The notes under the pieces were generated by a model, which was given only the letters and a program-made list of their open reading frames with translations, ran no database searches and was not told the DNA's origin. Shown piece by piece: positions 1 through 64,000 of a stretch of DNA of 64,000 nucleotides; position 1 is the first letter of the stretch, and every line of letters begins with the position of its first letter. A program made the translations under genes and the position numbers. Source of the DNA: Deltaproteobacteria bacterium (GTDB taxonomy: Bacteria; Myxococcota_A; Polyangia; JAAYKL01); NCBI GenBank assembly GCA_030595125.1, contig JAUVDV010000001.1, positions 1 through 64,000 of the forward strand. Direction: 5' to 3'.

Positions 1-125
1 CTTCGAAAGGAGCAGAATCATTTAGATATCAAGGAGAGCAAGAACCCGGAAACCGACCCGGCCAGGAGTGAAAACCCGACATTTCTACTTGGGAGAGGAC
101 CCGACATTTGTACTTTGGAGTGACA
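1..125. mobile_element. End of an IS21-like insertion sequence (rest lies left of the window)
   Basis: Two near-identical copies of the motif ACCCGACATTTxTACTT lie at 74-92 and 99-118, 25 bases apart, and the stretch ends in TGACA at 121-125. Read on the minus strand this is TGTCA followed by repeated AAGTAxAAATGTCGGG blocks, the usual architecture of an IS21-family terminus with several internal transposase-binding repeats. The istA/istB genes would lie to the left and are not in the window; positions 1-73 show no recognisable protein. The family assignment rests on remembered terminus architecture, not on a search. Confidence 0.55.
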
Positions 126-189
126 AGTTGCCCCTCCTGACTGCATTATATCGTAAGATGAGTCAGGAGACAGCCAAAATTTTGGCGCG
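125..189 (-). repeat. Dispersed hairpin-plus-promoter repeat, copy A
   Basis: Read on the minus strand this 65-base segment begins with a hairpin (GCCAAAA/TTTTGGC at 173-186), then a conserved TCATCTTA block, a TATAAT box and an AGGAGGGGC purine-rich stretch. A second copy lies at 48280-48344 with about three quarters of bases identical and a compensatory base-pair change in the hairpin; a shorter relative lies at 58411-58437. Here the segment stops exactly at the IS21-like terminus. From 190 to 284 nothing is recognisable beyond the flank of the IS91 transposase. Confidence 0.6.
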
Positions 190-284
190 GTAAGCTCGGT
201 CAGCTAAAGAGACCCGCCCATTAAAGCAGTTTTCACGGTGAGGATGGATCGGTACTAGCCCGCAACGAATTGGCGGTTTTGGGA

Positions 285-1841
285 TCAGGCTGGTTCGTCA
301 TATACAGGGTCAACGGCATCCCAGAGTTCACGGTCCACCTGCTCCGGCGGTGGTCTGGCGGGGCGGGCCTTTGGCACTTCACTCGGCAGGTTCAGGTGCT
401 CGAGGATCTTCTTGATGACTGCGGGATCTTCGATCAGCGCGATCAGCTTCATTCGCCCAAAGCACTTCGGACACTCGAGAACATCCAGCCCAAAGCACCG
501 ACGCATCAGATCGGCCCACGCCATGTGCCTTGTTTCATCCTCCTCGAATGTCTCGGCATCTTCCTTGGGCAAATCATCTTCCAGCACCGCCGCCGGCCTT
601 CCGAAAGCAACGACCTGTCTCCTCAAGCGTGAGTGCGGCGCAAGAACACCGTGATAGATGAGCTGATTCGTTTGCGGGTGTGGAATGATCGCCACGAGCT
701 TCTCAATCAGCTCTTTGGGTTGAAATACGATGTGTGTCGTTCCATCGTCCCAACGCGATTTCATCATCAGCGCGATCCTGCCGTCGGGAAGTTCCTTCAA
801 CCTGCCCTGGGCGATAGGAGGCCGCAGCAGGTAACGAAGAAGTCTCTCCAGCCGCTCCCGGTCGTGTGCCGGAACCGGCACCCCTGCATGAAGGTCGAAG
901 CCGCCAATTCTCGCGTGACGCTTCCGCTTGTATTTGACCGGCTTCTCCTCCGGGTCAGGCTCCACTCCCATCCGAAGAACATTTCGGCCCGCCCTGTCTC
1001 CAAACGCCACCAGTTGATGGATCGACGCGGACGCCGCCGCCGCGAGCGCCGGGTGTTCTTCCGAAAAGGCGTCTTCGAAGATAACATCGGCATCTCTCAA
1101 TGAGATCTTGTTACGACCGAGGATTCTCAAAACGCGCTTTCTCACCCTTTTGACCAGGTCCTTCACCTCATCGGTCGTGGGCGCGAAAACGCGGTGAAAT
1201 TTGAGAGCGCCATCGTTTTTCTGCTCAAAAACCCCGTCGATGGACGCCGTATGAAAATGGACGTTCAGGTTCAACGCACCACCAGCGCGCTGGATCACCG
1301 TGACTGCGCCTCCCTGCCCTCGCACCACTCCTCGCTTCTTTGCCTTCTTTCGATAGTACTTCTCAAGCTCACGCGAGAATGCGCGAAGAATCCGCCTGGT
1401 AAGCCGGTGGTCCCAGGCCATCATGTAGCGTAGATCGAACGGAAGGGAGAGCACCCATTGTCGCACCGGAACTACGGGAAAAACGGAGTCCACCAGATGT
1501 GCAGCCTTCTCGGCCATTCGCCTGCCGGCGCAGCTCGGGCAGATTCCACGCCGCTTGCATGAGAACGCCAGGAGTATCTCGTGCCCGCAATCCTGGCATT
1601 TGAACCTGGCGAAACCACCGGCCAGAGAACCACACGTCAGAAACTTCTTGAGTTCCTGCACGATGAAGTCGGGCATGCCTTCGCCGTCGCGAGACCGTTC
1701 CCTCGCCTCCTGCAGGAAATCCTCCAGATGATCCCGAACAATCCGGTGCAACACCGTTTCGTCCGGCTTTCTGGGTTTGTACTCCGGTGTTGTTGAGAAA
1801 ACGCTCTGCACCGACGGGCGCAAGGCACATACCATGCCCAA
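285..1841 (-). CDS. IS91-family transposase (HUH, rolling-circle type)
   Basis: 518 residues, a normal length for IS91/IS801 transposases. An N-terminal zinc-binding region (about residues 70-110) holds the CxxC pairs KCQDCG and CPSCAG. The catalytic HUH motif is visible as HFH in LNVHFHTASIDGVF (about residue 195), and a candidate tyrosine lies in RYLLRPP further on. A C-terminal LECPKCFGRMKLIALIED segment is typical of the family. IS91 elements lack classical inverted repeats and often carry neighbouring DNA along; I could not fix their ends. The flank 1842-2051 up to lpxK has no gene I can support. The ORF is intact, so the element may be functional. Several long ORFs on the opposite strand are shadows. 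Confidence 0.92.
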   Translation of the reverse strand: MGMVCALRPSVQSVFSTTPEYKPRKPDETVLHRIVRDHLEDFLQEARERSRDGEGMPDFIVQELKKFLTCGSLAGGFARFKCQDCGHEILLAFSCKRRGICPSCAGRRMAEKAAHLVDSVFPVVPVRQWVLSLPFDLRYMMAWDHRLTRRILRAFSRELEKYYRKKAKKRGVVRGQGGAVTVIQRAGGALNLNVHFHTASIDGVFEQKNDGALKFHRVFAPTTDEVKDLVKRVRKRVLRILGRNKISLRDADVIFEDAFSEEHPALAAAASASIHQLVAFGDRAGRNVLRMGVEPDPEEKPVKYKRKRHARIGGFDLHAGVPVPAHDRERLERLLRYLLRPPIAQGRLKELPDGRIALMMKSRWDDGTTHIVFQPKELIEKLVAIIPHPQTNQLIYHGVLAPHSRLRRQVVAFGRPAAVLEDDLPKEDAETFEEDETRHMAWADLMRRCFGLDVLECPKCFGRMKLIALIEDPAVIKKILEHLNLPSEVPKARPARPPPEQVDRELWDAVDPVYDEPA

Positions 1842-2051
1842 CAGACCAAAACGTGGAACTCAATGACGTTAATCCGCCTGCCGCGCCGTAGCGTAAGCGC
1901 GAAGGCGGGTCGCACGTTGGTTTGGACGGACGCTATAGCGGATGAACGATCGTTGTCCGGGATGAAAAAGATCGGCGAAAGAGCGGTAAAAACGGCGGCG
2001 AAAGGCGGCGAGCGCACCCTTGGCCTGTTTGATGCGCCAAATGACGAAGTA

Positions 2052-3053
2052 CTAGGTCAGGCATCTCTCCAGATGACCCTGAAGCACATCCTCCCCTTTC
2101 ACGATATCCATCACTATTCGCAGGGCGAAGATCGGCAGGTCGGATTCCATTCCGTCCAGGCGGGCGAGGTCTTTGCAAGTGGTGAGAATCGCGCTCGCGC
2201 CCTGTGACATAGCCTCGCGAACCACCTGACGGATTTCATCGACACTGTATCGGTGATGATCCGCGAATGTTGACTCGCCGGTGACATTCATCCGCGCTCT
2301 TTTTGCGGTGAGCGCAAACCGATGCGGGCGGGCGATGCCGCACAGGAGGTGCACACGCTTTCCATCGAGGTGATCGAGGGGAAACTCATCCGAGAAGGAA
2401 GCAAGGCCGCACGGAACGTACTCCATCAAAACGGCCGGAGGATCATCGCGATCTATCCAGTCGGATTCGATCCCGACGAGCAGGTGCGCTCTTCCCAGAG
2501 CGTCGGCCCTTTCGCGAAGAGGACCGCGAGGAAGGAGTCCCTCTCCCGGATCCAGATCCTGCGGGCACACGGAAACAATATCCAGATCCCGGTGGAGCCT
2601 GCGGTGTTGAAAGCCATCGTCGAGAATCACTATTTCCGCGCCGTCGCGTCTTGCCGCCCGCGCCTGTTCCACCCGATCGGCGCCAACCCGCACGATGACA
2701 TCTTTCGCCCCGGCAGCAGTCGCAAATGCTTCGTCTCCGGCCTCCCGGGCTGTCACCATTGGCCCGTCACCATTGGAAACCAGACCGCCGCGCCCTTCCA
2801 TGGTTCCGAAATAGCCCCTCGACAGTATCGCCGTCTTTTTGCCGCGATCTCGAAAATAGCAGGCCAGGTGCGTGGCGAGAGGTGTTTTACCCGAACCGCC
2901 CACCCTCAAGTTCCCCACGGAGATCACCGTGATGTCCTCGACCCGGCGCACGGGCAGAATTCCCCTGTCATATCCAAACGAACGACCCTTGATCGCAATT
3001 TGAAACAGGGCGGACAACCCTCGGTTAAGTCGAGTATCGCGCGGGTAGGACAT
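2052..3053 (-). CDS. lpxK: Tetraacyldisaccharide 4'-kinase
   Basis: Catalyses the ATP-dependent 4'-phosphorylation of the lipid A precursor disaccharide at the inner membrane. 333 residues from the ATG at 3053, the normal size. The family-typical ISVGNLRVGGSGKTP Walker A segment lies at about residues 44-58, followed by LSRGY and ILDDGFQHRRLHRDLDIV, both strongly characteristic. The reading frame stays open upstream into the preceding gene, but only the start at 3053 clears its stop codon by a few bases. It is the last gene of a minus-strand run whose upstream members encode a lipoprotein and a TPR protein. It implies an outer membrane with lipid A. Confidence 0.93.
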   Translation of the reverse strand: MSYPRDTRLNRGLSALFQIAIKGRSFGYDRGILPVRRVEDITVISVGNLRVGGSGKTPLATHLACYFRDRGKKTAILSRGYFGTMEGRGGLVSNGDGPMVTAREAGDEAFATAAGAKDVIVRVGADRVEQARAARRDGAEIVILDDGFQHRRLHRDLDIVSVCPQDLDPGEGLLPRGPLRERADALGRAHLLVGIESDWIDRDDPPAVLMEYVPCGLASFSDEFPLDHLDGKRVHLLCGIARPHRFALTAKRARMNVTGESTFADHHRYSVDEIRQVVREAMSQGASAILTTCKDLARLDGMESDLPIFALRIVMDIVKGEDVLQGHLERCLT

Positions 3054-3061
3054 CGCGTCGT

Positions 3062-4912
3062 CTACGGTGTGCATCCCGAAAAGGTCGAGAAGATCACGTT
3101 GTCCGCGGTTCCATCGTTCATTATCCACACGGCTGCAAATCCACCCGAACCATCGGATATCAGTCGCCCCTGACGGATATCCTCGCCGGCGGCGACCTGC
3201 TCCAGCCGAGTGCCCACATAGGGCGCCGTGAGACTCTGCAGGGAAGAATCGAACAGGATAAACTCCAGGGTCTTGGCGGACGCTCCCAGAGTAGCGGTAT
3301 GGATAATGCCGAATCGAACTCCGTTCCACGCCAGCGACGGTTCGTACTGCCAATCCGAAACTGTTGCTGCCAGCGCGATGTTCGTGGTTCCGTCCCAGGC
3401 GAGGACGTTTTTGTTGGTGGACGGTCCTGTCTCCATTGTGTCGGTGTAGGCGATAGCCCATCCCCCTGATCCGTTCAGAGATACCGCCGGCTCGTACGAA
3501 TCATCAACCTGCACACCCGCCACCGAGGACACTATTGTCGGGTACCCGGCCACGTTTGCCCACACGTCTCCGGACAGCTCAATGCGGGACTCGGAAATCT
3601 CCGGGTCGCCCCCCGAGCTGCTTTCCTCCCTGGAAAACGCCACTATGTAATCATCCGTCCCCAATACCTCGATGGAGACGGCGTCCGCTGAGCCGGTATC
3701 GGTGCTCACAACAAAAGAGTTGCCCGACGGGGTCGAGTGCATGTCCTGAGTCTGGATCTCTATCGTGCCCGTCCCGCCGGTGAACCCGGCGGCCCAGCCC
3801 GCGAGCCAACCTGACCCGGAGGTCGGATCATCCCACTTGATCACCGGACTCGTGAGTTCAGTTGCGGCGCCGGTCTCCAGGGTCACCAGTGTTCCCTCCG
3901 TTACCACTCCCGAAGAGGTATCGACGGTGAGATCCAGCACCCTTGCGTCCGGATCTGCCGATGAAACCTGCGATATCCATATGACGTGGAACCGGTCGCT
4001 CGCCGCCGTCACATCCGGCTCGAACCCCTCCGCGCCCGAACCGCCCAGCGTCGTGAAGTCGTGCGCCGTACTGATCATGGTCCCGTCCGGTTCAATGAAG
4101 CGTATCTTCACCTCTTGCGTGGCCACATCGTTTTGCTGCCATGCCACGGCATAGCTGGTTCCGTCGAACGCGAGGGACGGCGCGTTCAGGGACGGTCCCG
4201 ACGCTACCACCACACTGTCAGCGAGAATCTCGAGGTCGACATATCCGTCACAGTTGTCGTCGGTGTATCCGCAGATCTCAGAGGCGGCCGGGTTGATCTC
4301 GAAGACGCTATCGTTGCAATCGTCACCGCCGCACAGGATATCCAGATACGTATCGCTGTCGTCGTCGGCATCGCTCATCAGGACATCCACACAGTCACCG
4401 GACGAGGCCTCACACTCGGTGATCATGCACGGCGCGCCGGACTGTTCGCACACAACCGGAGTTCCACCGAGACACCCGGCGGTGATGTGGCAGTTCTCGT
4501 TCTCCATGCACAGATCGCCGCTAGTGCAGAAGTCGTGATCGGGCTGGTGGTCGCACTCTTTACCCTCACCAAGCAAGATGCAGGTATCCACGGTACAGTC
4601 GACGCCGTCATCGCAGTCTGCGTTGTCCTTGCACTCGTCTCCGGTGTCCACGCACCCTTCGTCGAGATCGCACATCTCCAGATACTCGCACAGGCTGTTG
4701 TCGGGAACGTGTCGACAGGTTCCGTCCTCCAGGCAGGAGTCCTCGGTGCAATTGATCCCGTCATCGCAGTCGCCGTCGATCTCACACTCGGGCCCCGTGT
4801 CCGTATCCGGGGAGCCCTTATTGAGCTCATCGAAATCCAGAGCCAGGGAACAACTTCCAAGGAGGACGCTTCCCAAAATCAAGAGAAGCCTCTTTTGTCC
4901 GATACTCGTCAT
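3062..4912 (-). CDS. Cys-rich, MopE-like Ca/metal-binding motif lipoprotein
   Basis: 616 residues starting at the ATG at 4912, which overlaps the TGA of the upstream gene by one base. A signal peptide ends in the lipobox LLGSC (Cys about 21). Residues about 40-175 contain repeated CDDGxxCTxDxC units, a cysteine-knot-like repeat common in myxobacterial surface proteins. At about 180-225 sits the putative metal-binding motif with DADDDSDTYLD, GGDDCND and NPAASEICGYTDDNCDG, as in MopE-type proteins. The C-terminal 380 residues are rich in Gly/Ser/Asp and repeatedly match a LAFDGTSYAVAW-like beta-strand pattern, probably a beta-propeller or sandwich. Surface-exposed lipoprotein; ligand unknown. 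Confidence 0.8.
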   Translation of the reverse strand: MTSIGQKRLLLILGSVLLGSCSLALDFDELNKGSPDTDTGPECEIDGDCDDGINCTEDSCLEDGTCRHVPDNSLCEYLEMCDLDEGCVDTGDECKDNADCDDGVDCTVDTCILLGEGKECDHQPDHDFCTSGDLCMENENCHITAGCLGGTPVVCEQSGAPCMITECEASSGDCVDVLMSDADDDSDTYLDILCGGDDCNDSVFEINPAASEICGYTDDNCDGYVDLEILADSVVVASGPSLNAPSLAFDGTSYAVAWQQNDVATQEVKIRFIEPDGTMISTAHDFTTLGGSGAEGFEPDVTAASDRFHVIWISQVSSADPDARVLDLTVDTSSGVVTEGTLVTLETGAATELTSPVIKWDDPTSGSGWLAGWAAGFTGGTGTIEIQTQDMHSTPSGNSFVVSTDTGSADAVSIEVLGTDDYIVAFSREESSSGGDPEISESRIELSGDVWANVAGYPTIVSSVAGVQVDDSYEPAVSLNGSGGWAIAYTDTMETGPSTNKNVLAWDGTTNIALAATVSDWQYEPSLAWNGVRFGIIHTATLGASAKTLEFILFDSSLQSLTAPYVGTRLEQVAAGEDIRQGRLISDGSGGFAAVWIMNDGTADNVIFSTFSGCTP

Positions 4913-5751
4913 CAAAAACTCCCTTCAATCATAATCCCGCCGCCTTCACGACCCGCGATGGGCACTGCTCGCACACGACTCGCCGCGACATCGGCTCCTT
5001 CTTTTTCCTTGTTGGAGCTGCGCAACAACCAGATCACGCCTGCCGCCGCAGTCACAACGCCCACACCGAGCAGAACGTCCGCCGTGACGGCAACCTTTTT
5101 GGCAGAACTCACCTGGCCGTCAGTGCAATCGGGAGAACAGGCGATCTCCAGATCCCGGTGTTTCTTGTACGCCGCGATGGCCGTCAATCCCCCGGAAACC
5201 AACACCAGGCCACCGACACCGATCATCAGGCCCGGCCCGATGGGTTTCTTGTCGTCTTTCTCCTTTGCGACGACCGATTCCATTTCCGGCTGCGGTTTTG
5301 ACGCTGTGGGCGGCCAATTATCCGCTGTCTCGGTTTCGGCCGGTGTCTCGGTTTCGGCTGGTGCTTCGGTTTGTGCTGGTGGAAGCGGCGCCGGATCCTC
5401 CAGATCTTTGCGCTGGGCGATCTTCTCGCAGGCCGCCGGCGCGTCCTTCACCTCCGGGTTCTCCTCCAGGTAGAGATCGTAATATGCCCGGGCCTTCTTC
5501 GGTTTCCCCAACTTCTGCGAGCAGACGGCCAGGTTGCACAGGAGGTCCACCTTCCCGCTGAGATTATAGGCCTCGGTAAACTTTCCGAGGGCGGCCTTGT
5601 ACTTTCCGGCCTCGAAAGCCGTCTTCCCCTCGCTGTAGGCGGCCGCAGCCTTCGACTTTTCGTTATCTCCGTCAGCATTATCCTGAGCAACTAAAGATCC
5701 GCTCACAAGAAATACCGCTGCCAGCACTTGTACAAATATGGCTCTACGCAT
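4912..5751 (-). CDS. Secreted/membrane TPR-repeat protein
   Basis: 279 residues with a signal peptide (residues 1-22, ending VAQ). Residues about 30-105 form TPR-like helices (AYSEGKTAFEAGKYKAALGKF, then a second unit with LLCNLAVCSQKLGKP). A Pro/Ala/Glu/Thr-rich linker with repeated AETETP lies at about 120-145, followed by two hydrophobic segments (GPGLMIGVGGLVLVSGG and VLLGVGVVTAAAGVIWLL). This TPR-linker-membrane layout is frequent in myxobacterial proteins of unknown function. Its stop codon overlaps the start of the Cys-rich lipoprotein, so the two are likely co-translated with lpxK downstream. The function is not known. Confidence 0.75.
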   Translation of the reverse strand: MRRAIFVQVLAAVFLVSGSLVAQDNADGDNEKSKAAAAYSEGKTAFEAGKYKAALGKFTEAYNLSGKVDLLCNLAVCSQKLGKPKKARAYYDLYLEENPEVKDAPAACEKIAQRKDLEDPAPLPPAQTEAPAETETPAETETADNWPPTASKPQPEMESVVAKEKDDKKPIGPGLMIGVGGLVLVSGGLTAIAAYKKHRDLEIACSPDCTDGQVSSAKKVAVTADVLLGVGVVTAAAGVIWLLRSSNKEKEGADVAASRVRAVPIAGREGGGIMIEGSF

Positions 5752-5841
5752 GTTTTTAGGCCTCGCTAGGTGCTCTGGTAAGGACTCTTTTGGGACTCTT
5801 GGCGCCCAAAAGACATTCTATAGTTAATTGTGGAAAGAGGA

Positions 5842-5887
5842 AAGGGGTCAGGCCTAGACAATAGACACTTTTGAGGTGTGACCCCTT
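5842..5887. repeat. REP-like palindrome
   Basis: Perfect 9-base inverted repeat AAGGGGTCA (5842-5850) / TGACCCCTT (5879-5887) around a 28-base centre that contains a second, imperfect CAC/GTG pairing. This form, AAGGGGTCA...TGACCCCTT, resembles REP palindromes mobilised by REP-associated tyrosine transposases (TnpA-REP). It lies in the gap between the TPR gene and the CBS gene. A related short form lies at 47537-47551. Confidence 0.6.
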
Positions 5888-5905
5888 GAATCGTAAGAGA
5901 AGCGC

Positions 5906-6346
5906 CTATCCTCCGAAACCACCGGTTATGTAGCTTTCCAGATGCCCTATGGTGTCTTGCTGCGCGGCGATAATCTGTTTGACAATATCCCCAATGGTCA
6001 CGATGCCGACTACCTTATCGTCATGCTTGACCGGCAGATGGCGGATGTGTTTCTCGGTCATCAGAGTCATGCATTCCTCTACGGAGGAATCAAGTTTTAC
6101 GCAGACAACATCCTTGCACATGATTTCACTGACGGAAATTTGATGAGATTCCTTTCCTTTCAGAACCACCTTCCGGGCGTAGTCCCGTTCTGAAAACATA
6201 CCCACAAGTTTTCCATCATCGATGACCATCAATGCACCGACATCTTTCTCCGCCATTATTTCCAGGGCTTTATATGCCATTGCGTCGGACACGATTGACC
6301 ATACTTCTTTACCTTTTCTTTTGAGAATTTCTTTGACGTTGATCAT
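5906..6346 (-). CDS. CBS-domain pair protein
   Basis: 146 residues consisting almost entirely of two CBS domains (about 8-60 and 75-130), visible as AYKALEIMAEKDVGALMVID, GMFSERDYARKVV, then MTEKHIRHLPVKHDDKVVGIVTIGDIVK. CBS pairs bind adenine nucleotides or similar ligands and usually act as regulatory modules; stand-alone pairs like this one are common but mostly uncharacterised. There is no membrane segment or signal peptide, so it is cytoplasmic. It has its own ATG at 6346 and is separated from its neighbours by short gaps, with no operon partner that reveals its target. Confidence 0.85.
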   Translation of the reverse strand: MINVKEILKRKGKEVWSIVSDAMAYKALEIMAEKDVGALMVIDDGKLVGMFSERDYARKVVLKGKESHQISVSEIMCKDVVCVKLDSSVEECMTLMTEKHIRHLPVKHDDKVVGIVTIGDIVKQIIAAQQDTIGHLESYITGGFGG

Positions 6347-6417
6347 GGCCGTACATTTCCTTTCACTTTGCTTGTTTCTGAATCAACCACATTCCCTTCA
6401 CATGTCCGATCCCTGGG

Positions 6418-6759
6418 TCAATCGAGCTGCGAGAGGAAACCCTTGATGGTGGTCTCGGCCTTCTCATCGAGATCGTCGAATCTCATCCCCGCAGAGTAAC
6501 CAGTGTCCTCCCGCTCGGAGCACCAGGCAACTTTGGCCTTGATGTTGAGCGGCTCCGCGTCGGGATCCTCTATCCCGTCCGAGGTGAGAAATAGCGATAC
6601 ACCAACGACGGAATCCTCATCGAGTTCCTGTGAAACATCGAAACACACCCCGGTCTCACTCAGGTTGCGCGTCGCTGCGGGAAGTACTGCCTCGGAAGTG
6701 TAGACCTCCGCCGATACTTCAACATCGTACCTTGTTGCCCTGCGATTATCAGTTGTCAT
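6418..6759 (-). CDS. PilZ-domain protein (c-di-GMP binding candidate)
   Basis: 113 residues, a single PilZ domain. The two hallmark c-di-GMP contacts are present: RRATR near residue 6-10 (RxxxR) and NLSETG at about 33-38 ([DN]xSxxG). A downstream GMRFDDLDEKAETTI segment closes the beta-barrel as in family members. Start ATG at 6759 has a GAGGAT ribosome-binding site. Likely a cytoplasmic effector of c-di-GMP signalling acting through a partner protein; the partner is not identifiable from context. Confidence 0.85.
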   Translation of the reverse strand: MTTDNRRATRYDVEVSAEVYTSEAVLPAATRNLSETGVCFDVSQELDEDSVVGVSLFLTSDGIEDPDAEPLNIKAKVAWCSEREDTGYSAGMRFDDLDEKAETTIKGFLSQLD

Positions 6760-6791
6760 TTATCCTCACCACCTGAAATCGTGCATAAACG

Positions 6792-7415
6792 TTACGGTTT
6801 CAGATAGCGGGAGAGGAGTCCTCCTGTCAAGGCGTCGATCAGTGAGGTGAGCTCCTCGATGCGCATTCTAATGTCGAGGGCCGCCATGGGATCCGGTGCG
6901 GGGGATACCAACTCCGTGAGCTGGAGCTTTCTGCGCTCGAAGTAATAGCTGACCAGGACGGACAGGATCGCCTCCCGCCGCGCGGCCCGATTCGCCAGGG
7001 CGCCATAGACCCTCACCTCGTCCGGATTGAACACGATCTCACCCAGATTCCACTGGGCTGATACCTGCAAGCCCAGATCCCGATCCGTGTCCGCCCCCCA
7101 CCGGTCGGGTTCGTCCTGGTACCTGTCGAGGGACTCGTCCCGCTCCATATCGTGCTCGGCTGTGAACTTCACCACCGGCAGAACCGCCGCCCAGTTCGTT
7201 GCCCGCATCCATCCTCGCGCGCCTTCCACGTCCGCGTCGGCGAGCCTGAGCGCCGCGGACTTCAACCGCTCCAGCCTCGGTTCACCCGCGAGCCGGACTG
7301 TCGCCTCTTTGATGGTCATTCCCACGGCGCCCCCAGTCTTTTGCACAGGGATCTGCGCCTGGGCCGGCCACGACGTGAAGATCGCGACGGTGAATATCAA
7401 TATCGCTTTTTTCAT
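6792..7415 (-). CDS. Secreted protein of unknown function
   Basis: 207 residues with a clear signal peptide (MKKAILIFTVAIFTSWPAQAQ, cleavage after AQA). The mature part is mostly charged and helical, with a WNLGEIVFNPDEVRVYGALANRAARR stretch reminiscent of the helical repeats of outer-membrane efflux-type proteins, and no cysteine. The start overlaps the stop of the upstream gene by four bases (ATGA), so it is translationally coupled to the secreted 492-residue protein. I do not recognise a family. Confidence 0.6.
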   Translation of the reverse strand: MKKAILIFTVAIFTSWPAQAQIPVQKTGGAVGMTIKEATVRLAGEPRLERLKSAALRLADADVEGARGWMRATNWAAVLPVVKFTAEHDMERDESLDRYQDEPDRWGADTDRDLGLQVSAQWNLGEIVFNPDEVRVYGALANRAARREAILSVLVSYYFERRKLQLTELVSPAPDPMAALDIRMRIEELTSLIDALTGGLLSRYLKP

Positions 7416-8890
7416 CTTTCCTCTTTCGGATAAATCCCGCTCGCGATTCGAATCAGCTCCGCGAGCCGTTCTTTCTCCATTGCTGCGACCACGTTCCCCA
7501 CCGGATCGTTTTCGTCGGGCATTACCGCCGCGGCTCTCCTCCAGTTGGTCCAGAGCTCGGCAAAGCGACTGACGCCGGCGTCAACGGTCTCGTGCCAACG
7601 TTGCAACCTCGTTACGCAGGAGATCGAAGAGAGCGGCTCGAACTTCCAGACCAGACGCACGCCCATATATGCCCATGTCCTGATTTTCTCTTCGCTTGAG
7701 TTTTCGGGCAGGTCGACCCCGCGACCGTCGCTGCGCCCCATCCGGGCTACCAGACGCGCTTGCGGCAAGGGGTTGAACGCCAACCGCCTGCATTGCGGCG
7801 GTCCAGGAGATCTCGCAAGCTCTACGCGCACACCTGCCAGGTGGGGATAGATGGTCGCATGTGTTTCTACCACCCTCGCCATGAGCGACGGCGCCCTCGG
7901 GGGCTCCGGCCCGGTCGCCGTGCCCAGCCATACCTTCCCTTCGTTATCAACCGCCACGGCGAGAGCCGGCACGGGCAAACCGTTCTTCCTCCAGGCGCCG
8001 TTCACGCCGGCGGTATGCATCACGTGCTCACGATCCACCAACAACCGGTTTACTCTTCCCCGAACCGTCCCGCGAACCGTGACCTTCCCATCTGCCCGAA
8101 CTCGCCAGATCCTGCCCCGCGCCGCTGCATACCATCCGGCCTCTCCAACCAGGGCGCCGGCGGCATCCGCCGACCCTATCGCTACCAGCTTCATCGACGG
8201 TTCGTCGTCGCCTGTCTCGATCACCCAGAGTCCTTCTTTGCCCGGCACGACGATCTGGTCCGGGTGGACTCCGCGCACCGGTATTCGGGCGCCCGCGATG
8301 GTGCGATACACCCGTAAGGTTCCGCCTCTGATTCGGAGGAGCTTGTCCCGGGCCACGACCCACAGATCCCCGGTAGCGTCGAACGCCGCGCCAATGACCG
8401 CCTCGATCTTCCTCGACCGGCCCGACCCGGACGACTTGTTCCCGGTCGCTAGATCGTCACCCGATAACACCGCCCAGGCTCCCGAATCGCTCACCGACAG
8501 TGAGACGGTCTTCTCTGACATATCCAGCTCGACGCCATTCCCATATCGCTCCGGAAAAAAGCCCTCTTGCTCCTGCTCTTCAGAAAATACACCTCCGGCA
8601 TGCTCCTGCGGCACGATAGTCGGCTCGGCGACCATGGTTTCTTGAGCCTCTTGTGACTCCATTTCAACCACTTCGTCGTTCCGTAGCCTCGCCGGAGTGT
8701 TCCAGCTTTCGCCACCGTCCACGGTTATCCATACCCGCCGGTCAATCATCACCGCCGCGACCAGCTCGTTCGACGGCGCACACGCCAGCGCCCGAACTCT
8801 CCCCACCGGCCCGTCACCACGGGCGTCAAACGCGGGCAGCACCAACAGCCCCCACACCGCCGAAATCGCAATGATGATTTTGATTCGCAC
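7412..8890 (-). CDS. Secreted protein with WD/BNR-like beta-propeller features
   Basis: 492 residues from a GTG at 8890 preceded by AAGGGTGA. A signal peptide (about 1-24) is followed by repeated short beta-strand units such as VRALACAPSNELVAAVMIDRRVWITVDGGESWNTP, whose DGGESW is an Asp-box/BNR-type motif, and further blocks with GDLWVVARDK, EGLWVIETGD and GKVWLGTATG spaced like propeller blades. The last about 130 residues are different and helical. Coupled to the 207-residue secreted protein by an ATGA overlap. Likely periplasmic or cell-surface; no catalytic motif seen. Confidence 0.6.
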   Translation of the reverse strand: MRIKIIIAISAVWGLLVLPAFDARGDGPVGRVRALACAPSNELVAAVMIDRRVWITVDGGESWNTPARLRNDEVVEMESQEAQETMVAEPTIVPQEHAGGVFSEEQEQEGFFPERYGNGVELDMSEKTVSLSVSDSGAWAVLSGDDLATGNKSSGSGRSRKIEAVIGAAFDATGDLWVVARDKLLRIRGGTLRVYRTIAGARIPVRGVHPDQIVVPGKEGLWVIETGDDEPSMKLVAIGSADAAGALVGEAGWYAAARGRIWRVRADGKVTVRGTVRGRVNRLLVDREHVMHTAGVNGAWRKNGLPVPALAVAVDNEGKVWLGTATGPEPPRAPSLMARVVETHATIYPHLAGVRVELARSPGPPQCRRLAFNPLPQARLVARMGRSDGRGVDLPENSSEEKIRTWAYMGVRLVWKFEPLSSISCVTRLQRWHETVDAGVSRFAELWTNWRRAAAVMPDENDPVGNVVAAMEKERLAELIRIASGIYPKEER

Positions 8891-9012
8891 TCACCCTTAA
8901 TCGGCCGTTTCGAGAAAGAGTTGCCAAAAAAATGAAAAAAGGTGCGCGGGGCCCCCCTTGCAAGATCGCACGGTGACCCGTAGGCTTGACATCGTGTGAC
9001 GAGGAGTAATCG

Positions 9013-10653
9013 TTGGACGAAAGTAAATCGCAGACATTGTCCGCGATGGCCCGTCGGGCCACGGCCGAGGTGATCGATCTCCAGCGCCGGATTTTCAAGC
9101 GACAGCGAAGCATGATCGAATCGCGGGAAGCCCACCAGACGACCGGGTTTGCACGATATCGAAATGAGTATCGTCGCGCCGTCGCGGGGTACATGCACGA
9201 ATCGGGCTTCGGGGCCCTCTGCGATTCCGTGGCCGCCGCCCGGGTCGCCTACGTCGCCGACTACCACACGCTGCGACTCGCCCAGAAAACCCTTGTCACT
9301 CTCATCCATGCGGTCACGCATCAGGTGGACAACATCTGCCTGGCCATCGAGTTCGTGGACACAAAGCACCAGAACGACCTTGACCGGTTCCTCGATGGCA
9401 CCATCCAGGAGCAGACGTTTCTTCGACGAATCCGATACCGGGAGCAGTGGCCGTACGATATCTGGCCGAACTTCAAGCCCCTGTTCGACCTGGCCCAGGA
9501 GCGGGGCTTTCCCATGGTGGCCATCGACAGCGACCCCGGACTTTCTCTCGTACAACGGGACAAAATTGCGGCAGACCGTATAGCCCGTGCAGCAAAAGAG
9601 TATCCCGACGCCACGATCATAGTCTCGGTCGGTCAGATGCACGTCTCGCCTTCTCACCTGCCCGCCAGGGTAGACCTGGCCTTCATCAAGAACGGTCTCG
9701 ACGCCCCGGACAGGGTGATCGTTTACCAGAACACCGAGGAGATCTACTGGCAACTGGCGCGCGAGGGCCGTGAGGAGGCAGAGGTCGTCAAGGTGGCCCC
9801 CGGGGAATTCTGCGTCAACAACACTCCTCCGCTTGTGCAGCAGCTCTCTTATCTCCACTGGATTCATTTCGACGAGGAGCTCATCGAGTATACGCAGCTC
9901 GGTCAAACGGTCCGCTCGCTCATCAAGGATCTGGCCCGATATCTGGGGCTGAATGCACGGGACGCCGCGCAGCGAGTGCGCGTGTTGATGCCCGCCGATC
10001 TGGATCTTGTTACCGTCCTGGACGACGCGGGACTGAGCAAGAAGGCCAAGCGCCAGATTCTCCTCCAGGCGGAGGCGGAGGAGAGCGTCTGCGTACCTTC
10101 TCTGGAGCTGATCTACCTGGCAACCCTGTCTGTCAACCACGCGGCAGAGGAGGCGGCCCACTATCTCAAGCACGTGGTCTGCGGCGGTGTGGATCCGGAC
10201 AACCCCAGGGACCTCTTCTATTTCATCGTACTCAACGAGGCGTGCGCGTTCTTCGGCTCCAAGGTGATCAACCCCAAGCGGAAGGCCGACCATCCCGGAC
10301 GCCTGCGGACCATGGTGGCCCTGTCCCGCAAGAAAAAATCAATGGATGCGGAGGATCTCGCGGCCCAATTCGTCCTGAAACACATCTCCTGGCAACGCTC
10401 CACCAAGAAGCAGTCTGCAAAGATCGCAAATGTGTCCGCGCTGGCCGATCCCGCTGTCTTCAATGCGGCGGCGCATTTTCTCGGGTACATTCTGGGAGAC
10501 AAGCTGTACTACGGCCTGACCGACGGAGTCATTCCCAAGAAGCTGATACGCGATCTCTTCAGGGCGCCTCTCGACAAGGAGCACGAGGCGTTCAATTCGT
10601 ACATGGATCTCGTTGAAAAAGTGCGCGGCGTCAAAATTCCCCGGCGCATTTGA
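9013..10653 (+). CDS. ChaN/Tiki-superfamily protein with a long C-terminal extension
   Basis: 546 residues. The start is most likely the TTG at 9013, preceded by a strong GAGGAG at 9001-9006. Residues about 75-240 match the ChaN-like haem-binding/Tiki fold: VADYHTLRLAQ (the usual GExH region), LAIEFVDTKHQNDLDRFL with its conserved Glu, GTIQEQTFL, WPNFKPLFDLAQERGFPMVAIDSD and VSVGQMHVSPSHLP. Members bind haem or are metal-dependent peptidases. There is no signal peptide, unlike the classical outer-membrane ChaN lipoprotein, so it should be cytoplasmic. The C-terminal 300 residues, all-helical, are not recognised. It stands alone upstream of a block of hairpins. Confidence 0.7.
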   Translation: MDESKSQTLSAMARRATAEVIDLQRRIFKRQRSMIESREAHQTTGFARYRNEYRRAVAGYMHESGFGALCDSVAAARVAYVADYHTLRLAQKTLVTLIHAVTHQVDNICLAIEFVDTKHQNDLDRFLDGTIQEQTFLRRIRYREQWPYDIWPNFKPLFDLAQERGFPMVAIDSDPGLSLVQRDKIAADRIARAAKEYPDATIIVSVGQMHVSPSHLPARVDLAFIKNGLDAPDRVIVYQNTEEIYWQLAREGREEAEVVKVAPGEFCVNNTPPLVQQLSYLHWIHFDEELIEYTQLGQTVRSLIKDLARYLGLNARDAAQRVRVLMPADLDLVTVLDDAGLSKKAKRQILLQAEAEESVCVPSLELIYLATLSVNHAAEEAAHYLKHVVCGGVDPDNPRDLFYFIVLNEACAFFGSKVINPKRKADHPGRLRTMVALSRKKKSMDAEDLAAQFVLKHISWQRSTKKQSAKIANVSALADPAVFNAAAHFLGYILGDKLYYGLTDGVIPKKLIRDLFRAPLDKEHEAFNSYMDLVEKVRGVKIPRRI

Positions 10654-10666
10654 TTTGACCTTCATG

Positions 10667-10788
10667 CCGCGCCCTGAATAGGGCGCGGTCAGGATGGGCT
10701 TGCATCCCAGTGAAGCCTGTGAATCCACCGCCCAAGCCCATAGGGCTTGCGTGCGAAGCGCGCATCCTTACTGCAGCATTCATGCTGC
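10667..10788. other. Array of five tandem hairpins between convergent genes
   Basis: Stems: CCGCGCCCT/AGGGCGCGG (10667-10688, loop GAAT); GGATG/CATCC (10692-10707); CAAGCCC/GGGCTTG (10733-10749, loop ATA); GCGTGC/GCGCGC with one G-U pair (10749-10763, loop GAA); GCAGCAT/ATGCTGC (10773-10788, loop TC). Only the first could be a terminator stem and it lacks a T tract. The region lies between two genes that converge on it. It may be a bidirectional terminator, a mobile palindromic repeat cluster or a structured RNA. No coding potential was found in 10654-10834. Confidence 0.7.
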
Positions 10789-10834
10789 GGAAGAAGGGTG
10801 CTGTGAATGTCAGTATGGCTGGATCCGGATGAAC

Positions 10835-11431
10835 CTAAACAATTACCTTCTGGACTTGCTTGAAGGCGGGGTGCGTCGACGAACGCATGGCCTCGAAGGC
10901 GAACATCTCCACCGATCCGACCAGGGCTCCCGCGTCCCGCACCCGTTTAACTGCCTCTTTCTTGTGACGCCCGTTCCTCGAACCTATTGCCTCCGCCATG
11001 TAGAACACGTCGATCCCGCGATCCAGCGCTTCGAGCGCTGTCTGCATAACGCAGACGTGCCCCTCGATTCCCAGCACGACGAGGGTTTCGATGGCGGATT
11101 GTTCGAATTTTTCCACAAATGCCGGCTCACCGAAGCACGAGAACGCGGTCTTCTCCACCGGGTGGTAGGCGTCCCAACGATCGAGCACCTCCTTCACCTG
11201 CGGGATGGTCGGGCCGAGACCCTTTACGTACTGCTCCGTCACGAGGATTGGCAACTCCAGATGCCCGGCCACGTCGATGGCCGCCAGGGTCTTGCTCAAC
11301 ACCTCTTCTTTATCGTGAATGAACGGCCATAGCTTTTCCTGTATATCGATCACGAGCAACCCTGCGGTCTCCGGGTCGAACAGACTGGACAGCTCGGGAT
11401 CGGTATCGACGGCATCAATCATTTCGTTCAT
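10835..11431 (-). CDS. Isochorismatase-like cysteine hydrolase
   Basis: 198 residues. The catalytic triad of the isochorismatase/nicotinamidase fold is visible: Asp in LLVIDIQEKLWPF (about 29), Lys in VEKTAFSCF (about 95) and Cys in GIEGHVCVMQTALEAL (about 127), with a conserved LGIEGHVCV nucleophile loop. Substrate not deducible; family members hydrolyse amides (nicotinamide, N-carbamoyl compounds) or vinyl ethers. The start lies 17 bases inside the upstream transporter gene's end, so the two are co-transcribed and may share a substrate. Confidence 0.85.
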   Translation of the reverse strand: MNEMIDAVDTDPELSSLFDPETAGLLVIDIQEKLWPFIHDKEEVLSKTLAAIDVAGHLELPILVTEQYVKGLGPTIPQVKEVLDRWDAYHPVEKTAFSCFGEPAFVEKFEQSAIETLVVLGIEGHVCVMQTALEALDRGIDVFYMAEAIGSRNGRHKKEAVKRVRDAGALVGSVEMFAFEAMRSSTHPAFKQVQKVIV

Positions 11432-12422
11432 TGCTTTCTCCCTTTTTAAAATCGGCGCTCCCGTTTTTGGCCCTGTTTCTCACAATGGGCAAGCGTAAAA
11501 AACCGGGCGCCAGCATGGAATCCACCATGAGCTGCAGCATGTGATAGGCAACCGCCACAAGCGGTCCGATGGGCATTGATGCGAAGTAGCTCTTCCAGAT
11601 TAGAATGGCCGCCGGCAATGTTTTTTGCGACGAACACATGACAAACGCCACCCTCATTTCCGGCGATTTCGTGGTTATCCTGGCAACTATCGCGCTGAAG
11701 ATCAGCATCGCAGCATGCAGCGCGATCACCAGCGCAACCACCCTGGCCAGCACCGGCCCGGCGCCCTCCAATCGCTGTGAGGCCGCGGCCACGCCGGCGT
11801 AGACATAAACGAGTATTATCAGCTGAGAGGTCACGGACAGTCGTCGTCCGTGTCGCGACACGAACTCATTCAGCCTGCGCCGGACAAGCTGCGCCACGAG
11901 AACCGGCGTCAGGATCTTGAGCGCCATTTCACCGGCCATTGCAAAGTGATCCACCTCCACTTCCGCGTCGGCCGCGACCTTGAATATCAGGGGCGTGAGA
12001 AAAACAGTTGCGACGTTGTTGACCACGGTAATCACCATGGCCAGGGCCACGTCTCCTCCCGCCACCTCGGTGAGCACGATTGCGGTTGCCAGTGTCGACG
12101 CCTGGGCCGTGCAGACCAGCACCGCCAGCCTGTCCGTTCCCCCGTCCAGCCCCAGAGCCCAGGCGAGCCCCAGAGAAGCTGCCGGCGCGACGACAAAAAC
12201 CGTGATCCCCGAGAGAATCAGCAGATCCATCCGTTTTATGGCCTTCTTGAATCGATCGGGTGTGATCTTGAGGGCGCCCAGAAACATTACCAACACAACG
12301 CCGATATCGATCACGTAGTAATCGGGCAGAGCCAGCCCCGGTGTCGGAAAAATCAACGCCGCGACTACCGTCAGCGCTATGGCTCCCGCGAGCCAGTACT
12401 TTGTGAAAAATTCACCAGGCAT
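11415..12422 (-). CDS. Bile acid:sodium symporter-type (BASS/SBF-like) transporter
   Basis: 335 residues with about 9-10 hydrophobic segments. The family signature region FVMCSSQKTLPAAILIW (about residues 260-276) corresponds to the sodium-binding crossing region of BASS transporters, and the earlier crossing helix has CTAQASTLATAIVLTEVAGGD. Probably a sodium-coupled organic anion or sulphur-compound carrier; substrate unknown. It overlaps the isochorismatase-like gene, hinting that the transported compound is hydrolysed in the cell. Start ATG at 12422. Confidence 0.8.
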   Translation of the reverse strand: MPGEFFTKYWLAGAIALTVVAALIFPTPGLALPDYYVIDIGVVLVMFLGALKITPDRFKKAIKRMDLLILSGITVFVVAPAASLGLAWALGLDGGTDRLAVLVCTAQASTLATAIVLTEVAGGDVALAMVITVVNNVATVFLTPLIFKVAADAEVEVDHFAMAGEMALKILTPVLVAQLVRRRLNEFVSRHGRRLSVTSQLIILVYVYAGVAAASQRLEGAGPVLARVVALVIALHAAMLIFSAIVARITTKSPEMRVAFVMCSSQKTLPAAILIWKSYFASMPIGPLVAVAYHMLQLMVDSMLAPGFLRLPIVRNRAKNGSADFKKGESNERND

Positions 12423-12475
12423 GCACGCCTATATTGCGGAGGTGGTAACACGGTGACAAGCAGAAACGAACCAGC

Positions 12476-13705
12476 TCAGAAACTCAATTTCCCGAGGTTA
12501 ACGAAGGCAACGGCGCGTTTCGATCCGTCCATGGAGTTCATGACGATGGGAGACGGCAGGGTCCACTCCACCTCCGAAGAAAGCGCTACAAACGGTTCTC
12601 CGCTCCGATTGAGGCCAATCTTTCGGACGCCCTGCGTTGGCTTTCGGCCCACTGCATACCCGATGGCGGCGCCGAGGGCGGGAAAGATCAAGGGACAGAC
12701 GAAATACCCAAAGAAGCCAGACTCAGCGTTCCGCTTATAATCGGCATAAAAGAGCATTCCCAGTCCGGCCACTGCACCAATGTACGCTCCGCCGACAACC
12801 GGACCGTAGGAGACTTTCCAGTGAATGCTCTTGTTCGCCCCCCACGTTCCCAGGATGGACGACAGCGCCGGCGAGATGGCGTAGTATATTATTCCCGCGT
12901 TCCTGGTAACCTTGTAGTTGTAGTTTTCCCTGGCCGTTTCGTCTTCGTCTTCACCCCACATCGAAGGCATGTCCCACGTCAACAAGCAGCCCAAAAAGGT
13001 CACCGCCAGTGCACCGCCCTGGATGGCCGTGGCCAGACCGAATACTTTGAAAACCCGACCGGTCTCCGCCGGAGTTCCCCCCATTACCATCCCCTCCGGG
13101 GGGACCATCAGTTCCTCGTCGGATGGTCTCGGGGGCGCACCGGATTGTGGTTGATCGCCATGTTCGGACATTTGCTCCGGTTGATTGTATTTAAAACCGC
13201 CGGTGGTCGGCGCAGGGATCGGTTTGACGGAGGGACTCGGCTCCGGCTTCACCAAGGGCTCCGGCTTCACCGAGGGTTCCGGTTTCACTACGGGTTCCGG
13301 TTTCACTACGGGTTCCGGCGCAGGCCTCGCCTCGGTGGAAGCTTTTCTGAGCACGTTCCTCGTCATGGCCCTTATCTGGGACTGGGCCGACGCCACCGAG
13401 GCTATCCTCTCATCGCATTTTCCCTGCGCGCCATCTCGGTAAACACTGCAGATGCGAATCTCTATCTTGTTCTCGTGAGAGGAGGCGCTCGCCCGGATCT
13501 CCGCCGTCGCCTCGCTGGTCTTTGCCGGCTCGTACCCCCGTTCGCCCAGTACGGTGCGAATGGACGCGGTCATCGATTCGGTGAATTGCTCTCCCAGATC
13601 CCCCGCCTCGACCGTCACCACCGCCAGCTCGCCGCCCCCAGCAACCCCGGCAACTCCAAGCACCGCAACAACGACTATTGCCTGAAACATTCTCATTTCA
13701 TTCAT
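12476..13705 (-). CDS. Exported membrane protein with a KPEP proline repeat
   Basis: 409 residues from the ATG at 13705, chosen because it opens directly into a signal sequence (MNEMRMFQAIVVVAVLGVAG); the longer reading frame would overlap the divergent neighbour. Residues about 25-125 look like a FlgO/TolB-type N-terminal domain (LAVVTVEAGDLGEQF, KTSEATAEIRAS). At about 125-165 a repeated KPEPxV motif (six copies, DNA about 13230-13320) forms a rigid linker. Four hydrophobic segments follow, then a short tail. No enzymatic motif. Divergent from the thioesterase gene. Confidence 0.65.
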   Translation of the reverse strand: MNEMRMFQAIVVVAVLGVAGVAGGGELAVVTVEAGDLGEQFTESMTASIRTVLGERGYEPAKTSEATAEIRASASSHENKIEIRICSVYRDGAQGKCDERIASVASAQSQIRAMTRNVLRKASTEARPAPEPVVKPEPVVKPEPSVKPEPLVKPEPSPSVKPIPAPTTGGFKYNQPEQMSEHGDQPQSGAPPRPSDEELMVPPEGMVMGGTPAETGRVFKVFGLATAIQGGALAVTFLGCLLTWDMPSMWGEDEDETARENYNYKVTRNAGIIYYAISPALSSILGTWGANKSIHWKVSYGPVVGGAYIGAVAGLGMLFYADYKRNAESGFFGYFVCPLIFPALGAAIGYAVGRKPTQGVRKIGLNRSGEPFVALSSEVEWTLPSPIVMNSMDGSKRAVAFVNLGKLSF

Positions 13706-13755
13706 GATAACAGAATCCTTGCGGGGCATGGCATCCATCTGATATTGCCGTTCAT

Positions 13756-14205
13756 GTGACGCAAGAGACCGAAAACAACACATCGAACGCAACGAACCTT
13801 CAAGTTCGGGTCCTTTACGTCGACACCGACAAGATGGGGGTTGTGCACCATGCTGCGTATCTGCGGTGGTTCGAGGCGGGTCGGGCCAAGTACATGAGGT
13901 TACGCGGCGCGAAATACGCCGCCGTGGAGGAGCACGGTATCCAGCTCCCGGTGGTTGAGGCGCATCTCACCTACCACAAGCCCGCCCGATACGATGACGT
14001 TCTCAATATTGAGGTCTGGGTGGGCGATCTGGGTCGCCTGCAGGTCAAATTCGATTACAAAATAAGCATGGGGGAGGATATTCTGGTCGCCGGTTATACA
14101 CGCCATGCCTCGATAAACCTGGACGGACGCCTCACGCGACTGCCCACGGATGTTCGCGAGGCCCTGGCGGCGCAGGAGCGTGAAACCGGAGAATCAATGG
14201 TCTGA
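13756..14205 (+). CDS. YbgC/FadM-type acyl-CoA thioesterase
   Basis: 149 residues, a single hot-dog fold domain. The signature RVLYVDTDKMGVVHHAAYLRWFEAGR has the catalytic Asp in the DTDxxGVVHHxxYxxxxExxR pattern of the 4HBT family. GTG start at 13756. Hydrolyses acyl-CoA thioesters; in many Gram-negatives YbgC neighbours the Tol-Pal genes, but not here. Its downstream neighbours, at 45 bases, are an aminotransferase and a radical SAM protein, so the three may form an operon. Confidence 0.85.
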   Translation: MTQETENNTSNATNLQVRVLYVDTDKMGVVHHAAYLRWFEAGRAKYMRLRGAKYAAVEEHGIQLPVVEAHLTYHKPARYDDVLNIEVWVGDLGRLQVKFDYKISMGEDILVAGYTRHASINLDGRLTRLPTDVREALAAQERETGESMV

Positions 14206-14250
14206 CGGGCGATCCCGCGAGGATAAGCCCCTGGAAGTCGGAGGGTCAAC

Positions 14251-15432
14251 ATGCCAATATCGAGACGGATCGCAGCCTATCAAGCCGGGGGATCATGGAT
14301 CAGGAAATTGTTCGAGGAGGGCGCGCGGCTCGCCAACGACGGGAGCGGAAAGCCGGTTTATGATTTCTCCATCGGAAACCCGGACCTCGAGCCGCCTCCC
14401 GAGTTCAAGAAGGCGCTGAGAACTATCGTCAACGACGACACGCCGGGACAGCACAAGTACATGGCGAACACCGGTTTCGAGGAGACCCGCGCGGCGGTGG
14501 CCGCCGATCTTTCAAAGGACCACGATCTTCCGTTCACACCGCAGAACATCGTGATGACCGTGGGCGCCGGCGGTGCGGTGAACGTGACGCTCAAGGCCCT
14601 GATCGATCCCGGCGAGGAAGTGATCGTCAACGCCCCTTACTTTGTGGAATACAGATTCTACATAGAAAACCACGGCGCAACCATGGTCGTTGCGGAAACC
14701 AAGCCCGATTTCAACCTGGATCTAGACGATATCGCCGCCAAGATCACCGACCGGACACGGGCTGTTATCATCACCAACCCCAACAACCCCACCGGTGTAA
14801 TGTACCCCCAGGAGACACTTGACGGCCTTGGAGACCTCCTTCGCGAGAAGTCCGTTGGTCGCGACCGGCCGATATTCGTCATCGACGATGCTCCATACCG
14901 CAAGCTGATTTACGATAGCCCAAAATGTACGAGCTCGTTCAACGGATACGAGAACACCCTCGTGGCCACGAGCCACTCAAAGGACCTCGGCCTCCCCGGC
15001 GAGCGCATTGGTTTCCTGGCAGTCTCCCCGCGCATCGACGGATGGGAGAGGCTCACAGGGGCGACCGCCTTCGCCAACCGGACCCTGGGCTTCGTCAACG
15101 CCCCGGCCCTCATGCAGCGGGTGGTCGCACAGCTTCAGTCGGTGACCATCGACCTTGACTGGTACCGGCGCAAGCGGGACCTCCTGTACAATGAGCTCAC
15201 CCGCATGGGATACGAGGTTCCCTTTCCGGGCGGCGCGTTCTACATCTTCCCCAAGGCTCCCGGCGGGGACGACATCGCCTTCATCGAGAAGCTCAAGGAC
15301 AACCGCGTTCTGGTGGTTCCCGGCACCGGCTTCGGCAGGAGCGGCTACTTCCGCATCTCTTACTGCGTGACGGACGACAAGATAGAGGGCGCTCTTCCCC
15401 TGTTCGAAGCCGCCATCAAAAATTATTCGTGA
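14251..15432 (+). CDS. Class I/II pyridoxal-phosphate aminotransferase
   Basis: 393 residues, the normal length of fold-type I aminotransferases. The PLP-anchoring lysine lies in TSHSKDLGLPGERIGF (about residue 245), and the substrate and cofactor elements NPNNPTG, DDAPYRKL and GYFRISYC are all present. An opening SIGNPDLEPPPEF is typical of aspartate/aromatic aminotransferase relatives. The exact amino donor cannot be told. The stop overlaps the radical SAM start by four bases (GTGA), so translation is coupled. Confidence 0.9.
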   Translation: MPISRRIAAYQAGGSWIRKLFEEGARLANDGSGKPVYDFSIGNPDLEPPPEFKKALRTIVNDDTPGQHKYMANTGFEETRAAVAADLSKDHDLPFTPQNIVMTVGAGGAVNVTLKALIDPGEEVIVNAPYFVEYRFYIENHGATMVVAETKPDFNLDLDDIAAKITDRTRAVIITNPNNPTGVMYPQETLDGLGDLLREKSVGRDRPIFVIDDAPYRKLIYDSPKCTSSFNGYENTLVATSHSKDLGLPGERIGFLAVSPRIDGWERLTGATAFANRTLGFVNAPALMQRVVAQLQSVTIDLDWYRRKRDLLYNELTRMGYEVPFPGGAFYIFPKAPGGDDIAFIEKLKDNRVLVVPGTGFGRSGYFRISYCVTDDKIEGALPLFEAAIKNYS

Positions 15433-16310
15433 TTCACTATAACCAGCCACTCTACCGCCCACCCTCCGAGGCGCGCTCTCTCATACTTCAGGCCACCCTT
15501 GGGTGCTCACACAACCGGTGCGCTTTTTGCGTGAGTTATCAAAAGAAGAAATTCCGCGCGCGAAAACAGGAGGATCTATTCGCCGAGATCGACTGGGCCT
15601 CGCGGGAGCTTCCCCACGTGCGACGCGTATTCCTCGCCGACGGCGACGCCATGGCTCTTTCCGCTGATCGTTTGCTGCGAATTCTCGATCGCCTGAACTC
15701 AAAGCTCCCCGATCTCAAACGAGTCACCGCGTACGCCACCCCCATGAACTTCAAGCGCAAGACCGTTAAAGATCTGAGGCGGCTCAAGGACGCCGGCCTG
15801 ACGATGATCTACCTGGGCGCCGAGTCGGGGGACGACGAGGTTCTTCGCCTGATCGACAAGGGCTGCACCTCCTGCGAGATGATCGAGCTTTGCAAGAAAC
15901 CCCATGAGGCGGGTATCGATCTCTCCATCACCGTAATCCTGGGCCTGGCCGGACCGCGTCTCTCCACGAGACATGCGGAGCAGACTGCCCGGGTGCTGGA
16001 CGCCATCGCGCCGAGGTATGCCTCGGCCCTTACCCTCATGCTCGAACCGCGTGAACCGAGCTTCGAGGAAGCGTACAACGACCCATCCTGGCGCATCCTC
16101 TCGCCCATCGATATCCTCAAGGAGTGCAGGATCATGCTTAACTGCATGCACAGCGACGGAATAATCTTTCACGCGAACCACGCCTCCAACTACCTGCCCC
16201 TGGCCGGGGAGCTGCAAAAGGACAAGCAGCGACTTTTGAGAATGATCGATCAGGTGCTCGACGATCCGGACAACGCCAACCTCCGCCCGGATTTCATGCG
16301 GGGGCTATAA
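15429..16310 (+). CDS. Radical SAM protein with a CX4CX2C cluster motif
   Basis: 293 residues from the GTG at 15429. The 4Fe-4S ligands lie in TLGCSHNRCAFC (about residues 25-33), a CX4CX2C spacing rather than the common CX3CX2C, as in a known group of radical SAM proteins whose motif reads GCxHNxCxFC. VFLADGDAM and YLGAESGDDEVLR are family-typical SAM-binding elements, and EPREPSFEEAY lies further on. Substrate unknown. Coupled to the aminotransferase gene, so it may modify an amine or amino acid derived metabolite. Confidence 0.85.
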   Translation: MIHYNQPLYRPPSEARSLILQATLGCSHNRCAFCVSYQKKKFRARKQEDLFAEIDWASRELPHVRRVFLADGDAMALSADRLLRILDRLNSKLPDLKRVTAYATPMNFKRKTVKDLRRLKDAGLTMIYLGAESGDDEVLRLIDKGCTSCEMIELCKKPHEAGIDLSITVILGLAGPRLSTRHAEQTARVLDAIAPRYASALTLMLEPREPSFEEAYNDPSWRILSPIDILKECRIMLNCMHSDGIIFHANHASNYLPLAGELQKDKQRLLRMIDQVLDDPDNANLRPDFMRGL

Positions 16311-16345
16311 GCAAGGGTTCGAGGTAGGCACGCCATACCTTGTAC

Positions 16346-16373
16346 TTGACACGCGGCGGGCAGGCCTTATATC
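16346..16373 (+). promoter_or_regulatory. Candidate sigma70 promoter of nfu-folE
   Basis: TTGACA at 16346-16351 and TATATC at 16368-16373 with a 16-base spacer, about 60 bases before the nfu start. It sits in the gap after the radical SAM gene. A perfect -35 and a fair -10 make this one of the better promoter-like sites I found. Confidence 0.5.
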
Positions 16374-16435
16374 GGGTTTGACTGTTATTGTAGAACGTTG
16401 TGTGTTCCAATGACGCCACAGAAACGGAAGAAAAA

Positions 16436-16657
16436 ATGGAAGAAAAAGTAAAAAAAATCATCGATGAAAAAATCCGGCCCGCGCTGGCAATGGACGGCGG
16501 AGGGATCGATTTCATGGGCATGGACGGCAACAACGTGAAAGTGCGTCTCCAGGGCGCTTGCCAGGGATGCCCGTCCGCAAATATCACCTTGCAGATGGGG
16601 GTGTTGCGCCTCCTGAAACAAGAGATCCCCGAGATCGAAAACGTAATCCCGGTTTAG
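16436..16657 (+). CDS. NifU C-terminal-domain iron-sulfur scaffold protein (Nfu type)
   Basis: 73 residues from the ATG at 16436, chosen because GGAAG precedes it; an upstream GTG would add 12 residues without family similarity. The pattern is classic: KVKKIIDEKIRPALAMDGGGI, then VKVRLQGACQGCPSANITLQMGV with the CxxC cluster ligands. Carries or transfers Fe-S clusters, which would serve the radical SAM and QueE enzymes encoded nearby. Followed by folE after 15 bases. Confidence 0.88.
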   Translation: MEEKVKKIIDEKIRPALAMDGGGIDFMGMDGNNVKVRLQGACQGCPSANITLQMGVLRLLKQEIPEIENVIPV

Positions 16658-16672
16658 AGGGCGCCTGAACCA

Positions 16673-17257
16673 ATGACCGACAGAGATGACAAGAGCGCCA
16701 AGCTCGCCAAGGCCTTCGAGGATTTCCTGCGCGCCCTGGGCAAGTCCCCGGGAACCTATCCCGAGCTGCTCAACACTCCGGTCCGGGCCGCTGATATGTG
16801 GATCGACGATCTTCTCGACGGCTACGACTGGGACCCCGCCGATATCCTCAGCGGTGGATCCCCGTCGCCGGCGGATCAGGGCCTGGTTATCATTCGCGAT
16901 ATGTTCTTTCATTCGGTGTGTCCGCACCACCTGCTCCCGTACCACGGCTTCGCTCAGGTGGCTTACATTCCGGGTGACCGCATCATCGGCTTCTCCAACA
17001 TCACGCGTCTTGTAGACTGCTTCGCGCACCGTCTTGTGCTCCAGGAAGAGATCGGCAAGGAAGTGGTCGCGGCGCTCATGGAACATCTCGGGGCCAAAGG
17101 CGCCGGCTGCATTCTGAACGCCGAGCAACTCTGCATGGTGGTTCGCGGCGTTCGCAAGCAGGGAAGCCGCGCTGTCACCTCCGCGTATGCCGGTCAAATG
17201 GCAAGTGACCATGATCTTCGGGCGGAGTTCCTCGCCACGGTCAATGCGCAGGAATGA
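16673..17257 (+). CDS. folE: GTP cyclohydrolase I
   Basis: 194 residues. Converts GTP to 7,8-dihydroneopterin triphosphate, the entry point both to folate and to queuosine. The zinc site is visible as SVCPHHLLPYHG (Cys and His, about 82-93) and QLCMVVRGVRK (Cys about 160). It starts at ATG 16673 after a GAGGG ribosome-binding site. The queC and queE genes lie 16 kb away, so folE could serve that pathway as well as folates. Confidence 0.93.
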   Translation: MTDRDDKSAKLAKAFEDFLRALGKSPGTYPELLNTPVRAADMWIDDLLDGYDWDPADILSGGSPSPADQGLVIIRDMFFHSVCPHHLLPYHGFAQVAYIPGDRIIGFSNITRLVDCFAHRLVLQEEIGKEVVAALMEHLGAKGAGCILNAEQLCMVVRGVRKQGSRAVTSAYAGQMASDHDLRAEFLATVNAQE

Positions 17258-17276
17258 GCAACGCAACCAAACCTCG

Positions 17277-18920
17277 ATGAGCGACTCTCCCCAAATCCCA
17301 AAATCCGCAGGATCCTACTCGTTGCATCCGTCACCGTCGCGGCTGGCAAAGAAAGCCAGAGCGACCATTCGTCTCAAGATCGGAGACGTGCTCGAGGGCA
17401 AATACAAGATAGAGAGAGAGATCGGTATCGGCGGAATGGGCGTCGTCTACGAAGCGGAGCACGTTTCCCTGAATATCAAGATGGCGGTCAAGGTTCTCCT
17501 TCCCACGGCGACTGACGTTCACAACGTCGTTGAACGATTCAGGGCAGAGGCGCGGTCGGCTGCCTCCATCCGGCATCCGAACATCGTCGAGGTTACCGAC
17601 TTCGGGCTCACCCCGGACCAGAGACCCTTCTTCGTAATGGAATTCCTCGCTGGCGAGTCGCTCGCGGATCGCATGACAAGTCACAGAATTTTCTCCGAAC
17701 GAGAGATGGTTAACATCACCGATCAGATCCTGGGCGGTTTGTCCATGGCCCACTCCCGAGGGATCATCCACCGGGATTTGAAGCCCGAAAACATTTTTCT
17801 TGTCGAGTCATCCGGCGCGGGTGAAACGTTGAAGATTTTCGACTTCGGAATCGCCAAAATAATGGGCGGTACAGAAGTCGACAACGCGGATCAAGAACAG
17901 CTGGAAAACAATGAACAGCCGGGGCAGAAGATCGCTCCGGGCAAAAACTCTCTCACGTTGCATGGAGTTATCCTGGGCACCCCCGGGTACCTCGCCCCCG
18001 AGGCTGCCAGCGGAAAGGCCCCGGCCGATGCCCGGTCCGACCTCTTTTCTCTCGGGGTGATGATGTACGAGATGCTCAGCGGTCGCCAGCCATTCCGGGG
18101 ACATAGCGTTCACGAGATCCTCAAGGCAACGATAAACAACCCGTTGCCGAATCTCGAGGAGCTATGCCCGGAGATTTCCGGCGCGATGGCGCGTCTCGTT
18201 CACACCTCCCTGGCCAAAAATCCCACTGATCGCTTCGCGAACACCACCGAATTCATGAGACATCTCACCGCGGCCGCAGTTGGGAGAATCCCGGATGGCG
18301 CAAGGGAGTGCGTGACGGAGCTGGCCTCGCCCTCCATCGTCCCACAGGCCATGGAAACCCTGCCCATTCAACCCGGAGATCAGGACAATATTCCGACCAT
18401 GGGTGTGCCGGTACTTTCCGATTCGGCGCCGGACGTCCTCTCTGGCGACAACACCGGTGCCGTCAAAAAGATCTCGTCCATCTCATCCTCAAGGACCTTA
18501 TCTTCACGACGGTTGACCAGACCGTCCAAAATCAAGTTGCCCCTGATCATCGGCACGGGCGGTGTGCTCCTCGTTTGCGCTGCCGCCACCTTTTTCTTTT
18601 TGCCGAAGAACGATTCTGTTCTGGACGAAACAAGTGTGAACTCAGAATCGAAACACGGTGACAAGGTCGTCACGATCTGGCTGGAGATCAAGCCCCGGGG
18701 CGCCGTGGTCAAAGTGAACGGGGTGCGCACTGATCAGCGACCGGTTGTGATCCCCTCTGGCAACAAGGCGGCCTCGCTCACCGTGTTCGCGCCGGGGTAT
18801 ATCACCCACACGCGCAAGATCACCCCGGACAGGGGGCATTCGCTCAAGATAGAGCTTCTCAAGGAGCTTCAAACGACCGGCTGTCCCGAGAAAAAAACAC
18901 GACAGGACGCCGATTTCTGA
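17277..18920 (+). CDS. Hanks-type Ser/Thr protein kinase with C-terminal PEGA-like domain (first of a pair)
   Basis: 547 residues from the ATG at 17277; a longer frame exists upstream but overlaps folE. The kinase domain (about 40-310) is complete: glycine loop EIGIGGMGVVYEAEH, MAVKVL lysine, IIHRDLKPENIF, IFDFGIAK, APE as YLAPEAASG. A Ser/Thr-rich juxtamembrane stretch and one transmembrane helix (LPLIIGTGGVLLVCAAATFFF, about 425-445) lead to an extracytoplasmic PEGA-like domain (LEIKPRGAVVKVNGVRTDQRP). Likely a membrane kinase sensing the envelope. The layout is nearly repeated by the next gene. Confidence 0.88.
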   Translation: MSDSPQIPKSAGSYSLHPSPSRLAKKARATIRLKIGDVLEGKYKIEREIGIGGMGVVYEAEHVSLNIKMAVKVLLPTATDVHNVVERFRAEARSAASIRHPNIVEVTDFGLTPDQRPFFVMEFLAGESLADRMTSHRIFSEREMVNITDQILGGLSMAHSRGIIHRDLKPENIFLVESSGAGETLKIFDFGIAKIMGGTEVDNADQEQLENNEQPGQKIAPGKNSLTLHGVILGTPGYLAPEAASGKAPADARSDLFSLGVMMYEMLSGRQPFRGHSVHEILKATINNPLPNLEELCPEISGAMARLVHTSLAKNPTDRFANTTEFMRHLTAAAVGRIPDGARECVTELASPSIVPQAMETLPIQPGDQDNIPTMGVPVLSDSAPDVLSGDNTGAVKKISSISSSRTLSSRRLTRPSKIKLPLIIGTGGVLLVCAAATFFFLPKNDSVLDETSVNSESKHGDKVVTIWLEIKPRGAVVKVNGVRTDQRPVVIPSGNKAASLTVFAPGYITHTRKITPDRGHSLKIELLKELQTTGCPEKKTRQDADF

Positions 18921-18989
18921 GATCCCCGGTAGCATTCCCTGCGCGATAACATTTTCACTCAACCACAATTTTCTATATTGTAGGTACCT

Positions 18990-20471
18990 GTGACCCTTTC
19001 TATTTCAAACGGCCAGATCCTGGAGGACAAGTACGAGATCCTCCGCCAGATCGGACAGGGGGGCATGGGTGTCGTATACGAAGCGCGCCATGTGGCCCTC
19101 AAAGTAACGGTCGCCATCAAGGTTCTTCATCCCGGTGAGGCGGACGACCCGAACATGCTCGCCCGATTCCGGGCGGAGGCTCAGTCATCGGCCAGCATCA
19201 AGCATCCCAACGTGGTGGACGTTACCGACTTCGGCCTCACACCTGATCGCCGGCCTTTCTTCGTCATGGAGTACCTTGCTGGGGAGTCCCTGGCTACTCG
19301 GCTCGATCGCCTGGGTTTTTTCAACGAGCGCATGGTCGTCGAGGTCGCGGACCAGATTCTCGACGGCCTTCGGAGCGCGCACCGCAAGGGGATCATTCAC
19401 CGCGATCTCAAGCCGGAGAACGTGCTTTTCAGCAAGACCGATGACGGACGCGAGACAGTCAAGATCCTCGACTTCGGCATCGCGAAGATCATCGGCGGAA
19501 ACGTTACACACCCCGGTCGTGTAATTGAAGATCGCCCTCAGACCCAGCGGGGAGTCGTCCTGGGCACACCCGGGTACATTGCCCCGGAGGCCGTCACCGG
19601 CGCGCAAACGGTAGACACTCGCGCAGATCTTTTTTCCCTGGGGGTGATCCTTTACGAGATGCTGTGCGGCAGACGCCCGTTTGTCGGATCTACGCCCCAC
19701 CAGATCATGATTGCCACTGCCACAAAGCCGGTGCCTCGACCCACCTCCATCCGCGCGGAAATTTCCGAGGCGATGGAGCGGCTCGTGCTTACCTCCCTCG
19801 CAAAGGACCCCTTCGAGCGTTTCCAGACCGCCGATGAGTTCGTCCGCCACCTGACGGCTGCTGCAGTCGGGAGGGTGCCGAGCGACGCAAGGAACTGCAA
19901 GACCAAGGTGGGCCTGCCGTCCATCGTTCCAGGCGGCCCACAAGAGCATCTTGACAGCGTCGCTGTGACGCGTGATGAAAAACCTCGCCCCCCCGTGCGC
20001 CCTCGTCCGGCTCCCCGTTACAAGGGCCCCGCTCGTCGTCGTCGGTTTGTTTTGCCCGTCTCTCCGTGGGCCGTCCTTTTTGTTCTCGCGCTCGCCGGCG
20101 CCGCTTACTATCTTTTTTTTCACGAAAACCCGTTTCGGACTATCGAGCACGATGACAAGTTGACGATTTCTGATCGCAGTTCGCCCGGGAAGCGTATCCA
20201 CGACCCGAAGTACGATACTAATTCCCCGGCGGTCTCACCCGCCGACCTCGAAAGGATCACCCTCTGGCTCGACATCTTGCCGCGGAACGCACGCGTGAAA
20301 ATCGACGGAACGCTGATTACTTTACGTCCAGTCGTGGTCCCGGCCAGTGACGAGTCCTTTGAAATGACCTTCTCGGCGCCCGGTTATCGGACCACCATAA
20401 TGTCGGTCACACCCGATCGGGAAAAGACGGTCAAGATTCGTTTAAAACCGCTGAAAAAAAAGAAGAAATAA
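18990..20471 (+). CDS. Hanks-type Ser/Thr protein kinase with PEGA-like domain (second of a pair)
   Basis: 493 residues from a GTG at 18990. Kinase motifs: IGQGGMGVVYEARH, VAIKVL, IIHRDLKPENVLF, ILDFGIAKIIGG, GTPGYIAPEA. A basic juxtamembrane stretch (KGPARRRRFVLPVSP) precedes one transmembrane helix (WAVLFVLALAGAAYYLFF, about 360), then a short PEGA-like tail (LDILPRNARVKIDGTLITLRPV) ending in a Lys-rich tail. The resemblance to the previous gene in order, and in a VTDFGLTPDxRPFFVMEFL-like stretch shared by both, points to local duplication. Transcribed from the same strand, with about 70 bases between. Confidence 0.87.
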   Translation: MTLSISNGQILEDKYEILRQIGQGGMGVVYEARHVALKVTVAIKVLHPGEADDPNMLARFRAEAQSSASIKHPNVVDVTDFGLTPDRRPFFVMEYLAGESLATRLDRLGFFNERMVVEVADQILDGLRSAHRKGIIHRDLKPENVLFSKTDDGRETVKILDFGIAKIIGGNVTHPGRVIEDRPQTQRGVVLGTPGYIAPEAVTGAQTVDTRADLFSLGVILYEMLCGRRPFVGSTPHQIMIATATKPVPRPTSIRAEISEAMERLVLTSLAKDPFERFQTADEFVRHLTAAAVGRVPSDARNCKTKVGLPSIVPGGPQEHLDSVAVTRDEKPRPPVRPRPAPRYKGPARRRRFVLPVSPWAVLFVLALAGAAYYLFFHENPFRTIEHDDKLTISDRSSPGKRIHDPKYDTNSPAVSPADLERITLWLDILPRNARVKIDGTLITLRPVVVPASDESFEMTFSAPGYRTTIMSVTPDREKTVKIRLKPLKKKKK

Positions 20472-20485
20472 CCCCGCGACTTTTT

Positions 20486-21568
20486 TTAATTCACCGCGAT
20501 CGATCCGTTCTCGACGCAGAAATCAACACGATCCCCTTCTATCGGGATGTGATCGTTATGGGTCGTGGTGATAAACACCTGACCGCCCCGCTCCTTGAGG
20601 AAATCAAACAGGTGTCTGTTCCTGTCCTTGTCCAGCTCGGATGAGACATCGTCCAGGAGCAACAGCGGTGTCCTCCCGGTGCTTTTCTCCAGAGATCCCG
20701 TTTCGGCTATCTTGGCCGCGAGCACGACTGTCCTCTGCTGACCCTGAGAGGCGAATTTCCGGGCGTCCAGATCGTTCACTTCGAATATCAGGTCGTCCGC
20801 GTGTGGTCCGACGGTGGTGTATCCCATCGCGGTGTCCTTCTCGATGGTATTGTGCAGCGCGGACATTATTTCATCGAATCCACCCTCGACCTTCGGCCGA
20901 TATTCCATCCGAGATTGCCCGCCGCCGCCGATTCGCTCCATGGCCTCCTCGAAAAGCGGGGCCATGGAAACTACAAGACGCTCGCGCATCATCACCATGC
21001 GCGCTCCGTGAGAAGCTAGCTGTTCGTCGAACGAGTCGAGGGCGCGTCTGTCCAGCGGCCTGGTCTTCAGTATTCGGTTTCTGCTGGCGACGGCTTTCCC
21101 GTACGATCGATACGCCTCCTGGTATAAGATCTCAGCCTGGAACAGCGCCCGATCCAGGAATCTCCGACGAGCATCAGGCCCCGCTTGCACGATCGCCAGG
21201 TTTCCCGGGTGGAAAATAACCATCGGAAGGGCGTGAAAATATCGACCATCGAGGTGGGCGCCCTTTCCATCTATTTTGACCTGCCTGCCCTCGCGTCCCA
21301 TTGTTATCTCGCACGTCATCCCCACGCTTACATCCCCGAACCGGCCCCTGATGCGCGTCTCTGCGGCTCCACGACGCACCATCTCCACCCGTCGAGACTG
21401 TCGGAATGATCTCATTGAGCCGATGATATAGATGGCTTCCAGCAGGTTGGTCTTTCCCATGCCGTTACGACCGGAAACTATATTGAACCTCGGCGAAGGC
21501 TCAATTGTTAACCCGCTTATATTTCTGTAATCGACGAGGAAGAGCTCGTCGAGCTGAACACGTCCCAT
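20486..21568 (-). CDS. recF: RecF DNA repair/replication ATPase
   Basis: 360 residues. SMC/ABC-type ATPase that loads RecA with RecO/RecR at gaps. Walker A is SGRNGMGKTNLLEAIY (about 33-48), signature-region FASQGQQRTVVLAAKIAE (about 280) and Walker B LLLLDDVSSELD follow. The opening LDELFLVDYRNISGLTIEPSP is typical. Six bases separate it from dnaN, forming the conserved dnaN-recF pair that usually marks the origin region. Confidence 0.95.
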   Translation of the reverse strand: MGRVQLDELFLVDYRNISGLTIEPSPRFNIVSGRNGMGKTNLLEAIYIIGSMRSFRQSRRVEMVRRGAAETRIRGRFGDVSVGMTCEITMGREGRQVKIDGKGAHLDGRYFHALPMVIFHPGNLAIVQAGPDARRRFLDRALFQAEILYQEAYRSYGKAVASRNRILKTRPLDRRALDSFDEQLASHGARMVMMRERLVVSMAPLFEEAMERIGGGGQSRMEYRPKVEGGFDEIMSALHNTIEKDTAMGYTTVGPHADDLIFEVNDLDARKFASQGQQRTVVLAAKIAETGSLEKSTGRTPLLLLDDVSSELDKDRNRHLFDFLKERGGQVFITTTHNDHIPIEGDRVDFCVENGSIAVN

Positions 21569-21574
21569 GCGCCT

Positions 21575-22717
21575 CTAGATGCGCATCGGCATTATGACAC
21601 CGACATAGCTATCGGAGGTATCCCTGATAACGGCCGGATCGAGATCGCCGGATAGCTCGAGCACAACCTCGCTTTCATCGAGAACATTGAGCACATCGAT
21701 GTAATAGCGAGCGTTGAATCCTATAACCAGTTCCTCACCGTCATACCCCACATCAATAATTTCCGAGCCTTCGCCCACGGATGGATTATCGGTGGATATC
21801 TCCAGGGAACCCTCGCTCAGGGAGAACTTGACCCCCAGTGTGCGCTCGGACGAAACCACCGACACTCTCTTCAGGGCCTCGAGGAGCGCGACTCTCGGCA
21901 TTATCACTCGCTTGTCCTGTCCCTTGGGTATGACCTGGTCGTAAGGCGGGAACTCGGTGTCTATCAATTTGCACACCAGCACGAACTCCGCCGTTTGAGG
22001 TGGGTCTCCATCGATCCCCTTTTCTACCTCGATCTCCCGGCGCAGGAAAATAGATCCGTCATGGGAACAAACGGAGATGGGGCCGGATCCTTCGTCCAAA
22101 AGTCGTCGGATTTCTCCGATTCCCTTGTTGGGCACCACCATGGTGTAGTTGTAAAATCCGCTTTCATCGGTTTTGAACTCCACCATGGAGAGTCGATGTC
22201 CATCGGTGGTAACCATGCGCAGGATCTTTCCGTCACCCTGAAACAACGCTCCGTTTATATGAGGTCTTGTCTCATCGCTCGAGATTGAGAACGATGTTCT
22301 TTCGATCATCTTTGTGAACATCTGGGAATCGACATCGAAGAATTCCATACCCGAGGCATCGGGTAACTTGGGGAAATCCTCGGCCGGTAGACCGATCAAC
22401 TTGAACACCGATCTGCCGCTGGTTATCTCAATAAAATCTCCATCGGCCTTCAGACAAATGGGACCATCGGGGAGAGTCCTTACAATATCGTAGAGGGTTT
22501 TGGCGGGCAGCGTTATCGAACCACCACTGACTATCTGTGCGGGTAGAATTCCCGCAGCAGACATGTTTAGATCCGTTGTCGCAAAACGAAGTTGCTTGGG
22601 TCCTTCGGAGGATATGAGAACATTCGACAGAATTTGCATGGAGCTTTTTCTGTCGGCTATTGTGGATGTCCTCGATAATGCGGAGGCCATGCATTGTTTT
22701 GAGATGGTGACTTCCAT
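21575..22717 (-). CDS. dnaN: DNA polymerase III sliding clamp (beta)
   Basis: 380 residues, the usual 370-380. N-terminal domain opens MEVTISKQCMASALSRTSTIADRKSS, and the motifs LRFATTDLNMSA and SGRSVFKLIGLPAEDFPKL are typical of beta clamps, as is the C-terminal VIMPMRI. Start ATG at 22717, with the AT-rich 314-base gap to uvrB upstream. No dnaA gene is present in the window, so dnaA must be elsewhere. Confidence 0.96.
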   Translation of the reverse strand: MEVTISKQCMASALSRTSTIADRKSSMQILSNVLISSEGPKQLRFATTDLNMSAAGILPAQIVSGGSITLPAKTLYDIVRTLPDGPICLKADGDFIEITSGRSVFKLIGLPAEDFPKLPDASGMEFFDVDSQMFTKMIERTSFSISSDETRPHINGALFQGDGKILRMVTTDGHRLSMVEFKTDESGFYNYTMVVPNKGIGEIRRLLDEGSGPISVCSHDGSIFLRREIEVEKGIDGDPPQTAEFVLVCKLIDTEFPPYDQVIPKGQDKRVIMPRVALLEALKRVSVVSSERTLGVKFSLSEGSLEISTDNPSVGEGSEIIDVGYDGEELVIGFNARYYIDVLNVLDESEVVLELSGDLDPAVIRDTSDSYVGVIMPMRI

Positions 22718-23031
22718 AAAGAGCCTTAACCTTCCTGTTTGTTCACAGCTTGCTTCTTATAACCTCAGATCCCTTTTTTTAAAAACAAGAAGTAGTAGTA
22801 CGGGTGAATTTGTGAAAACAAACCGTTATCGAGTGAAATTACTTTGGAAATGGGTGATCATGATTTGTGGATTAACGGTGATAAAAAAGAGAAAAAACTT
22901 AGTTTGTTGAAAAAGATCAATTATTGCCACACGGAATAGAGAGTCTTTAACATCTTTTAAAACACCTTTCCACAGGTTGATAACGGTCTGTCGTTGAAGA
23001 GAACAATGTTTTTGAGGGAAACCTGAAAAAA
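22718..23031. other. AT-rich dnaN-uvrB gap, candidate chromosomal origin (oriC)
   Basis: No gene. The gap is distinctly AT-rich compared with its surroundings, with runs such as a T7 tract at 22774-22780 followed by A5 and many A tracts near 22881-22915. DnaA-box-like sites: TTGTTCACA at 22739-22747 (one mismatch to TTATNCACA) and TGTGGATTA at 22866-22874 (one mismatch on the other strand), plus a weaker CTTTCCACA at 22966. The genes diverge from it (dnaN-recF left, uvrB right), and spot G/C counts reverse on either side (see findings). parS sites lie about 9.7 kb to the right. Confidence 0.5.
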
Positions 23032-25068
23032 ATGAGTGAGAGTATTTTTTCGATGGTTTCTCCCTTCGAGGCGCGAGGGGATCAGCCCCAGGCCATAGAG
23101 AAACTGACAGAGGGCTTTTTGTCGGGCCTGGACAACCAGGTGCTCCTGGGTATCACCGGGTCCGGCAAGACGTTCACCATTGCAAATGTCGTGGAGCGCC
23201 TGGGACGCCCGACGCTTGTCCTGGCGCACAACAAGACACTTGCGGCACAGCTTTTTTCGGAGTTCAAGACGCTGTTTCCGAAAAACGCCGTGGAGTATTT
23301 TGTCAGTTACTACGACTACTACCAGCCGGAAGCGTATGTGCCGTCGACAAATACGTTTATTGAAAAAGACGCGTCTATTAACGAGACGATAGACCGCCTC
23401 CGGCACTCGGCGACACGATCACTCCTCACAAGAAGAGACGTGATCATCGTGGCGTCAGTCTCCTGTATATATGGCATCGGCGCCAAGGAAGACTATCGCG
23501 AAATGCTGGTATCCGTAGTGGAGGGCGAAGATCTGGGCCGCGAGAACCTCATGCGACGTCTGGTGGAGATCAGGTACACGAGAAACGATATGGACTTCGC
23601 GCGCGGCACATTCCGAGTGCGGGGGGACACGGTGGAAGTCTTCCCGGTCTACGAAGAGGACAGGGCGATAAGGGTGGAATTCTGGGGTGATACGGTGGAG
23701 AGAATAAGCGAGATAGATCCGCTCCGGGGAGAGTCGATATCGAGGCTGGAAAAGACGGCGTTATTTCCCGGTTCTCACTACGTTGCTCCGGCCCACAAGC
23801 TCCACGCGGCGATCGACCGGATAAGGAATGAGCTGCAAAAGAGACTCGCCGAGTTGAACGCTGCGGGAAAACTTGTGGAGAGGCAGCGGCTGGAGGAGCG
23901 GACCCTCTACGACCTGGAGCTACTCGAACAGATTGGCCACTGCCCCGGCATCGAGAACTACTCGCGTCACCTTGACGGGCGGGAGGCCGGAGAAGCGGCC
24001 ACCACGCTTCTCGATTACTTTCCGAAGGACTTCATCACCTTCATCGACGAGAGCCATCAGACCGTGAGCCAGCTGGGATCGATGTATCGAGGTGATCGTT
24101 CACGAAAGGAGACCCTGATCGAATACGGGTTCCGCCTCCCATCTGCCAAGGATAACCGACCGTTGAGGTTCGAGGAGTTCGAGGAGAAGGCGGGCCAGAT
24201 TTGCTGCGTCTCGGCGACTCCGGCGCAGTGGGAACTCGACCGGGTCGGCGACAATATCGTCGAGCAGGTAATCAGGCCAACGGGTTTGATGGATCCGCTG
24301 GTGGAAGTGAGACCGGCGAGGGGGCAGGTCGACGATCTACTCGGGGAGATAAGAGACCGCGTAGACAAGGGACAGAGGGTGCTGGTGACAACACTGACCA
24401 AGAGAATGGCAGAGGATCTCACCGAGTACTACGGCGAATTGGACGTCAAAGTCCGGTATTTGCACAGCGATATCGATACCATGGAGCGTGTGGAGATCTT
24501 GAGGAATCTTCGATACGGAACATTCGATGTGCTGGTGGGGATAAACCTTCTCCGGGAGGGTCTGGACTTGCCGGAGGTGTCTCTGGTGGCCATCATGGAC
24601 GCGGACAAGGAAGGCTTTTTGAGGTCCGCTCGCTCCCTCATACAAACCATGGGGCGCGCATCGCGAAACGTGGAGGGCTTTGTAATCATGTACGCCGACA
24701 GAGAAACCGACGCCATGATGCAGGCGATCACCGTGACACGGGACAGGAGAAAAAAGCAGGAGGCCTACAACAAGGAGCACGGGATCAATCCACAGACCAT
24801 TCAAAAAGCCATTTCAGAAATAGGACCGGGGTCGGCGAACTCGGACTATGCGCCGATAGCGAGGATTCCGGATACAGACAACATGGAAGACGATCCGGAG
24901 GCGCTGGTGGAAGCATTGCGCGAAGAAATGCTGATGTACTCGGCCTCGCTCGAGTTCGAGAAGGCGGCCCGGATACGGGACAGGATCGCAATGATATGTT
25001 CAGAGGCGGGAATCAGCGATCGTCCGGCGCGAAAAAGAGCCCACAAAAAAAAGGGACGCAGGAGATGA
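23032..25068 (+). CDS. uvrB: Excinuclease ABC subunit B
   Basis: 678 residues, full length. The damage-recognition helicase of nucleotide excision repair. Walker [15 protein letters not shown] (about 42), the beta-hairpin region [17 protein letters not shown] (about 90-105), [19 protein letters not shown], helicase motif [14 protein letters not shown] and the C-terminal UVR domain ([13 protein letters not shown], about 640) are all in place. Start ATG at 23032 after GAGGGAAACC. It reads away from the candidate origin. Confidence 0.97.
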
Positions 25069-25076
25069 TTTTGGGT

Positions 25077-25100
25077 GATGATGGAGGCCAGCTTTGATTA
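25077..25100 (+). repeat. Partial copy of a dispersed palindromic repeat
   Basis: GATGATGGAGGCCAGCTTTG and the following bases repeat the right-hand part of the longer repeat at 25838-25898 (GATGATGGTGGCCAGCTTTG) with one mismatch in twenty. It lies in the short gap after uvrB. Confidence 0.6.
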
Positions 25101-25114
25101 CAGGGAGGCCACGG

Positions 25115-25666
25115 ATGATTCGATCGATGAAAATGGCGATAATGTGTTTCGCAGTCGTTACGCTTTTGGGGCAAGTCGCGCAAGGAGCGCAATCGCAGGA
25201 GAATGAGCAGGGCGAAGGCGAAATCGAGCAGGAAAAGGAAGACTACGAAATGGTCACCGGCCTGGACGTCACCATGTGGTGGGGGCAGGACGGCTCCTCG
25301 TACGGGCCGGGCCTGGGTTTCGGTTTTGTGTTGATCCCCAGGCACCTGGAGATGATGTTCACCTTCGGAGCATTGCTAACCAACGAAACCAGGACATACA
25401 CAGTGCCCATAGAGATATCCTTCTCGATTCCGTTTCACGTAAACGAGTGGCTGGCGCCGTACGTGAACTTCGGACCCACAATCCTGATGGGCAAGACAAG
25501 GACCGAGACCACAACCGACGCGGCGCTTTCCGCAGGCCTCGGATTGGAGTTTTTGCCACCCGGGTTCGACTGGGGACTATATGTTGAGGGTGATTACAAC
25601 TTCAGGTTCGTTCAGGAAAAAGCCCACCAGGGTGGTTTCACGGTAGGGTTCCACTACCGGTTCTGA
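25115..25666 (+). CDS. Predicted outer-membrane beta-barrel protein
   Basis: 183 residues from the ATG at 25115, which has GGAGG at 25104. The signal peptide (about 1-25, ending VAQGAQ) is followed by an acidic Glu/Gln-rich linker and then amphipathic beta-strand pattern with LGFGFVLIPRHLEMMFTFGA, SIPFHVNEWLAPYVNFGP, GLGLEFLPPGFDWGLYVEG and a C-terminal phenylalanine (VGFHYRF), as expected of small outer-membrane barrels recognised by BamA. Ligand unknown. A tRNA-Phe gene follows on the other strand. Confidence 0.7.
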   Translation: MIRSMKMAIMCFAVVTLLGQVAQGAQSQENEQGEGEIEQEKEDYEMVTGLDVTMWWGQDGSSYGPGLGFGFVLIPRHLEMMFTFGALLTNETRTYTVPIEISFSIPFHVNEWLAPYVNFGPTILMGKTRTETTTDAALSAGLGLEFLPPGFDWGLYVEGDYNFRFVQEKAHQGGFTVGFHYRF

Positions 25667-25670
25667 TGGG

Positions 25671-25746
25671 TGGTGCCTAGGGACGGAATCGAACCGCCGA
25701 CACGGGGATTTTCAGTCCCCTGCTCTACCGACTGAGCTACCTAGGC
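25671..25746 (-). tRNA. tRNA-Phe (GAA)
   Basis: 76 bases including an encoded CCA (TGG at 25671-25673 on the plus strand). Acceptor stem GCCTAGG pairs with CCTAGGC; D arm GCTC/GAGC; anticodon arm GGGGA-CTGAAAA-TCCCC with anticodon GAA; T arm GGCGG-TTCGATT-CCGTC. All four stems pair, with only small exceptions in the T stem. It lies five bases from the end of the outer-membrane protein gene. Confidence 0.97.
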
Positions 25747-25837
25747 AGCCGAACGGATTCAGTATCCTCGCTTGAAATGGTATGTCAATCCGCAAAAGGT
25801 TGTGGCGATGAATATGGGATGCTATTTTTCAGTAAGG

Positions 25838-25898
25838 GTGACCCCATCCCGGCCTTCCCCTGGTAGGGGAAGGTGAAGATGATGGTGGCCAGCTTTGA
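25838..25898. repeat. Dispersed palindromic repeat, copy 1
   Basis: About 60 bases containing the perfect hairpin CCTTCCCCT/AGGGGAAGG with a three-base loop (25853-25873), preceded by TGACCCCATCCCGG and followed by GAAGATGATGGTGGCCAGC. The same arrangement occurs inverted at 34829-34888. It sits between the tRNA-Phe and the third kinase; the rest of the gap (25747-25837) shows nothing else. Confidence 0.7.
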
Positions 25899-25918
25899 AA
25901 AGGCCGGATCAAGTGACC

Positions 25919-27616
25919 ATGCGCAAGTGTAATCAATGCGGTGAAATGTACGATGGCGCCGAGATGTTTTGTCCAGTGGACGGGTCGAAGTTGGTGAAGC
26001 CTGGAGGCGAGGCGATCACCCTCGATATTGAAGCCACCGACAGGGAAGACTACGTAGAACCCCTCGAGGACGCCTACATAGGAAAGGTGATCCAGGGGAG
26101 ATACAAGGTTCTAAACAAGATCGGCGAAGGCGGGATGGGCGTGGTCTACGTGGCGGAGCACGTGGAGATCGAGAAAAAGGTTGCTCTCAAGGTGCTGCGC
26201 GACGACTTCTCCAAAAGGCCGGAAGTGGTGGAGAGATTTCGCCAGGAAGCGCGCTCGGCCAGCAAGATCGGACATCCACACATTGTGGACGTCACTGACT
26301 TCGGACAGCTCGACGACGGCGGAGTTTTCTTCGCCATGGAGCATCTCACCGGTTGCGGCCTGAACGAGATCTGCCGGGGGGAAACGGTGCCCCTGGTTCG
26401 CGCGGTCACCATAATCGAGCAGATTGCGCGCGCCCTGAAGGCGGCACACGAAAAAGGCATCGTTCATCGGGACATGAAGCCGGAGAACGTCTTTCTGGTA
26501 CAGCGCGACGAGCGTCAGGACTTCGTCAAGATACTGGACTTCGGTATCGCGAAGATCTCCGATCGGGACAACGAAGGAAAGCGGCTCACCAAGACCGGGA
26601 TGATCTTCGGCACACCCGAGTACATGTCCCCGGAGCAGGCTGCGGGAAAGGAACTGGATCACCGGGTCGACGTATACGCCCTCGGATGCATTATGTTCGA
26701 GTTGTTCACCGGAGAAGTTCCCTACGACGGGGATTCCTTCATGGCGATCCTGACAAAGCACATGTTCGAGACCATCCCGGCCATAGATGAAGTATACCCA
26801 CAAACTGACGTTCCGGAGTCCGTGCGCGCCGTTGTGTACAAGGCCATGGCCAAGGAGACCGAGGATCGCTACAACGACATGGACGATCTCCGCGAGGATC
26901 TCGAGCGCGCCCTGGTGGACGCGAACTACATTGTGGAACATCCCAACCGGGAGACCACGATCAGGTTCGAGACCGCAGAGGGAAAGCGCATAAAGAAGCC
27001 GACAAGCGAACAGATCGCCACGGAGATGGACTGGAACGCCGCGTCCGGGATCAGGGACAGGGGCGCAAAGAAATCTGCGATGTCGGTCATCATTCTCCTG
27101 GTTGCGGCGATCATCGTAATTGGGGGACTGGCCGGAGGATACTTCGGGGGATTTTTTGTCGGATCGGGCGAGAAAACAGACGGTCGGGGGCATTCGGGGA
27201 CCGGGGATAAGGTTATCTCGTCGTCAGTGCAGGCAGACGCGGGAGTAACGGGGAAGAAGGTAGAGAAAGACCCGCAAGTCGAGGAAAACACGGCGGCGGC
27301 CATGACAGATGTGTTGATAAAAACAAAACCGGAAGGCGCGGTCATTTCAATCTCGGGGATGGGGCAGGTGTGCACCAGCGCGCCTTGCGAGCTTGAGCTG
27401 GCAACGGGCAAGTCCGTGGAGATCACCGCGACGTCGGGCAATAAAAAGAAAACCCTCGTCTTCACGCCGTCAGAGCAGAACAGGGAATTGACCCTGACCC
27501 TGAAGGCAAAAGGTGGCGGCAAGTGGACCCCCAAGGCCGGCGGCGGCGACAAACCGTCCGGTGAAAAAAAACCGTCAGGCGGGCTGAAGATCCCCGGGAT
27601 TTTCAAGGATAATTAG
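25919..27616 (+). CDS. Ser/Thr protein kinase with N-terminal zinc ribbon and PEGA-like domain
   Basis: 565 residues from the ATG at 25919 (an upstream TTG would add eight). It opens with a short zinc ribbon CNQCGEMYDGAEMFCPVDG, with Asp in place of the fourth Cys; FCPxDG is a pattern I associate with myxobacterial kinases. Kinase motifs: KIGEGGMGVVYVAEH, VALKVL, IVHRDMKPENVFLV, ILDFGIAKI, GTPEYMSPEQ. One transmembrane helix (MSVIILLVAAIIVIGGLAGGYFGG, about 385-405) is followed by a PEGA domain (TKPEGAVISISGMGQVCTSA) and a Lys/Gly/Pro tail. Same overall design as the two kinases near 18 kb. Confidence 0.87.
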   Translation: MRKCNQCGEMYDGAEMFCPVDGSKLVKPGGEAITLDIEATDREDYVEPLEDAYIGKVIQGRYKVLNKIGEGGMGVVYVAEHVEIEKKVALKVLRDDFSKRPEVVERFRQEARSASKIGHPHIVDVTDFGQLDDGGVFFAMEHLTGCGLNEICRGETVPLVRAVTIIEQIARALKAAHEKGIVHRDMKPENVFLVQRDERQDFVKILDFGIAKISDRDNEGKRLTKTGMIFGTPEYMSPEQAAGKELDHRVDVYALGCIMFELFTGEVPYDGDSFMAILTKHMFETIPAIDEVYPQTDVPESVRAVVYKAMAKETEDRYNDMDDLREDLERALVDANYIVEHPNRETTIRFETAEGKRIKKPTSEQIATEMDWNAASGIRDRGAKKSAMSVIILLVAAIIVIGGLAGGYFGGFFVGSGEKTDGRGHSGTGDKVISSSVQADAGVTGKKVEKDPQVEENTAAAMTDVLIKTKPEGAVISISGMGQVCTSAPCELELATGKSVEITATSGNKKKTLVFTPSEQNRELTLTLKAKGGGKWTPKAGGGDKPSGEKKPSGGLKIPGIFKDN

Positions 27617-27628
27617 TACCGCAACCCG

Positions 27629-30025
27629 TCAATCTTCGATTGAAGAGGCATTTGCAAATCGTCCATTTCGCAAGTCGTTGAGCTCGGGGTCGAACGGCTT
27701 GAGAAGCAGGCCGTGATCGGCAGCGGTCATCGCTTCGACGTTACGACCACTCAGAAAAAGGAGGCGAGCTCGGGCCGCGAAGATCTCGGGCTCGGTGTAG
27801 AGTACCTCAAAAAGGGCGTCGTCCGCGCGGGTCAGGGCCAGGGCGATCATCTCGTCTCCCGGCGGTGGTTCGAGCCGGGACACCAGGGTGGCAAACTCCG
27901 CGAGGAGATCAGCGTTGTCCGGATAGGTGGCGATGGCGTTGTCGAGGAGAGATATCCCGTCCATGGGGGAGCCGGTTTCGAAGAGAAAGTGCGCCTTGTG
28001 AACAATGAAAGAGGGATCATCCTCGCTCATGGAATTGCACAGGCGCTCCAGGAGTTTTGCGGCTTCGTCTTTTCGGTGAAGGGCGAGGAGTGCTTTGAAC
28101 TCCAAAACATCCAGATAATATGCATTAGTGGCAGATGATGTAATATTGCGCAGGGTTGTTATGGATGAAAGAGCATCGTCGATACGGCCGGCGTTGAAGA
28201 GGAGGTCTACGCGAAATAGGTGCGATTCCACGGATGAAGTGTTCAGGTCGACCTCGTTGTCGAAGACCGCCAAGGCGCGCTCGTGATCACCTCGCTGCGA
28301 GAGGATGGCGGAGTTGAAGACCGAGGTGTCCACACTCTTGGATCCGGGAATTCTGGGTCTCGCAAGGCGCATGTTCTCACCGTTGGACCGGGCCTCGACA
28401 AGGTCGAAAGAAACCCCGCTGAAGGAACGATCCAGAAAGTTTGCGACATAGGTTTCCAGGTCGGAAAATCTGTACGCGCCCTGGCCGAAGGCAACGTAAA
28501 GAGCGCCGGGAAAGAATGCGTTGTTGCCGGGATCGACCTGGCGCCAGGTCGATCCGTCCCAGTACATGGCCCAGAGGTGGGGCTCCCAGGTTCCCCCGTG
28601 AGAGAGGAAGACCCCGGAGACCAGCCTGGTGGGAATGCCAAGGGCCCGCATTAACGATGTGAAGAGGATGGAATGATCCCTGCAATCGCCGGATCCGCGC
28701 CGGAGTATTGTGACCGCGTAGGTCATTCCCTTTAAATGAACTTTTTCCGGCAGGAGCGTGTAGACGTAATTCATGACGAGCTTCGCGACCTTGTCCGGGT
28801 TTTTCCAGAAACGCTGTGGGTTTCGGATAAGGGCCGCGCGGGCCACCACGGTGGAGGCGTTGTCTTTTCGTATCCCGGGCAGAGAGCCGCTTTTTCCGCC
28901 GGAACGCAGATAAAGAACAGCATTGCGCACATCCGGCGCGTTGGTCACGATGTACTCGGTCGATGAAAGATCTTTGTCGGTTGGAGGATCCTTTCTGTCC
29001 GGCGAGCGGGGGGAGACCTCCAGTTCCAGTTCATTATTGGAGACAACGGTGAGTTTTTGGTTGGCGGGATCATCGAGAAACGCAAGGGCGTCAAATCCGA
29101 GGGGTTCCGTGCCGACGAGCCTGAAGCGCGCGTGGGTGACGGAATGTATCTGGCCAACGTACGTGTCGGAGAACAGACGACCGGACCTGGCGCTCGAGGA
29201 CTCCTGCGGAAATGAGGGGGCGCGGTCCATGAGACGTCGAACCTGGTGGACGGCAGGATAATGCTCCTCGAGGGGAAGACCGCTCCCATCGAAGAAGATG
29301 CGAACGAAAGTTCTGTCCGTACCCGCGCGAACAGCCGTGACCCAGGTTCCCTCGATCTCCAGGTCGTCACGGGTCAGTTTGCCCGGTTTCGGAGGGGTGA
29401 ACCCGATGGCTGTGGGCGAATCCAACCACGGGTTGTAGTAGGCGACCACGACAGAGAAGTCCTTATCTCCAGCGGCGATATCCCGCATGAGATCGTGAAG
29501 CCGAAAACCGATCACCTCGTTGCCAACGAGAGGAAGAGGGGTGGGAAGCTGACTGATAGGATCACTGACGGATTCCCGAAACTCCTTGATTCTGTCCCAG
29601 CGATCCCCGGTAAAACCCACCTGGGAGACAACGGTGCCGGAAAGGGAATTGAGGACCACATACGAGCCGCGCAGGAACGTACCGTCGGAGGCGAGGGTGA
29701 GTTCCGAGCGAACTGTGTAGTGGTTGAAATCGTACGACTTGAGGCTCACCCTCTTGAAGAAGTGTGAAAGCGTGAGACTCTCCGGGCCGAAAGGACCTTT
29801 CTCGGAGCTCACGGAACGTACCTCTCTTCCCACGTCGAGGCCGTCGATGAACACGGAAAAAACGAGCGTATTCGAGCTCTCGGCAGGTAAAACCTCAACT
29901 GAATGCTCGGGGATTTTGGGGGGTCTGACGACCGGAGACGGGCCGCAACCAAATATAGAGATTGATACGGTAACAAGGAGGATTGAGGCGAAGCGCGGAG
30001 CGTTGAAAAAAGACAAGGCGGTCAC
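27629..30025 (-). CDS. Lipoprotein with a transglutaminase-like core and helical repeats
   Basis: 798 residues, GTG start at 30025 overlapping the TGA of cdsA (GTGA). A signal sequence ends in the lipobox ISIFGC. The N-terminal half is beta-rich. A transglutaminase/protease core is visible at about residue 448 as SGDCRDHSILFTSLMRALGIPTRLVSG, followed by EPHLWAMYWDG and QVDPGNN, giving the Cys-His-Asp triad. The C-terminal part (about 600-798) is TPR-like with repeated helical units. Likely a periplasmic enzyme or scaffold acting on peptides, possibly peptidoglycan. Translational coupling to uppS-cdsA suggests an envelope role. The frame stays open further upstream but inside cdsA. Confidence 0.75.
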   Translation of the reverse strand: MTALSFFNAPRFASILLVTVSISIFGCGPSPVVRPPKIPEHSVEVLPAESSNTLVFSVFIDGLDVGREVRSVSSEKGPFGPESLTLSHFFKRVSLKSYDFNHYTVRSELTLASDGTFLRGSYVVLNSLSGTVVSQVGFTGDRWDRIKEFRESVSDPISQLPTPLPLVGNEVIGFRLHDLMRDIAAGDKDFSVVVAYYNPWLDSPTAIGFTPPKPGKLTRDDLEIEGTWVTAVRAGTDRTFVRIFFDGSGLPLEEHYPAVHQVRRLMDRAPSFPQESSSARSGRLFSDTYVGQIHSVTHARFRLVGTEPLGFDALAFLDDPANQKLTVVSNNELELEVSPRSPDRKDPPTDKDLSSTEYIVTNAPDVRNAVLYLRSGGKSGSLPGIRKDNASTVVARAALIRNPQRFWKNPDKVAKLVMNYVYTLLPEKVHLKGMTYAVTILRRGSGDCRDHSILFTSLMRALGIPTRLVSGVFLSHGGTWEPHLWAMYWDGSTWRQVDPGNNAFFPGALYVAFGQGAYRFSDLETYVANFLDRSFSGVSFDLVEARSNGENMRLARPRIPGSKSVDTSVFNSAILSQRGDHERALAVFDNEVDLNTSSVESHLFRVDLLFNAGRIDDALSSITTLRNITSSATNAYYLDVLEFKALLALHRKDEAAKLLERLCNSMSEDDPSFIVHKAHFLFETGSPMDGISLLDNAIATYPDNADLLAEFATLVSRLEPPPGDEMIALALTRADDALFEVLYTEPEIFAARARLLFLSGRNVEAMTAADHGLLLKPFDPELNDLRNGRFANASSIED

Positions 30026-30861
30026 CTGATCAAAGAAAAGAGGAGGATAACTGGTGCGCCGAATAGCATGGCGTCGCATCGGTCCAGAATCCCGCCGTGA
30101 CCGGGAATGATTTTTCCCGAATCCTTGATGTTGAAGCCGCGCTTGAGAAATGATTCCGCGAGGTCGCCAAACTGACAGAAGATACTCAGGGAGATGCCGA
30201 GCAGGGCGATATCGTACCAGAACAACTCTGGAAGAAGCGTGAGCTTTGCGACGGCAACCGCGAGAACGACGCCGAAGATCCCGCCGAAAGCGCCGGCCCA
30301 GGTCTTGTTGGGGCTGATGAGGGGGGCGAGCTTCCTCTTGCCGAACAGACGACCGAATGCATAGGCGAAGGTATCGTTCAAAACGGCGGCGGCAAGAAGA
30401 AGGAGCACCCACCAGCGACCGGAGGCAAGGTCAGATGAAGCCAATGGAGAGGCAGGGTCGAATGGATTTATGAGGGAAAACGAACCGAAAAGACCGCCGA
30501 TATAGACCGCGCCGGTAGCTGTAAAGGCTGCGGCCCGAAAGGTATTGTCAGGAGTACCCGGTACGAACATGAAGAGGAGGAGGGAGACGGGAAAGACGAG
30601 CATCAGGGCCAGCAAGGGCGCGAAATCGTACATGGATTGAAAGCAGACAGCCACGCTGACCGCGACGGCGAGCAGGGACACAAAGATGCGATATCGCGAA
30701 AAATCACTTCCGAGGGTGATCGTGCCGAACTCGAAACCGGCAAGAGCGGACAGGAGAACTACGAGGACGGCGAGGGCCCCCGGCGGCGCCAGTATAATCA
30801 GGGCGAGAATGGGCGGAAGAAGAACGACCGCCGATATGATGCGCAAGGTGAGATTTGACAT
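30022..30861 (-). CDS. cdsA: Phosphatidate cytidylyltransferase
   Basis: 279 residues, about eight hydrophobic segments. Makes CDP-diacylglycerol. The family signature is near the C-terminus: ESFLKRGFNIKDSGKIIPGHGGILDRCDAM, with the last positions DRCD instead of the usual DRxD hydrophobic consensus. LISPNKTWAGAFGG is also typical. Starts next to uppS, the conserved pair; translation is then coupled to the transglutaminase lipoprotein. Confidence 0.94.
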   Translation of the reverse strand: MSNLTLRIISAVVLLPPILALIILAPPGALAVLVVLLSALAGFEFGTITLGSDFSRYRIFVSLLAVAVSVAVCFQSMYDFAPLLALMLVFPVSLLLFMFVPGTPDNTFRAAAFTATGAVYIGGLFGSFSLINPFDPASPLASSDLASGRWWVLLLLAAAVLNDTFAYAFGRLFGKRKLAPLISPNKTWAGAFGGIFGVVLAVAVAKLTLLPELFWYDIALLGISLSIFCQFGDLAESFLKRGFNIKDSGKIIPGHGGILDRCDAMLFGAPVILLFSLIR

Positions 30862-31584
30862 CTATTTACCTATGCCGCCGAAGCGGCGGTTGCGTGAAGA
30901 AAAGGAAGAAAGAGCATCATCGAGGTCAGAAGGCTGGAAATCGGGCCACATTTTGTCGAAGAAATAGAGTTCGCAGTATGCGGAGCTCCAAATAAGAAAA
31001 TTGGAGATACGAAACTCACCGGAGGTTCTGATGAGAAGGTCCAGAGGACCGAGGTCGCTGGACTGAAGGGAGCTGAAAAAGACATCGATATCGATGGCCG
31101 CGGGATCCAGTTCGCCCGACGCGGCACGAACGGCCAGGGCCCGGGCGGCCGACACGATTTCCTCGCGTCCGCCGTATGAGAGGGCCAGGCAAAGGGTCAT
31201 TCCGGTATTGTCTTTGGATTCATCGATCAGGTCGAAAAGCGCCTTGCGGGGCGAGTCCGGGAGGGAGTCGAGATCCCCGATGGCGGTCAGACGAATATCA
31301 TTGTCGAGGATAGTGCGACGCTCGGACTTGAGATAATGGCCGAGAAGGGACATGAGGGCCTTGATCTCGGGGGCGGGGCGAACCCAATTTTGCAGCGAAA
31401 ATGCATAGAGCGTGAGCACCTTGATGCCTCGCTCGCGGCATGCGGTTACGATACGGTTGACCGCCACGGCGCCCTCCTTGTGCCCCGCGACCCTCGGGAG
31501 GTTGCGGGAGGCGGCCCAACGGCCGTTGCCATCCATGATGATGCCTATGTGGCGCGGTAGCGAAAGTGGTGTTTTGTCGACCAT
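30862..31584 (-). CDS. uppS: Isoprenyl (undecaprenyl) diphosphate synthase
   Basis: 240 residues from the ATG at 31584, chosen because the family begins near MVDKTPLSLPRHIGIIMDGNGRWA; a longer frame to 31668 is possible but would add an unrelated N-terminus. HIGIIMDGNGRWA holds the catalytic Asp and phosphate-binding loop, and LLIRTSGEFRISNFLIW and AYCELYFFDKMWPDF are strong family markers. Makes the lipid carrier for peptidoglycan. Directly precedes cdsA. Confidence 0.94.
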   Translation of the reverse strand: MVDKTPLSLPRHIGIIMDGNGRWAASRNLPRVAGHKEGAVAVNRIVTACRERGIKVLTLYAFSLQNWVRPAPEIKALMSLLGHYLKSERRTILDNDIRLTAIGDLDSLPDSPRKALFDLIDESKDNTGMTLCLALSYGGREEIVSAARALAVRAASGELDPAAIDIDVFFSSLQSSDLGPLDLLIRTSGEFRISNFLIWSSAYCELYFFDKMWPDFQPSDLDDALSSFSSRNRRFGGIGK

Positions 31585-31691
31585 GGAAGAAAAGAAATTA
31601 TCATACCGGGCCGGGGCGTGGAAGAGATATAAGGGGTAGCCCTTTACTATGGGGTGCGAGACGTACATATTGAGCCCATGTGGTGCAAGAC

Positions 31692-32648
31692 ATGAACAGC
31701 GAAGATCTATACAGAGCGCTCGGGGTCGAAAAGGGGGCGAGCGCAGCCGAGATCAAAAAGGCCTACAGAAACCTGGCGCGGAAACTTCATCCAGACCACA
31801 ACGAGGGAAACAAGGAGGCGGAGGAGGAATTCAAGAAGGTCTCGGCGGCCTACACGGTCCTGGGTGACGAGAAGAAGAGAAAGCTTTACGACGAGTTCGG
31901 AATCGACGGTCTACGAGATGGTTTCGATGCCGAAAAATGGCGGCAGTATGGTCCCCGGGGTGGGCCTCGTACGGGTTCTCCGTTTCAACAAGGAGGGTTC
32001 GATTTCGGAGGGTTCTCCGGGTTCGGAGGCATGGAGGATGTATTTGATTCTCTCTTCGGCGGCGGGCGCGGCGGCAGACGTGGAGGAGGCAGGGCTCGAG
32101 CGGGAAACGCGCACAGATGGGGAGGTGGCAGGGTCCCGAAAGGCCACCAGGTACGTTCCGAACTGGAAATAGAGCTCCTCGATGCGATTCTTGGAAGGGA
32201 GCTGCAGATCATTATCCAGGTGCAAGGGGAAAAGCGGAACCTGAAGGTGAAAGTGCCCGGGGGCATAGAAGATGGTCAGAGCATCAGGTTGAAGGGTCAG
32301 GGCGGCGAAAGCCCCGCAGGAGGTGAGAGAGGAGATCTCATACTCGAGGTGAAGGTAAAGAGAGGCGAAGAATACGTGAGGGATGGAATGAACCTGACAA
32401 AAACCGAAAAAATATCCATAGGAACTGCATATTTCGGGGGTTCTATAAATGTAGAGACGCCATGGGGGAAGGGAAAAGTGACCATGCCGCGTGGTACCCA
32501 GGGAGGACAGAAGCTCAGGATAGCGGGGCACGGGATCAGAAAAGAGGGAAAGTCAGGGGACCTGTACGTGAAGGTAGCCATTAAAATACCCAAGAATATC
32601 GATGCGGATACGGAAGAGCTGGTAAAGAAGTTAGAAGAGAAAGACTAG
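31692..32648 (+). CDS. DnaJ-family co-chaperone without zinc fingers (CbpA-like)
   Basis: 318 residues from the ATG at 31692 (a GTG 12 bases upstream is the other option). J domain at the N-terminus with the KLHPDHN motif; HPD at about 38-40. A Gly/Phe/Arg-rich region (about 85-150, [24 protein letters not shown]) is followed directly by two substrate-binding beta domains ([47 protein letters not shown]). No CxxCxGxG zinc repeats, so it is a type II J-protein. Divergent from uppS with a short gap, and followed by the parS region. Confidence 0.9.
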
Positions 32649-32694
32649 TACCGCTTCAACTGCGAATCATTAACATAACGAGACAATGGGGAAA

Positions 32695-32710
32695 TGTTTC
32701 ACGTGAAACG
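32695..32710. promoter_or_regulatory. parS partition site 1 (ParB binding)
   Basis: TGTTTCACGTGAAACG matches the conserved chromosomal parS palindrome TGTTTCACGTGAAACA in 15 of 16 positions, with the full core GTTTCACGTGAAAC. ParB loads here and spreads, pairing with ParA to segregate new origins. It lies 47 bases after the DnaJ-like gene. Confidence 0.93.
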
Positions 32711-32743
32711 CCAGGCGATTGAAAGAGATCACAGTTGGGGGTG

Positions 32744-32759
32744 GGTTTCACGTGAAACG
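32744..32759. promoter_or_regulatory. parS partition site 2 (ParB binding)
   Basis: GGTTTCACGTGAAACG carries the same GTTTCACGTGAAAC core, one base further from the consensus. Its centre is 49 bases from that of site 1, so two ParB nucleation sites sit side by side in the same gap. parS sites cluster near the replication origin in most bacteria, which fits dnaN/recF about 10 kb away. parA and parB themselves are not in the window. Confidence 0.92.
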
Positions 32760-32797
32760 TTAGTTTCTAAGTCATCGAAATTGCCGTGTGTTTTGAC

Positions 32798-32839
32798 TTG
32801 ATAACAATCTTGACAGTTGTTATCAACAGGTTATTCACA
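32798..32839. promoter_or_regulatory. Inverted repeat and DnaA-box-like sites upstream of queC
   Basis: A perfect inverted repeat TTGATAACAA (32798-32807) / TTGTTATCAA (32817-32826) surrounds TTGACA (32810-32815), a possible -35 element. Overlapping the right arm is TTATCAACA (32820-32828, one mismatch to the DnaA box) and next to it TTATTCACA (32831-32839), a perfect TTATNCACA match. This could be an operator over the queC promoter, DnaA-binding sites, or both. Confidence 0.55.
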
Positions 32840-32864
32840 GGATCATTGCAGGTTGCAGGCAAGT

Positions 32865-33590
32865 ATGTCTTTGCCAATGAAAAGAATGGAAAAACCTCTG
32901 GCTGTTGTTCTGTTTTCCGGCGGGATGGACTCATCGGTGGTGCTGGCCATGGCCGCAGACGAGGGCTTCGAGATCCACGCGATCACCATATCATACGGAC
33001 AGCGCCATCGGGTGGAGCTGGACAGTGCGCGAAAGTCGGCACAGGCTATTGGAGTGAAGCGCCATGTCTTCATTGACCTCGATTCCACGCCCTTTGCGGG
33101 ATCGGCACTCACCTGCGAGGATGTGAAGGTGCCCAGAGGACCGCGACCTCCGGGCGCCGATCCCATTCCGCCAACGTACGTCCCGGCGCGAAACACGGTT
33201 TTTCTCTCCCTTGCTCTCGCCTACGCGGAGTCGTCGGGCGCCAGGGACATATTCATCGGGGTCTCATCGGTTGATTACTCCGGGTATCCCGATTGTCGGC
33301 CCGAGTTCCTCACGTCTTTCGAGGAGACGGCGAATCTCGGGACACGATCGGCGGACGGGGGAAAAAGGTTTCGTATTTTGGCCCCGCTGATCGGGATGAC
33401 CAAGGGCGAAACCGTGACGGCAGGTATCCGGCTGGGAGTGGATTTCGGTCTGACCCACTCCTGTTACGATCCCGGTCCCGCCGGGGAACCGTGCGAACAG
33501 TGCGAGGCATGCCAGCTTCGGAGACGCGGTTTCGAGGAGGCTGGCATTGAGGATCCGATCGCCTGCAAGGAAAAGGCGGCGTTGCTATGA
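32865..33590 (+). CDS. queC: 7-cyano-7-deazaguanine synthase
   Basis: 241 residues from the ATG at 32865; ATG at 32886 (MEKPLAVVLFSGG) is an equally good start. ATP-dependent conversion of CDG to preQ0 in queuosine synthesis. P-loop VLFSGGMDSS, YGQRHRVEL, YVPARNTVFLSLALAYAE and the zinc-binding tail HSCYDPGPAGEPCEQCEACQLRRRGF (CxnCxxCxxC) are all present. Overlaps queE by four bases (ATGA). Confidence 0.95.
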   Translation: MSLPMKRMEKPLAVVLFSGGMDSSVVLAMAADEGFEIHAITISYGQRHRVELDSARKSAQAIGVKRHVFIDLDSTPFAGSALTCEDVKVPRGPRPPGADPIPPTYVPARNTVFLSLALAYAESSGARDIFIGVSSVDYSGYPDCRPEFLTSFEETANLGTRSADGGKRFRILAPLIGMTKGETVTAGIRLGVDFGLTHSCYDPGPAGEPCEQCEACQLRRRGFEEAGIEDPIACKEKAALL

Positions 33591-34231
33591 ACTTGCAGGT
33601 TTACGCCATTTTCAGTTCCATCCAGGGTGAATCTACCAGGTCCGGGCTGCCCACCACCTTCATCCGATTGGCGGGCTGTCCTCTCCATTGCTCGTACTGC
33701 GACACGCGGCTGGCATGCGAGGCAACAGGTGATTCGATGACCGTCGACGATGTGGTCGCGAAGGTGACCGAGCACGGTCGTCGTCTGGTGGAGGTGACCG
33801 GCGGCGAGCCGCTGGCCCAAAAATCAGCCCTGTCGCTGATGACAGCCCTTGCCGATAAGGGTTTCGACGTAATGCTCGAAACTTCGGGCGCGTTTTCAAT
33901 CGCCGATGTGGATCCCCGCGTCAGGGTGATCATGGACGTGAAGACACCGGGGTCAGCGATGCGTGATCGGATGGACATGAGCAACCTTGACCTCCTGGAC
34001 GGCAACCGGCACGAGTTGAAGTTCGTGATAACCTCCAGGGACGATTTCGATTGGGCGGCAGTGCTGATCCGGACTAGAAAACTGGCCGGAACGTGCGAGC
34101 TGCTATTTTCGCCGGCGTCCGGTCATCTCAAGGGAGAAGAGCTGGCGCAGTGGATTCTCGACGCAAACCTCCCGGTTCGTTTGCAGCTTCAAGTCCACAA
34201 GATCCTGTGGCCCGGGGAAGAAAACAAATGA
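33587..34231 (+). CDS. queE: 7-carboxy-7-deazaguanine synthase (radical SAM)
   Basis: 214 residues. Makes CDG from 6-carboxytetrahydropterin for queC. The cluster motif CPLHCSYC (CX3CX2C, about 30-37) with RLAGCPLHC and CDTRLACE before and after, VTGGEPL, and the MDVKTPGS segment identify QueE. Its upstream neighbour queC and downstream DUF488 gene overlap by four bases each, so the three are co-translated. QueD is not seen in the window; folE (16.7 kb) supplies the pterin precursor. Confidence 0.94.
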   Translation: MNLQVYAIFSSIQGESTRSGLPTTFIRLAGCPLHCSYCDTRLACEATGDSMTVDDVVAKVTEHGRRLVEVTGGEPLAQKSALSLMTALADKGFDVMLETSGAFSIADVDPRVRVIMDVKTPGSAMRDRMDMSNLDLLDGNRHELKFVITSRDDFDWAAVLIRTRKLAGTCELLFSPASGHLKGEELAQWILDANLPVRLQLQVHKILWPGEENK

Positions 34232-34785
34232 TATCCGGTGGCGTGAGGAGACCGAGGGTATTCACCATGGGTCACGCCGATCTCTCACTCGAAGAGTTCT
34301 TCTCGATCATCGAGCGATCATCGGTGAGATCGATCGCGGATATTCGGTCGAACCCGGCGGCCCCCAGGCTTCCGTGGTTCGAACGGCATGCCCTGGCGAT
34401 GGAGATCGAAAAACACGGCCTGTCATACAGGTGGTTCAGGAGCCTCGGGAGGCACAAGCCGAACATCGCGCAAGCCGACATCCACGTGGCCCTGGCCAAG
34501 GAGGAAGATCGCCGGTACGCGGCGGCCATGAACACGCCGGCCTTTGAGCAATCCTGCAAGGATCTCATCGGTCTGGCCGCCAGCACGGTGACGGTGCTTC
34601 TGGGCGCAAAAAAAGATCGGAAAAACTGCCAGCGGCGTCTGCTGGCGGACAAGCTCATGATCATGGGCGTTCGCGTGGTCCACATTCTCGGACTCGAGGA
34701 GTCGCAAGAACACGTGATGCATCCTGGTCTTGAGGTGGAGCGCGGCAAGTTGTTTTACCGGGGAAAACAGCTGTCTCTTATTTGA
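34228..34785 (+). CDS. DUF488-family protein
   Basis: 185 residues from the ATG at 34228 overlapping the queE stop (ATGA). The family pattern is clear: FTMGHADLSLEEFFSIIE, SIADIRSNPAAPRLPWFERHALA, YRWFRSLGRHKPN, VTVLLGAKKDRKNCQRRLLADKL. Function unknown for the family; some members neighbour nucleic-acid-processing genes. Coupling to queE is probably operon packing rather than proof of a role in queuosine. Confidence 0.85.
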   Translation: MISGGVRRPRVFTMGHADLSLEEFFSIIERSSVRSIADIRSNPAAPRLPWFERHALAMEIEKHGLSYRWFRSLGRHKPNIAQADIHVALAKEEDRRYAAAMNTPAFEQSCKDLIGLAASTVTVLLGAKKDRKNCQRRLLADKLMIMGVRVVHILGLEESQEHVMHPGLEVERGKLFYRGKQLSLI

Positions 34786-34828
34786 TACACCGCCGATAAT
34801 GACAATAATTACAACCCGTTACGACCAT

Positions 34829-34888
34829 CAAATGCGGCTTCCATCATCTTCCCCTTCCCCTCGTAGGGGAAGGCCGGGATGGGGTCAA
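34829..34888. repeat. Dispersed palindromic repeat, copy 2 (inverted)
   Basis: The reverse complement of this segment matches copy 1 at 25838-25898: CCCCATCCCGGCCTTCCCCT, three variable loop bases, AGGGGAAGGGGAAGATGATGG. The hairpin stem CCTTCCCCT/AGGGGAAGG (34853-34873) is unchanged while the loop differs, as expected for a conserved structured repeat. It spans the gap between two convergent genes and reaches the last bases of the minus-strand one. Confidence 0.7.
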
Positions 34889-35283
34889 AGAAGTGTCACC
34901 ACCAGCTCCCGGTTCTTCCTTGGACCGTCGAAATCGCAGAAAAAAACATTCTGCCAGGTGGACAGAAGCAGCTCCCCGTTTTCGCAGGGTATGGTCTCCG
35001 AGGGACCCACAATGCCGGCCTTGATGTGTGCGTCCGCGTTTCCGTCGACAGCGTCGTGCAGCCATCCGCCGCTGGGAACGAGCCCGGTCAGGCAGTTGAT
35101 GATATCGGTTGTGATGTTGGGGTCCCAGTTTTCCTGGATCATCACGGCGGCGGTGGCGCCCTTCGCGTAAACCGCCATGAGCGAGGCGTCCGGGTGTTTT
35201 GCCGCGATGGAACGCAACTTGACGGTAACGTCCACCAGCTCCTGGTGACCCCTGGTTGCGAGGGTTACGATTTCTCGATGCAT
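34885..35283 (-). CDS. YjbQ/UPF0047-family protein (thiamine-phosphate synthase-like)
   Basis: 132 residues. The family signature is nearly complete: HDAVDGNADAHIKAGIVGPS, ETIPCENGELLLSTWQNVFFCDFDGPRKNRELVV, with a conserved His-Asp-Asn cluster. Family members have weak thiamine-phosphate synthase activity in vitro; the physiological role is not settled. Start ATG at 35283. Lies downstream of the PmbA/TldD pair on the same strand. Confidence 0.85.
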   Translation of the reverse strand: MHREIVTLATRGHQELVDVTVKLRSIAAKHPDASLMAVYAKGATAAVMIQENWDPNITTDIINCLTGLVPSGGWLHDAVDGNADAHIKAGIVGPSETIPCENGELLLSTWQNVFFCDFDGPRKNRELVVTLL

Positions 35284-35308
35284 GTTTTCACTCTCCCCAA
35301 ATGTGAAA

Positions 35309-36637
35309 CTATGCTCCCGAGCACTGCACGTCCTTGAACATCAGGGAGGGAGACCGGTTGGAGGAATGCATCCACGGATCGTTGCCTACCTCGGCAAGGT
35401 TCCCCCAGAACTTGAGGTGGTTGCCCGCCATGTTCATCTCGGACACCGGATGGACGATCTTGCCGTTCTCTACAAGGTGCCCCTTGATGCCCAGGGAGAA
35501 ATCACCCGTCGTCGAGTTGGAGTTTCCACCCAGAAAACTTGTGATGTAGATGCCCCGAGTCATCCCCTTGATCATCTCTTTTACGCTCTGATTGCCCGGC
35601 TGCCAGATCAAGTTGGACTTGGAAGATGTGGTGGGATCCACGCCGAGTTTGGAGGCGTAATAGGTGTCGAGGAAAAAGGTCTTGAGGACGCCCTTGTCGA
35701 AGATCGGCCGTCTGGTAGTGGACATGCCCTCGCCGTCCCACGCCGTGGAGGCGAGGCCCCGTTTGAGGTGTGGATCGCTATTGATAGTGAGCAGCTTCGA
35801 GCCGACCTCCTTGTCGATTTTGTCCTCGAGGAAGGAGCGCTTCTGCTGGATGGAGCTTCCCGACAGGGGTGACAGAAGGTGTCGCACAAAGGTTGGCACC
35901 ACCCGGTTCTCCATGATCACCTGGTACACGTCGGTCTTCACCTGTTTCGATCCGAGTTGATCCATGGCCCTCTTGAGGGCGCCTTCGCCGAGACTTTTTA
36001 TCTTTGGCAGATCGGCAAGGAATCTGGTCGATCCGTAGTCTACGCCCGAGGGCTTGCGATCTTTGGTGTCTCTGACGGAAGCCTCCACCCCCCGCGAGAA
36101 GGATGTGCCGGCCTCGGTGGCCTCGAAGCCGTTGGTGGCAAAGCCCACGGTTGTGCTCGAAGTGTCGCTCACCCAGGAAGTGGCCGAGACAATTTTTTTC
36201 GCTGTGTCACCCGCACGGACCGCCTCCTCGAGCTGACTTGCCTGCGCCAGGCGCTCTTCGGGTTTGATGTTTGACACCATTGGATCGCTGCGTTCCAGAT
36301 CATCTTTGGTCATCCCCTTGTAGCGGGATGGATCGGGCAGCTTGCGATGTTCGTCGACCGCCAGGTACTTGGTGGTAGCGACAGCGGTCTTCACGTAATC
36401 GTTTATGGCCTCGGTGCGAAGGTCGGACGTGGAGTTGCTGGAGTACCGTCCCTCCACATACAGATCGATGGACAGGCCCTGGCTTGTCGACTCGCGAATC
36501 CTGTCGAGTTTTCCGTCGCGCCACTCCAGGGTGACGTTCCGGGAACGGGACAGGAAGACACGCGCGTCCCTGGCGCCTGCTTTTTGGGCTATAAGGGCTG
36601 TGTTGCGAGCCAGCTCCATGAGATTCTTGTCAGCCAT
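35309..36637 (-). CDS. pmbA: PmbA-like TldD-partner protein
   Basis: 442 residues from the ATG at 36637, which follows AGGAGGTG (the longer frame to 36646 lacks it). Partner of TldD in a heterodimeric metalloprotease that matures peptides. Typical elements: SRSRNVTLEWRDGKLDRIRES, GVEASV, and C-terminal NSNSTTGDFSLGIKGHLVENGKIVHPVSEMNMAGN. It has no signal peptide, although its partner is Tat-exported. The reading frame overlaps the end of tldD by eight bases, so both are made from one transcript. Confidence 0.9.
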   Translation of the reverse strand: MADKNLMELARNTALIAQKAGARDARVFLSRSRNVTLEWRDGKLDRIRESTSQGLSIDLYVEGRYSSNSTSDLRTEAINDYVKTAVATTKYLAVDEHRKLPDPSRYKGMTKDDLERSDPMVSNIKPEERLAQASQLEEAVRAGDTAKKIVSATSWVSDTSSTTVGFATNGFEATEAGTSFSRGVEASVRDTKDRKPSGVDYGSTRFLADLPKIKSLGEGALKRAMDQLGSKQVKTDVYQVIMENRVVPTFVRHLLSPLSGSSIQQKRSFLEDKIDKEVGSKLLTINSDPHLKRGLASTAWDGEGMSTTRRPIFDKGVLKTFFLDTYYASKLGVDPTTSSKSNLIWQPGNQSVKEMIKGMTRGIYITSFLGGNSNSTTGDFSLGIKGHLVENGKIVHPVSEMNMAGNHLKFWGNLAEVGNDPWMHSSNRSPSLMFKDVQCSGA

Positions 36638-38204
36638 CGTTAACACCTCCTACGGAAATGCCGCCGCACTTCACGGTCGGTAAACCCATACCCACCGGAA
36701 CGCGCTGGCCGTCCTTGCCGCACATGCCGGCACCAACGTTCAACTCCATGTCGTTGCCCACCATCTCCACTTTTTCGAGCACCTCGGGTCCGAAGCCGAT
36801 GAGATTGGCGTCCTTGACCGGGCGACCGAGCTTGCCGTTTTCGATGACGTACCCGTTCTTGAGGTAGAAGCTGAAATCGCCGGAGCCGATACGCACCTGG
36901 CCGTTGGTGAAGGTCTCTGCGTAGATGCCCTTCTTCACGGAGGCGATGATATCCGCCGGTTTGTGTTGGCCGTCGATCATGTAGGTGTTGCGCATCCTCG
37001 GGACGGGCGGATACCGAAAGCTCTCCCGGCGGCCGTTACCCGTGGGCTTGACGCCGTAGTGGGCGGCCGAGATCCGGTCGTGCATGTAGCTCTTCAGAAT
37101 TCCGTTTTCCACAAGCACCGTACGCTGCGACTCGTTGCCCTCATCGTCGATGTTGAGGGATCCGCGCTCGTTGGGATTGGTGCCATCATCGATTATTGTG
37201 ACGAAGTCGGGCGCGATGGATTTGCCGATCCGGTTTGCGTATACCGACTTTCCCTTTCGGTTGAAGTCCGCCTCCATGCCGTGTCCGATGGCCTCGTGCA
37301 GCAGGATTCCCGAAAGGCCCGGAGCGAGCACCACCGGGTACTCGCCGGCCCGGGGTTGCTCGGCGTCGAAGAGGGTGACGGTGCGCTTCGCGGCAACGTT
37401 GGCCAGCCTGTCCATCGTTTCGTCGTTGTAATACTCAAATCCCGCGCGCTTGCCGAAGCTGTAGTAATTCTCTTCGCGTCGTTCCCCGTCCTGCGCAACG
37501 CAGGTCAGGTACGCGATGGTCATGGGCTGAGTGTCCTCCGAGATCTTCCCGTCGCTGTTGGCTACCATGATACGACTGGTGGAATCACCGGTGAAGACGC
37601 GCACCTTGATGATGCGCTTGTCGTAGGCCATGGCTGTCTTGTTGGCGCGCTCCAGCATCGGCATCTTTTGCTCGATGCCCACGTCGGTCCAGGGGATCTC
37701 GACGGTGTAGTATTGTGGAACGTCCACCCGACGGATGGCCTTGAGAAGCGGCGCGGCCGGGCCGTCGGCGATAACGGCGGCCGTCATGGCGGCAGAGGTC
37801 AGGGCCTCCACGCTCAGATCTTCTGTGAACGCGAACCCGGTTTGATCGCCCTTCAACACGCGAACACCGCAACCGAGCTTGATGTTGGAGTAGGCCTGGT
37901 TGACCTCACCGTCCTCGAGCCCCAGGTAGCTGGTAACCTTGTGCTGGAAAAAGAGATCGGCGTACTGGCCTCCCTTGCCCATTGCAGAGTTCAGCACCTT
38001 GCCGATGATCTGGTCGTCGACGCCGAAGCTTCGGAAGTACCCGCCGCTAGATGTGCCCGACAGATCCGCCGGACCCGTCGGTGGTGTCGCCGGTCCTCCA
38101 CAGCCGATGAGGAAGCTCGGGGCCATGGCGATGGTAGCGCCGGCTGCCGATGTGGCAAGGAACCTGCGCCGTGACCAGCCGTCATTGTTTATTCTGTTTA
38201 TCAT
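36630..38204 (-). CDS. tldD: TldD-type metalloprotease carrying a Tat lipoprotein signal
   Basis: 524 residues from the ATG at 38204 (GGAGGAG eight bases upstream). The N-terminus reads SRRRFLATSAAGATIAMAPS and then LIGC: a twin-arginine signal followed by a lipobox (Cys 35). The rest is a full TldD: zinc motif HEAIGHGMEAD (His 303, Glu 304, His 308), GYSGKS-like ANRIGKSIAPDFVTIIDDG, and the C-terminal GNGRRESFRYPPVPRMRNTYM block. TldD is normally cytoplasmic, so an exported lipoprotein form is unusual. Its partner PmbA lacks any signal and could be carried along by Tat as a folded complex. Confidence 0.9.
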   Translation of the reverse strand: MINRINNDGWSRRRFLATSAAGATIAMAPSFLIGCGGPATPPTGPADLSGTSSGGYFRSFGVDDQIIGKVLNSAMGKGGQYADLFFQHKVTSYLGLEDGEVNQAYSNIKLGCGVRVLKGDQTGFAFTEDLSVEALTSAAMTAAVIADGPAAPLLKAIRRVDVPQYYTVEIPWTDVGIEQKMPMLERANKTAMAYDKRIIKVRVFTGDSTSRIMVANSDGKISEDTQPMTIAYLTCVAQDGERREENYYSFGKRAGFEYYNDETMDRLANVAAKRTVTLFDAEQPRAGEYPVVLAPGLSGILLHEAIGHGMEADFNRKGKSVYANRIGKSIAPDFVTIIDDGTNPNERGSLNIDDEGNESQRTVLVENGILKSYMHDRISAAHYGVKPTGNGRRESFRYPPVPRMRNTYMIDGQHKPADIIASVKKGIYAETFTNGQVRIGSGDFSFYLKNGYVIENGKLGRPVKDANLIGFGPEVLEKVEMVGNDMELNVGAGMCGKDGQRVPVGMGLPTVKCGGISVGGVNDG

Positions 38205-38315
38205 GGACATCTCCTCCTTAGAGTCGCCGAAACGATCAAAGCAAAACATGTATTCCCTTATTTCTTACACGGCGAAGGGGAAGTTTACCACCCATCCAGA
38301 GCAGAGTTGCCCGGG

Positions 38316-38510
38316 CTAGCGAGCCTTGTGAGAGGAAACTCTGACAGATAGCTTGGAGATGCCGTAGAAAGACAATTGTGCTTCCTCCAACCAATCGGCC
38401 TCTAACGCCGGCTCCACCGACTCAAAAGACGACATCCTGGAAATGACCGAGGCAGGGAGCTTCGGCTCAGATGGTTCGCGCTCAATGACCATGATGTTCG
38501 TCTTTTTCAT
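38316..38510 (-). CDS. Small hypothetical protein
   Basis: 64 residues; ATG at 38510 with GGGAA upstream. No recognisable domain; composition is mildly acidic with a Ser-rich C-terminus. It lies between tldD and the SecY-like gene. Reported because the start signal and codon use look reasonable, but it could be chance. Confidence 0.35.
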   Translation of the reverse strand: MKKTNIMVIEREPSEPKLPASVISRMSSFESVEPALEADWLEEAQLSFYGISKLSVRVSSHKAR

Positions 38511-38645
38511 TTCCCTTGTTCTCGTTTTTCATACGATTCACAGGGCCTCAATATTCCAAATTTTCAGATCGCTACTGCTCTTTCTATTTGACTCGCAACC
38601 CCATCTACTCGGGGCATAATTCAGTGGTATGGTAGGGTCATCGAT

Positions 38646-40172
38646 ATGACCTATTGCCCCAATCCCGATTGCGAGCACAGAAAACTGACCGGGACACCCG
38701 CAGAATTTCGTTCCGATATGGACCGTTGCAATGAATGCGGAGCAGAGTTGGTCCAGGATGATCCGACCCCGAGTCGGGAACCCCGCAGGCCGTGGCCCCG
38801 TTCCCTCGAAAGACGGGTCGGGGTCACTTTTCTCATCGGCGGAGCGCTGCTGGCGGCATTCTGGCTACCGAGTCCGTTTCTCGATCTTGTGCCGTCTGTT
38901 TCGATGAGCGACAATTCTCTCGAAGAAACCATGCGACCCCTATCCCTGGGCGTACGGCCATTCATAGTCGCCTTCGTCCTTGTGGAACTGGTGGCGCTGA
39001 TCATCCCCGCTATCAGACGGCGACGGCTCACCAGCGTGATTGTCCGCAAACGGCTCTGGCTGGCGGCCTTGATCACGGGGGTTTGCCTGGCGCTGTTCCA
39101 GAGCTATGGAATCGCGACCTACCTGGAATCCGACCCCACTCTCGACCCGGGGTTCAAACCATTTGTCCCACTATTTTGCCTGACCCTGACCCTGGGGACC
39201 GTTTTGTTCGCCGTGGCCGCTCGCCTCATCGACCGATTCGGTGTGGGGGCCGGTTTCGGTGTGGTGCTGGCCGTGAACATCGTGGGAGACATACTCTATA
39301 GCCTCTCCATCGTGGTAGAAGCGCTCTTGTTGGGTCTGGTTACCGTCTTCTCGTTGTTGCTGGAACCGGTCCTCATCGTTGGGTTGATATTTGGGATTCA
39401 TCACTTCTTTCGCCTCGGAGATCGACTTACAGAGGGCCATGCCTTCACCCTGCCCACCTGCGGAACACTCCCGCTCGACGTTGGCCTCAAGCTGGCCATG
39501 TTGCTCGCCACGTTGAGCGCCTTCTTCTTGCTCACGCCTCTGGAAACCATGTCGTCGATGCTTGTCTCGGGAACAATCTGGAACACTGTATTCGTCACCG
39601 CTGTTGTTGTAGCTATCACCATGCCGGCAACGGCCCTTTTCTACTGGCGAAAGAGGAAATCGTTTGCAACAGGGCCGCATAGAAAACTATGGCGAAGGGC
39701 TCGCCTGCTCAGCGGCGCTTTTCTGATAGCCGTGGTTGTTGTGGACAACCTGGCCCGCGCTCACTCCCACCATCTCTGGTTGCTCCACGAAGTCTGGGTG
39801 CTGGTTATCTTTTACGCGCTGGTAGCCGACTGGCTCGCGGAGATCAGAATTCATAGACACCGGGATGCAAGGGAACCGTTCGTGGTCGGGGAGTACCAGG
39901 ACGTCAGCGACGCCCTTGCCGCCATGAATATATGCCGGGAGTCATCACCCGAGGAGTCATTTGTTGTCACCGGGTTGCGATTCCGTTCCTTCAACTACTT
40001 TTTCGCTCCGTACGTTCCCATGCGTCTGATAGCCACGAACCCGGTCCCCGCTCCCGAAACGGCCGACTCCACCGACGAGGAAGAGCGCGCATTGGGCTTC
40101 ACCGCCGCCGACGCAATCTCTCCTCACGATCCGAACGACAAGGATCCCTACTTACCTCCGCACAATTTATAG
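38646..40172 (+). CDS. Divergent SecY-like membrane protein with an N-terminal zinc ribbon
   Basis: 508 residues, about ten transmembrane helices. It opens with a zinc-ribbon-like CPNPDCEHR and CNECG pair (residues 4-34). Residues about 90-180 align by eye with SecY TM2-TM4: RPFIVAFVLVEL (SecY PYISASIIIQL), LALFQSYGIATYL (AIFQSIGIATGL), then LIDRFGVGAGFGVVLAVNIV ([20 protein letters not shown]). LPLDVGLKLAMLLATLSAFF fits SecY LPLKVNMAGVIPAIFAS. The C-terminal about 100 residues are soluble and unknown. It is too divergent to be the main SecY; a specialised paralogue is likely. It stands alone. Confidence 0.65.
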   Translation: MTYCPNPDCEHRKLTGTPAEFRSDMDRCNECGAELVQDDPTPSREPRRPWPRSLERRVGVTFLIGGALLAAFWLPSPFLDLVPSVSMSDNSLEETMRPLSLGVRPFIVAFVLVELVALIIPAIRRRRLTSVIVRKRLWLAALITGVCLALFQSYGIATYLESDPTLDPGFKPFVPLFCLTLTLGTVLFAVAARLIDRFGVGAGFGVVLAVNIVGDILYSLSIVVEALLLGLVTVFSLLLEPVLIVGLIFGIHHFFRLGDRLTEGHAFTLPTCGTLPLDVGLKLAMLLATLSAFFLLTPLETMSSMLVSGTIWNTVFVTAVVVAITMPATALFYWRKRKSFATGPHRKLWRRARLLSGAFLIAVVVVDNLARAHSHHLWLLHEVWVLVIFYALVADWLAEIRIHRHRDAREPFVVGEYQDVSDALAAMNICRESSPEESFVVTGLRFRSFNYFFAPYVPMRLIATNPVPAPETADSTDEEERALGFTAADAISPHDPNDKDPYLPPHNL

Positions 40173-40190
40173 TTCTGAAATGATCACACT

Positions 40191-40820
40191 TCACCGCACC
40201 AGGTAGGCGAACCGCTTGGCGCCGTCGAAGGGACGGGTTGTGTGGAATTCCCTCTCGACGATAGATCCTTGCGGAAGGTCTTTTTGCGAAAGGGTTTTGG
40301 ATGCAAGGACGTACACTGCCCCTTTTTCGCCAACGAGGCGACGTGCTCTTTGCAACCACAGATCAGCGGGCCACACCGCCTGCGCTACCGCGCCGTCCCA
40401 CCCGCCTTCGACCAGCTCCTCGTCTCTTGCCTGGATGACGTCGGTTTCAAGAGACATGCGATGGGTAACGTGCCTCAGGAAGGTCGCTCTGCGCGCCCGG
40501 GGCTCGACCAGGGTGACCTTAAGATGTTCAAATAAAATAGCGGCCGGAACACCGGGAAGCCCGCCGCCGGAACCCACGTCCACAAGAGATCCGGAGCCCT
40601 CGATCAACGGGATCAGCGTGAGCGCGTCGAACAGTGGACCTTTAAAAAACTCGGAGAGAGTGGAGGCGCCGGTGAGGTTGACTCTTCTGCTCCAGCGAAC
40701 GAGTTCGGCCCCGTAGTCGGTCAGGAGATCCCGTTCTCTTGCGCCGGCCGCGATCTCGAGATCGTCGAGGGTTTGAGACAGGATCTCCGATGCGTCGTGT
40801 TTGTCCGATGACTGACCCAT
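40191..40820 (-). CDS. rsmG: 16S rRNA 7-methylguanosine methyltransferase
   Basis: 209 residues from the ATG at 40820 (MGQSSDK); a longer open frame exists upstream without a family match. Methylates G527 of 16S rRNA with S-adenosylmethionine. Motifs: VRWSRRVNLTG, LVDVGSGGGLPGVPAAIL (SAM loop), VTLVEPRARRATFLRHV, VIQARDEE. rsmG (gidB) usually lies near the chromosomal origin, often with gidA and parAB; its presence here agrees with the nearby parS sites. Confidence 0.92.
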   Translation of the reverse strand: MGQSSDKHDASEILSQTLDDLEIAAGARERDLLTDYGAELVRWSRRVNLTGASTLSEFFKGPLFDALTLIPLIEGSGSLVDVGSGGGLPGVPAAILFEHLKVTLVEPRARRATFLRHVTHRMSLETDVIQARDEELVEGGWDGAVAQAVWPADLWLQRARRLVGEKGAVYVLASKTLSQKDLPQGSIVEREFHTTRPFDGAKRFAYLVR

Positions 40821-40839
40821 GGGGTCGAGCCTAGCATAT

Positions 40840-41997
40840 TCAGAAGCTCCAGCCGATGGGGAAGCTGGCCAGACACAGGGTGTTGTAGGCGTAAAACGCG
40901 ATGTAGACACCACCCTGTGCCACCGCGATGCTACACTCCCCGTGATGCTCCTCCTCCTCGGGATCGGCGCTCATGTCGCCGCAGCTCTCGCCGAGGGTCT
41001 CCACGGGGTGGTGCTCCCAGCTCCCTGAACGGTTGGTGGCGTAGCGGACGGTCTGGGACGCATACTCGTAGTAGGCGATGTGGACCGCCCCATTATCGTC
41101 GAGAGCAAGGTCGGAGCCGTGGCCATTCTCCCCGTCTGAGAGGAGGGTTTCACTCGCCCAATCACCGCCGGTGTTGGTTGTGTAGAACAGGCCGTATTTG
41201 TCGGCATAGGAGGGCCGGTGGAGAATGTGAACAGTGCCCTCCGCGTCCACGCCGATGGAGCTATTATTCCCGACGTTTTCCCGGTCGTCCACCACCGAGG
41301 TTTCCCAGTTTCCACCCGAAAGGACGCCGTAAACCAGTTGGTGGTCCGCCGCGACGCTGATGTGGGGTGTATTCCCGGTATCCACGGCGATGTCCACGTC
41401 GTAAGACGCCCACGCCCAGTCAATCCAGTCCTCCGATGACCAATCTCCGCTGGCGTTCGTGGCGTAATCTGAGCCGTCCCAGACCACGTAGGCGTAGTTG
41501 TTTCTGTCTACGGCAATAGCGTTCCAGCCGCCGCAGCCAGAGTCACCCGCACCGTGATCCAGCTCGGTTTTCGACCAGGAGCCCGATGCGTTGGTGGAGT
41601 AGTACAGGGCACCGGCTCCCCACAACCCGTCATTGAATACCGCGTGAAGGACACCTTCCCTGTCCACCGCGACATCCACCTCATCATCGCAGTTACCATC
41701 GTGGATCTTCGTCACTTCCCAGCCGTCCGGCCCGGCAGATGCCACGCGGATATCTTTCGACTCATCGCCCAGCACAGGATAGATCAGGTGCACCGTTGAA
41801 CTCGAGTCCACGGCGATCCCGTTGTACCAGCCGGCCGCTCCGTCACTCCCCACAGTGACGCTCTCGATGGTGAAGCTGTTCGGGGCGGATCCGCCATCGG
41901 GTTCCCCGGTGCACTTGTTGCACGCGACGCCGGCAACGAGAAGTGCAAGCGGGACGACCACCGACCATCTGCTGAACCGTGTCATCTCAAATTTCAT
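40840..41997 (-). CDS. Secreted lipoprotein-like protein with beta-propeller repeats
   Basis: 385 residues from the ATG at 41997, chosen because AGGGGG precedes it. The N-terminal hydrophobic stretch ends LLVAGVACNKC, a weak lipobox-like site. The body is built of repeated short blocks with Asp/Gly-rich turns, such as DRNNYAYVVWDGSDYAT, DTGNTPHISVA, DEGTVHILHRPSYADK and DDNGAVHIAYYEYAS, each with a VHIAYYE-like strand. This is the pattern of a BNR or lectin-like beta-propeller. Probably surface-attached; ligand unknown. Confidence 0.7.
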   Translation of the reverse strand: MKFEMTRFSRWSVVVPLALLVAGVACNKCTGEPDGGSAPNSFTIESVTVGSDGAAGWYNGIAVDSSSTVHLIYPVLGDESKDIRVASAGPDGWEVTKIHDGNCDDEVDVAVDREGVLHAVFNDGLWGAGALYYSTNASGSWSKTELDHGAGDSGCGGWNAIAVDRNNYAYVVWDGSDYATNASGDWSSEDWIDWAWASYDVDIAVDTGNTPHISVAADHQLVYGVLSGGNWETSVVDDRENVGNNSSIGVDAEGTVHILHRPSYADKYGLFYTTNTGGDWASETLLSDGENGHGSDLALDDNGAVHIAYYEYASQTVRYATNRSGSWEHHPVETLGESCGDMSADPEEEEHHGECSIAVAQGGVYIAFYAYNTLCLASFPIGWSF

Positions 41998-42137
41998 TGT
42001 CATCCCCCTTTGGCTTATAAAACCATTTTCTCCTACATTACTTCTCGATACAATGCTTTCTAGTGGAGCAATTTTTGTCGTCCGCGAGAAGCCGAGTTTT
42101 TCCGGCTGGGTGCGCGAATGAAAGAGGATACCAATCA

Positions 42138-42515
42138 ATGAACCAATGGCTTGCTATTGCGGTTGGCGGCGCCGTGGGCGCGGTCGGTCGATTCTGGATA
42201 TCCGATCTGATTGACTCAGGTTTCGGCAAGAACTTCCCCCATGGCACCCTGGTGGTAAACGTGGCGGGTTCCTTGTTGATGGGAATTCTGTATGTCCTGC
42301 TGGTGGAAAAACTCACCGCCGATCCGATTTGGCGCTCGTTCCTTATGGTTGGTCTGCTCGGCGCATTTACGACGTTCTCAACTTTTTCACTGGAAACATT
42401 GCAGTTGCTGGAAGCTGGTGCGCTATTGCGCGCCGGTCTGAATGTATTTGTCAGCGTTGCCAGTTGTCTTCTGGCCGTCTGGGCAGGGACGTTCGTCGGG
42501 CGACACCTGATATGA
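42138..42515 (+). CDS. crcB: Fluoride exporter CrcB/Fluc
   Basis: 125 residues from the ATG at 42138 (AAAGAGGA at 42121). Four hydrophobic helices. Family motifs: GGAVGAVGRFW, GTLVVNVAGSLLMG with the conserved Asn, and GLLGAFTTFSTFSLET. The two-fold dimer forms a fluoride channel. No fluoride riboswitch was found upstream. The next gene's start overlaps its stop by four bases (ATGA). Confidence 0.92.
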   Translation: MNQWLAIAVGGAVGAVGRFWISDLIDSGFGKNFPHGTLVVNVAGSLLMGILYVLLVEKLTADPIWRSFLMVGLLGAFTTFSTFSLETLQLLEAGALLRAGLNVFVSVASCLLAVWAGTFVGRHLI

Positions 42516-43774
42516 TTTTTGGCGGAAAAAAAACTGAACTCAAGGTTCTGTTTGTTGTGATGCTCGCCTGGGGCGCCGCGTCCGGTTGCGCCCCGAGCCT
42601 GGAACAGCGGGAGATCAACTCCGCCCGTGCGACCGAGGCGTTGAGGGACGGTCACTTCGAAGATGCCGAGTCCAGCGCAATGAAAGTGCTCGATGACGAC
42701 GCGGGCGATCCCTTCGCCGGTATTGTCGCCGCCATCTCCGTGTACAAACGGACCATGCACGATTTGTTCGTGGACGGGCAGACGGTCATCATCGGCGCCG
42801 TCGCGACCGGCAATTTGAACCAGCGATACCTGAAGGAGTCCCTCGACCGGGTAGCCGATGACCTGGCAAAGGTGGACAAGTTCCTCGACGCCGCAGCGAA
42901 CGAGCCCCGCGTTTCGCTGGAGATTTGCCTCGCCTGTTGGGAGGTGGACTGGAACCACAACGGGACCGTCGACGAGTTCGACGAGCATCTGATGGAGGTA
43001 GAACAGGACGCGTACGAGCGGGAGTACAGGCAGGGTGATCCCCGACGCAGGCCGACGTTCCGGTTCGATCATGGTGATGTTCTGTGGGCGAAAGCTTTCA
43101 TCTCGTTTCAGCGCGCGGCTGTCGATCTGATCCGGGCATTCGACTGGACGCAGATGGGCTACATGTTTCGCGGGGGTATCTTCGGGTCTCGTGGGGAGAC
43201 CCCGGAACGGATTCGATTCAAGCTGACATCGCCGGAGTTGGTGGCGAGCGCCAGGCAACAAATTCTGGAAGGTCTGGATTTGTCGGACGCTGCGCGGGAG
43301 GCGTACCTGAAGGAGACCGACGACGACCGGGAGTGGTTGCCCAACCCTAGCCAGAAGGACCACCCACTGCCGATGCCGGTGGACACGGCGCTCTACAATA
43401 CCTGGGAATCAGTAGTGGACGACGTGCGGCGTATCGTGCGCGGCGAGGAAGGGCTCAGCGTGGCCGAGCTGGCGCAGCTGGGAGATCACCAGTGGGATAA
43501 CCCGCCACGTGGATATCTGGACATCGGAAAGATGCTGTCGGAGCCCAGGGACATAGTCCTGGAAATCAAAACCCTCGACGAAATCGACGACCATTCTGAC
43601 AGGAAGACCCGCCGCCAGATGGAACGAGCCCTGAGGGTAATCCTCGGTGATTATTATGTGCGTCGTATCGCCCGCTCCCCGCTGCTGCGACGCGCAAAAC
43701 GAATGAAAAGAGAAGTGGAAGCGGGCAGGGAATCGATAGATCGCAAGCTCAGGTATCTCATCTGGATAAACTGA
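42512..43774 (+). CDS. Lipoprotein of unknown function
   Basis: 420 residues from the ATG at 42512, coupled to crcB through an ATGA overlap. Signal sequence with lipobox GAASGC (about residue 29). The first third is helical with TPR-like spacing (INSARATEALRDGHFEDAESSA); the rest is acidic and contains CLACWEVDWNHNGTVDEFDEHL, which has an EF-hand-like DxNxxGxxxxxE pattern that could bind Ca. Unknown role. Confidence 0.6.
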   Translation: MIFGGKKTELKVLFVVMLAWGAASGCAPSLEQREINSARATEALRDGHFEDAESSAMKVLDDDAGDPFAGIVAAISVYKRTMHDLFVDGQTVIIGAVATGNLNQRYLKESLDRVADDLAKVDKFLDAAANEPRVSLEICLACWEVDWNHNGTVDEFDEHLMEVEQDAYEREYRQGDPRRRPTFRFDHGDVLWAKAFISFQRAAVDLIRAFDWTQMGYMFRGGIFGSRGETPERIRFKLTSPELVASARQQILEGLDLSDAAREAYLKETDDDREWLPNPSQKDHPLPMPVDTALYNTWESVVDDVRRIVRGEEGLSVAELAQLGDHQWDNPPRGYLDIGKMLSEPRDIVLEIKTLDEIDDHSDRKTRRQMERALRVILGDYYVRRIARSPLLRRAKRMKREVEAGRESIDRKLRYLIWIN

Positions 43775-43795
43775 TCCCGCCACCCGGAGGTTCAC

Positions 43796-44839
43796 GTGGA
43801 CACTAAAGCTCTTCTGAAGCGTTTGTACGGTCAAGAAGTAACTGATTTCGAGATGACATCGTTGCCCCAGGACGCGTCGAATCGAAGGTATCACCGAGTG
43901 GTGTGCGGGCCGGACATGAGCCCGGCGCGGCTGATGATAATGGAGTTGCCCGACGATGCCCTCGCGAGTGACGAGGTGACGGCGGGGGATGCGCCCGTCG
44001 AGTTGCCGTTCCTCAACCTCCAGCGCTACATGGCGGACGCAGGCCTGCCCGTGCCCGAGATCTATCTGGACGCGGTGAGCGACGGCGCGGTCCTGCTGGA
44101 AGATCTGGGTGACGAGTCGTTTGTCTCAAGGATCGAAAAGGTTTCCGCAGAAGCGATGGAGGCCTGGTACGGCGCCGCAGTGGATCTGATGGTCCACATG
44201 CACGATCGGATGTGGCCCGTGCCGGAGGGTTGCCTGGCGTCGACCCGGGCGTTCGACTACGACCTGTTGCGGTGGGAGCTGGATCATTATCGGGAGTGGG
44301 GAGCGGAAGCGCGCAACGGACGAACCCTCGATCCGGACCTGCGTTCGATCCTCGACCGGGTATTCAACGACCTGGCAAATGAGATCGACGCGTTGCCCCC
44401 GGGGTTTGTTCACCGCGACTACCAGTCGAGGAATTTGATGGTCACCGGAGACGCTCCCGTTTTTCAAAGCCTCACCATCATCGATTTCCAGGACGCCCTC
44501 GTTGGACCCCGCGTCTACGACCTGGTTGCGTTGCTGAACGATTCCTATGTCGATGTGCCCAGGGAAATGCAGACACGAATAATCTCCCGGTACGCAGTTG
44601 CGCGCGGCATCGATCCCGAGGAGCTCGAACGGGAGTTCGACCTGGTGACTATTCAGCGCAAACTCAAGGACGGTGGACGGTTTGTCTTCATCGACCAGGT
44701 GAAGGGCAATCCCAAATTCCTCCCCTTCATCGAGACGTCGTTTCGTCGCGTTCGGTCGGCGCTCGAACGCCTGCCCGGCCACGATGATCTGGGGGCGATT
44801 TTGGCAAAGGTGGACCCTGAGAATTTTGGTAGTATCTGA
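43796..44839 (+). CDS. Aminoglycoside-phosphotransferase-fold sugar kinase (AmgK-like)
   Basis: 347 residues from a GTG at 43796 with GGAGG upstream. Kinase motifs of the APH fold: SNRRYHRVVC start region, HRDYQSRNLMV catalytic loop (about 205-215) and IIDFQDALVGPRVYDLVALL with the metal-binding Asp. The order and spacing match AmgK-type kinases that phosphorylate N-acetylmuramate/N-acetylglucosamine in cell-wall recycling; no murU neighbour is present, so the assignment is only by motif similarity. It does not resemble resistance kinases closely. Confidence 0.75.
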   Translation: MDTKALLKRLYGQEVTDFEMTSLPQDASNRRYHRVVCGPDMSPARLMIMELPDDALASDEVTAGDAPVELPFLNLQRYMADAGLPVPEIYLDAVSDGAVLLEDLGDESFVSRIEKVSAEAMEAWYGAAVDLMVHMHDRMWPVPEGCLASTRAFDYDLLRWELDHYREWGAEARNGRTLDPDLRSILDRVFNDLANEIDALPPGFVHRDYQSRNLMVTGDAPVFQSLTIIDFQDALVGPRVYDLVALLNDSYVDVPREMQTRIISRYAVARGIDPEELEREFDLVTIQRKLKDGGRFVFIDQVKGNPKFLPFIETSFRRVRSALERLPGHDDLGAILAKVDPENFGSI

Positions 44840-44841
44840 TC

Positions 44842-46026
44842 ATGATCAAAACATTCACTGTTGTCGGGCTGATGATTACCACCGCCCTTCTCACAGACTC
44901 ATGCGGGAGCTCCGACGAAAGCACGACCCGAGATCCATCCACCGAAGAGCAGATAGTCAAGCGGTCCACGCAAGAATTGATCGTCGGCAAGTGGCAGATG
45001 ATCGCTGAGGAGCCGGCCGACGGCAAGGGCGGCATCTTCAAACAGAAGAGGCGGCTGCTGGAACTGAAGGCCGATGGCACCTGTCATGTGGAGAACTACA
45101 TGACAGCCCGGGACGACACCTGGAAGCTGGAGGGGGATACCCTGATGCTTCGCGAAGTTCGGGGGGAGATCGACAAGACCCGGCGCATTCAGGTGGAGAA
45201 GGTGGACGATGAGACGCTGGTGCTCGTGGAGGATCTGCCGGAAATCTACGTCAGGGACGGGCCGCAAAGGAAGGTGCGCAACACTTATCGTCGCGTCAGC
45301 GAATCTCCGCTTGGGCCCATGCTCGGAAAGAAGGTAGTGACCTCGATGCCGAACGCGGGTGCGTACACCGCGTCGTATAACTACAGCATGGACAAATTGC
45401 CCACCATGGAGATTTCAATAGGTCGTTCCATCAAGGGTCGGGCGAAGCTGGAGCTAAAGAAAGATGGCTCGGTGGAGGGTTGTCTGGGTGTGTCCAGTAA
45501 CCGCAGTTTCTCCGAGAGCAAGTACTCGTCCTCAGACGGCAAGCACCATAACAGAGACAATAATGATCGATGGCTCGTCGGGGTGCGCGGAAAGTGGGAG
45601 CGAAAGAAAGACACAGCGCTGGTGCGCTTGAGCAGGTCGTGGAGAAACACCTGCGATATCTCCAATGGTGAAGGTGGCATCATGGGCCCCATCGAGCTGG
45701 AGTGCACCGCAATTGCCCCCAACGAGAAGTTGCCCGTTACCACTCTGGCGTGCCGGATGATAAAAGATCAGTACATGCTGAAGCAGGTGGCCATCAACCC
45801 GGCCGATACAGAGCGGGCGGGACCGTTCACCATGCAGCAGGAACCCAGGGGCCATGTCTCGACCGATAATGGCAAGCCCTGGCTGTTCCTTGGCGCCGCG
45901 CCCGGGCTGGAGGTGAAGTCCGAAGACGGTCGCCGAACCTCGACCCCTGTTGTTACATTCTCGTCCAACAAGATCGATTTTGTGGAGCGCAACTTCATCG
46001 CGAAAGAGCGAAAACCCGATCAGTAG
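44842..46026 (+). CDS. Lipoprotein with a lipocalin-like N-terminal repeat
   Basis: 394 residues, ATG at 44842 two bases after the kinase stop. A signal sequence ends TALLTDSC. Residues about 48-105 (ELIVGKWQMIAE, LELKADGTCHVENYM, TWKLEGDTLML) look like a lipocalin-type barrel half; the remainder is a charged beta-rich domain with no recognised family. Convergent with the next minus-strand lipoprotein gene across only three bases. Confidence 0.6.
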   Translation: MIKTFTVVGLMITTALLTDSCGSSDESTTRDPSTEEQIVKRSTQELIVGKWQMIAEEPADGKGGIFKQKRRLLELKADGTCHVENYMTARDDTWKLEGDTLMLREVRGEIDKTRRIQVEKVDDETLVLVEDLPEIYVRDGPQRKVRNTYRRVSESPLGPMLGKKVVTSMPNAGAYTASYNYSMDKLPTMEISIGRSIKGRAKLELKKDGSVEGCLGVSSNRSFSESKYSSSDGKHHNRDNNDRWLVGVRGKWERKKDTALVRLSRSWRNTCDISNGEGGIMGPIELECTAIAPNEKLPVTTLACRMIKDQYMLKQVAINPADTERAGPFTMQQEPRGHVSTDNGKPWLFLGAAPGLEVKSEDGRRTSTPVVTFSSNKIDFVERNFIAKERKPDQ

Positions 46027-46029
46027 CGC

Positions 46030-47439
46030 CTAGAGGTAGCTCTCGGAGAACGACTCCAGGGAATCGCGAAAATCGTCGAAGACAAGCTCGTTGATGTTTC
46101 CGTCGAAGGTCAATGCCGACGTTTCGAGATCAAGAGAAGAGCTCGGGAGTCCTTCCCAGTTCCATTCCTCGGGGAAGACGGGCACGGCAACCGTGTCCAT
46201 GGGGGGATTCCATACTGAGGCGCCCCAGATATTTGCGTCGTCGCCGTCGGTGGCGCTCACCGAGAAGGTTTTCGCGCCATCGGGCATGGTCACCTGCAGG
46301 GACGCGCCGTCGAAGGAGAGCTCGTCCGGCCAGCCGATCATGTCGTCAACGGTAAAGGTGGAGATCCCGGATGTCAGCGTCGGGTCGGCAATGATCCTGA
46401 CGGTGGAGGGCCCGTCATCGTCATCCGCGAGGGCGCCGAAGATCATCAACTCCTTGTCCGCGCTCGCGAAGGGCTCGTCGTCGACCGGGGGGATGGCCAG
46501 AGAGATAGTATTTCCCGTGGTGGGGATGAAAGTAGGTACCCCGATAGCGCCGTCCTGCCCAAAGTCGTAGATGATCGATGCGCCCATCTCCTCCACCATC
46601 GAAGGTGTGTTCTCGACCGTGATTTCCACGGTGTCTTCGAGGGCGATGGAGAAGTCCAGCACCGGCTCTTCGGTCAGATCAAGGGTGGGGTCGAAGCCCG
46701 TCTCGAGGGCGATGTGAGTTGCGGTGAACTCCTTGGTGCTCGGGTTGAACAGGCCGGCGTACCCGTACAGGGCCCCGGTCACCTCGTAGGTTTCCAGGGT
46801 CCACGACAGAGATCCCATCGCCGGCGCCACCATGTTGACCGGAACGCCGCTTACCTCTTCCTGTTTAATTTCATCGTACTCGCCGGTGTACATCTCCTCG
46901 ACGGGCAGGCCGTGCCAGATGGCCGCCATCTTGAACAAGCCGGGCCCGGGTGGATCAGGCACATTCTCCAATTCGCCGATCGACCCCGCGATGGTGATGG
47001 TCGAGTGCTGCGGATCGTAATCGTTCTTCTGTCTCTCCAGTGTGATGTAGGCGGCGTTGAGTCCGTAAATGGAGCCGACCGGATAGTCCTGCGCGAGGAA
47101 GTGGACGTCGACGGGGCCCGTGAGTGATTCGTCCTCGAACACAACCCGCCCATCGGAGTCGGTCTCGCCGGTGAGAGCCGTCTCCGGGTTGTTGCCCACC
47201 ATCACCCGCGTGCCAATGATCGGATCGCCGCTCGGATCGTCCACGAACCACATCACCAGGAGACCGCCCACGGGTCCACCAGTGGTGCCTCCTCCCTCGA
47301 TGAAGTGTTGATCGTGGTCGGCGGGATCGTCGGTATTGGTTCCCCCGTCTCCGGCGTACGGCGGCTTCTCACTCGAGCACGCCATTACAAGAACGGCCAT
47401 CGCCGCCATCACCATTGCCACACGCATTGCATTGAACAT
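46030..47439 (-). CDS. Secreted lipoprotein with beta-sandwich repeats
   Basis: 469 residues. Lipobox AVLVMAC; start ATG at 47439 preceded by GGGGGG. A Gly/Asp-rich linker (about 25-60) is followed by a domain with GLLVMWFVDDPSGDPIIGTRVMVGNNPETALTGETDSDGRVVFED, an invasin/SdrC-like carboxypeptidase-regulatory fold, then several more beta-rich domains with no enzyme motif. A surface lipoprotein, possibly adhesin-like. Confidence 0.6.
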   Translation of the reverse strand: MFNAMRVAMVMAAMAVLVMACSSEKPPYAGDGGTNTDDPADHDQHFIEGGGTTGGPVGGLLVMWFVDDPSGDPIIGTRVMVGNNPETALTGETDSDGRVVFEDESLTGPVDVHFLAQDYPVGSIYGLNAAYITLERQKNDYDPQHSTITIAGSIGELENVPDPPGPGLFKMAAIWHGLPVEEMYTGEYDEIKQEEVSGVPVNMVAPAMGSLSWTLETYEVTGALYGYAGLFNPSTKEFTATHIALETGFDPTLDLTEEPVLDFSIALEDTVEITVENTPSMVEEMGASIIYDFGQDGAIGVPTFIPTTGNTISLAIPPVDDEPFASADKELMIFGALADDDDGPSTVRIIADPTLTSGISTFTVDDMIGWPDELSFDGASLQVTMPDGAKTFSVSATDGDDANIWGASVWNPPMDTVAVPVFPEEWNWEGLPSSSLDLETSALTFDGNINELVFDDFRDSLESFSESYL

Positions 47440-47536
47440 CTTGGCCCCCCTTTTTTATAGGTGACTGAATTCCAATCCTCATCTTGTAGGACACATGAGC
47501 CGTGGGTTGGTAGTTGAAAATATATGACATGTGCTC

Positions 47537-47551
47537 AAGGGGCTGACCCTT
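47537..47551. repeat. Short REP-like palindrome
   Basis: AAGGG/CCCTT around GCTGA within AAGGGGCTGACCCTTTT, reminiscent of the larger palindrome at 5842-5887. It lies between the lipoprotein and the toxin-antitoxin pair, in a gap (47440-47579) without genes. Confidence 0.4.
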
Positions 47552-47579
47552 TTAGGCACCAAAGAACTCCTTTGGCCCA

Positions 47580-47873
47580 TTAATTCAGGATTGCCTCCAC
47601 GTCTTGGGCACCACCGAGAACACGGACAATCTGGACTGGCGACGTATCCGCCAAGTAGATTACCAAATACGAGTAAACAGGAAAAAAACGAACCGGCTTA
47701 GCTGTGAGATCGTCACGGTAATGACCGAGATCTGGATTTTCGCCTAAAATATTAAACACCTCGGTGAATCGCTCATGTACCTTGAGTGCTGAATCAATGC
47801 TGTCCACTGCAATATATTCGAGAATACTCAAGAGATCCGCGCGCGCCTCTGGAACGAGAACAAATTTGGCCAT
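47580..47873 (-). CDS. parE: ParE-family toxin (RelE/ParE superfamily)
   Basis: 97 residues. MAKFVLVPEARADLLSILEYIAVDS opens as in ParE toxins (helical hairpin), and the C-terminal KPVRFFPVYSYLVIYLADTSPVQIVRVLGGAQDVEAIL is the characteristic beta-sheet end. ParE toxins act on gyrase or the ribosome. The start follows the antitoxin stop by one base. An intact pair with a clear antitoxin upstream. Confidence 0.9.
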   Translation of the reverse strand: MAKFVLVPEARADLLSILEYIAVDSIDSALKVHERFTEVFNILGENPDLGHYRDDLTAKPVRFFPVYSYLVIYLADTSPVQIVRVLGGAQDVEAILN

Positions 47874-47874
47874 G

Positions 47875-48132
47875 CTAAGACTTTTGGTTCTTGATGAGAG
47901 TGCGTAGTTCGCTCATGACTTTATCACCGTCAAGAAACTCGCCGTTACAGGCCTGATCTATTCCTTTCTCGATTTCGCTACGCAATGCCTGAAGCCGAGC
48001 TTCAAGCAACAATTCCTTCTCCTTGAGCAAGCGCAAACCATCGCGCACAACCTCGCTGACGGAAGCGTAGTCGCCGGAAGCTACTTTGCGCTTAACGAAC
48101 TCTTCAAAATCCCTGCCTACGGAAACATTCAT
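47875..48132 (-). CDS. parD: ParD-family antitoxin
   Basis: 85 residues from the ATG at 48132, which has GGAGG eight bases upstream; an in-frame start further upstream lacks one. The N-terminal MNVSVGRDFEEFVKRKVASGDYASVSEVVRDGLRLL is a ribbon-helix-helix DNA-binding domain. Direct and inverted TGTCA/TGACA repeats lie between its start and 48215, a likely operator for autorepression. Confidence 0.9.
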   Translation of the reverse strand: MNVSVGRDFEEFVKRKVASGDYASVSEVVRDGLRLLKEKELLLEARLQALRSEIEKGIDQACNGEFLDGDKVMSELRTLIKNQKS

Positions 48133-48437
48133 GCTGGCAACCTCCATAGCTGCGATGACTTCACTATTATCATCGCACAGTGTCAAGAAATGTCAATATA
48201 TAGCATATGCTGACATCGCCAAAGAGTTGCCTATAATACTCTGGATTGTCTAACACTCAGCTTCAGTCGCTCTCTTTGCTGAGCCGAAAATTCGGCTGTC
48301 TCTCATCTCATCTTAAGATATAGTACCTTCAGGAGGGGCAACTTTGTCGCCAATGATCCATTGTGTCAAGAATGACATATCTTTATGCGTATGTGCAGTG
48401 GACCATCCATTCCAATCGGTTCAGACAGGCGGTCAAG
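48133..48437. promoter_or_regulatory. parDE promoter/operator and repeat-bearing gap
   Basis: Towards parD (minus strand): two TTGACA hexamers (48184-48189 and 48194-48199 regions) and a TGATAAT -10, with TGTCA at 48181 and 48191, TGACA at 48211 and the palindrome GCATATGC at 48203-48210, probably the ParD operator. The gap's second half holds repeat copy B (48280-48344) and a TTG-started 36-codon ORF (from 48344) that I do not count as a gene. Confidence 0.55.
48280..48344 (+). repeat. Dispersed hairpin-plus-promoter repeat, copy B
   Basis: Hairpin GCCGAA/TTCGGC (48283-48296), then TCATCTTAAG, TATAGT (48319-48324) and CAGGAGGGGCAAC. About 50 of 65 bases agree with copy A at 125-189, including the TCATCTTA and AGGAGGGGC blocks, and the hairpin's fourth base pair has changed from A-T to G-C in step. 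It may be a promoter with a ribosome-binding site, standing before the lipoprotein gene at 48438. Confidence 0.6.
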
Positions 48438-49319
48438 ATGGGAAACTCGAATAAAATAGCCCCCAAATTGCTGGTATTTGTGTTTGCAACTGGATTGCTA
48501 CCAGTTTGCTCAAGTTCAAAATCCAATCTCCCCAGATCTGGTGCAGCAGTCGCACCTTCGAATTTAACGTTGAGTGATACGGAAAAAGTTCACATTCCTT
48601 CATCTGTGTCAGAGTTTCTAGATATGCTCGGTGAGGGTGCTCCAATTTTTAACCAAGAAAACCCACCGAGGATGGTTATTGCCGATCTCGACATGTCTGG
48701 CAGTCTTGAAATTGTCTTAGTTTTTCGAAATAGAATCGATTCTGAGGAATACAGTGCCAGCGCCGAGCCTGCAACCGATTGGTTGATAGTTTATCAATTC
48801 AAGGAAGAACGATGGAAAGAAATAGTACGTATTGATTTCGACGCGACTTATGATGGTGGGACTTTAGATTATGAGCCTGGAATCTTGGATATTCGTGTAA
48901 TGCAGTTTCCTGGAAAAACTCGAAAAGTGCTAACTTTTCACACCGAAACAGGTCAAGGCGGACATGATCCACGTTGGGCAGAGACTTCTGAAATTATCAT
49001 AGTGTTTGAAGACAATGCGCTCGTTGTGCTGATGTGTCCGGTTGAAAGTGAAACCATTAGGGGCCCATGGAGAACTACTACTGATTCAATTGTAAGATCT
49101 CTAGATAAGCGTTGGGATGGAGATAGTCTTGTTGTTCGAGTAGATGAGACATCCAGGGAATATGTTTTTGAACAAGGTCTCTACAATTCAGAAGAAAAAG
49201 TACCTGTTGCTGATAATGTGATCGAGAAACATCGTTCGACTCGATATATCTTTCAAAATGGCCTATTCGGCGAAGAGGGGTCGACTGAGATTTGCAGGAC
49301 AAGAGTTGCTAGAAGGTAG
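48438..49319 (+). CDS. Orphan lipoprotein in an AT-rich patch
   Basis: 293 residues from the ATG at 48438 (AGGCGG upstream), chosen because a signal sequence with lipobox-like LLPVC follows at once. No recognised domain; a YDGGTLDYEPGILDIRVMQFPGKTRKVLTF stretch suggests beta-rich structure. Its codon use is clearly AT-richer than its neighbours, as is the adjoining parDE, which points to horizontal acquisition. The gap after it (49320-49558, 239 bases) holds no gene I can support. Confidence 0.6.
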   Translation: MGNSNKIAPKLLVFVFATGLLPVCSSSKSNLPRSGAAVAPSNLTLSDTEKVHIPSSVSEFLDMLGEGAPIFNQENPPRMVIADLDMSGSLEIVLVFRNRIDSEEYSASAEPATDWLIVYQFKEERWKEIVRIDFDATYDGGTLDYEPGILDIRVMQFPGKTRKVLTFHTETGQGGHDPRWAETSEIIIVFEDNALVVLMCPVESETIRGPWRTTTDSIVRSLDKRWDGDSLVVRVDETSREYVFEQGLYNSEEKVPVADNVIEKHRSTRYIFQNGLFGEEGSTEICRTRVARR

Positions 49320-49558
49320 TGTCGGTGAAAGAAAGATCAGTGTATAAACGGTGGCCACGGTCAACGCGCCCGGTTCGACCTTCTCCTCCGCGATGACGCA
49401 GGCCGCCCCACACGAGTCCTGGTCATTGAAAATCCGCACTTGATATACGGATATTCAATGAAGCCTTCCCCTTGAGCGAAGCCATTACCGCAATTCCGGT
49501 GACAAAACTCAAAGCTGTTATACAAGGGTAACCGGCAAGAGTATCCAAAGGAGATCAC

Positions 49559-51736
49559 ATGAAAGTTCTGAATCGAATCACTGCGGTTTCAGTTGCGGCA
49601 ATCATGATCATGATTTGCTGTGGATTGGCCCCGTCCTGCGGGGCGGGCGTGCAGGCCGTCCAGCCGGCGGCTACGGAGAGCGAAGAGATGAAATCAAACC
49701 CATTGCTAGGTGAATTCGGCACCCCGTTCGAAGTGCCGCCGTTTGACAAAATAGAGCTGCTCCACTTCAAGCCCGCCTACCTCGAGGGCATGAAAGTTGA
49801 GCAGGAGGAGATCGCAAAGATAGCCGCCCTGACCGATCCGCCCGCCTTCGCAAACACAATCGAGGCATTCGATCGATCGGGGCTGCTGCTGGCCCGTGTG
49901 GATAATATCTTCCACAACCTGAACGCCTCAACCACCAGCGACGAGATGCAGGCCGTCGCCAAGGAGGTTGCCCCGTTGCTGGCCAAGCACGCCGACGACA
50001 TTTATCTCAACCAGGAATTGTTCGCCCGGATCAAGACGATCCACGACGAGCGCGCAAAGCTGGACCTCAACTCCGAACAGGAGCGTCTGCTCGGTGAGAT
50101 CTACAGGGGCTTCGTCCGCGGTGGCGCCAACCTTCCCGCAGAAAAAAAGGAGCGCTTCAGGGCCATCAACGAGGATCTTTCGGTTGTGACCCTGCAGTTC
50201 GGTGAGAACGTGCTCAACGAGGCGAAGGCCTTCAAGCTCGTGATCGAAAACAAGGATGATCTCACCGGATTGCCCGACGCCCAGATCGACGCTGCGGCTA
50301 CCACTGCGAAGGATGCAGACCTCGCCGGTAAATGGCTGTTCACCATCGACAAGTCTTCGCTGATCCCGTTCCTTCAGTTTTCGGCCAGGCGACAGCTTCG
50401 GGAGAAGATGTTCACGGCATACATCAACCAGGGGAACCACGGGGACAAGCTCGACAACAAGGAACTCATCACGAAGATAGTGTCCCTGCGCATCGAGCGT
50501 GCCGGCATGCTCGGCTTTCAGACACACGCCGATTTCGTGCTCGACGAGAACATGGCAAAGACGCCCAAGAAGGTCTACGAGCTGCTGGATGAGGTCTGGA
50601 AGCCTGCCTCCAGGGTGGCGAAGCGCGAGGCGAAGGAGCTGTCCACGCTTGCAAAGAAAGAGGGCGGCAACTTCGAGTTGAAGCCCTGGGATTGGTGGTA
50701 CTACGCGGAGAAGCTGCGCGAGGAAAAGTACGACCTGAAGGACGAGGAGTTGAGGCCGTACTTCGAGCTGGAGAATGTGCGCAAGGGCGCCTTCGACGTG
50801 GCCACCAGGTTGTACGGAATAGAGTTCGTGGAGCGCAAAGATCTGCCGACGTACCACGAGGACGTGAGGAGCTTCGAGGTGCGCGAGGCGGACGGCGCCC
50901 ACATCGGTATTTTCTACGTGGACTACTACACCCGCAGCGGCACCAAGCGCGGCGGAGCCTGGATGAGCGCGTTTCGCAAGCAATGGGGCACGGGCGACGG
51001 AAGGGTGAGCCCGGTGATCATAAACAACTGCAACTTCCAGAAACCGGCGCAGGGGAAGCCCTCACTGCTGAGCTTCGAGGAGGTGGAGACCCTGTTCCAC
51101 GAATTCGGCCACGCGCTCCACGGCCTCCTGTCGAACAGCAACTACCGCTCCCTTTCCGGTACGTCGGTGGCGCGGGACTTCGTGGAGTTGCCTTCGCAGA
51201 TCATGGAAAACTGGGCGGGCGATCCGGAGGTGCTCGGGTTGTACGCGAAGCATCACGAGACCGGGGCGCCCATGCCGGTGGAGCTCATCGAGAAGATCCA
51301 GAAGTCCACGCTGTTCAACCAGGGCTTCACGACGGTGGAGTACCTGGCTGCGTCATATCTGGACATGGACTGGCACACCCAAAAAGAGATGACGACGCTT
51401 GATCCCATGGCGTTCGAGGATGGTGCGCTGAACAGGATCGGCCTGATCCCCGAGATTGTCGTGCGCTACCGAAGCACTTACTTCCGCCACATCTTCTCCG
51501 GGGTAGTAGCCTACTCGTCAGGTTACTATAGCTACCTCTGGTCTCAGGTGCTCGACGCCGACGCATTTGCCGCATTCAAGGAGACCGACGTTTTCGACCA
51601 GGAGAAGGCAAAGTCATTTAGGGATAACATCCTCGCGGCGGGAAACACGGCCGACCCCGCGGAATTGTACAGGCGCTTCCGCGGTAAAGAGCCTTCCATC
51701 GACGCCCTGCTGAAACGCAAGGGCATGGCGAAATAA
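49559..51736 (+). CDS. M3-family oligopeptidase/peptidyl-dipeptidase (Dcp-like) lipoprotein
   Basis: 725 residues. Signal sequence with lipobox-like LAPSC (Cys 27). The zinc-binding HEFGH motif with the catalytic Glu is at about residue 514 in TLFHEFGHALHGLLS, and NSNYRSLSGTSVARDFVELPSQIMENW follows, diagnostic of Dcp/thimet peptidases. Likely periplasmic and releases dipeptides from peptide C-termini. ATG at 49559 after AAAGGAG. Followed after one base by a small membrane protein. Confidence 0.9.
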   Translation: MKVLNRITAVSVAAIMIMICCGLAPSCGAGVQAVQPAATESEEMKSNPLLGEFGTPFEVPPFDKIELLHFKPAYLEGMKVEQEEIAKIAALTDPPAFANTIEAFDRSGLLLARVDNIFHNLNASTTSDEMQAVAKEVAPLLAKHADDIYLNQELFARIKTIHDERAKLDLNSEQERLLGEIYRGFVRGGANLPAEKKERFRAINEDLSVVTLQFGENVLNEAKAFKLVIENKDDLTGLPDAQIDAAATTAKDADLAGKWLFTIDKSSLIPFLQFSARRQLREKMFTAYINQGNHGDKLDNKELITKIVSLRIERAGMLGFQTHADFVLDENMAKTPKKVYELLDEVWKPASRVAKREAKELSTLAKKEGGNFELKPWDWWYYAEKLREEKYDLKDEELRPYFELENVRKGAFDVATRLYGIEFVERKDLPTYHEDVRSFEVREADGAHIGIFYVDYYTRSGTKRGGAWMSAFRKQWGTGDGRVSPVIINNCNFQKPAQGKPSLLSFEEVETLFHEFGHALHGLLSNSNYRSLSGTSVARDFVELPSQIMENWAGDPEVLGLYAKHHETGAPMPVELIEKIQKSTLFNQGFTTVEYLAASYLDMDWHTQKEMTTLDPMAFEDGALNRIGLIPEIVVRYRSTYFRHIFSGVVAYSSGYYSYLWSQVLDADAFAAFKETDVFDQEKAKSFRDNILAAGNTADPAELYRRFRGKEPSIDALLKRKGMAK

Positions 51737-51737
51737 G

Positions 51738-52094
51738 ATGAGAGCATTCAGATTGATGAACGCGTTCGACTGGGTAGCCGTGGCGCTCATCGCCATCCTC
51801 GCGCTGGGATTTCCAGTTATGGCGGGCTACGTTCGCCCGGTTTTCGTCATGATAATGGAGGACTTCGAAGCGACACTGCCGACGGTCACGAGGATCGTCT
51901 TTGCAGATTGGTTCGCCCCGGCGTGTCTATTAGGAATGTGTGGATTCATCGCCATAGCGCTCTTCGGAACTCGATCTCGTGCCGTCGCGCGAATCGTCAT
52001 CGGACTCACTTTCTTCGCAGGGCTGGCGCTCATGGCGATCTACTGGTTTGCACTCTACGCGCCGATATTTGCCATTGCGGACGGTATTCAGTAG
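51738..52094 (+). CDS. Small membrane protein of unknown function
   Basis: 118 residues, three predicted transmembrane helices (WVAVALIAILALGFPVMAG, FAPACLLGMCGFIAIALFG, IVIGLTFFAGLALMAIYWF). No recognisable motif. Starts one base after the M3 peptidase stop and is probably co-transcribed with it. Confidence 0.55.
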   Translation: MRAFRLMNAFDWVAVALIAILALGFPVMAGYVRPVFVMIMEDFEATLPTVTRIVFADWFAPACLLGMCGFIAIALFGTRSRAVARIVIGLTFFAGLALMAIYWFALYAPIFAIADGIQ

Positions 52095-52171
52095 TGGATA
52101 TACTCCACACGAAGAAGAAACGATGATCACACTTTCGAACCATCGGCACGACGCTGCCAAAATAAAACCCG

Positions 52172-52224
52172 GGCCCCGCTAGGGCTTCGGAAGGTTCGCT
52201 TTCCTTCGCCCGCTTCAAGGGGCC
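52172..52224. other. Nested hairpin in the lysC leader
   Basis: Outer stem GGCCCC (52172-52177)/GGGGCC (52219-52224) encloses GGGC/GCCC (52182-52185/52208-52211) and GAAGG/CCTTC (52190-52194/52203-52207). A further stem TCCGGG/CCCGGA lies at 52260-52273. It precedes lysC by about 70 bases and could be the terminator of the upstream pair or an attenuator; no lysine riboswitch consensus was recognised. No T tract follows. Confidence 0.5.
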
Positions 52225-52297
52225 GTATCAGTAACATTCACATTTGTAACTTGTACCAGTCCGGGATTCCCGGATTTGAAGAAGGAAGAGGCCTGCG

Positions 52298-53701
52298 ATG
52301 ATCATCATGAAGTTTGGTGGCTCGTCAGTGAAGGACGCGGCCGCGCTCGAACGGGTCGCGGGGATTATTCGGTCCCGACGCGACGATGCTCCGGTCGTCG
52401 TAGTCTCGGCGATAGGTGATTCCACCGACCGGCTCACGCAGATACTGGACCTCCTGGAACGGGGACGAAAGGCGCAAGCCCGCGCAACAGCGAAGAGCCT
52501 GTCCGCGAATTACGACTCGATAGCGCGGAAAATTATCCCAAGGGGAGAGATTCTGAGTGAACTCCGAGGGACCATACAATCCCACTTTGCGCGCATGGAC
52601 GAACTCATCGAGGGGATGGCCTGCCTCGGCGAGGTAAGCCCTCGAAGTCGCGATGCGGTGCTTTCCGTAGGAGAAATTGCATCGTCATCGATGCTCGCGG
52701 CTTATTGTCGATCCGTAGATATACCGGCGGAGGCGATCGATCCGACGAAGCTCATACTGACTGACGCCAGGTACACCGAGGCGACGCCGGATCCCGCAGG
52801 CACAAAAAGTCGTTGCGAGCAGTTTCTCTCCCCTGTCGTAGCGCGCATGGCCATCCCGGTGGTGGGCGGGTTCGTGGGCGCCGACGAGCGTGGGGTAACC
52901 ACTACTCTGGGCCGGGGCGGTTCGGATCTCACAGCGTCGATCCTGGCCGGGGCGATGAACGCATCCGCCCTCGAATACTGGAAAGACGTGGACGGTATCC
53001 TCAACGCCGATCCCCGGATAGTCCCGAAAGCGAAACCCGTGCCGTGTATAACCTTCCGAGAAGCGGCGGAGCTGGCAACACTGGGCGCGAAGATCCTCCA
53101 CCCCGCCTCCATACAACCGGCAATTCTGGCGAACGTCCCGGTGAGGATTCTCAACTCCAACGAACCTCTGTCGGGCGGTACGACGATCACCTCGGCGGCG
53201 GTGCCCGGCCGTGACTCCGACGATCGCTTCTATCCCGCAGTGTCATCGATCACGTTCAAACGCGCTCAGACAATGATCAACATCTACTCGACCCGTATGC
53301 TCGGGACGAACGGGTTCTTGCGACGGGTCTTCGAGGTCTTTGATCGCCTGGGGATATCGGTCGATCACATTGCGACATCCGAGGTCAACGTAACCGTCAC
53401 GGTGGGTCGCACGGACGCCCTCGAAGCGCTTCGGCTGGAGCTCGGCGAGATTGCAACCGTGAGCGTCGATGACAATGTCGGCGTGGTCAGTCTGGTCGGC
53501 GAGAAGCTACCGGCCACTCCCGGAGTGGCGTCCAGGATCTTTTCGGCGCTCACCGGCATCAACGTTTCGCTTATCACCTACGGCGGATCCGGTGTGAACC
53601 TGAGCGTCGTTGTGGGGAATGACAACGTCGACACTGCAGTGAGAAGACTTCATAAAGAACTCTTCGAAACCAGCGAGGACGAGGATCATGATGATGTCTG
53701 A
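52298..53701 (+). CDS. lysC: Aspartate kinase
   Basis: 467 residues. Phosphorylates aspartate, the first step to lysine/threonine/methionine. Kinase N-terminus IIMKFGGSSVKD, ATP-binding VVVVSAIGDSTD and the catalytic GGFVGADERGVTTTLGRGGSDLTA (about residues 200-220). Two ACT domains follow (about 335-460): INIYSTRMLGTNGFLRRVFEVFD and VSLVGEKLPATPGVASRIFSAL. Co-translated with lysA through a 14-base overlap. ATG at 52298 with AAGGAAGAGG upstream. Confidence 0.95.
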   Translation: MIIMKFGGSSVKDAAALERVAGIIRSRRDDAPVVVVSAIGDSTDRLTQILDLLERGRKAQARATAKSLSANYDSIARKIIPRGEILSELRGTIQSHFARMDELIEGMACLGEVSPRSRDAVLSVGEIASSSMLAAYCRSVDIPAEAIDPTKLILTDARYTEATPDPAGTKSRCEQFLSPVVARMAIPVVGGFVGADERGVTTTLGRGGSDLTASILAGAMNASALEYWKDVDGILNADPRIVPKAKPVPCITFREAAELATLGAKILHPASIQPAILANVPVRILNSNEPLSGGTTITSAAVPGRDSDDRFYPAVSSITFKRAQTMINIYSTRMLGTNGFLRRVFEVFDRLGISVDHIATSEVNVTVTVGRTDALEALRLELGEIATVSVDDNVGVVSLVGEKLPATPGVASRIFSALTGINVSLITYGGSGVNLSVVVGNDNVDTAVRRLHKELFETSEDEDHDDV

Positions 53702-54947
53702 ATTCAGAAGAATCGGCGGCGAGCTTCACTGTGAGGGCACACCGCTCGAAACCCTGGCAAGGCGCTTTGGCACGCCGCTTTACGTTTATAGCGAAAGCTC
53801 CATCAGAAAGAACTTCAAGCGTTTCGATAAGAGCTTCGAGGGCTCCGACCACCTGATCTGTTTCGCCGTGAAGGCCAACTCAAACCGGGCGGTATTGAGA
53901 TCTCTGGGAGATCTTGGCGCAGGCGCGGACGTTGTGTCAGGCGGTGAAATCTACAGAGCTTCGCTCGCCGGGATCGACCCTGTCAGGATGGTGTACTCGG
54001 GAGTTGGTAAGAGCATCGCCGAGATGGAACAGGCCGTAGAAGCGAAGATCCTCATGTTCAATATCGAGTCTTTCTCCGAACTGAAGGTTCTCGACGAAGT
54101 GGCCGGTCGGGCAGGGAAGCGCGCCAGGATCTCACTGAGGATCAATCCCGACGTTGATCCCCGGACTCACCCCTACGTCGCTACAGGCCTAAAAAACAGC
54201 AAGTTCGGCATTCGGATTGAAAGCGTACTGGAAGGCTACGAACGCGCGCGAGGACTAAAAAACATCGACGTCGTCGGCGTTGATTGCCACATCGGATCGC
54301 AACTCTCGTCGATCGACCCTTTCGTCGAGGCTGTCACCAGAGTAAAGGAGGTCGCCTCCACACTCAGGGACCGTGGTTTCGATATTCGATACCTGGATCT
54401 CGGCGGAGGCCTGGGCATCACCTATGATCGCGAATCACCACCGCCGATTGAGGAGTTCGGCAGCGCGATGAGAGCCGTTCTGAAAGGGGAGCGCGCAAAG
54501 ATAATCGTCGAACCCGGGAGGAGCATCGTCGGCAATGCGGGCGTCCTCCTGACGCGCGTGCTCTACACAAAAAAGGCGGAGGGGAAACGGTTCGCCATCG
54601 CCGACGCGGGGATGAACGATCTGATGCGGCCGAGCATCTACGGCTCGTTTCACGCGATCGAGCAGGTGGTTGAGAAGGGTCGCGAGCCAGAGATGACCGA
54701 TGTCGTCGGCCCCGTCTGCGAAAGCGGTGACTTCCTGGCGAAGGACAGGGAAATGCCCGCGCTGCGTGCAGGAGATCTGATCGCCGTAATGAGCGCCGGC
54801 GCGTACGGTTTTTCGATGGCATCCACCTACAATTCGCGCCCACTAGCGGCGGAGGTGATGGTAAAGGGGGACCGCCACGCACTCGTCCGACAGCGTGGAA
54901 GCTACGAAGATCTTGTAAGAGGCGAGAGGGATCCGGAATTCAGCTGA
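53688..54947 (+). CDS. lysA: Diaminopimelate decarboxylase
   Basis: 419 residues; the last lysine step. ATG at 53688, 53691 or 53694 (three in a row), all inside the lysC end. PLP-lysine in ICFAVKANSNRAVLRSLG (about 57), HIGSQLSS, GGGLGI and the C-terminal CESGDFLAKDREMP with the active-site Cys. A fold-type III alanine-racemase-like barrel. lysC-lysA pairing makes a dedicated lysine operon. Confidence 0.95.
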   Translation: MMMSEFRRIGGELHCEGTPLETLARRFGTPLYVYSESSIRKNFKRFDKSFEGSDHLICFAVKANSNRAVLRSLGDLGAGADVVSGGEIYRASLAGIDPVRMVYSGVGKSIAEMEQAVEAKILMFNIESFSELKVLDEVAGRAGKRARISLRINPDVDPRTHPYVATGLKNSKFGIRIESVLEGYERARGLKNIDVVGVDCHIGSQLSSIDPFVEAVTRVKEVASTLRDRGFDIRYLDLGGGLGITYDRESPPPIEEFGSAMRAVLKGERAKIIVEPGRSIVGNAGVLLTRVLYTKKAEGKRFAIADAGMNDLMRPSIYGSFHAIEQVVEKGREPEMTDVVGPVCESGDFLAKDREMPALRAGDLIAVMSAGAYGFSMASTYNSRPLAAEVMVKGDRHALVRQRGSYEDLVRGERDPEFS

Positions 54948-55029
54948 GATTCGACATTCGTAAATGCTCTTTCGTTCGGTCGCATGACTGTATTACTCTT
55001 CGGCGGTAACCCAACCCCGGAGGTTTCTC

Positions 55030-56601
55030 ATGCGCGTGCTCTTTCTTTTTCCGATTCTGACTTGTACGGTGTTACTCGCGTTGCCAAACGATGCGAACGC
55101 CTGCACGGTGATCACGGTGGGCAAGGACGCGTCCACCGACGGATCGGTCATGACGTCTCACACGGTGGACAGCCACCGCACCTCCACTGATGTGCGGGTG
55201 ATGCCGCGAAAGAAGCACAAGAAGGGCGCCACCATAAAGTTGTCGAAGCGCGCCGACGACGACACCGGCCCCATGGAGCGATACGGCCGGGAGCCCATCG
55301 GCGAGATCCCCCAGGTTGCCGAAACCTACAAGTATCTGGCTCCGGCCTACGCCCCCATGAACGAATTCCAGGTGGCCGTCGGGGAGTCGACCTTCGGTGG
55401 GCGCAAGGAGCTGCGCAGCGAGAAGGGTCTCCTCGATTGCGAGACGACCCAGGCGTTGATGATGCAGCGGGCAAAGACAGCTCGCGAGGCAATACGCATC
55501 GGCGGCGCGCTCATAGAGAAATATGGCTGGATCGACGAGGGCGAGGCACTGACCGTGGTGGATGAGAACGAGGCATGGGTGATGGAGATAGTCGGTTCGG
55601 GCAAGGACGAGGTGGGGGCCATCTGGGTGGCGCAACGGGTGCCCGACGACCACGTGACCGTGAACGCAAACGCCTCGCGAATAATGGAGATCGATCTCGA
55701 CGACCCGGACAACTTCATGGGATCGAAAGACGTCATCTCGGCGGCGGTGAAGAAGGGCTACTGGGATCCCAAGGGGGGCCGACCGTTCCGGTTTGCCTAC
55801 GCCTATAATCCCACCGGGCGCACCGGCTTCGTTTCCACACGGCGGGAATGGAGAGTCTTCGATCTGCTGGCCCCCTCCCTGAAGCTCGACCCCAACAGCA
55901 ACGATTTCCCATTCTCCATCAAGCCGGAGGAGAAGGTGAGCGCACGCAGGATAATGGAGATATTTCGCGACACCTACGAGGGCACCGACTTTGACCTGAC
56001 AGACAAGTTCACGGTGACCGACGAAGAGACCGGCAAGACAATCAAGAGCCCGCTGGCCAACCCCTTCATGTCATACGACGCCGACAAGCTGTTCAAGATG
56101 AACGGCGGCTGGGGCTGGCGGGGAGAGCGGACCATCGCGCGGTGGTACACAATGTACGTGGTGATCACCCAATCCCGATCGTGGTTGCCCGATCCGGTAG
56201 GCGGCATCGTGTGGTTCGGCTACGACAACACCGCCATGACCACCTACGTGCCGTTTTACATCGGGATCACCGACGTGCCCGACGACTACAAGACCGACGG
56301 ACGCACGACAGGCTTCTCGCGGGACAACGCCTGGTGGGCCTTCAATCGGGTGGGGACAATCGCAGCCCACCGGTGGGGGGACATGCGAGCCGACGTGGCG
56401 CGAGTGCGGGATCCCATGCAAAAGCAGATGCTTGAGCAAATCGCGGAGCTGGACGAAACGGCAAAGAAGCTCCACGCGAAGAACCCGAAAGCCGCCGGCA
56501 GATATCTTACCAAATACGTCAAGAAGGCCTGCAAGACGGTGGTGGACACCTACTGGCGACTCGGTGATCACCTCTGGAACAAGTACGACGAAAAATGGTA
56601 G
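55030..56601 (+). CDS. Secreted C69-family dipeptidase (Ntn-hydrolase)
   Basis: 523 residues. A signal peptide ends NDANA directly before Cys 25 (CTVITVGKDASTDGSVM), so signal peptidase cleavage would expose the N-terminal Cys nucleophile required for Ntn-type activity. RSEKGLLDCETT and VVDENEAWVMEIVGSGK are typical of C69 peptidases. ATG at 55030. Likely periplasmic and active on dipeptides. The next gene overlaps its last bases. Confidence 0.88.
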   Translation: MRVLFLFPILTCTVLLALPNDANACTVITVGKDASTDGSVMTSHTVDSHRTSTDVRVMPRKKHKKGATIKLSKRADDDTGPMERYGREPIGEIPQVAETYKYLAPAYAPMNEFQVAVGESTFGGRKELRSEKGLLDCETTQALMMQRAKTAREAIRIGGALIEKYGWIDEGEALTVVDENEAWVMEIVGSGKDEVGAIWVAQRVPDDHVTVNANASRIMEIDLDDPDNFMGSKDVISAAVKKGYWDPKGGRPFRFAYAYNPTGRTGFVSTRREWRVFDLLAPSLKLDPNSNDFPFSIKPEEKVSARRIMEIFRDTYEGTDFDLTDKFTVTDEETGKTIKSPLANPFMSYDADKLFKMNGGWGWRGERTIARWYTMYVVITQSRSWLPDPVGGIVWFGYDNTAMTTYVPFYIGITDVPDDYKTDGRTTGFSRDNAWWAFNRVGTIAAHRWGDMRADVARVRDPMQKQMLEQIAELDETAKKLHAKNPKAAGRYLTKYVKKACKTVVDTYWRLGDHLWNKYDEKW

Positions 56602-57299
56602 GCCACTCACCAGGAGCCAAGGGAATCGCACTTCCCGCCTGGATCTGGATCTTTATAGCCATAGTCGGTGGTTCATTGTTTCATGTTGTAATCCATCATC
56701 ACTACCACGGTGTGATCAACGTTCACCAGATTGCCCTGGCCTTCTTTCTGGTCCTGAATGTCTTGATTAACTTCTGGGAAATCGGACTCCTTGTCTGTCG
56801 CGACACGATTCGTAAGGAGTATGAAGCAACCCATGAGAGCTACAAGGGTCGGGAAACAGCCCGGGCTGACCAGCTGTTTTCGCGACGAATCCCCATACTC
56901 AAGCCATTGTTTTTTTCGCAATGGACAGGCATCTGGTCAACCTATGCGCTCTTTGATCCCGGTTACGTCCAGCGAAACTCATTTGGTTTTATTATCGACG
57001 TGGGCAACGGTGTCACGACACTGGTTCCCGCAGCGCTTTTCGCGTTCGGGATGACCTTCCCCATGATGCCTGCACGCGTTCTGGGCATCATAGGTGTGAT
57101 GATGTTCTGGCAGATGTTCTACGGAACGATCTTGTACTTCTTTCAGTTCTTTTTCTCCAGACGCCATGTCGGTCATTCCCGCAAGAACATTGTTCTCTTT
57201 GTCGGCGCCACAAATGGCATGTGGTTCATCTTTCCGATCTGGGGCATGATCGTGTCCGTCTGGATGATACTCCAGAATTCGTACACAATTTTCTCGTAG
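56595..57299 (+). CDS. Multi-pass membrane protein of unknown function
   Basis: 234 residues with about six or seven hydrophobic helices (IWIFIAIVGGSLFHVVIHHH, IALAFFLVLNVLINFWEIGLLV, VTTLVPAALFAFGMTF, MFWQMFYGTILYFFQFFF and others). A His-rich loop VVIHHHYHGV lies near the first helix. No motif I recognise. It overlaps the C69 peptidase end by seven bases. Confidence 0.6.
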   Translation: MVGHSPGAKGIALPAWIWIFIAIVGGSLFHVVIHHHYHGVINVHQIALAFFLVLNVLINFWEIGLLVCRDTIRKEYEATHESYKGRETARADQLFSRRIPILKPLFFSQWTGIWSTYALFDPGYVQRNSFGFIIDVGNGVTTLVPAALFAFGMTFPMMPARVLGIIGVMMFWQMFYGTILYFFQFFFSRRHVGHSRKNIVLFVGATNGMWFIFPIWGMIVSVWMILQNSYTIFS

Positions 57300-57323
57300 G
57301 GGTCTGTGCCTTATCGAAGGCGA

Positions 57324-57387
57324 CAGACTTATTTATCGAGTAACATCATGAAAACTTGGAAGAATAAAAGTGACTGGCACCGTTTTT
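57324..57387. repeat. Direct repeat, left copy (bracketing the deformylase/LarA pair)
   Basis: CAGACTTATTTATCGAGTAA with following bases and the block AGAATAAAAGTGACTGGCAC recur at 59911-59976 in the same orientation. The shared TGACTGGCACCGTTT end resembles mobile REP-like repeats known from Desulfobacterota-type genomes. No transposase lies between the copies. Confidence 0.7.
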
Positions 57388-57393
57388 GGGGGT

Positions 57394-58410
57394 CTACCAG
57401 GTCCTCCCCTCCTCCCGGTCGGTCATCAGTATGCCGTTGATGTGGTCGTATTCGTGTAACCACACCTTGGCGTCGAAGTCCTCGAGGTCATAGTTCTCGA
57501 CATGGTCACCTTCGGGCGTGTCAAACTCCACTGCTATCCACGCCGGGCGGCCGACGAAACTCGACACTCCATCTATCGAGAGGCACCCCTCTGCATAGCC
57601 GTAATACAGATCGTCCTGTGCCCAGTCGACGATCCTCGGGTTGACGAACACCCGCTGCTCGCTGTTCACGTCGGCGGCGAACATCCGTCTCCCCACCGCT
57701 ACCTGGGGCGCCGCGAGCCCCACGGCGCCGAGCGGGAACTGGGAGTCCAGCAGCTTGAGCGCAAAAGCGCCCACCTCCGGGTCGTCAGGGCGCACCGGGA
57801 TGGAGATATTGTAGAGCGTGCTGTCTGGATCGTCCCAGTCCTTGACCAGGTTCGACTCCAGGAACGCGTCTTCGCCCCCCGCGTGCATCGCCGCCAATTC
57901 CGACGTTGACAGATCTGCGGTGACCTCAGGATCGTACTCCTCGTCGAACGGCGTGTCGTCCACGGTGAAACCAAAAACGAAATCCTCGGCCAACCGGATC
58001 TCGGGATCGCCGGCCAGGGCCGCGCCGGCGACGATCGTTACCTCGTGCTGTTCGGCGGGAGCCCACACGGGGAAGGGTACAAAGCGGAACTCCCGGTTGC
58101 CCGCCTCATTAGTAAAATAGGGCCGAGCCCGAACCGGCTCCCCGTCGACGAGGACGACCACCGTCTCCGGATCTACGTAGTCCTGCTCCGGGGGCGCCCC
58201 GGAGAAGAGAATATGGATCTTCTGGTTAATCTGAACCACCGCGCCGTCTTCGGGCTCGTGGGCTTCGACGAAGAGGCCATCCGTGTCGATTTCAGTCTCG
58301 GTATCGCCGCCGTCGACTGCGTCGCTTTCCCCCTCCTCGGCGCACGAGGACGCCCAGAAGATCGCCAGGCAGCACAGGAAAGTCGTATAATCCGTATAAC
58401 GATGTGTCAT
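57394..58410 (-). CDS. Exported peptide deformylase-domain lipoprotein
   Basis: 338 residues from the ATG at 58410, whose 5' side carries repeat copy C. An N-terminal signal with a lipobox-like WASSC (Cys 23) precedes an acidic linker, an Ig-like domain (about 45-150, GLFVEAHEPEDGAVVQI, Big_5-like) and a complete peptide deformylase domain: GLAAPQ (231-236), EGCLS (274-278) and HEYDH (319-323). All three catalytic motifs and metal ligands are intact. Deformylases act on cytoplasmic nascent chains, so an exported one is unexpected. It could act on exported N-formyl peptides or a new substrate. Confidence 0.88.
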   Translation of the reverse strand: MTHRYTDYTTFLCCLAIFWASSCAEEGESDAVDGGDTETEIDTDGLFVEAHEPEDGAVVQINQKIHILFSGAPPEQDYVDPETVVVLVDGEPVRARPYFTNEAGNREFRFVPFPVWAPAEQHEVTIVAGAALAGDPEIRLAEDFVFGFTVDDTPFDEEYDPEVTADLSTSELAAMHAGGEDAFLESNLVKDWDDPDSTLYNISIPVRPDDPEVGAFALKLLDSQFPLGAVGLAAPQVAVGRRMFAADVNSEQRVFVNPRIVDWAQDDLYYGYAEGCLSIDGVSSFVGRPAWIAVEFDTPEGDHVENYDLEDFDAKVWLHEYDHINGILMTDREEGRTW

Positions 58411-58437
58411 AATTGAGGTATTATATCTTAAGATGAG
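58411..58437 (-). promoter_or_regulatory. Promoter-like copy C of the dispersed repeat
   Basis: Read on the minus strand CTCATCTTAAGATATAATACCT (here 58416-58437) matches copy B's CTCATCTTAAGATATAGTACCT in 21 of 22 bases and contains TATAAT. It leads straight to the deformylase lipoprotein start at 58410. The hairpin of copies A and B is absent here. On the other strand it lies just before the LarA-like gene. Confidence 0.55.
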
Positions 58438-58447
58438 GTTGGGAGTG

Positions 58448-59836
58448 ATGAAATCCGCACAAATCAACTTTGGGCAAACCGAGGTCCTCATCCAATTGCC
58501 CGACGAAGTGGAAATCCTTTCCATGAAGTCGCCTGCGGTGTTGTCCGATCCTGCGCAGGCCATTCAAGACGCATTGCAGCATTGTATCGGCACCGCGAGC
58601 CTGGAAAGTATCATCACCTCTAAATTGCAGGCCAAGCCCGATGCAAATGCCGTAATCGTAATCTCAGACAATACCCGGCCGGTCCCATACCGGGGAGAGA
58701 ATGGGATTCTACGGCCAATCGTGGACAAGCTACTTGGAGCGGGAATCCCGCCAGACCGGATTATGATTCTGGTAGCAACCGGAACGCACAATCCTGTTCC
58801 GGAAGCAATGTTGCGGGAAATGCTTGACCCAGGAATTTTCGAAAAGGGCATTACCATCAAGAACCACAACTGCGTGGACCAGAGTTCTCTCGTTCACCTT
58901 GGTAAAAGCGATTGCGGCAACAAGATGGTGGTGAACCGCGATTATGTGCGAGCCGACATCAAGATCATCACAGGGTTGGTCGAAAGTCATTTCATGGCCG
59001 GGGCCTCGGGGGGACGCAAGGCCATTTGCCCGGGGCTTATTGGCGAGGAAAGTACATTTGTATTCCATGGTGCCAGGATTCTGGATGATCCATTGTCACG
59101 CGATTTGGTTTTGGTCGGGAATCCCTGCCACGAAGAAGCTGTGCAAATAGCCGAAGCTGCCGGCTGTGATTTTTCAGTGAATGTAACGCTTAACGAAAAA
59201 TACGAGTTGACGGGCGTTTTTGCCGGCGATTTGCTTGGGCCGCACCAGCATGCAGTCAATAAAATCCGCGAATATGTCACGATCCCCATACAGGAAGAAT
59301 ACGATATCGTGATTTCACACGCGGGCTTTGTGGGTATCAATCATTACCAGGCAGCCAAGGCTGCCGTGGTGGCCATTCCTGCGATCAGGCGGGGCGGCAA
59401 GATGATTCTGGTGGCGAATACCACGGATGTGGATCCGGTAGGGAGCGGGCGGTATCGAAGCGTGCTCAAATTCCTCAAGCAACTGGGGCCGGAAAAATTC
59501 CGCCGGCTCATTTTGTCCGACACGTGGGAGTTTGTGCCCGATCAGTGGGAGGCGCAAATGTGGGCGCGTTTGTTTAGCAAGACACCGGCAGAGAATTTCG
59601 TGTTTTACGCGCCACAGCTGAAGGTCGAGGATTTCAGTATTCTCTCGGGGGTCGATGGGAACGTTTTCCTTCCTGGCGAACGGCAATATCAAGACAGCCT
59701 GGAGAATATCCCTTTTGTTGTGGAACAGGCGCTTCGCAAGATCGTTGCGGACCTGCGGGGCCAAGGAGTGGCCAATCCGCGCATTGCTTTTCTGGTGGAT
59801 GGGCCCTATGGGGTTCCGGTGAAAGTGGAAAGGTGA
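58448..59836 (+). CDS. LarA-like lactate racemase family protein (DUF2088)
   Basis: 462 residues from the ATG at 58448 (GGGAG and AGG upstream); an ATG at 58433 would add five. The nickel-pincer ligands are in place: His 114 in ATGTHNPVPE, His 181 in ESHFMAGASGG, Lys 191 in GGRKAICPG and His 207 in FVFHGARI, with the same spacing as in Lactiplantibacillus LarA (H108, H174, K184, H200, from memory). SDNTRPVPY is also conserved. No larB/C/E genes are in the window. Composition is less GC-biased than the neighbours. Substrate of such homologues varies; racemase activity is inferred. Confidence 0.8.
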   Translation: MKSAQINFGQTEVLIQLPDEVEILSMKSPAVLSDPAQAIQDALQHCIGTASLESIITSKLQAKPDANAVIVISDNTRPVPYRGENGILRPIVDKLLGAGIPPDRIMILVATGTHNPVPEAMLREMLDPGIFEKGITIKNHNCVDQSSLVHLGKSDCGNKMVVNRDYVRADIKIITGLVESHFMAGASGGRKAICPGLIGEESTFVFHGARILDDPLSRDLVLVGNPCHEEAVQIAEAAGCDFSVNVTLNEKYELTGVFAGDLLGPHQHAVNKIREYVTIPIQEEYDIVISHAGFVGINHYQAAKAAVVAIPAIRRGGKMILVANTTDVDPVGSGRYRSVLKFLKQLGPEKFRRLILSDTWEFVPDQWEAQMWARLFSKTPAENFVFYAPQLKVEDFSILSGVDGNVFLPGERQYQDSLENIPFVVEQALRKIVADLRGQGVANPRIAFLVDGPYGVPVKVER

Positions 59837-59910
59837 TGGGCGCGGGACGTGTGGGAACGAGCCGTAGTCTTTGAAGTGACCTTTGAAGTGATGTCTGCCG
59901 AAAGGAGCGC

Positions 59911-59976
59911 CAGACACATTTGTCGAAGTAACATCACGTAATAAAAGAAGAATAAAAGTGACTGGCACCGTTTCAG
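59911..59976. repeat. Direct repeat, right copy
   Basis: CAGACACATTTGTCGAAGTA and the following AGAATAAAAGTGACTGGCAC and CGTTT match the left copy at 57324-57387 closely. A Poly-G run (59975-59984) follows. The two copies frame a segment of about 2.5 kb holding the exported deformylase and LarA-like genes. Confidence 0.7.
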
Positions 59977-59995
59977 GGGGGGGGAACCTGATCGG

Positions 59996-60724
59996 TTAGT
60001 CGGGTTTAGAATAGGTCTGGTCCCTTTGCAGATCTTCAGGCAGGTCGGCGGCGTTCTTCTTGATTTCCTTGAAACCGCGGTGGCAAAGCTCCGCCAGACA
60101 GCAATCCTCCCCCCGGCGCTCCCTTGTCCCGTTGACGATCACGCGGATGGCGGTGATCTTGGCGGCGTGGTCCATCACCCTCTCGGTCAGCTTGCGGTAC
60201 ATCCCCCAACCAAGCTTCTCCACCCTGGGGATGATGAAAAACCGATCGATGGAGACCTTTATCAGCGCGACCAGAGCGACAAATCCAGCCAACAAGATAA
60301 TCGACTGGAGGCCTTTCTCTCCCAAATGGGCGATAGCTGTGACCACGAGAATGAGCGCAACGGAGATCGCGATATCGATAAAAGATATGGCGAAAGACAA
60401 AAGTTCATACTTGCGGCCGGTGGCGGTTATGTGTTTGCGCACCCGGTTTCGCATGTCATCGAAGTATTTGTTGTACTCGAGTGGTCTGGGCTGAGCCCTG
60501 TCGGACTGCTCGGGCAAATGCTCGGAGAATTCCTTGAAGATACGGGAGGCGTCATTGAACGCCCAGTGCAGGTCATGCTTGGCCCTATCTTCGTAGACCC
60601 CGTACAGGTCGCCGAAGATATCCCTGGAGCTATCGATGTACCCCTTTTTGGCCTCGAACAGTTCGTTCGAGTACGTGTCGGGGTATACCTCCTTCGCGAA
60701 AGATTTCATGGTGTTGTAGAACAT
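59996..60724 (-). CDS. Membrane protein of unknown function
   Basis: 242 residues from the ATG at 60724 (GGGAG upstream; a GTG 33 bases earlier is possible). Soluble helical N-terminus, then two transmembrane helices (about 110-155, FAISFIDIAISVALILVVTAIAHLG and SIILLAGFVALVALIKVSI) and a charged C-terminus with CCLAELCH. No family recognised. Tandem with a second small membrane protein upstream. Confidence 0.6.
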   Translation of the reverse strand: MFYNTMKSFAKEVYPDTYSNELFEAKKGYIDSSRDIFGDLYGVYEDRAKHDLHWAFNDASRIFKEFSEHLPEQSDRAQPRPLEYNKYFDDMRNRVRKHITATGRKYELLSFAISFIDIAISVALILVVTAIAHLGEKGLQSIILLAGFVALVALIKVSIDRFFIIPRVEKLGWGMYRKLTERVMDHAAKITAIRVIVNGTRERRGEDCCLAELCHRGFKEIKKNAADLPEDLQRDQTYSKPD

Positions 60725-60769
60725 CTTCACGCTCCCGCTATCGATTGATCCTGGCACTGATTCGCGCCA

Positions 60770-61111
60770 CTAGGGCTCATTTTCAAAGATTGATATGTCT
60801 TTCATTACCTTTTTGAACCTGCGAACTCTGGGGACAGAAGCAAACAATCCGACAATTATGCCCACCAGCCCACCGGAAAAAGAGAAAGAAATGACTCTAT
60901 TACGCATCAATACTTCAGAATAAGGTTGAACCACCGCCGAATTCAAATCATCCCCTCCTTCCAAACCCGCAGGAGCGCACGGACACATCTCTCTATTTTC
61001 CCAAAAGAAATACCAGTACGAGCCCATTCCTCCCAGGGATACCCCAAGAATGGCCATGAGCCCCAGTGACTTGATCCAATATGAAAGTCCACCTGTCATG
61101 GATACAGACAT
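60770..61111 (-). CDS. Small membrane protein
   Basis: 113 residues, two hydrophobic segments (WIKSLGLMAILGVSLGGMGSYWYFF and SGGLVGIIVGLFASVP) around a short loop with ENREMCPCAPAGLEGGD. ATG at 61111; a GTG six bases upstream is an alternative. No recognised family. It sits upstream of the previous gene on the same strand. Confidence 0.5.
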   Translation of the reverse strand: MSVSMTGGLSYWIKSLGLMAILGVSLGGMGSYWYFFWENREMCPCAPAGLEGGDDLNSAVVQPYSEVLMRNRVISFSFSGGLVGIIVGLFASVPRVRRFKKVMKDISIFENEP

Positions 61112-61199
61112 AACCACTATTTTTCAAATTGCCTTCGTCGAAGCCAAAAGGGCCGTGAATGCGCGGAAACGAGTCAGAGTCTGTTAAAAGAGGTGTTCT

Positions 61200-61997
61200 A
61201 TGCATGTGAGAGCGCTGATCATAGTCATCGGATTTTCTCTGGTCGTGCCGGTCATGGCCGGAGCGAGTGAAGAGGATGGAGACGACCCGCATTCGGTCGG
61301 CAGGAACGGATATTTTCTCCAGTTCGGCTGGGATGCCGGGGCGGATCTGTTTGCTGGCGTCGGCCAGATCGGGCTGCATCGCAGTCGAGCGGACGAGTTT
61401 TTCGGCATTTTCCAATTCGCTATCTGGCAGAGTTACGCAAGAAACTTCATTGGCCTTCTCCAGATCGGCGCCTGGAACGTGGAGCAGGACCTGTTCATCG
61501 GCGTACTCCAGCTCGGCGCGTACAACGAGGCACGCCGGGAGCTGTACGCCCTGGCCCAGGTGGGCGTTTACAACGAAGTAACTCGCGCCTATGTGGGAGG
61601 TCTGATGATCGGCGTGGTCAACCGTACCGGCGACGGGGACATTCTGGGTCCGAGCCAGTTTGGGGTGGTCAACATCGCCGACGATATCTACTCCATCCTC
61701 GGTCAGTACGGGGTCTACAACAAGGCCGGCGATAACTTCGTGGGCATTCTCCAGTTCGGGCTCTACAACTTCGCCGGGCGATTCATCGGCATTGCCCAGG
61801 TGGGAGTCGTCAATCGCTTCTACGAATACGGGGGGCTGTTGCAGGTTGGGGTGGTCAACTTCGCCAGCGAGATAAACGGGGCCCAGATCGGACTCGTCAA
61901 CCACACCCTGGAGCTGCACGGTTTCCAGATCGGTCTGGTCAACCTGAGCCGCAAGGGTGGGCTTCCGTTCATGCCGTTCGTAAACGCCGGGTTTTAA
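61200..61997 (+). CDS. Repeat-containing surface protein (LA_2272-like)
   Basis: 265 residues with a signal peptide (about 1-22, VVPVMAGA). The mature part is built of about nine repeats of roughly 20 residues with a GLxQIGxxN or GVVN pattern (FIGLLQIGAWNV, FIGVLQLGAYNE, LMIGVVNRTGD, ILQFGLYNFAGR, IAQVGVVNRFYE, QIGLVN), reminiscent of the LA_2272-type surface repeats. Start ATG at 61200 with AAGAGGTG upstream. Likely outer membrane or surface; function unknown. Confidence 0.65.
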   Translation: MHVRALIIVIGFSLVVPVMAGASEEDGDDPHSVGRNGYFLQFGWDAGADLFAGVGQIGLHRSRADEFFGIFQFAIWQSYARNFIGLLQIGAWNVEQDLFIGVLQLGAYNEARRELYALAQVGVYNEVTRAYVGGLMIGVVNRTGDGDILGPSQFGVVNIADDIYSILGQYGVYNKAGDNFVGILQFGLYNFAGRFIGIAQVGVVNRFYEYGGLLQVGVVNFASEINGAQIGLVNHTLELHGFQIGLVNLSRKGGLPFMPFVNAGF

Positions 61998-62098
61998 AAT
62001 TTGAGCCATGTTCCGCGCCCGTCGTCTCATCATGTAATGAGAAGTCCAAAAGGAAACTCGAGTGCAAAATTGCGCGCGAATCGAAAGGATCAGGAAAA

Positions 62099-63223
62099 AT
62101 GAGATTATTCGTTATGATTATCGTCTCGTTGCTCGTCGCGGCGGCGGCTCCGGGTTGTGGCGATTCGGACAGAGAAGATAACAGCGACGGCACAGACACG
62201 GACACGGACACAGACACAGACACGGACACGGACACAGACACGGACACGGACACCGACACAGACACAGACACGGACACAGACACGGACACCAACCCCGATG
62301 GCTGCGAGGGGGTCGACTTCCTTTTCATGGTCGACAACTCCATCTCTATGGAGGATGAGCAGCAGAACCTGATCGACAGTTTCCCCGGCCTGATCTCTGC
62401 TATCACCGAAACCCTTCAACTCGACGACTTCCACATCATGGTGGTGGATTCCGATTCCATCTACACATCGCCGAGCGAGTGGGAGACCCACGCCTGCACC
62501 AGCGCCGGATGCTGCGCCACCTGGTGTGGCACGGTGCCGGACTATTACGACTGCACAGAGACCGGCGTCGCTCCGTATTACTCCTGCGCCGAGTGGCTCC
62601 TGGGCGATACGACCTCACCCGACTGCGACTCATTGCTCGGGGCCGGTCACCTCGGCAGCAACACCGGAACCACATGCGTGATCGATGGGGATAATCGCTA
62701 CCTCATCGAAGGCCAGACCGATCTGAACGACGCGTTCGCCTGCATCGCGGACGTGGGCACTGACGGCAATGGTAACGAGCGGATGATGGAGGCGATGGTC
62801 AACGCGGTCGGCGTATTCAACGAGCCCGACGGATGTAATGAGGCCTTCATCCGGGACGAGGCAGTGCTCGTCGTGACGTTCATCACCGATGAGGACGAGG
62901 CCTGCACCGCAATCGGCGAGGAGTGCTCACAGGGGAACGCAATGACCTGGAAGCAGGCGCTGGTCGATGCCAAGGGCGGCAACGAGGAGGCCGTCGTGCT
63001 GCTGGGAATATTTGGCGATATCGGGCAACCGGGGGAAATTTGCGATCCGCTCGATCCCTACTCGGGGGCTGGCGCCGAGGCAGCGCCGTTGCTCAACGCC
63101 CTGGTCGATTCTTTCGGCGACAGGGGACACTTCTGCAGCGTCTGCCTGGCCGATTACACTGATTGCTTCCTCGAGGCGGTGAGCATCATCGAGATGGCAT
63201 GCGATGACCTGGTAATCGAGTGA
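62099..63223 (+). CDS. Lipoprotein with a von Willebrand factor A-like domain and Thr-Asp repeat
   Basis: 374 residues. Lipobox AAAPGC (Cys 20), then a repeat of 16 Thr-Asp units (DNA 62192-62287), then a VWA-like domain starting FLFMVDNSISMEDEQQN with the MIDAS DxSxS motif. Numerous cysteines (TSAGCCATWC, CSVCLADYTDC) suggest disulfides and an extracellular fold. Probably a surface protein. Its GTGA end overlaps the following antitoxin fragment. Confidence 0.8.
   Translation: MRLFVMIIVSLLVAAAAPGCGDSDREDNSDGTDTDTDTDTDTDTDTDTDTDTDTDTDTDTDTDTNPDGCEGVDFLFMVDNSISMEDEQQNLIDSFPGLISAITETLQLDDFHIMVVDSDSIYTSPSEWETHACTSAGCCATWCGTVPDYYDCTETGVAPYYSCAEWLLGDTTSPDCDSLLGAGHLGSNTGTTCVIDGDNRYLIEGQTDLNDAFACIADVGTDGNGNERMMEAMVNAVGVFNEPDGCNEAFIRDEAVLVVTFITDEDEACTAIGEECSQGNAMTWKQALVDAKGGNEEAVVLLGIFGDIGQPGEICDPLDPYSGAGAEAAPLLNALVDSFGDRGHFCSVCLADYTDCFLEAVSIIEMACDDLVIE
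62192..62287 (+). repeat. Sixteen ACNGAC hexamers (Thr-Asp repeat)
   Basis: A perfect tandem repeat of the hexamer ACNGAC, 96 bases, encoding 16 Thr-Asp pairs in the VWA lipoprotein. Third bases of the Thr codon alternate irregularly (ACA, ACG, one ACC). Hexamer slippage would change the linker length without shifting the frame, so it could be variable between strains. Confidence 0.9.
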
Positions 63224-63402
63224 CTTTCTCAGAACAGCAAGATCCCGCCAGTTTCGAAGAAATGAAAACCGCACTCACCCTGATGAAACTCATTCATCAG
63301 AGCGAAGAAGCTGTTCAAAAAGGTGAAGTTACCAGCCAGGAAGACGTTTTCGAGGAACTGAAACAGCGACTCGAAAATCGATGTAAAAAACGTACGCGGT
63401 AA
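63220..63402 (+). pseudogene. Truncated antitoxin (Phd/RelB-like C-terminal half)
   Basis: 60 codons from a GTG at 63220. The sequence SFEEMKTALTLMKLIHQSEE with the following AVQKGEVTSQEDVFEELKQRLE matches the C-terminal part of Phd/YefM-type antitoxins; the N-terminal DNA-binding half (about 45 residues) is missing. It runs straight into the VWA gene's stop codon, so it is a remnant, not a regulated unit. Confidence 0.6.
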
Positions 63403-63572
63403 ACCGTGTTGTTCCCGAATTATCAAGACACGGAATTACCGCTTACAGAGAGCTCATTGTTTCTCCGTGGCGCGTAATATATAGAATTGTAGAGGAAAAG
63501 GTCTACATCAAGGTCGTAGTGGATGGTCGGCGAAATTTGGAGGACCTATTGTTCAGAAGACTGATGCGATAA
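63387..63572 (+). pseudogene. Truncated RelE/ParE-type toxin fragment
   Basis: A frame open from 63387 to the TAA at 63570-63572 encodes NRVVPELSRHGITAYRELIV and SPWRVIYRIVEEKVYIKVVV then DGRRNLEDLLFRRLMR, the diagnostic C-terminal half of RelE/ParE toxins. There is no start codon; a stop codon at 63384 precedes it. It overlaps the end of the antitoxin fragment in another frame, so an old deletion seems to have fused the two halves of a toxin-antitoxin module. Confidence 0.75.
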
Positions 63573-63607
63573 CAAGCAGTTTGGGGCGCATTACGCCGAT
63601 TGATTTC

Positions 63608-64000
63608 CTACTCGGGCGGCTCGTACTCGCCCTCGCAAACGCCAACTTCGAGAATGACGTACAACAGGGCCAGTTCCTGCGGGGTCAGGGTGGCGCTAGC
63701 GGCCTGCGAGGTCTCGTACACCGAGTAGAAGACCTTGCCGCAACCCCAGTTGAAGGTGACCATCAACGGCGCTCCCGGGTAGGCCATGTTGTCGACCACC
63801 CAGGTGTAGGGCTTGACCCAGAAGTTATCCTCTTCGAGGCCCAAACCGTTGTCCACATCGACGGTCTCTTCGATCTTCACGTAGCCGTCTGTGAACGGGA
63901 ACGAGTTGACGTTCAGCCCGGTGACCCCGGACAGCCAGTCGCGCATCTCCGTATCTTGCACGTTGCCCGTCGTTGTGTATGCCACCCAATCGACACGGCC
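63608..64000 (-). CDS. Partial hypothetical protein, 5' part beyond the window edge
   Basis: The reading frame is open from the window edge (GRVDWVAYTTTGNVQDTEM) to the stop at 63608, so the N-terminus is missing. The visible 131 residues contain GCGKVFYSVYETSQAASATLTPQELALLYVILEVGVCEGEYEPPE; no family recognised. An in-frame GTG at 63985 lies inside it but the frame continues upstream. Confidence 0.6.
   Translation of the reverse strand, partial: GRVDWVAYTTTGNVQDTEMRDWLSGVTGLNVNSFPFTDGYVKIEETVDVDNGLGLEEDNFWVKPYTWVVDNMAYPGAPLMVTFNWGCGKVFYSVYETSQAASATLTPQELALLYVILEVGVCEGEYEPPE

Follow-up and report, generated by a model that had tools for sequence, protein, structure and literature searches.

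TldD and PmbA (TldE) are generally treated as a cytoplasmic protease which matures peptides. For the E. coli enzyme, PMC5810440 reports that both subunits are needed for activity while metal is bound by TldD only, that His-tagged TldD pulls down untagged TldE, and that the two form a hollow sphere, some 65 A in diameter, open to unfolded N-termini. The precursor of microcin B17 is processed before export of the toxin (PMC5810440), and the E. coli enzyme thus acts inside the cell. Crystallised TldE-type proteins, 1VPB included, are described there as homodimers devoid of activity. As to export of folded proteins, PMC4273604 gives 20-70 A as the size of Tat substrates, and describes hitchhiking, in which a partner lacking a signal crosses bound to a signal-bearing one, as in HybO/HybC and PaoABC.

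A TldD/PmbA pair resides at 35309-38204 in the window, that is the whole stretch of 64,000 nucleotides analysed here. The pair plausibly makes up an exported metalloprotease, the heterodimer being carried through Tat by the signal of TldD; a probability of roughly 0.73 is assigned to this reading.

The gene pair and the TldD signal

TldD (36630..38204, minus strand, 524 aa) is the predicted catalytic subunit and bears the Tat signal; PmbA (35309..36637, minus strand, 442 aa) is the non-catalytic one and lacks an export signal. The PmbA ATG lies inside the end of TldD, and the 8 nt shared by the two genes at the TldD stop (36630..36637, minus strand) likely mediate translational coupling. The three Pfam PmbA_TldD domains (PF01523, PF19290 and PF19289) score above the curated cut-offs in both proteins in a profile search. 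The best solved relative of TldD is E. coli TldD 5nj5_A, matched by residues 61-521 (E 3e-108); PmbA is matched first by 1vpb_A (1.7e-101), and second by E. coli TldE (1.5e-50). Since neither protein reaches its NCBIfam equivalog cut-off (TldD, 408.8 of 513 with NF008006; PmbA, 204.4 of 438 with NF008268), both are to be regarded as members of the superfamily, not as E. coli orthologues.

The metal site is intact. The motif HEAIGH (residues 303-308; 37281..37298, minus strand) keeps H303, E304 and H308 unchanged throughout 34 TldDs of subfamily A, which is defined below. C495 (36720..36722, minus strand), invariant in the same 34 proteins and placed by the alignment of CGKDGQ with CGKEGQ, is the counterpart of E. 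coli Cys454, the third metal ligand according to PMC5810440; among the residues of HEAIGH and C495, I306 is the sole one to vary. HExxxH was looked for in the window PmbA, and is absent. The surroundings of the pair, and of the loci from a wider contig search, were clustered (541 ORFs); besides TldD/PmbA and overlapping antisense frames, no gene family was common to more than four loci, and no substrate or RiPP gene emerged among these clustered neighbours.

TldD begins with MINRINNDGWSRRRFLATSAAGATIAMAPSFLIGC, in which a Tat signal and a lipobox are recognised. The predicted signal peptide (residues 1-34; 38103..38204, minus strand) consists of an n-region, the twin-arginine motif SRRRFL (residues 11-16; 38157..38174, minus strand) and a hydrophobic stretch, and is kept in two genomes of the same genus, G001 and G002. 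The lipobox LIGC (residues 32-35; 38100..38111, minus strand) would provide C35 for lipidation, and a linker rich in Gly, Pro and Thr (residues 35-60; 38025..38102, minus strand) separates the putative lipid anchor from the first domain, the match to E. coli TldD starting at residue 61. The start of the gene is secure, because AAGGAGG (38213..38219, minus strand) precedes the ATG at 38204 by 8 nt, and because in both G001 and G002 the first start codon in the stretch is the M of the same MINR/MIHR. PmbA begins with MADKNLMELARNTALIAQKAGA, and its domain starts at once, likewise in the relatives from G001 and G002. The original prediction, a Tat-type SRRRFL opening with lipobox in TldD and no signal in PmbA, is right for both proteins, and its coordinates are exact. 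The signal is thus carried by one partner alone, as in Tat hitchhikers.

Taken by itself, the motif in the window protein is suggestive. When residues 2-61 are shuffled 20,000 times, 589 of the products pass the Tat rule given below and 93 pass it with a lipobox; the corresponding figures are 16 and 2 for 314 neighbouring ORFs, some of which are not real genes. Ten full-length TldDs, including that of the window, were scanned with the curated Tat profiles, which are detectors and not defining features. The window TldD does not exceed the cut-off of PF10518 or TIGR01409; three of the nine relatives (L191, L130 and L170) pass TIGR01409, and one (L130) passes PF10518. A stronger argument comes from conservation.

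The host genome is equipped for such a substrate, in which an RR-x-hydrophobic motif precedes a hydrophobic stretch. It encodes TatC, with two TatA/B/E matches corresponding to TatA and to a TatB-like gene beside TatC, and the lipobox cysteine is accompanied by five matches to Lgt. In this genome (5.39 Mb, 95.3% complete) PF01523 matches no protein besides the two of the pair described here; a second PmbA bearing a signal, named in the original prediction as evidence against it, was thus not found there. In 6 of the 108 genomes sampled (2/58 and 4/50), no TatC was found. One of the six is G068, a chromosome-level MAG whose TldD (L195) has a clear Tat signal.

Distribution of the one-sided signal

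Pairs were collected from 59 genomes of the class of the host, 55 of which have family members whose matched places were taken, and from added loci corresponding to the best 80 of at least 574 confirmed PmbA relatives; the sample leans towards subfamily A. This is our own label for pairs whose PmbA reaches 280 bits or more when scored against that of the window. After removal of loci duplicating class genomes (L113, L114, L115, L117 and L141), subfamily A numbers 106 pairs; 102 have a complete TldD 5' end, four TldDs with truncated 5' ends being set aside. A Tat signal was scored as RR-x-[FLIVMYW] at most 40 residues from a start codon, followed by a hydrophobic stretch.

In subfamily A, with the best 80 of at least 574 relatives included, the signal is found in 89/102 TldDs and 0/106 PmbAs. 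Ordinary pairs of the same class score 1/24 and 0/26, respectively. The comparison of TldD N-termini across relatives, which had been proposed as a check, hence sets the subfamily apart from ordinary TldDs. RR is followed by x-F in 77 of the 89 passing proteins, and preceded by S, T or N in 69. A lipobox accompanies the signal in 40/89 TldDs and is missing by rule in 49/89, in this same sample with the best 80 of at least 574 relatives. The rule reported is the third used. The first, applied with the five duplicate loci included, gave 93/108 TldDs with a 5' end and 2/112 PmbAs; both PmbA hits lie before the evident ATG, in frame overlapping TldD. The second, requiring a long uncharged run, gave 73/102 and 0/106. 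By eye, the reported rule misses L156 (SRRHAL, scored as Tat in the trees) and admits the weak L169; the L123 TldD carries GR where RR is expected.

Record titles assign the Tat-bearing loci, among those listed, to Myxococcota, Acidobacteriota, Aminicenantes, Zixiibacteriota, Eisenbacteria, Cloacimonadota, Marinimicrobia, KSB1, Calditrichota, Ignavibacteriota, Bacteroidota and Planctomycetota; these phylum labels derive from titles, many of MAGs, and may err. Archangium is among the named myxobacteria carrying the pair (loci L124 and L126). The genes are tightly spaced, the median gap being 9 nt with overlap in 38/106 pairs, in the set including the best 80 of at least 574 relatives. A fusion of TldD and PmbA with a Tat signal was not encountered among the ORFs examined. 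Fewer cysteines are expected in partner PmbAs if their compartment is oxidising. The median is 1 in PmbA partners of Tat TldDs versus 4 in ordinary PmbAs (p about 1e-7, uncorrected for kinship), and 1 versus 2.5 when PmbAs of Tat pairs are compared with those of signal-less subfamily-A pairs (p 0.25, n=12).

A second sample was drawn from 198 genomes of one Bacteroidia order. Matches were found in 44, of which 30 strong ones were taken and 14 weak ones left out. Here 18/31 TldDs and 0/31 PmbAs carry the signal. The 13/31 TldDs which lack it are all among the 25 of A type, and one of them has masked bases. Six of the 18 passing TldDs form a third group, group C, marked by PRRKFL...SC and nearer to ordinary TldD. 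In G136, a Tat-signal TldD adjoins a PmbA closely homologous to 1VPB (841 bits over 440 residues). In one sample of the Bacteroidia class, a TatC match is missing in 9/246 genomes. None of these nine has TldD/PmbA, but the pair is found in just 1/35 sampled genomes with a clear TatC match. G218, from the same class sample, has a weak TatC match and no TldD.

The one-sided signal recurs in groups B and C, two more TldD groups. On the genomes sampled it is a widespread trait of the subfamily, and not a local oddity, a breadth which the original prediction had not seen.

Paired inheritance and the probable route of export

Trees were built with FastTree, used for speed, from 128 rows for TldD and 126 for the TldD-PmbA comparison, incomplete rows and group B being left out. 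A fully supported branch parts 104 subfamily-A rows, two of which have no subfamily-A mate in the table, from 24 ordinary ones. The two trees largely agree. Of 50 TldD splits supported at 95 or more, the PmbA tree contains 47, and TldD and PmbA distances correlate at 0.81 over 102 subfamily-A pairs. Shared descent alone accounts for some of this agreement. Three genomes (G022, G038 and G009) carry one Tat and one signal-less subfamily-A pair each, and every TldD goes with its own PmbA. The PmbAs of L063, from a signal-less pair, and of L089, from a Tat pair, group with their own kind. Judging from these trees, each TldD descends together with its PmbA, as a locked pair. In 21/55 class genomes all TldDs are Tat-tagged, yet a signal-less PmbA is present; group B loci L037 and L043 (RREA) were scored as Tat by hand in this per-genome tally. 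G068 is an exception, its Tat TldD and signal-less PmbA being unlinked.

The Tat label changes at least eight times over the 128-row TldD tree, and is predominant in subfamily A. Counts alone fit gain or loss; within A, the distribution of the label is most simply read as losses from an ancestor that carried the signal. In the tree of the first sample, the signal-less subfamily-A TldDs are scattered changes inside a mostly Tat-bearing clade. One cluster of them corresponds to Anaeromyxobacter and a relative (L148, L171 and L153), whose genomes have TatC. Homologues lacking the signal had been named in the original prediction as evidence against export. They do exist, both in subfamily A (13/102, with the best 80 of at least 574 relatives included) and in the Bacteroidia order (13/31), but leave the reading standing, because in the first sample they are scattered inside a mostly Tat-bearing clade, and because some belong to genomes which have a Tat pair as well. 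Since such members exist, export is evidently dispensable for the working of the pair.

Directly visible in the sequences are a signal confined to TldD and conserved there, a metal site that is complete, the dedicated pairing of TldD with PmbA, and Tat and lipoprotein genes in the host. Tat export of TldD is well supported by such data as a prediction. That PmbA travels with TldD can be given about three chances in four, given their dedicated pairing. From these data we infer Tat dependence, co-export of PmbA, location at the membrane and the substrate, according to the following scheme. The subunits made from the overlapping genes would assemble in the cytoplasm and bind metal there. The twin-arginine signal of TldD would bring the folded heterodimer, of about 100 kDa, to the Tat translocase, PmbA being carried along. 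Signal peptidase II would then cut before C35, which would be lipidated, and the Gly/Pro-rich linker would tie the hollow peptidase to a membrane on the envelope side. The exported enzyme may finally trim or degrade unfolded peptides entering it N-terminus first.

It is unlikely that TldD is exported alone, to act as homodimer or with another partner, while PmbA stays in the cytoplasm with another job. An active TldD homodimer from Sulfolobus is cited in PMC5810440, where homodimers of TldD and of TldE are also visible by ultracentrifugation, and several Tat-bearing TldDs of group B have no recognised PmbA-like mate in the stretch fetched. But PMC5810440 also reports that E. coli TldD by itself is inactive and its homodimer unstable; three group B members (L043, L070 and L111) do have adjoining signal-less PmbA-like mates, and subfamily-A TldD keeps an adjoining PmbA with a matching tree, even when it is the sole TldD of the genome. 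Exported separately, TldD would be expected to lack its partner and its activity; assembly therefore most probably precedes export, the heterodimer forming in the cytoplasm and crossing whole.

More doubtful is the view that the N-terminal segment does not serve export, and that the pair is cytoplasmic or anchored on the inner side of the membrane. In favour of this view, the signal changes while the pair persists, and no TatC was found in G068 despite its Tat-like TldD. Against this, RR is kept over distant phyla while adjacent residues vary, three relatives pass the curated TIGR01409 cut-off, TatC is present in all 30 pair-bearing Bacteroidia genomes of the second sample, and a lipobox would have little purpose at the inner face. 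The least probable alternative, independent export of PmbA by an unrecognised route, has no point found in its favour and is opposed by the absence of a Tat motif or hydrophobic N-terminus in 106/106 subfamily-A PmbAs (best 80 of at least 574 relatives included), and of a Tat motif in 31/31 Bacteroidia PmbAs.

Export of the assembled heterodimer on the TldD signal thus remains the preferred reading, and the proposal that PmbA rides along with a Tat-exported TldD is supported by the present data, co-export and an envelope substrate being its inferred parts.

A proposed envelope peptidase among known systems

The scheme may hold well beyond the window. It is fairly likely that a widespread envelope peptidase exists, a hollow TldD/PmbA cage built in the cytoplasm and then taken out complete through Tat hitchhiking. 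This form would predominate in an old subfamily present in about a dozen groups of phylum rank, with one-sided signals also in groups B and C. Apparently this is a conserved variant of a known protease family, undescribed before; automatic annotation may already flag a Tat domain on some members. No description of an exported TldD was found in the titles and abstract beginnings of the open literature, subscription journals lying largely outside this search.

Should the TldD/PmbA type that is commonest in Myxococcota and in several further phyla prove to be exported, secreted or envelope peptides are where its substrates have to be looked for, and annotation should not transfer function from the E. 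coli enzyme. The envelope would be home to a compartmentalised N-terminal peptidase, and hitchhiker export would extend to a large class beyond redox enzymes. A two-gene system available in named myxobacteria could serve to test Tat proofreading and carriage with heterodimers free of redox cofactor.

The pair resembles E. coli TldD/TldE (5NJ5 series) in having three domains in each subunit, homology over nearly the full length, HExxxH and a distant Cys in TldD, and no HExxxH in PmbA. It differs by some 35 added residues in the window TldD, which form a Tat lipoprotein signal, and by the linker. Among solved structures, 1VPB of B. thetaiotaomicron is the closest relative of the window PmbA. Like Tat lipoproteins, the window TldD has twin arginines, a hydrophobic stretch and a lipobox, although 49/89 Tat-bearing TldDs of subfamily A lack the latter by rule. 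The likeness to hydrogenase-2 HybO/HybC and PaoABC of E. coli lies in a folded complex with the Tat signal residing on one subunit only (PMC4273604). These are redox enzymes with complex cofactors, whereas TldD/PmbA is a putative compartmentalised peptidase with a single metal ion.

TldD groups with a one-sided Tat signal

The combination of a Tat signal on TldD and a PmbA devoid of it recurs in two groups beyond subfamily A, the TldD/PmbA pairs resembling that of the window. Group B (loci L043, L070, L111 and others) is made up of divergent TldD-like proteins carrying HE[ST]xGH. A Tat signal, scored as RR-x-[FLIVMYW] within 40 residues of a start codon and followed by a hydrophobic stretch, was found in 10 of the 16 proteins, and their mates, where seen, are PmbA-like and lack a signal. 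Group B cores have a median of 3 cysteines in proteins with the Tat signal (n=8) versus 9 in those without (n=6). Group C, the third TldD group, is closer to ordinary TldD (L035, L197, L245, L246, L248, L261, L264, L269). Its TldDs combine the Tat signal with an apparent lipobox, in the pattern PRRxFL...SC, and are again matched by a PmbA without signal.

Genomic setting of the pair

TldD and PmbA genes are not invariably adjacent. In genome G068, a chromosome-level MAG in which no match to TatC was found, about 300 kb separate the Tat-signal TldD from its PmbA (L195, L196). Beyond PmbA, two overlapping genes lie on the opposite strand of the window (32817-34231, plus strand); judged by eye, they may be the queuosine genes queC and queE. 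The overlapping gene pair is retained at a locus of the same genus (L113).

Lgt and TatC of the host

Lgt, the prolipoprotein diacylglyceryl transferase, gave five separate matches above the cut-off in the host genome (contigs C119, C156, C179, C143 and C129). In host TatC (L202:429-1769, contig C15, minus strand), loop P2, which lies between transmembrane segments 3 and 4, is enlarged by an in-frame insert; read by eye, its length is about 170 aa, a very rough estimate. The TatC match is split into two pieces in all 13 family genomes searched. The large loop insert of the host is of a kind already known: P2 of Myxococcus xanthus TatC measures 183 aa (PMC3712464), and complexes with large periplasmic-loop inserts, that of M. 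xanthus among them, have been imaged by cryo-EM (PMC13323110).

Follow-up and report, generated by a model that had tools for sequence, protein, structure and literature searches.

A predicted exported lipoprotein branch of the peptide deformylase family, seen from a gene of a deltaproteobacterial contig

Deformylation is regarded as a co-translational step of the cytoplasm, and the plant and mitochondrial peptide deformylases (PDFs) of the PDF1A and PDF1B types carry an N-terminal targeting sequence ahead of the PDF domain. A 2025 survey of accessory PDFs, a group that includes Def2 of Vibrio cholerae and enzymes borne by integrons and plasmids, found more than one PDF in 48% of species and tied the accessory copies to actinonin tolerance (PMC12690207). 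Because these accessory enzymes are said to sustain growth when the canonical copy is gone, they would act in the cytoplasm, and a text search of the main text of that survey gave no mention of an exported, signal-bearing or lipoprotein PDF (PMC12690207). Cytoplasmic deformylation is blocked by SRP binding, and it has been argued that N-out membrane proteins retain fMet outside the cytosol (Ranjan et al., 2017; PMC5454389); they are thought to keep the formyl group because no PDF gets to them (PMC5454389). No paper on a secreted, periplasmic or exported deformylase was found in a literature search that was run without most subscription journals, which leaves novelty unproven.

The DNA analysed here (the window) is the first 64,000 nucleotides of contig JAUVDV010000001.1 of a Deltaproteobacteria bacterium. 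A sequence-only reading had placed in it, at 57394-58410, an exported lipoprotein with an intact PDF active site. The coordinates proved correct for an open reading frame on the minus strand, and the protein is very probably a PDF-family lipoprotein that is exported, as judged from its sequence. Its features are as follows.

57394..58410, minus strand: gene of the predicted exported lipoprotein PDF, 338 aa (open reading frame; PF01327 E 5e-27)
58345..58410, minus strand: predicted signal sequence, residues 1-22, MTHRYTDYTTFLCCLAIFWASS (hydrophobic segment followed by a lipobox; agrees with the PS51257-like rule)
58342..58344, minus strand: Cys23 of the lipobox, where lipidation is predicted (conserved throughout an alignment of 21 exported PDFs)
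57964..58287, minus strand: weak Ig-like (Big_5) region, residues 42-149 (PF13205 E 0.009, sub-threshold; low AlphaFold2 confidence)
57415..57831, minus strand: peptide deformylase domain, residues 194-332 (PF01327; AlphaFold2)
57703..57723, minus strand: motif I VGLAAPQ, residues 230-236, Gln236 corresponding to E. coli Gln50 (alignment)
57577..57591, minus strand: motif II EGCLS, residues 274-278, Cys276 corresponding to the metal ligand Cys90 (alignment)
57442..57456, minus strand: motif III HEYDH, residues 319-323, with His319, Glu320 and His323 (alignment)

The protein, which begins MTHRYTDYTTFLCCLAIFWASSCAEEG from an ATG at 58410, is laid out as a signal sequence, the lipobox Cys23, an acidic linker, a weak Ig-like domain and a complete PDF domain. 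Its N-terminus, MTHRYTDYTTFLCCLAIFWASS followed by Cys23 and with Arg4, agrees with a PS51257-like lipoprotein rule (a signal sequence with lipobox and the Cys within positions 15-35), so that the signal sequence and lipobox-like Cys named by the earlier reading hold. The ATG has no clear Shine-Dalgarno sequence; an in-frame start farther upstream would put coding sequence antisense to a LarA-like gene, which begins at 58433, only 22 bp away.

In its catalytic part the protein resembles bacterial Def (PF01327, TIGR00079) in fold, in all three motifs, in the metal ligands and in the catalytic Glu. It scores 94.7 bits against PF01327, where the Pfam gathering cut-off is 22.8, and 77.8 bits against the NCBIfam Def equivalog TIGR00079, where the cut-off is 103.95, and is therefore not classed with the equivalogs of cytoplasmic Def. 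When aligned to an E. coli Def sequence used as a ruler, it has equivalents of Gln50, Glu88, Cys90, Leu91, His132, Glu133 and His136, so that the metal ligands (one Cys and two His) and the catalytic Glu are all intact. VGLAAPQ, EGCLSI and HEYDHING match the updated motifs of the accessory PDF survey (PMC12690207), and two positions depart from the older strict forms, with A for the first G of motif I and L for Q in motif III, the latter being the Leu before His319 where Gln is usual. Pocket-lining positions are unlike those of E. coli Def in the alignment, and the surroundings of His319 resemble the R/K-V/I pattern of Thermotoga maritima and PDF1A-type enzymes. The nearest PDB sequence is the T. 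maritima PDF (1lme), and PDF1A chains are among the nearest PDB sequences to the exported profile. AlphaFold2, with an input alignment made of rows from the window and related loci only, predicts a PDF fold with a domain pLDDT of about 95 from residue 200 on, which Foldseek superposes on 1lme at 1.3 Å over 138 columns. From the conserved site we infer that the protein is probably an active peptide deformylase.

It departs from bacterial Def by adding a signal peptide, a lipobox and an extra N-terminal region, and by its low equivalog score and shortened C-terminus: the chain terminates 15 residues past HEYDH and thus has no room for the long C-terminal ribosome-binding helix. The Ig-like domain of the earlier reading stands in part: residues 42-149 are tentatively Ig-like on the Big_5 match, which reaches 17.2 bits against a cut-off of 23.6 (E 0.009, the best among aligned members being 0.001) and thus stays below the Pfam threshold, and AlphaFold2 confidence is low for most of the protein ahead of residue 190, this region included.

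The genome holds three PDFs, namely a 166-aa Def adjoining fmt, the window gene and a second exported PDF on another contig (L083:8447-9241, G000 contig C75). Since an ordinary cytoplasmic def is kept beside fmt, the window gene is not a mis-started essential def, a reading that was thereby ruled out. The window PDF thus shares with the accessory PDFs of the survey that it is an extra enzyme beside a canonical one, and differs from them in that those, by their described support of growth in the absence of that enzyme, would act in the cytoplasm (PMC12690207) and, in the case of the integron and plasmid enzymes, in that mobility of its gene is not supported. The N-terminus of the second exported PDF, MKRRDFLTITSTAGAAVLAGC, is a twin-arginine signal with a lipobox, and TatC is present in the genome. 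This gene has orthologues in both other genus members sampled, gave no match covering 80% of its length among plasmid records, and also carries a C-terminal extension.

Signal-bearing homologues, which the sequence-only reading had suggested looking for together with a canonical def and a predicted structure, were found, as were the other two. The lipoprotein rule, with any in-frame start allowed, holds for 22 of 155 distinct PDFs collected, a figure that is not a population frequency because the sample was gathered by inspecting top-scoring matches, first of the window protein and afterwards of the exported profile; a shuffle and an outside set serve as controls. Shuffling of upstream codons gave agreement with the rule in a mean of 0.5% per PDF, or about 0.8 expected among 155. 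In the outside control set, made up of 78 generic PDFs among the matches listed from a genome-collection contig scan with the exported alignment, none agreed with it (0/78); one genome of that set, G447, holds a lipoprotein PDF in another gene. Six further loci (L039, L046, L081, L182, L181 and L184) have plainly lipoprotein-like N-termini though they miss the strict rule. All 21 exported PDFs that were aligned share the lipobox Cys, and both Sec and Tat signals occur in the clade. The predicted exported, lipid-anchored form recurs in dozens of related genes. Its distribution is patchy and accessory: among 96 relatives at least 19 have an exported PDF, as do at least 15 among 379 genomes sampled from the bacterium's own phylum. 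Apart from synteny among near relatives, no neighbour gene is conserved across families beside the exported PDFs.

Nearly all exported PDFs form one clade apart from cytoplasmic def. They grouped in a first maximum-likelihood tree (90/88) and formed a 25-row clade in a wider one (100/99), whose sole unlabelled row, L181, likewise has a signal, MIRVALFLLAGC. The window PDF and its orthologue in genome G002 sit on a long branch in both trees. A second, smaller exported group (L082, L184, L192) lies inside a PDF1A-like group, in the rest of which no signal was seen; this means at least one further gain or loss of export. The PDF1A-like lipoprotein of genome G079 had fallen in the main clade in the first tree, a placement given up when wider sampling moved it to the separate small group. 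Spread was examined in the own-phylum samples and in one Bacteroidales family, three genomes of which hold lipoprotein PDFs (L245, L246 and L230, the last via the record Bacteroidales bacterium bin.687). The one Bacteroidales exported PDF placed in a tree lies inside the exported clade (91/90). Among 148 genomes sampled from the phylum of these Bacteroidales genomes, no match had a score like those of the exported PDFs from the own phylum, which is no measure of frequency because the Bacteroidales exported PDFs score no higher than ordinary PDFs. In the exported PDFs of L245, L246 and L230, motif II reads DGCLS, with Asp replacing the Glu before GCLS.

The surroundings of the window gene include the following features.

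58433..59836, plus strand: divergent LarA-like gene (nickel-pincer racemase family; PF09861 E 7e-45), beside the PDF gene in G002 too
55030..56601, plus strand: neighbouring exported peptidase C69 (PF03577 E 9e-71), signal ending ANA before Cys
49559..51736, plus strand: nearby peptidase M3 (PF01432 E 6e-135) with an N-terminal hydrophobic signal-like segment
57366..57381, plus strand: first copy of AAAAGTGACTGGCACC, a dispersed repeat, located downstream of the PDF gene (exact-copy genome search)
59954..59969, plus strand: second copy of AAAAGTGACTGGCACC, downstream of the LarA-like gene (exact-copy genome search)

The G002 orthologue is 93% identical and syntenic, and in both genomes the PDF and LarA-like genes adjoin one another close to the C69 peptidase gene. 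The gene is under purifying selection, with a dN/dS of 0.164 between the two orthologues; by part, and from small counts throughout, the ratio is 0.169 for the PDF domain, 0.101 for the Ig-like region and 0.335 for the signal and linker. The gene between C69 and PDF differs, encoding a 234-aa membrane protein in the window (56595-57299) and a 132-aa lipoprotein in G002 (L063:10055-10453). Further along the window are a 265-aa protein with a signal peptide, short repeats of the GLLQIG / VGVVN type and no Pfam match (61200-61997, plus strand), and a lipoprotein with a long Thr-Asp repeat linker (62099-63223, plus strand); several lipoproteins of the genome have (TD/SD)n linkers of this kind.

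The earlier suggestion that the gene sits in a possible mobile segment did not survive, because the locus is syntenic in G002, where the repeats are absent, and because the direct repeats flanking it belong to a dispersed element; a mobile cassette was ruled out on the same grounds. AAAAGTGACTGGCACC has 31 exact copies genome-wide (reversed control, 0), which are intergenic and often in clusters of the same orientation. No recombinase was seen among the neighbour genes scanned with Pfam, and the sole tRNA of the window lies far off, at 25671. A 311-aa ORF without a Pfam match lies between two repeat copies elsewhere (L220:2392-3327, minus strand; G000 C173, about 87891-88826) and is a possible associated transposase; with regard to a REP transposase for the repeat, Y1_Tnp genes exist in the genome, in other places.

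If exported, the PDF would be lipidated at Cys23 and anchored in the envelope, exposed either to the periplasm or at the surface. An N-terminal targeting sequence ahead of the PDF domain is also what the organelle-targeted PDF1A and PDF1B enzymes have, but those reach compartments that contain ribosomes, whereas the window PDF would go away from them. An intact site in the envelope means that formylated N-termini are needed there; the earlier argument for a substrate away from the ribosome follows in the same way, and a published candidate is the fMet of N-out membrane proteins (PMC5454389). The earlier reading's own candidates were exported N-formyl peptides, formylated envelope compounds and signals of competitors. 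On the strength of the retained catalytic residues, the protein probably deformylates fMet peptides in the envelope, stripping formyl from N-formyl-methionine peptides or protein N-termini missed by the cytoplasmic enzyme. Besides N-out membrane proteins, candidate substrates would be signal-peptide fragments and possibly peptides of lysed neighbours, and once deblocked the peptides would be open to exported peptidases, for example those of the nearby C69 and M3 genes.

The purpose may be peptide turnover, an assignment we hold tentatively. Formyl removal ahead of peptidases would be a simple role that matches a patchy, accessory distribution, and it is supported by the exported peptidases nearby and by an S9-like hydrolase elsewhere: such a domain occurs in a lipoprotein encoded next to the exported PDF in two members of another family. 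It is weakened by the want of a neighbour conserved across families and by the orientation of the nearby peptidase genes, which are convergent with the PDF gene and not co-operonic.

The same substrates could serve envelope quality control, in which the PDF would specifically complete the N-termini of endogenous N-out membrane proteins and of cleaved signal peptides, with nutrition uninvolved. SRP substrates of N-out topology do hold fMet beyond the reach of the cytosolic PDF (PMC5454389), but housekeeping on universal substrates should be spread more widely than the counts given above, and no exported methionine aminopeptidase partner was identified among the four M24 genes, which makes this role unlikely. 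Reuse of the fold as an exported metallo-amidase, acting for example on a different N-acyl peptide or on an envelope sugar that carries formyl, would suit the long branch, the altered pocket-lining positions and the score under the Def equivalog cut-off; it is improbable given that every catalytic residue is retained and that His319 lies in surroundings like those of T. maritima and PDF1A-type enzymes. That the envelope PDF acts as a decoy or sponge, keeping actinonin and other PDF inhibitors from the cytoplasmic enzyme by binding them first, is very unlikely: accessory PDFs do reduce actinonin susceptibility (PMC12690207) and hydroxamate binding likewise requires an intact metal site, but published resistance comes from altered active enzymes in the cytoplasm, and no antibiotic or resistance context was seen near the gene. 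A signal sequence that is an artefact of annotation or assembly, leaving the protein cytoplasmic, would agree with the lack of a clear Shine-Dalgarno sequence and with the Phe at -2 of the lipobox in the G002 orthologue, but is highly improbable against a chance rate of about 0.5% per PDF, a clade in which every member read bears a signal, Tat motifs in other members, the same N-terminus in an independent genome and the presence of a canonical def.

Taken together, the original observation is confirmed and widened from one gene to a clade, a branch of the PDF family whose members are predicted to be exported lipoproteins. It is doubtful that undescribed envelope-anchored deformylases of several phyla set the N-formyl state of membrane-protein N-termini and released peptides, and hence the formyl peptides displayed outside the cell. 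Exported PDFs point to an unsuspected removal of formyl outside the cytoplasm; such a clade would overturn the assumption that N-out proteins stay beyond the reach of PDF and would offer a direct handle on the roles of retained formyl groups in bacteria. There would be consequences too for formyl-peptide signals, which are read by animal immune cells, and for the places where PDF-inhibitor drugs bind.
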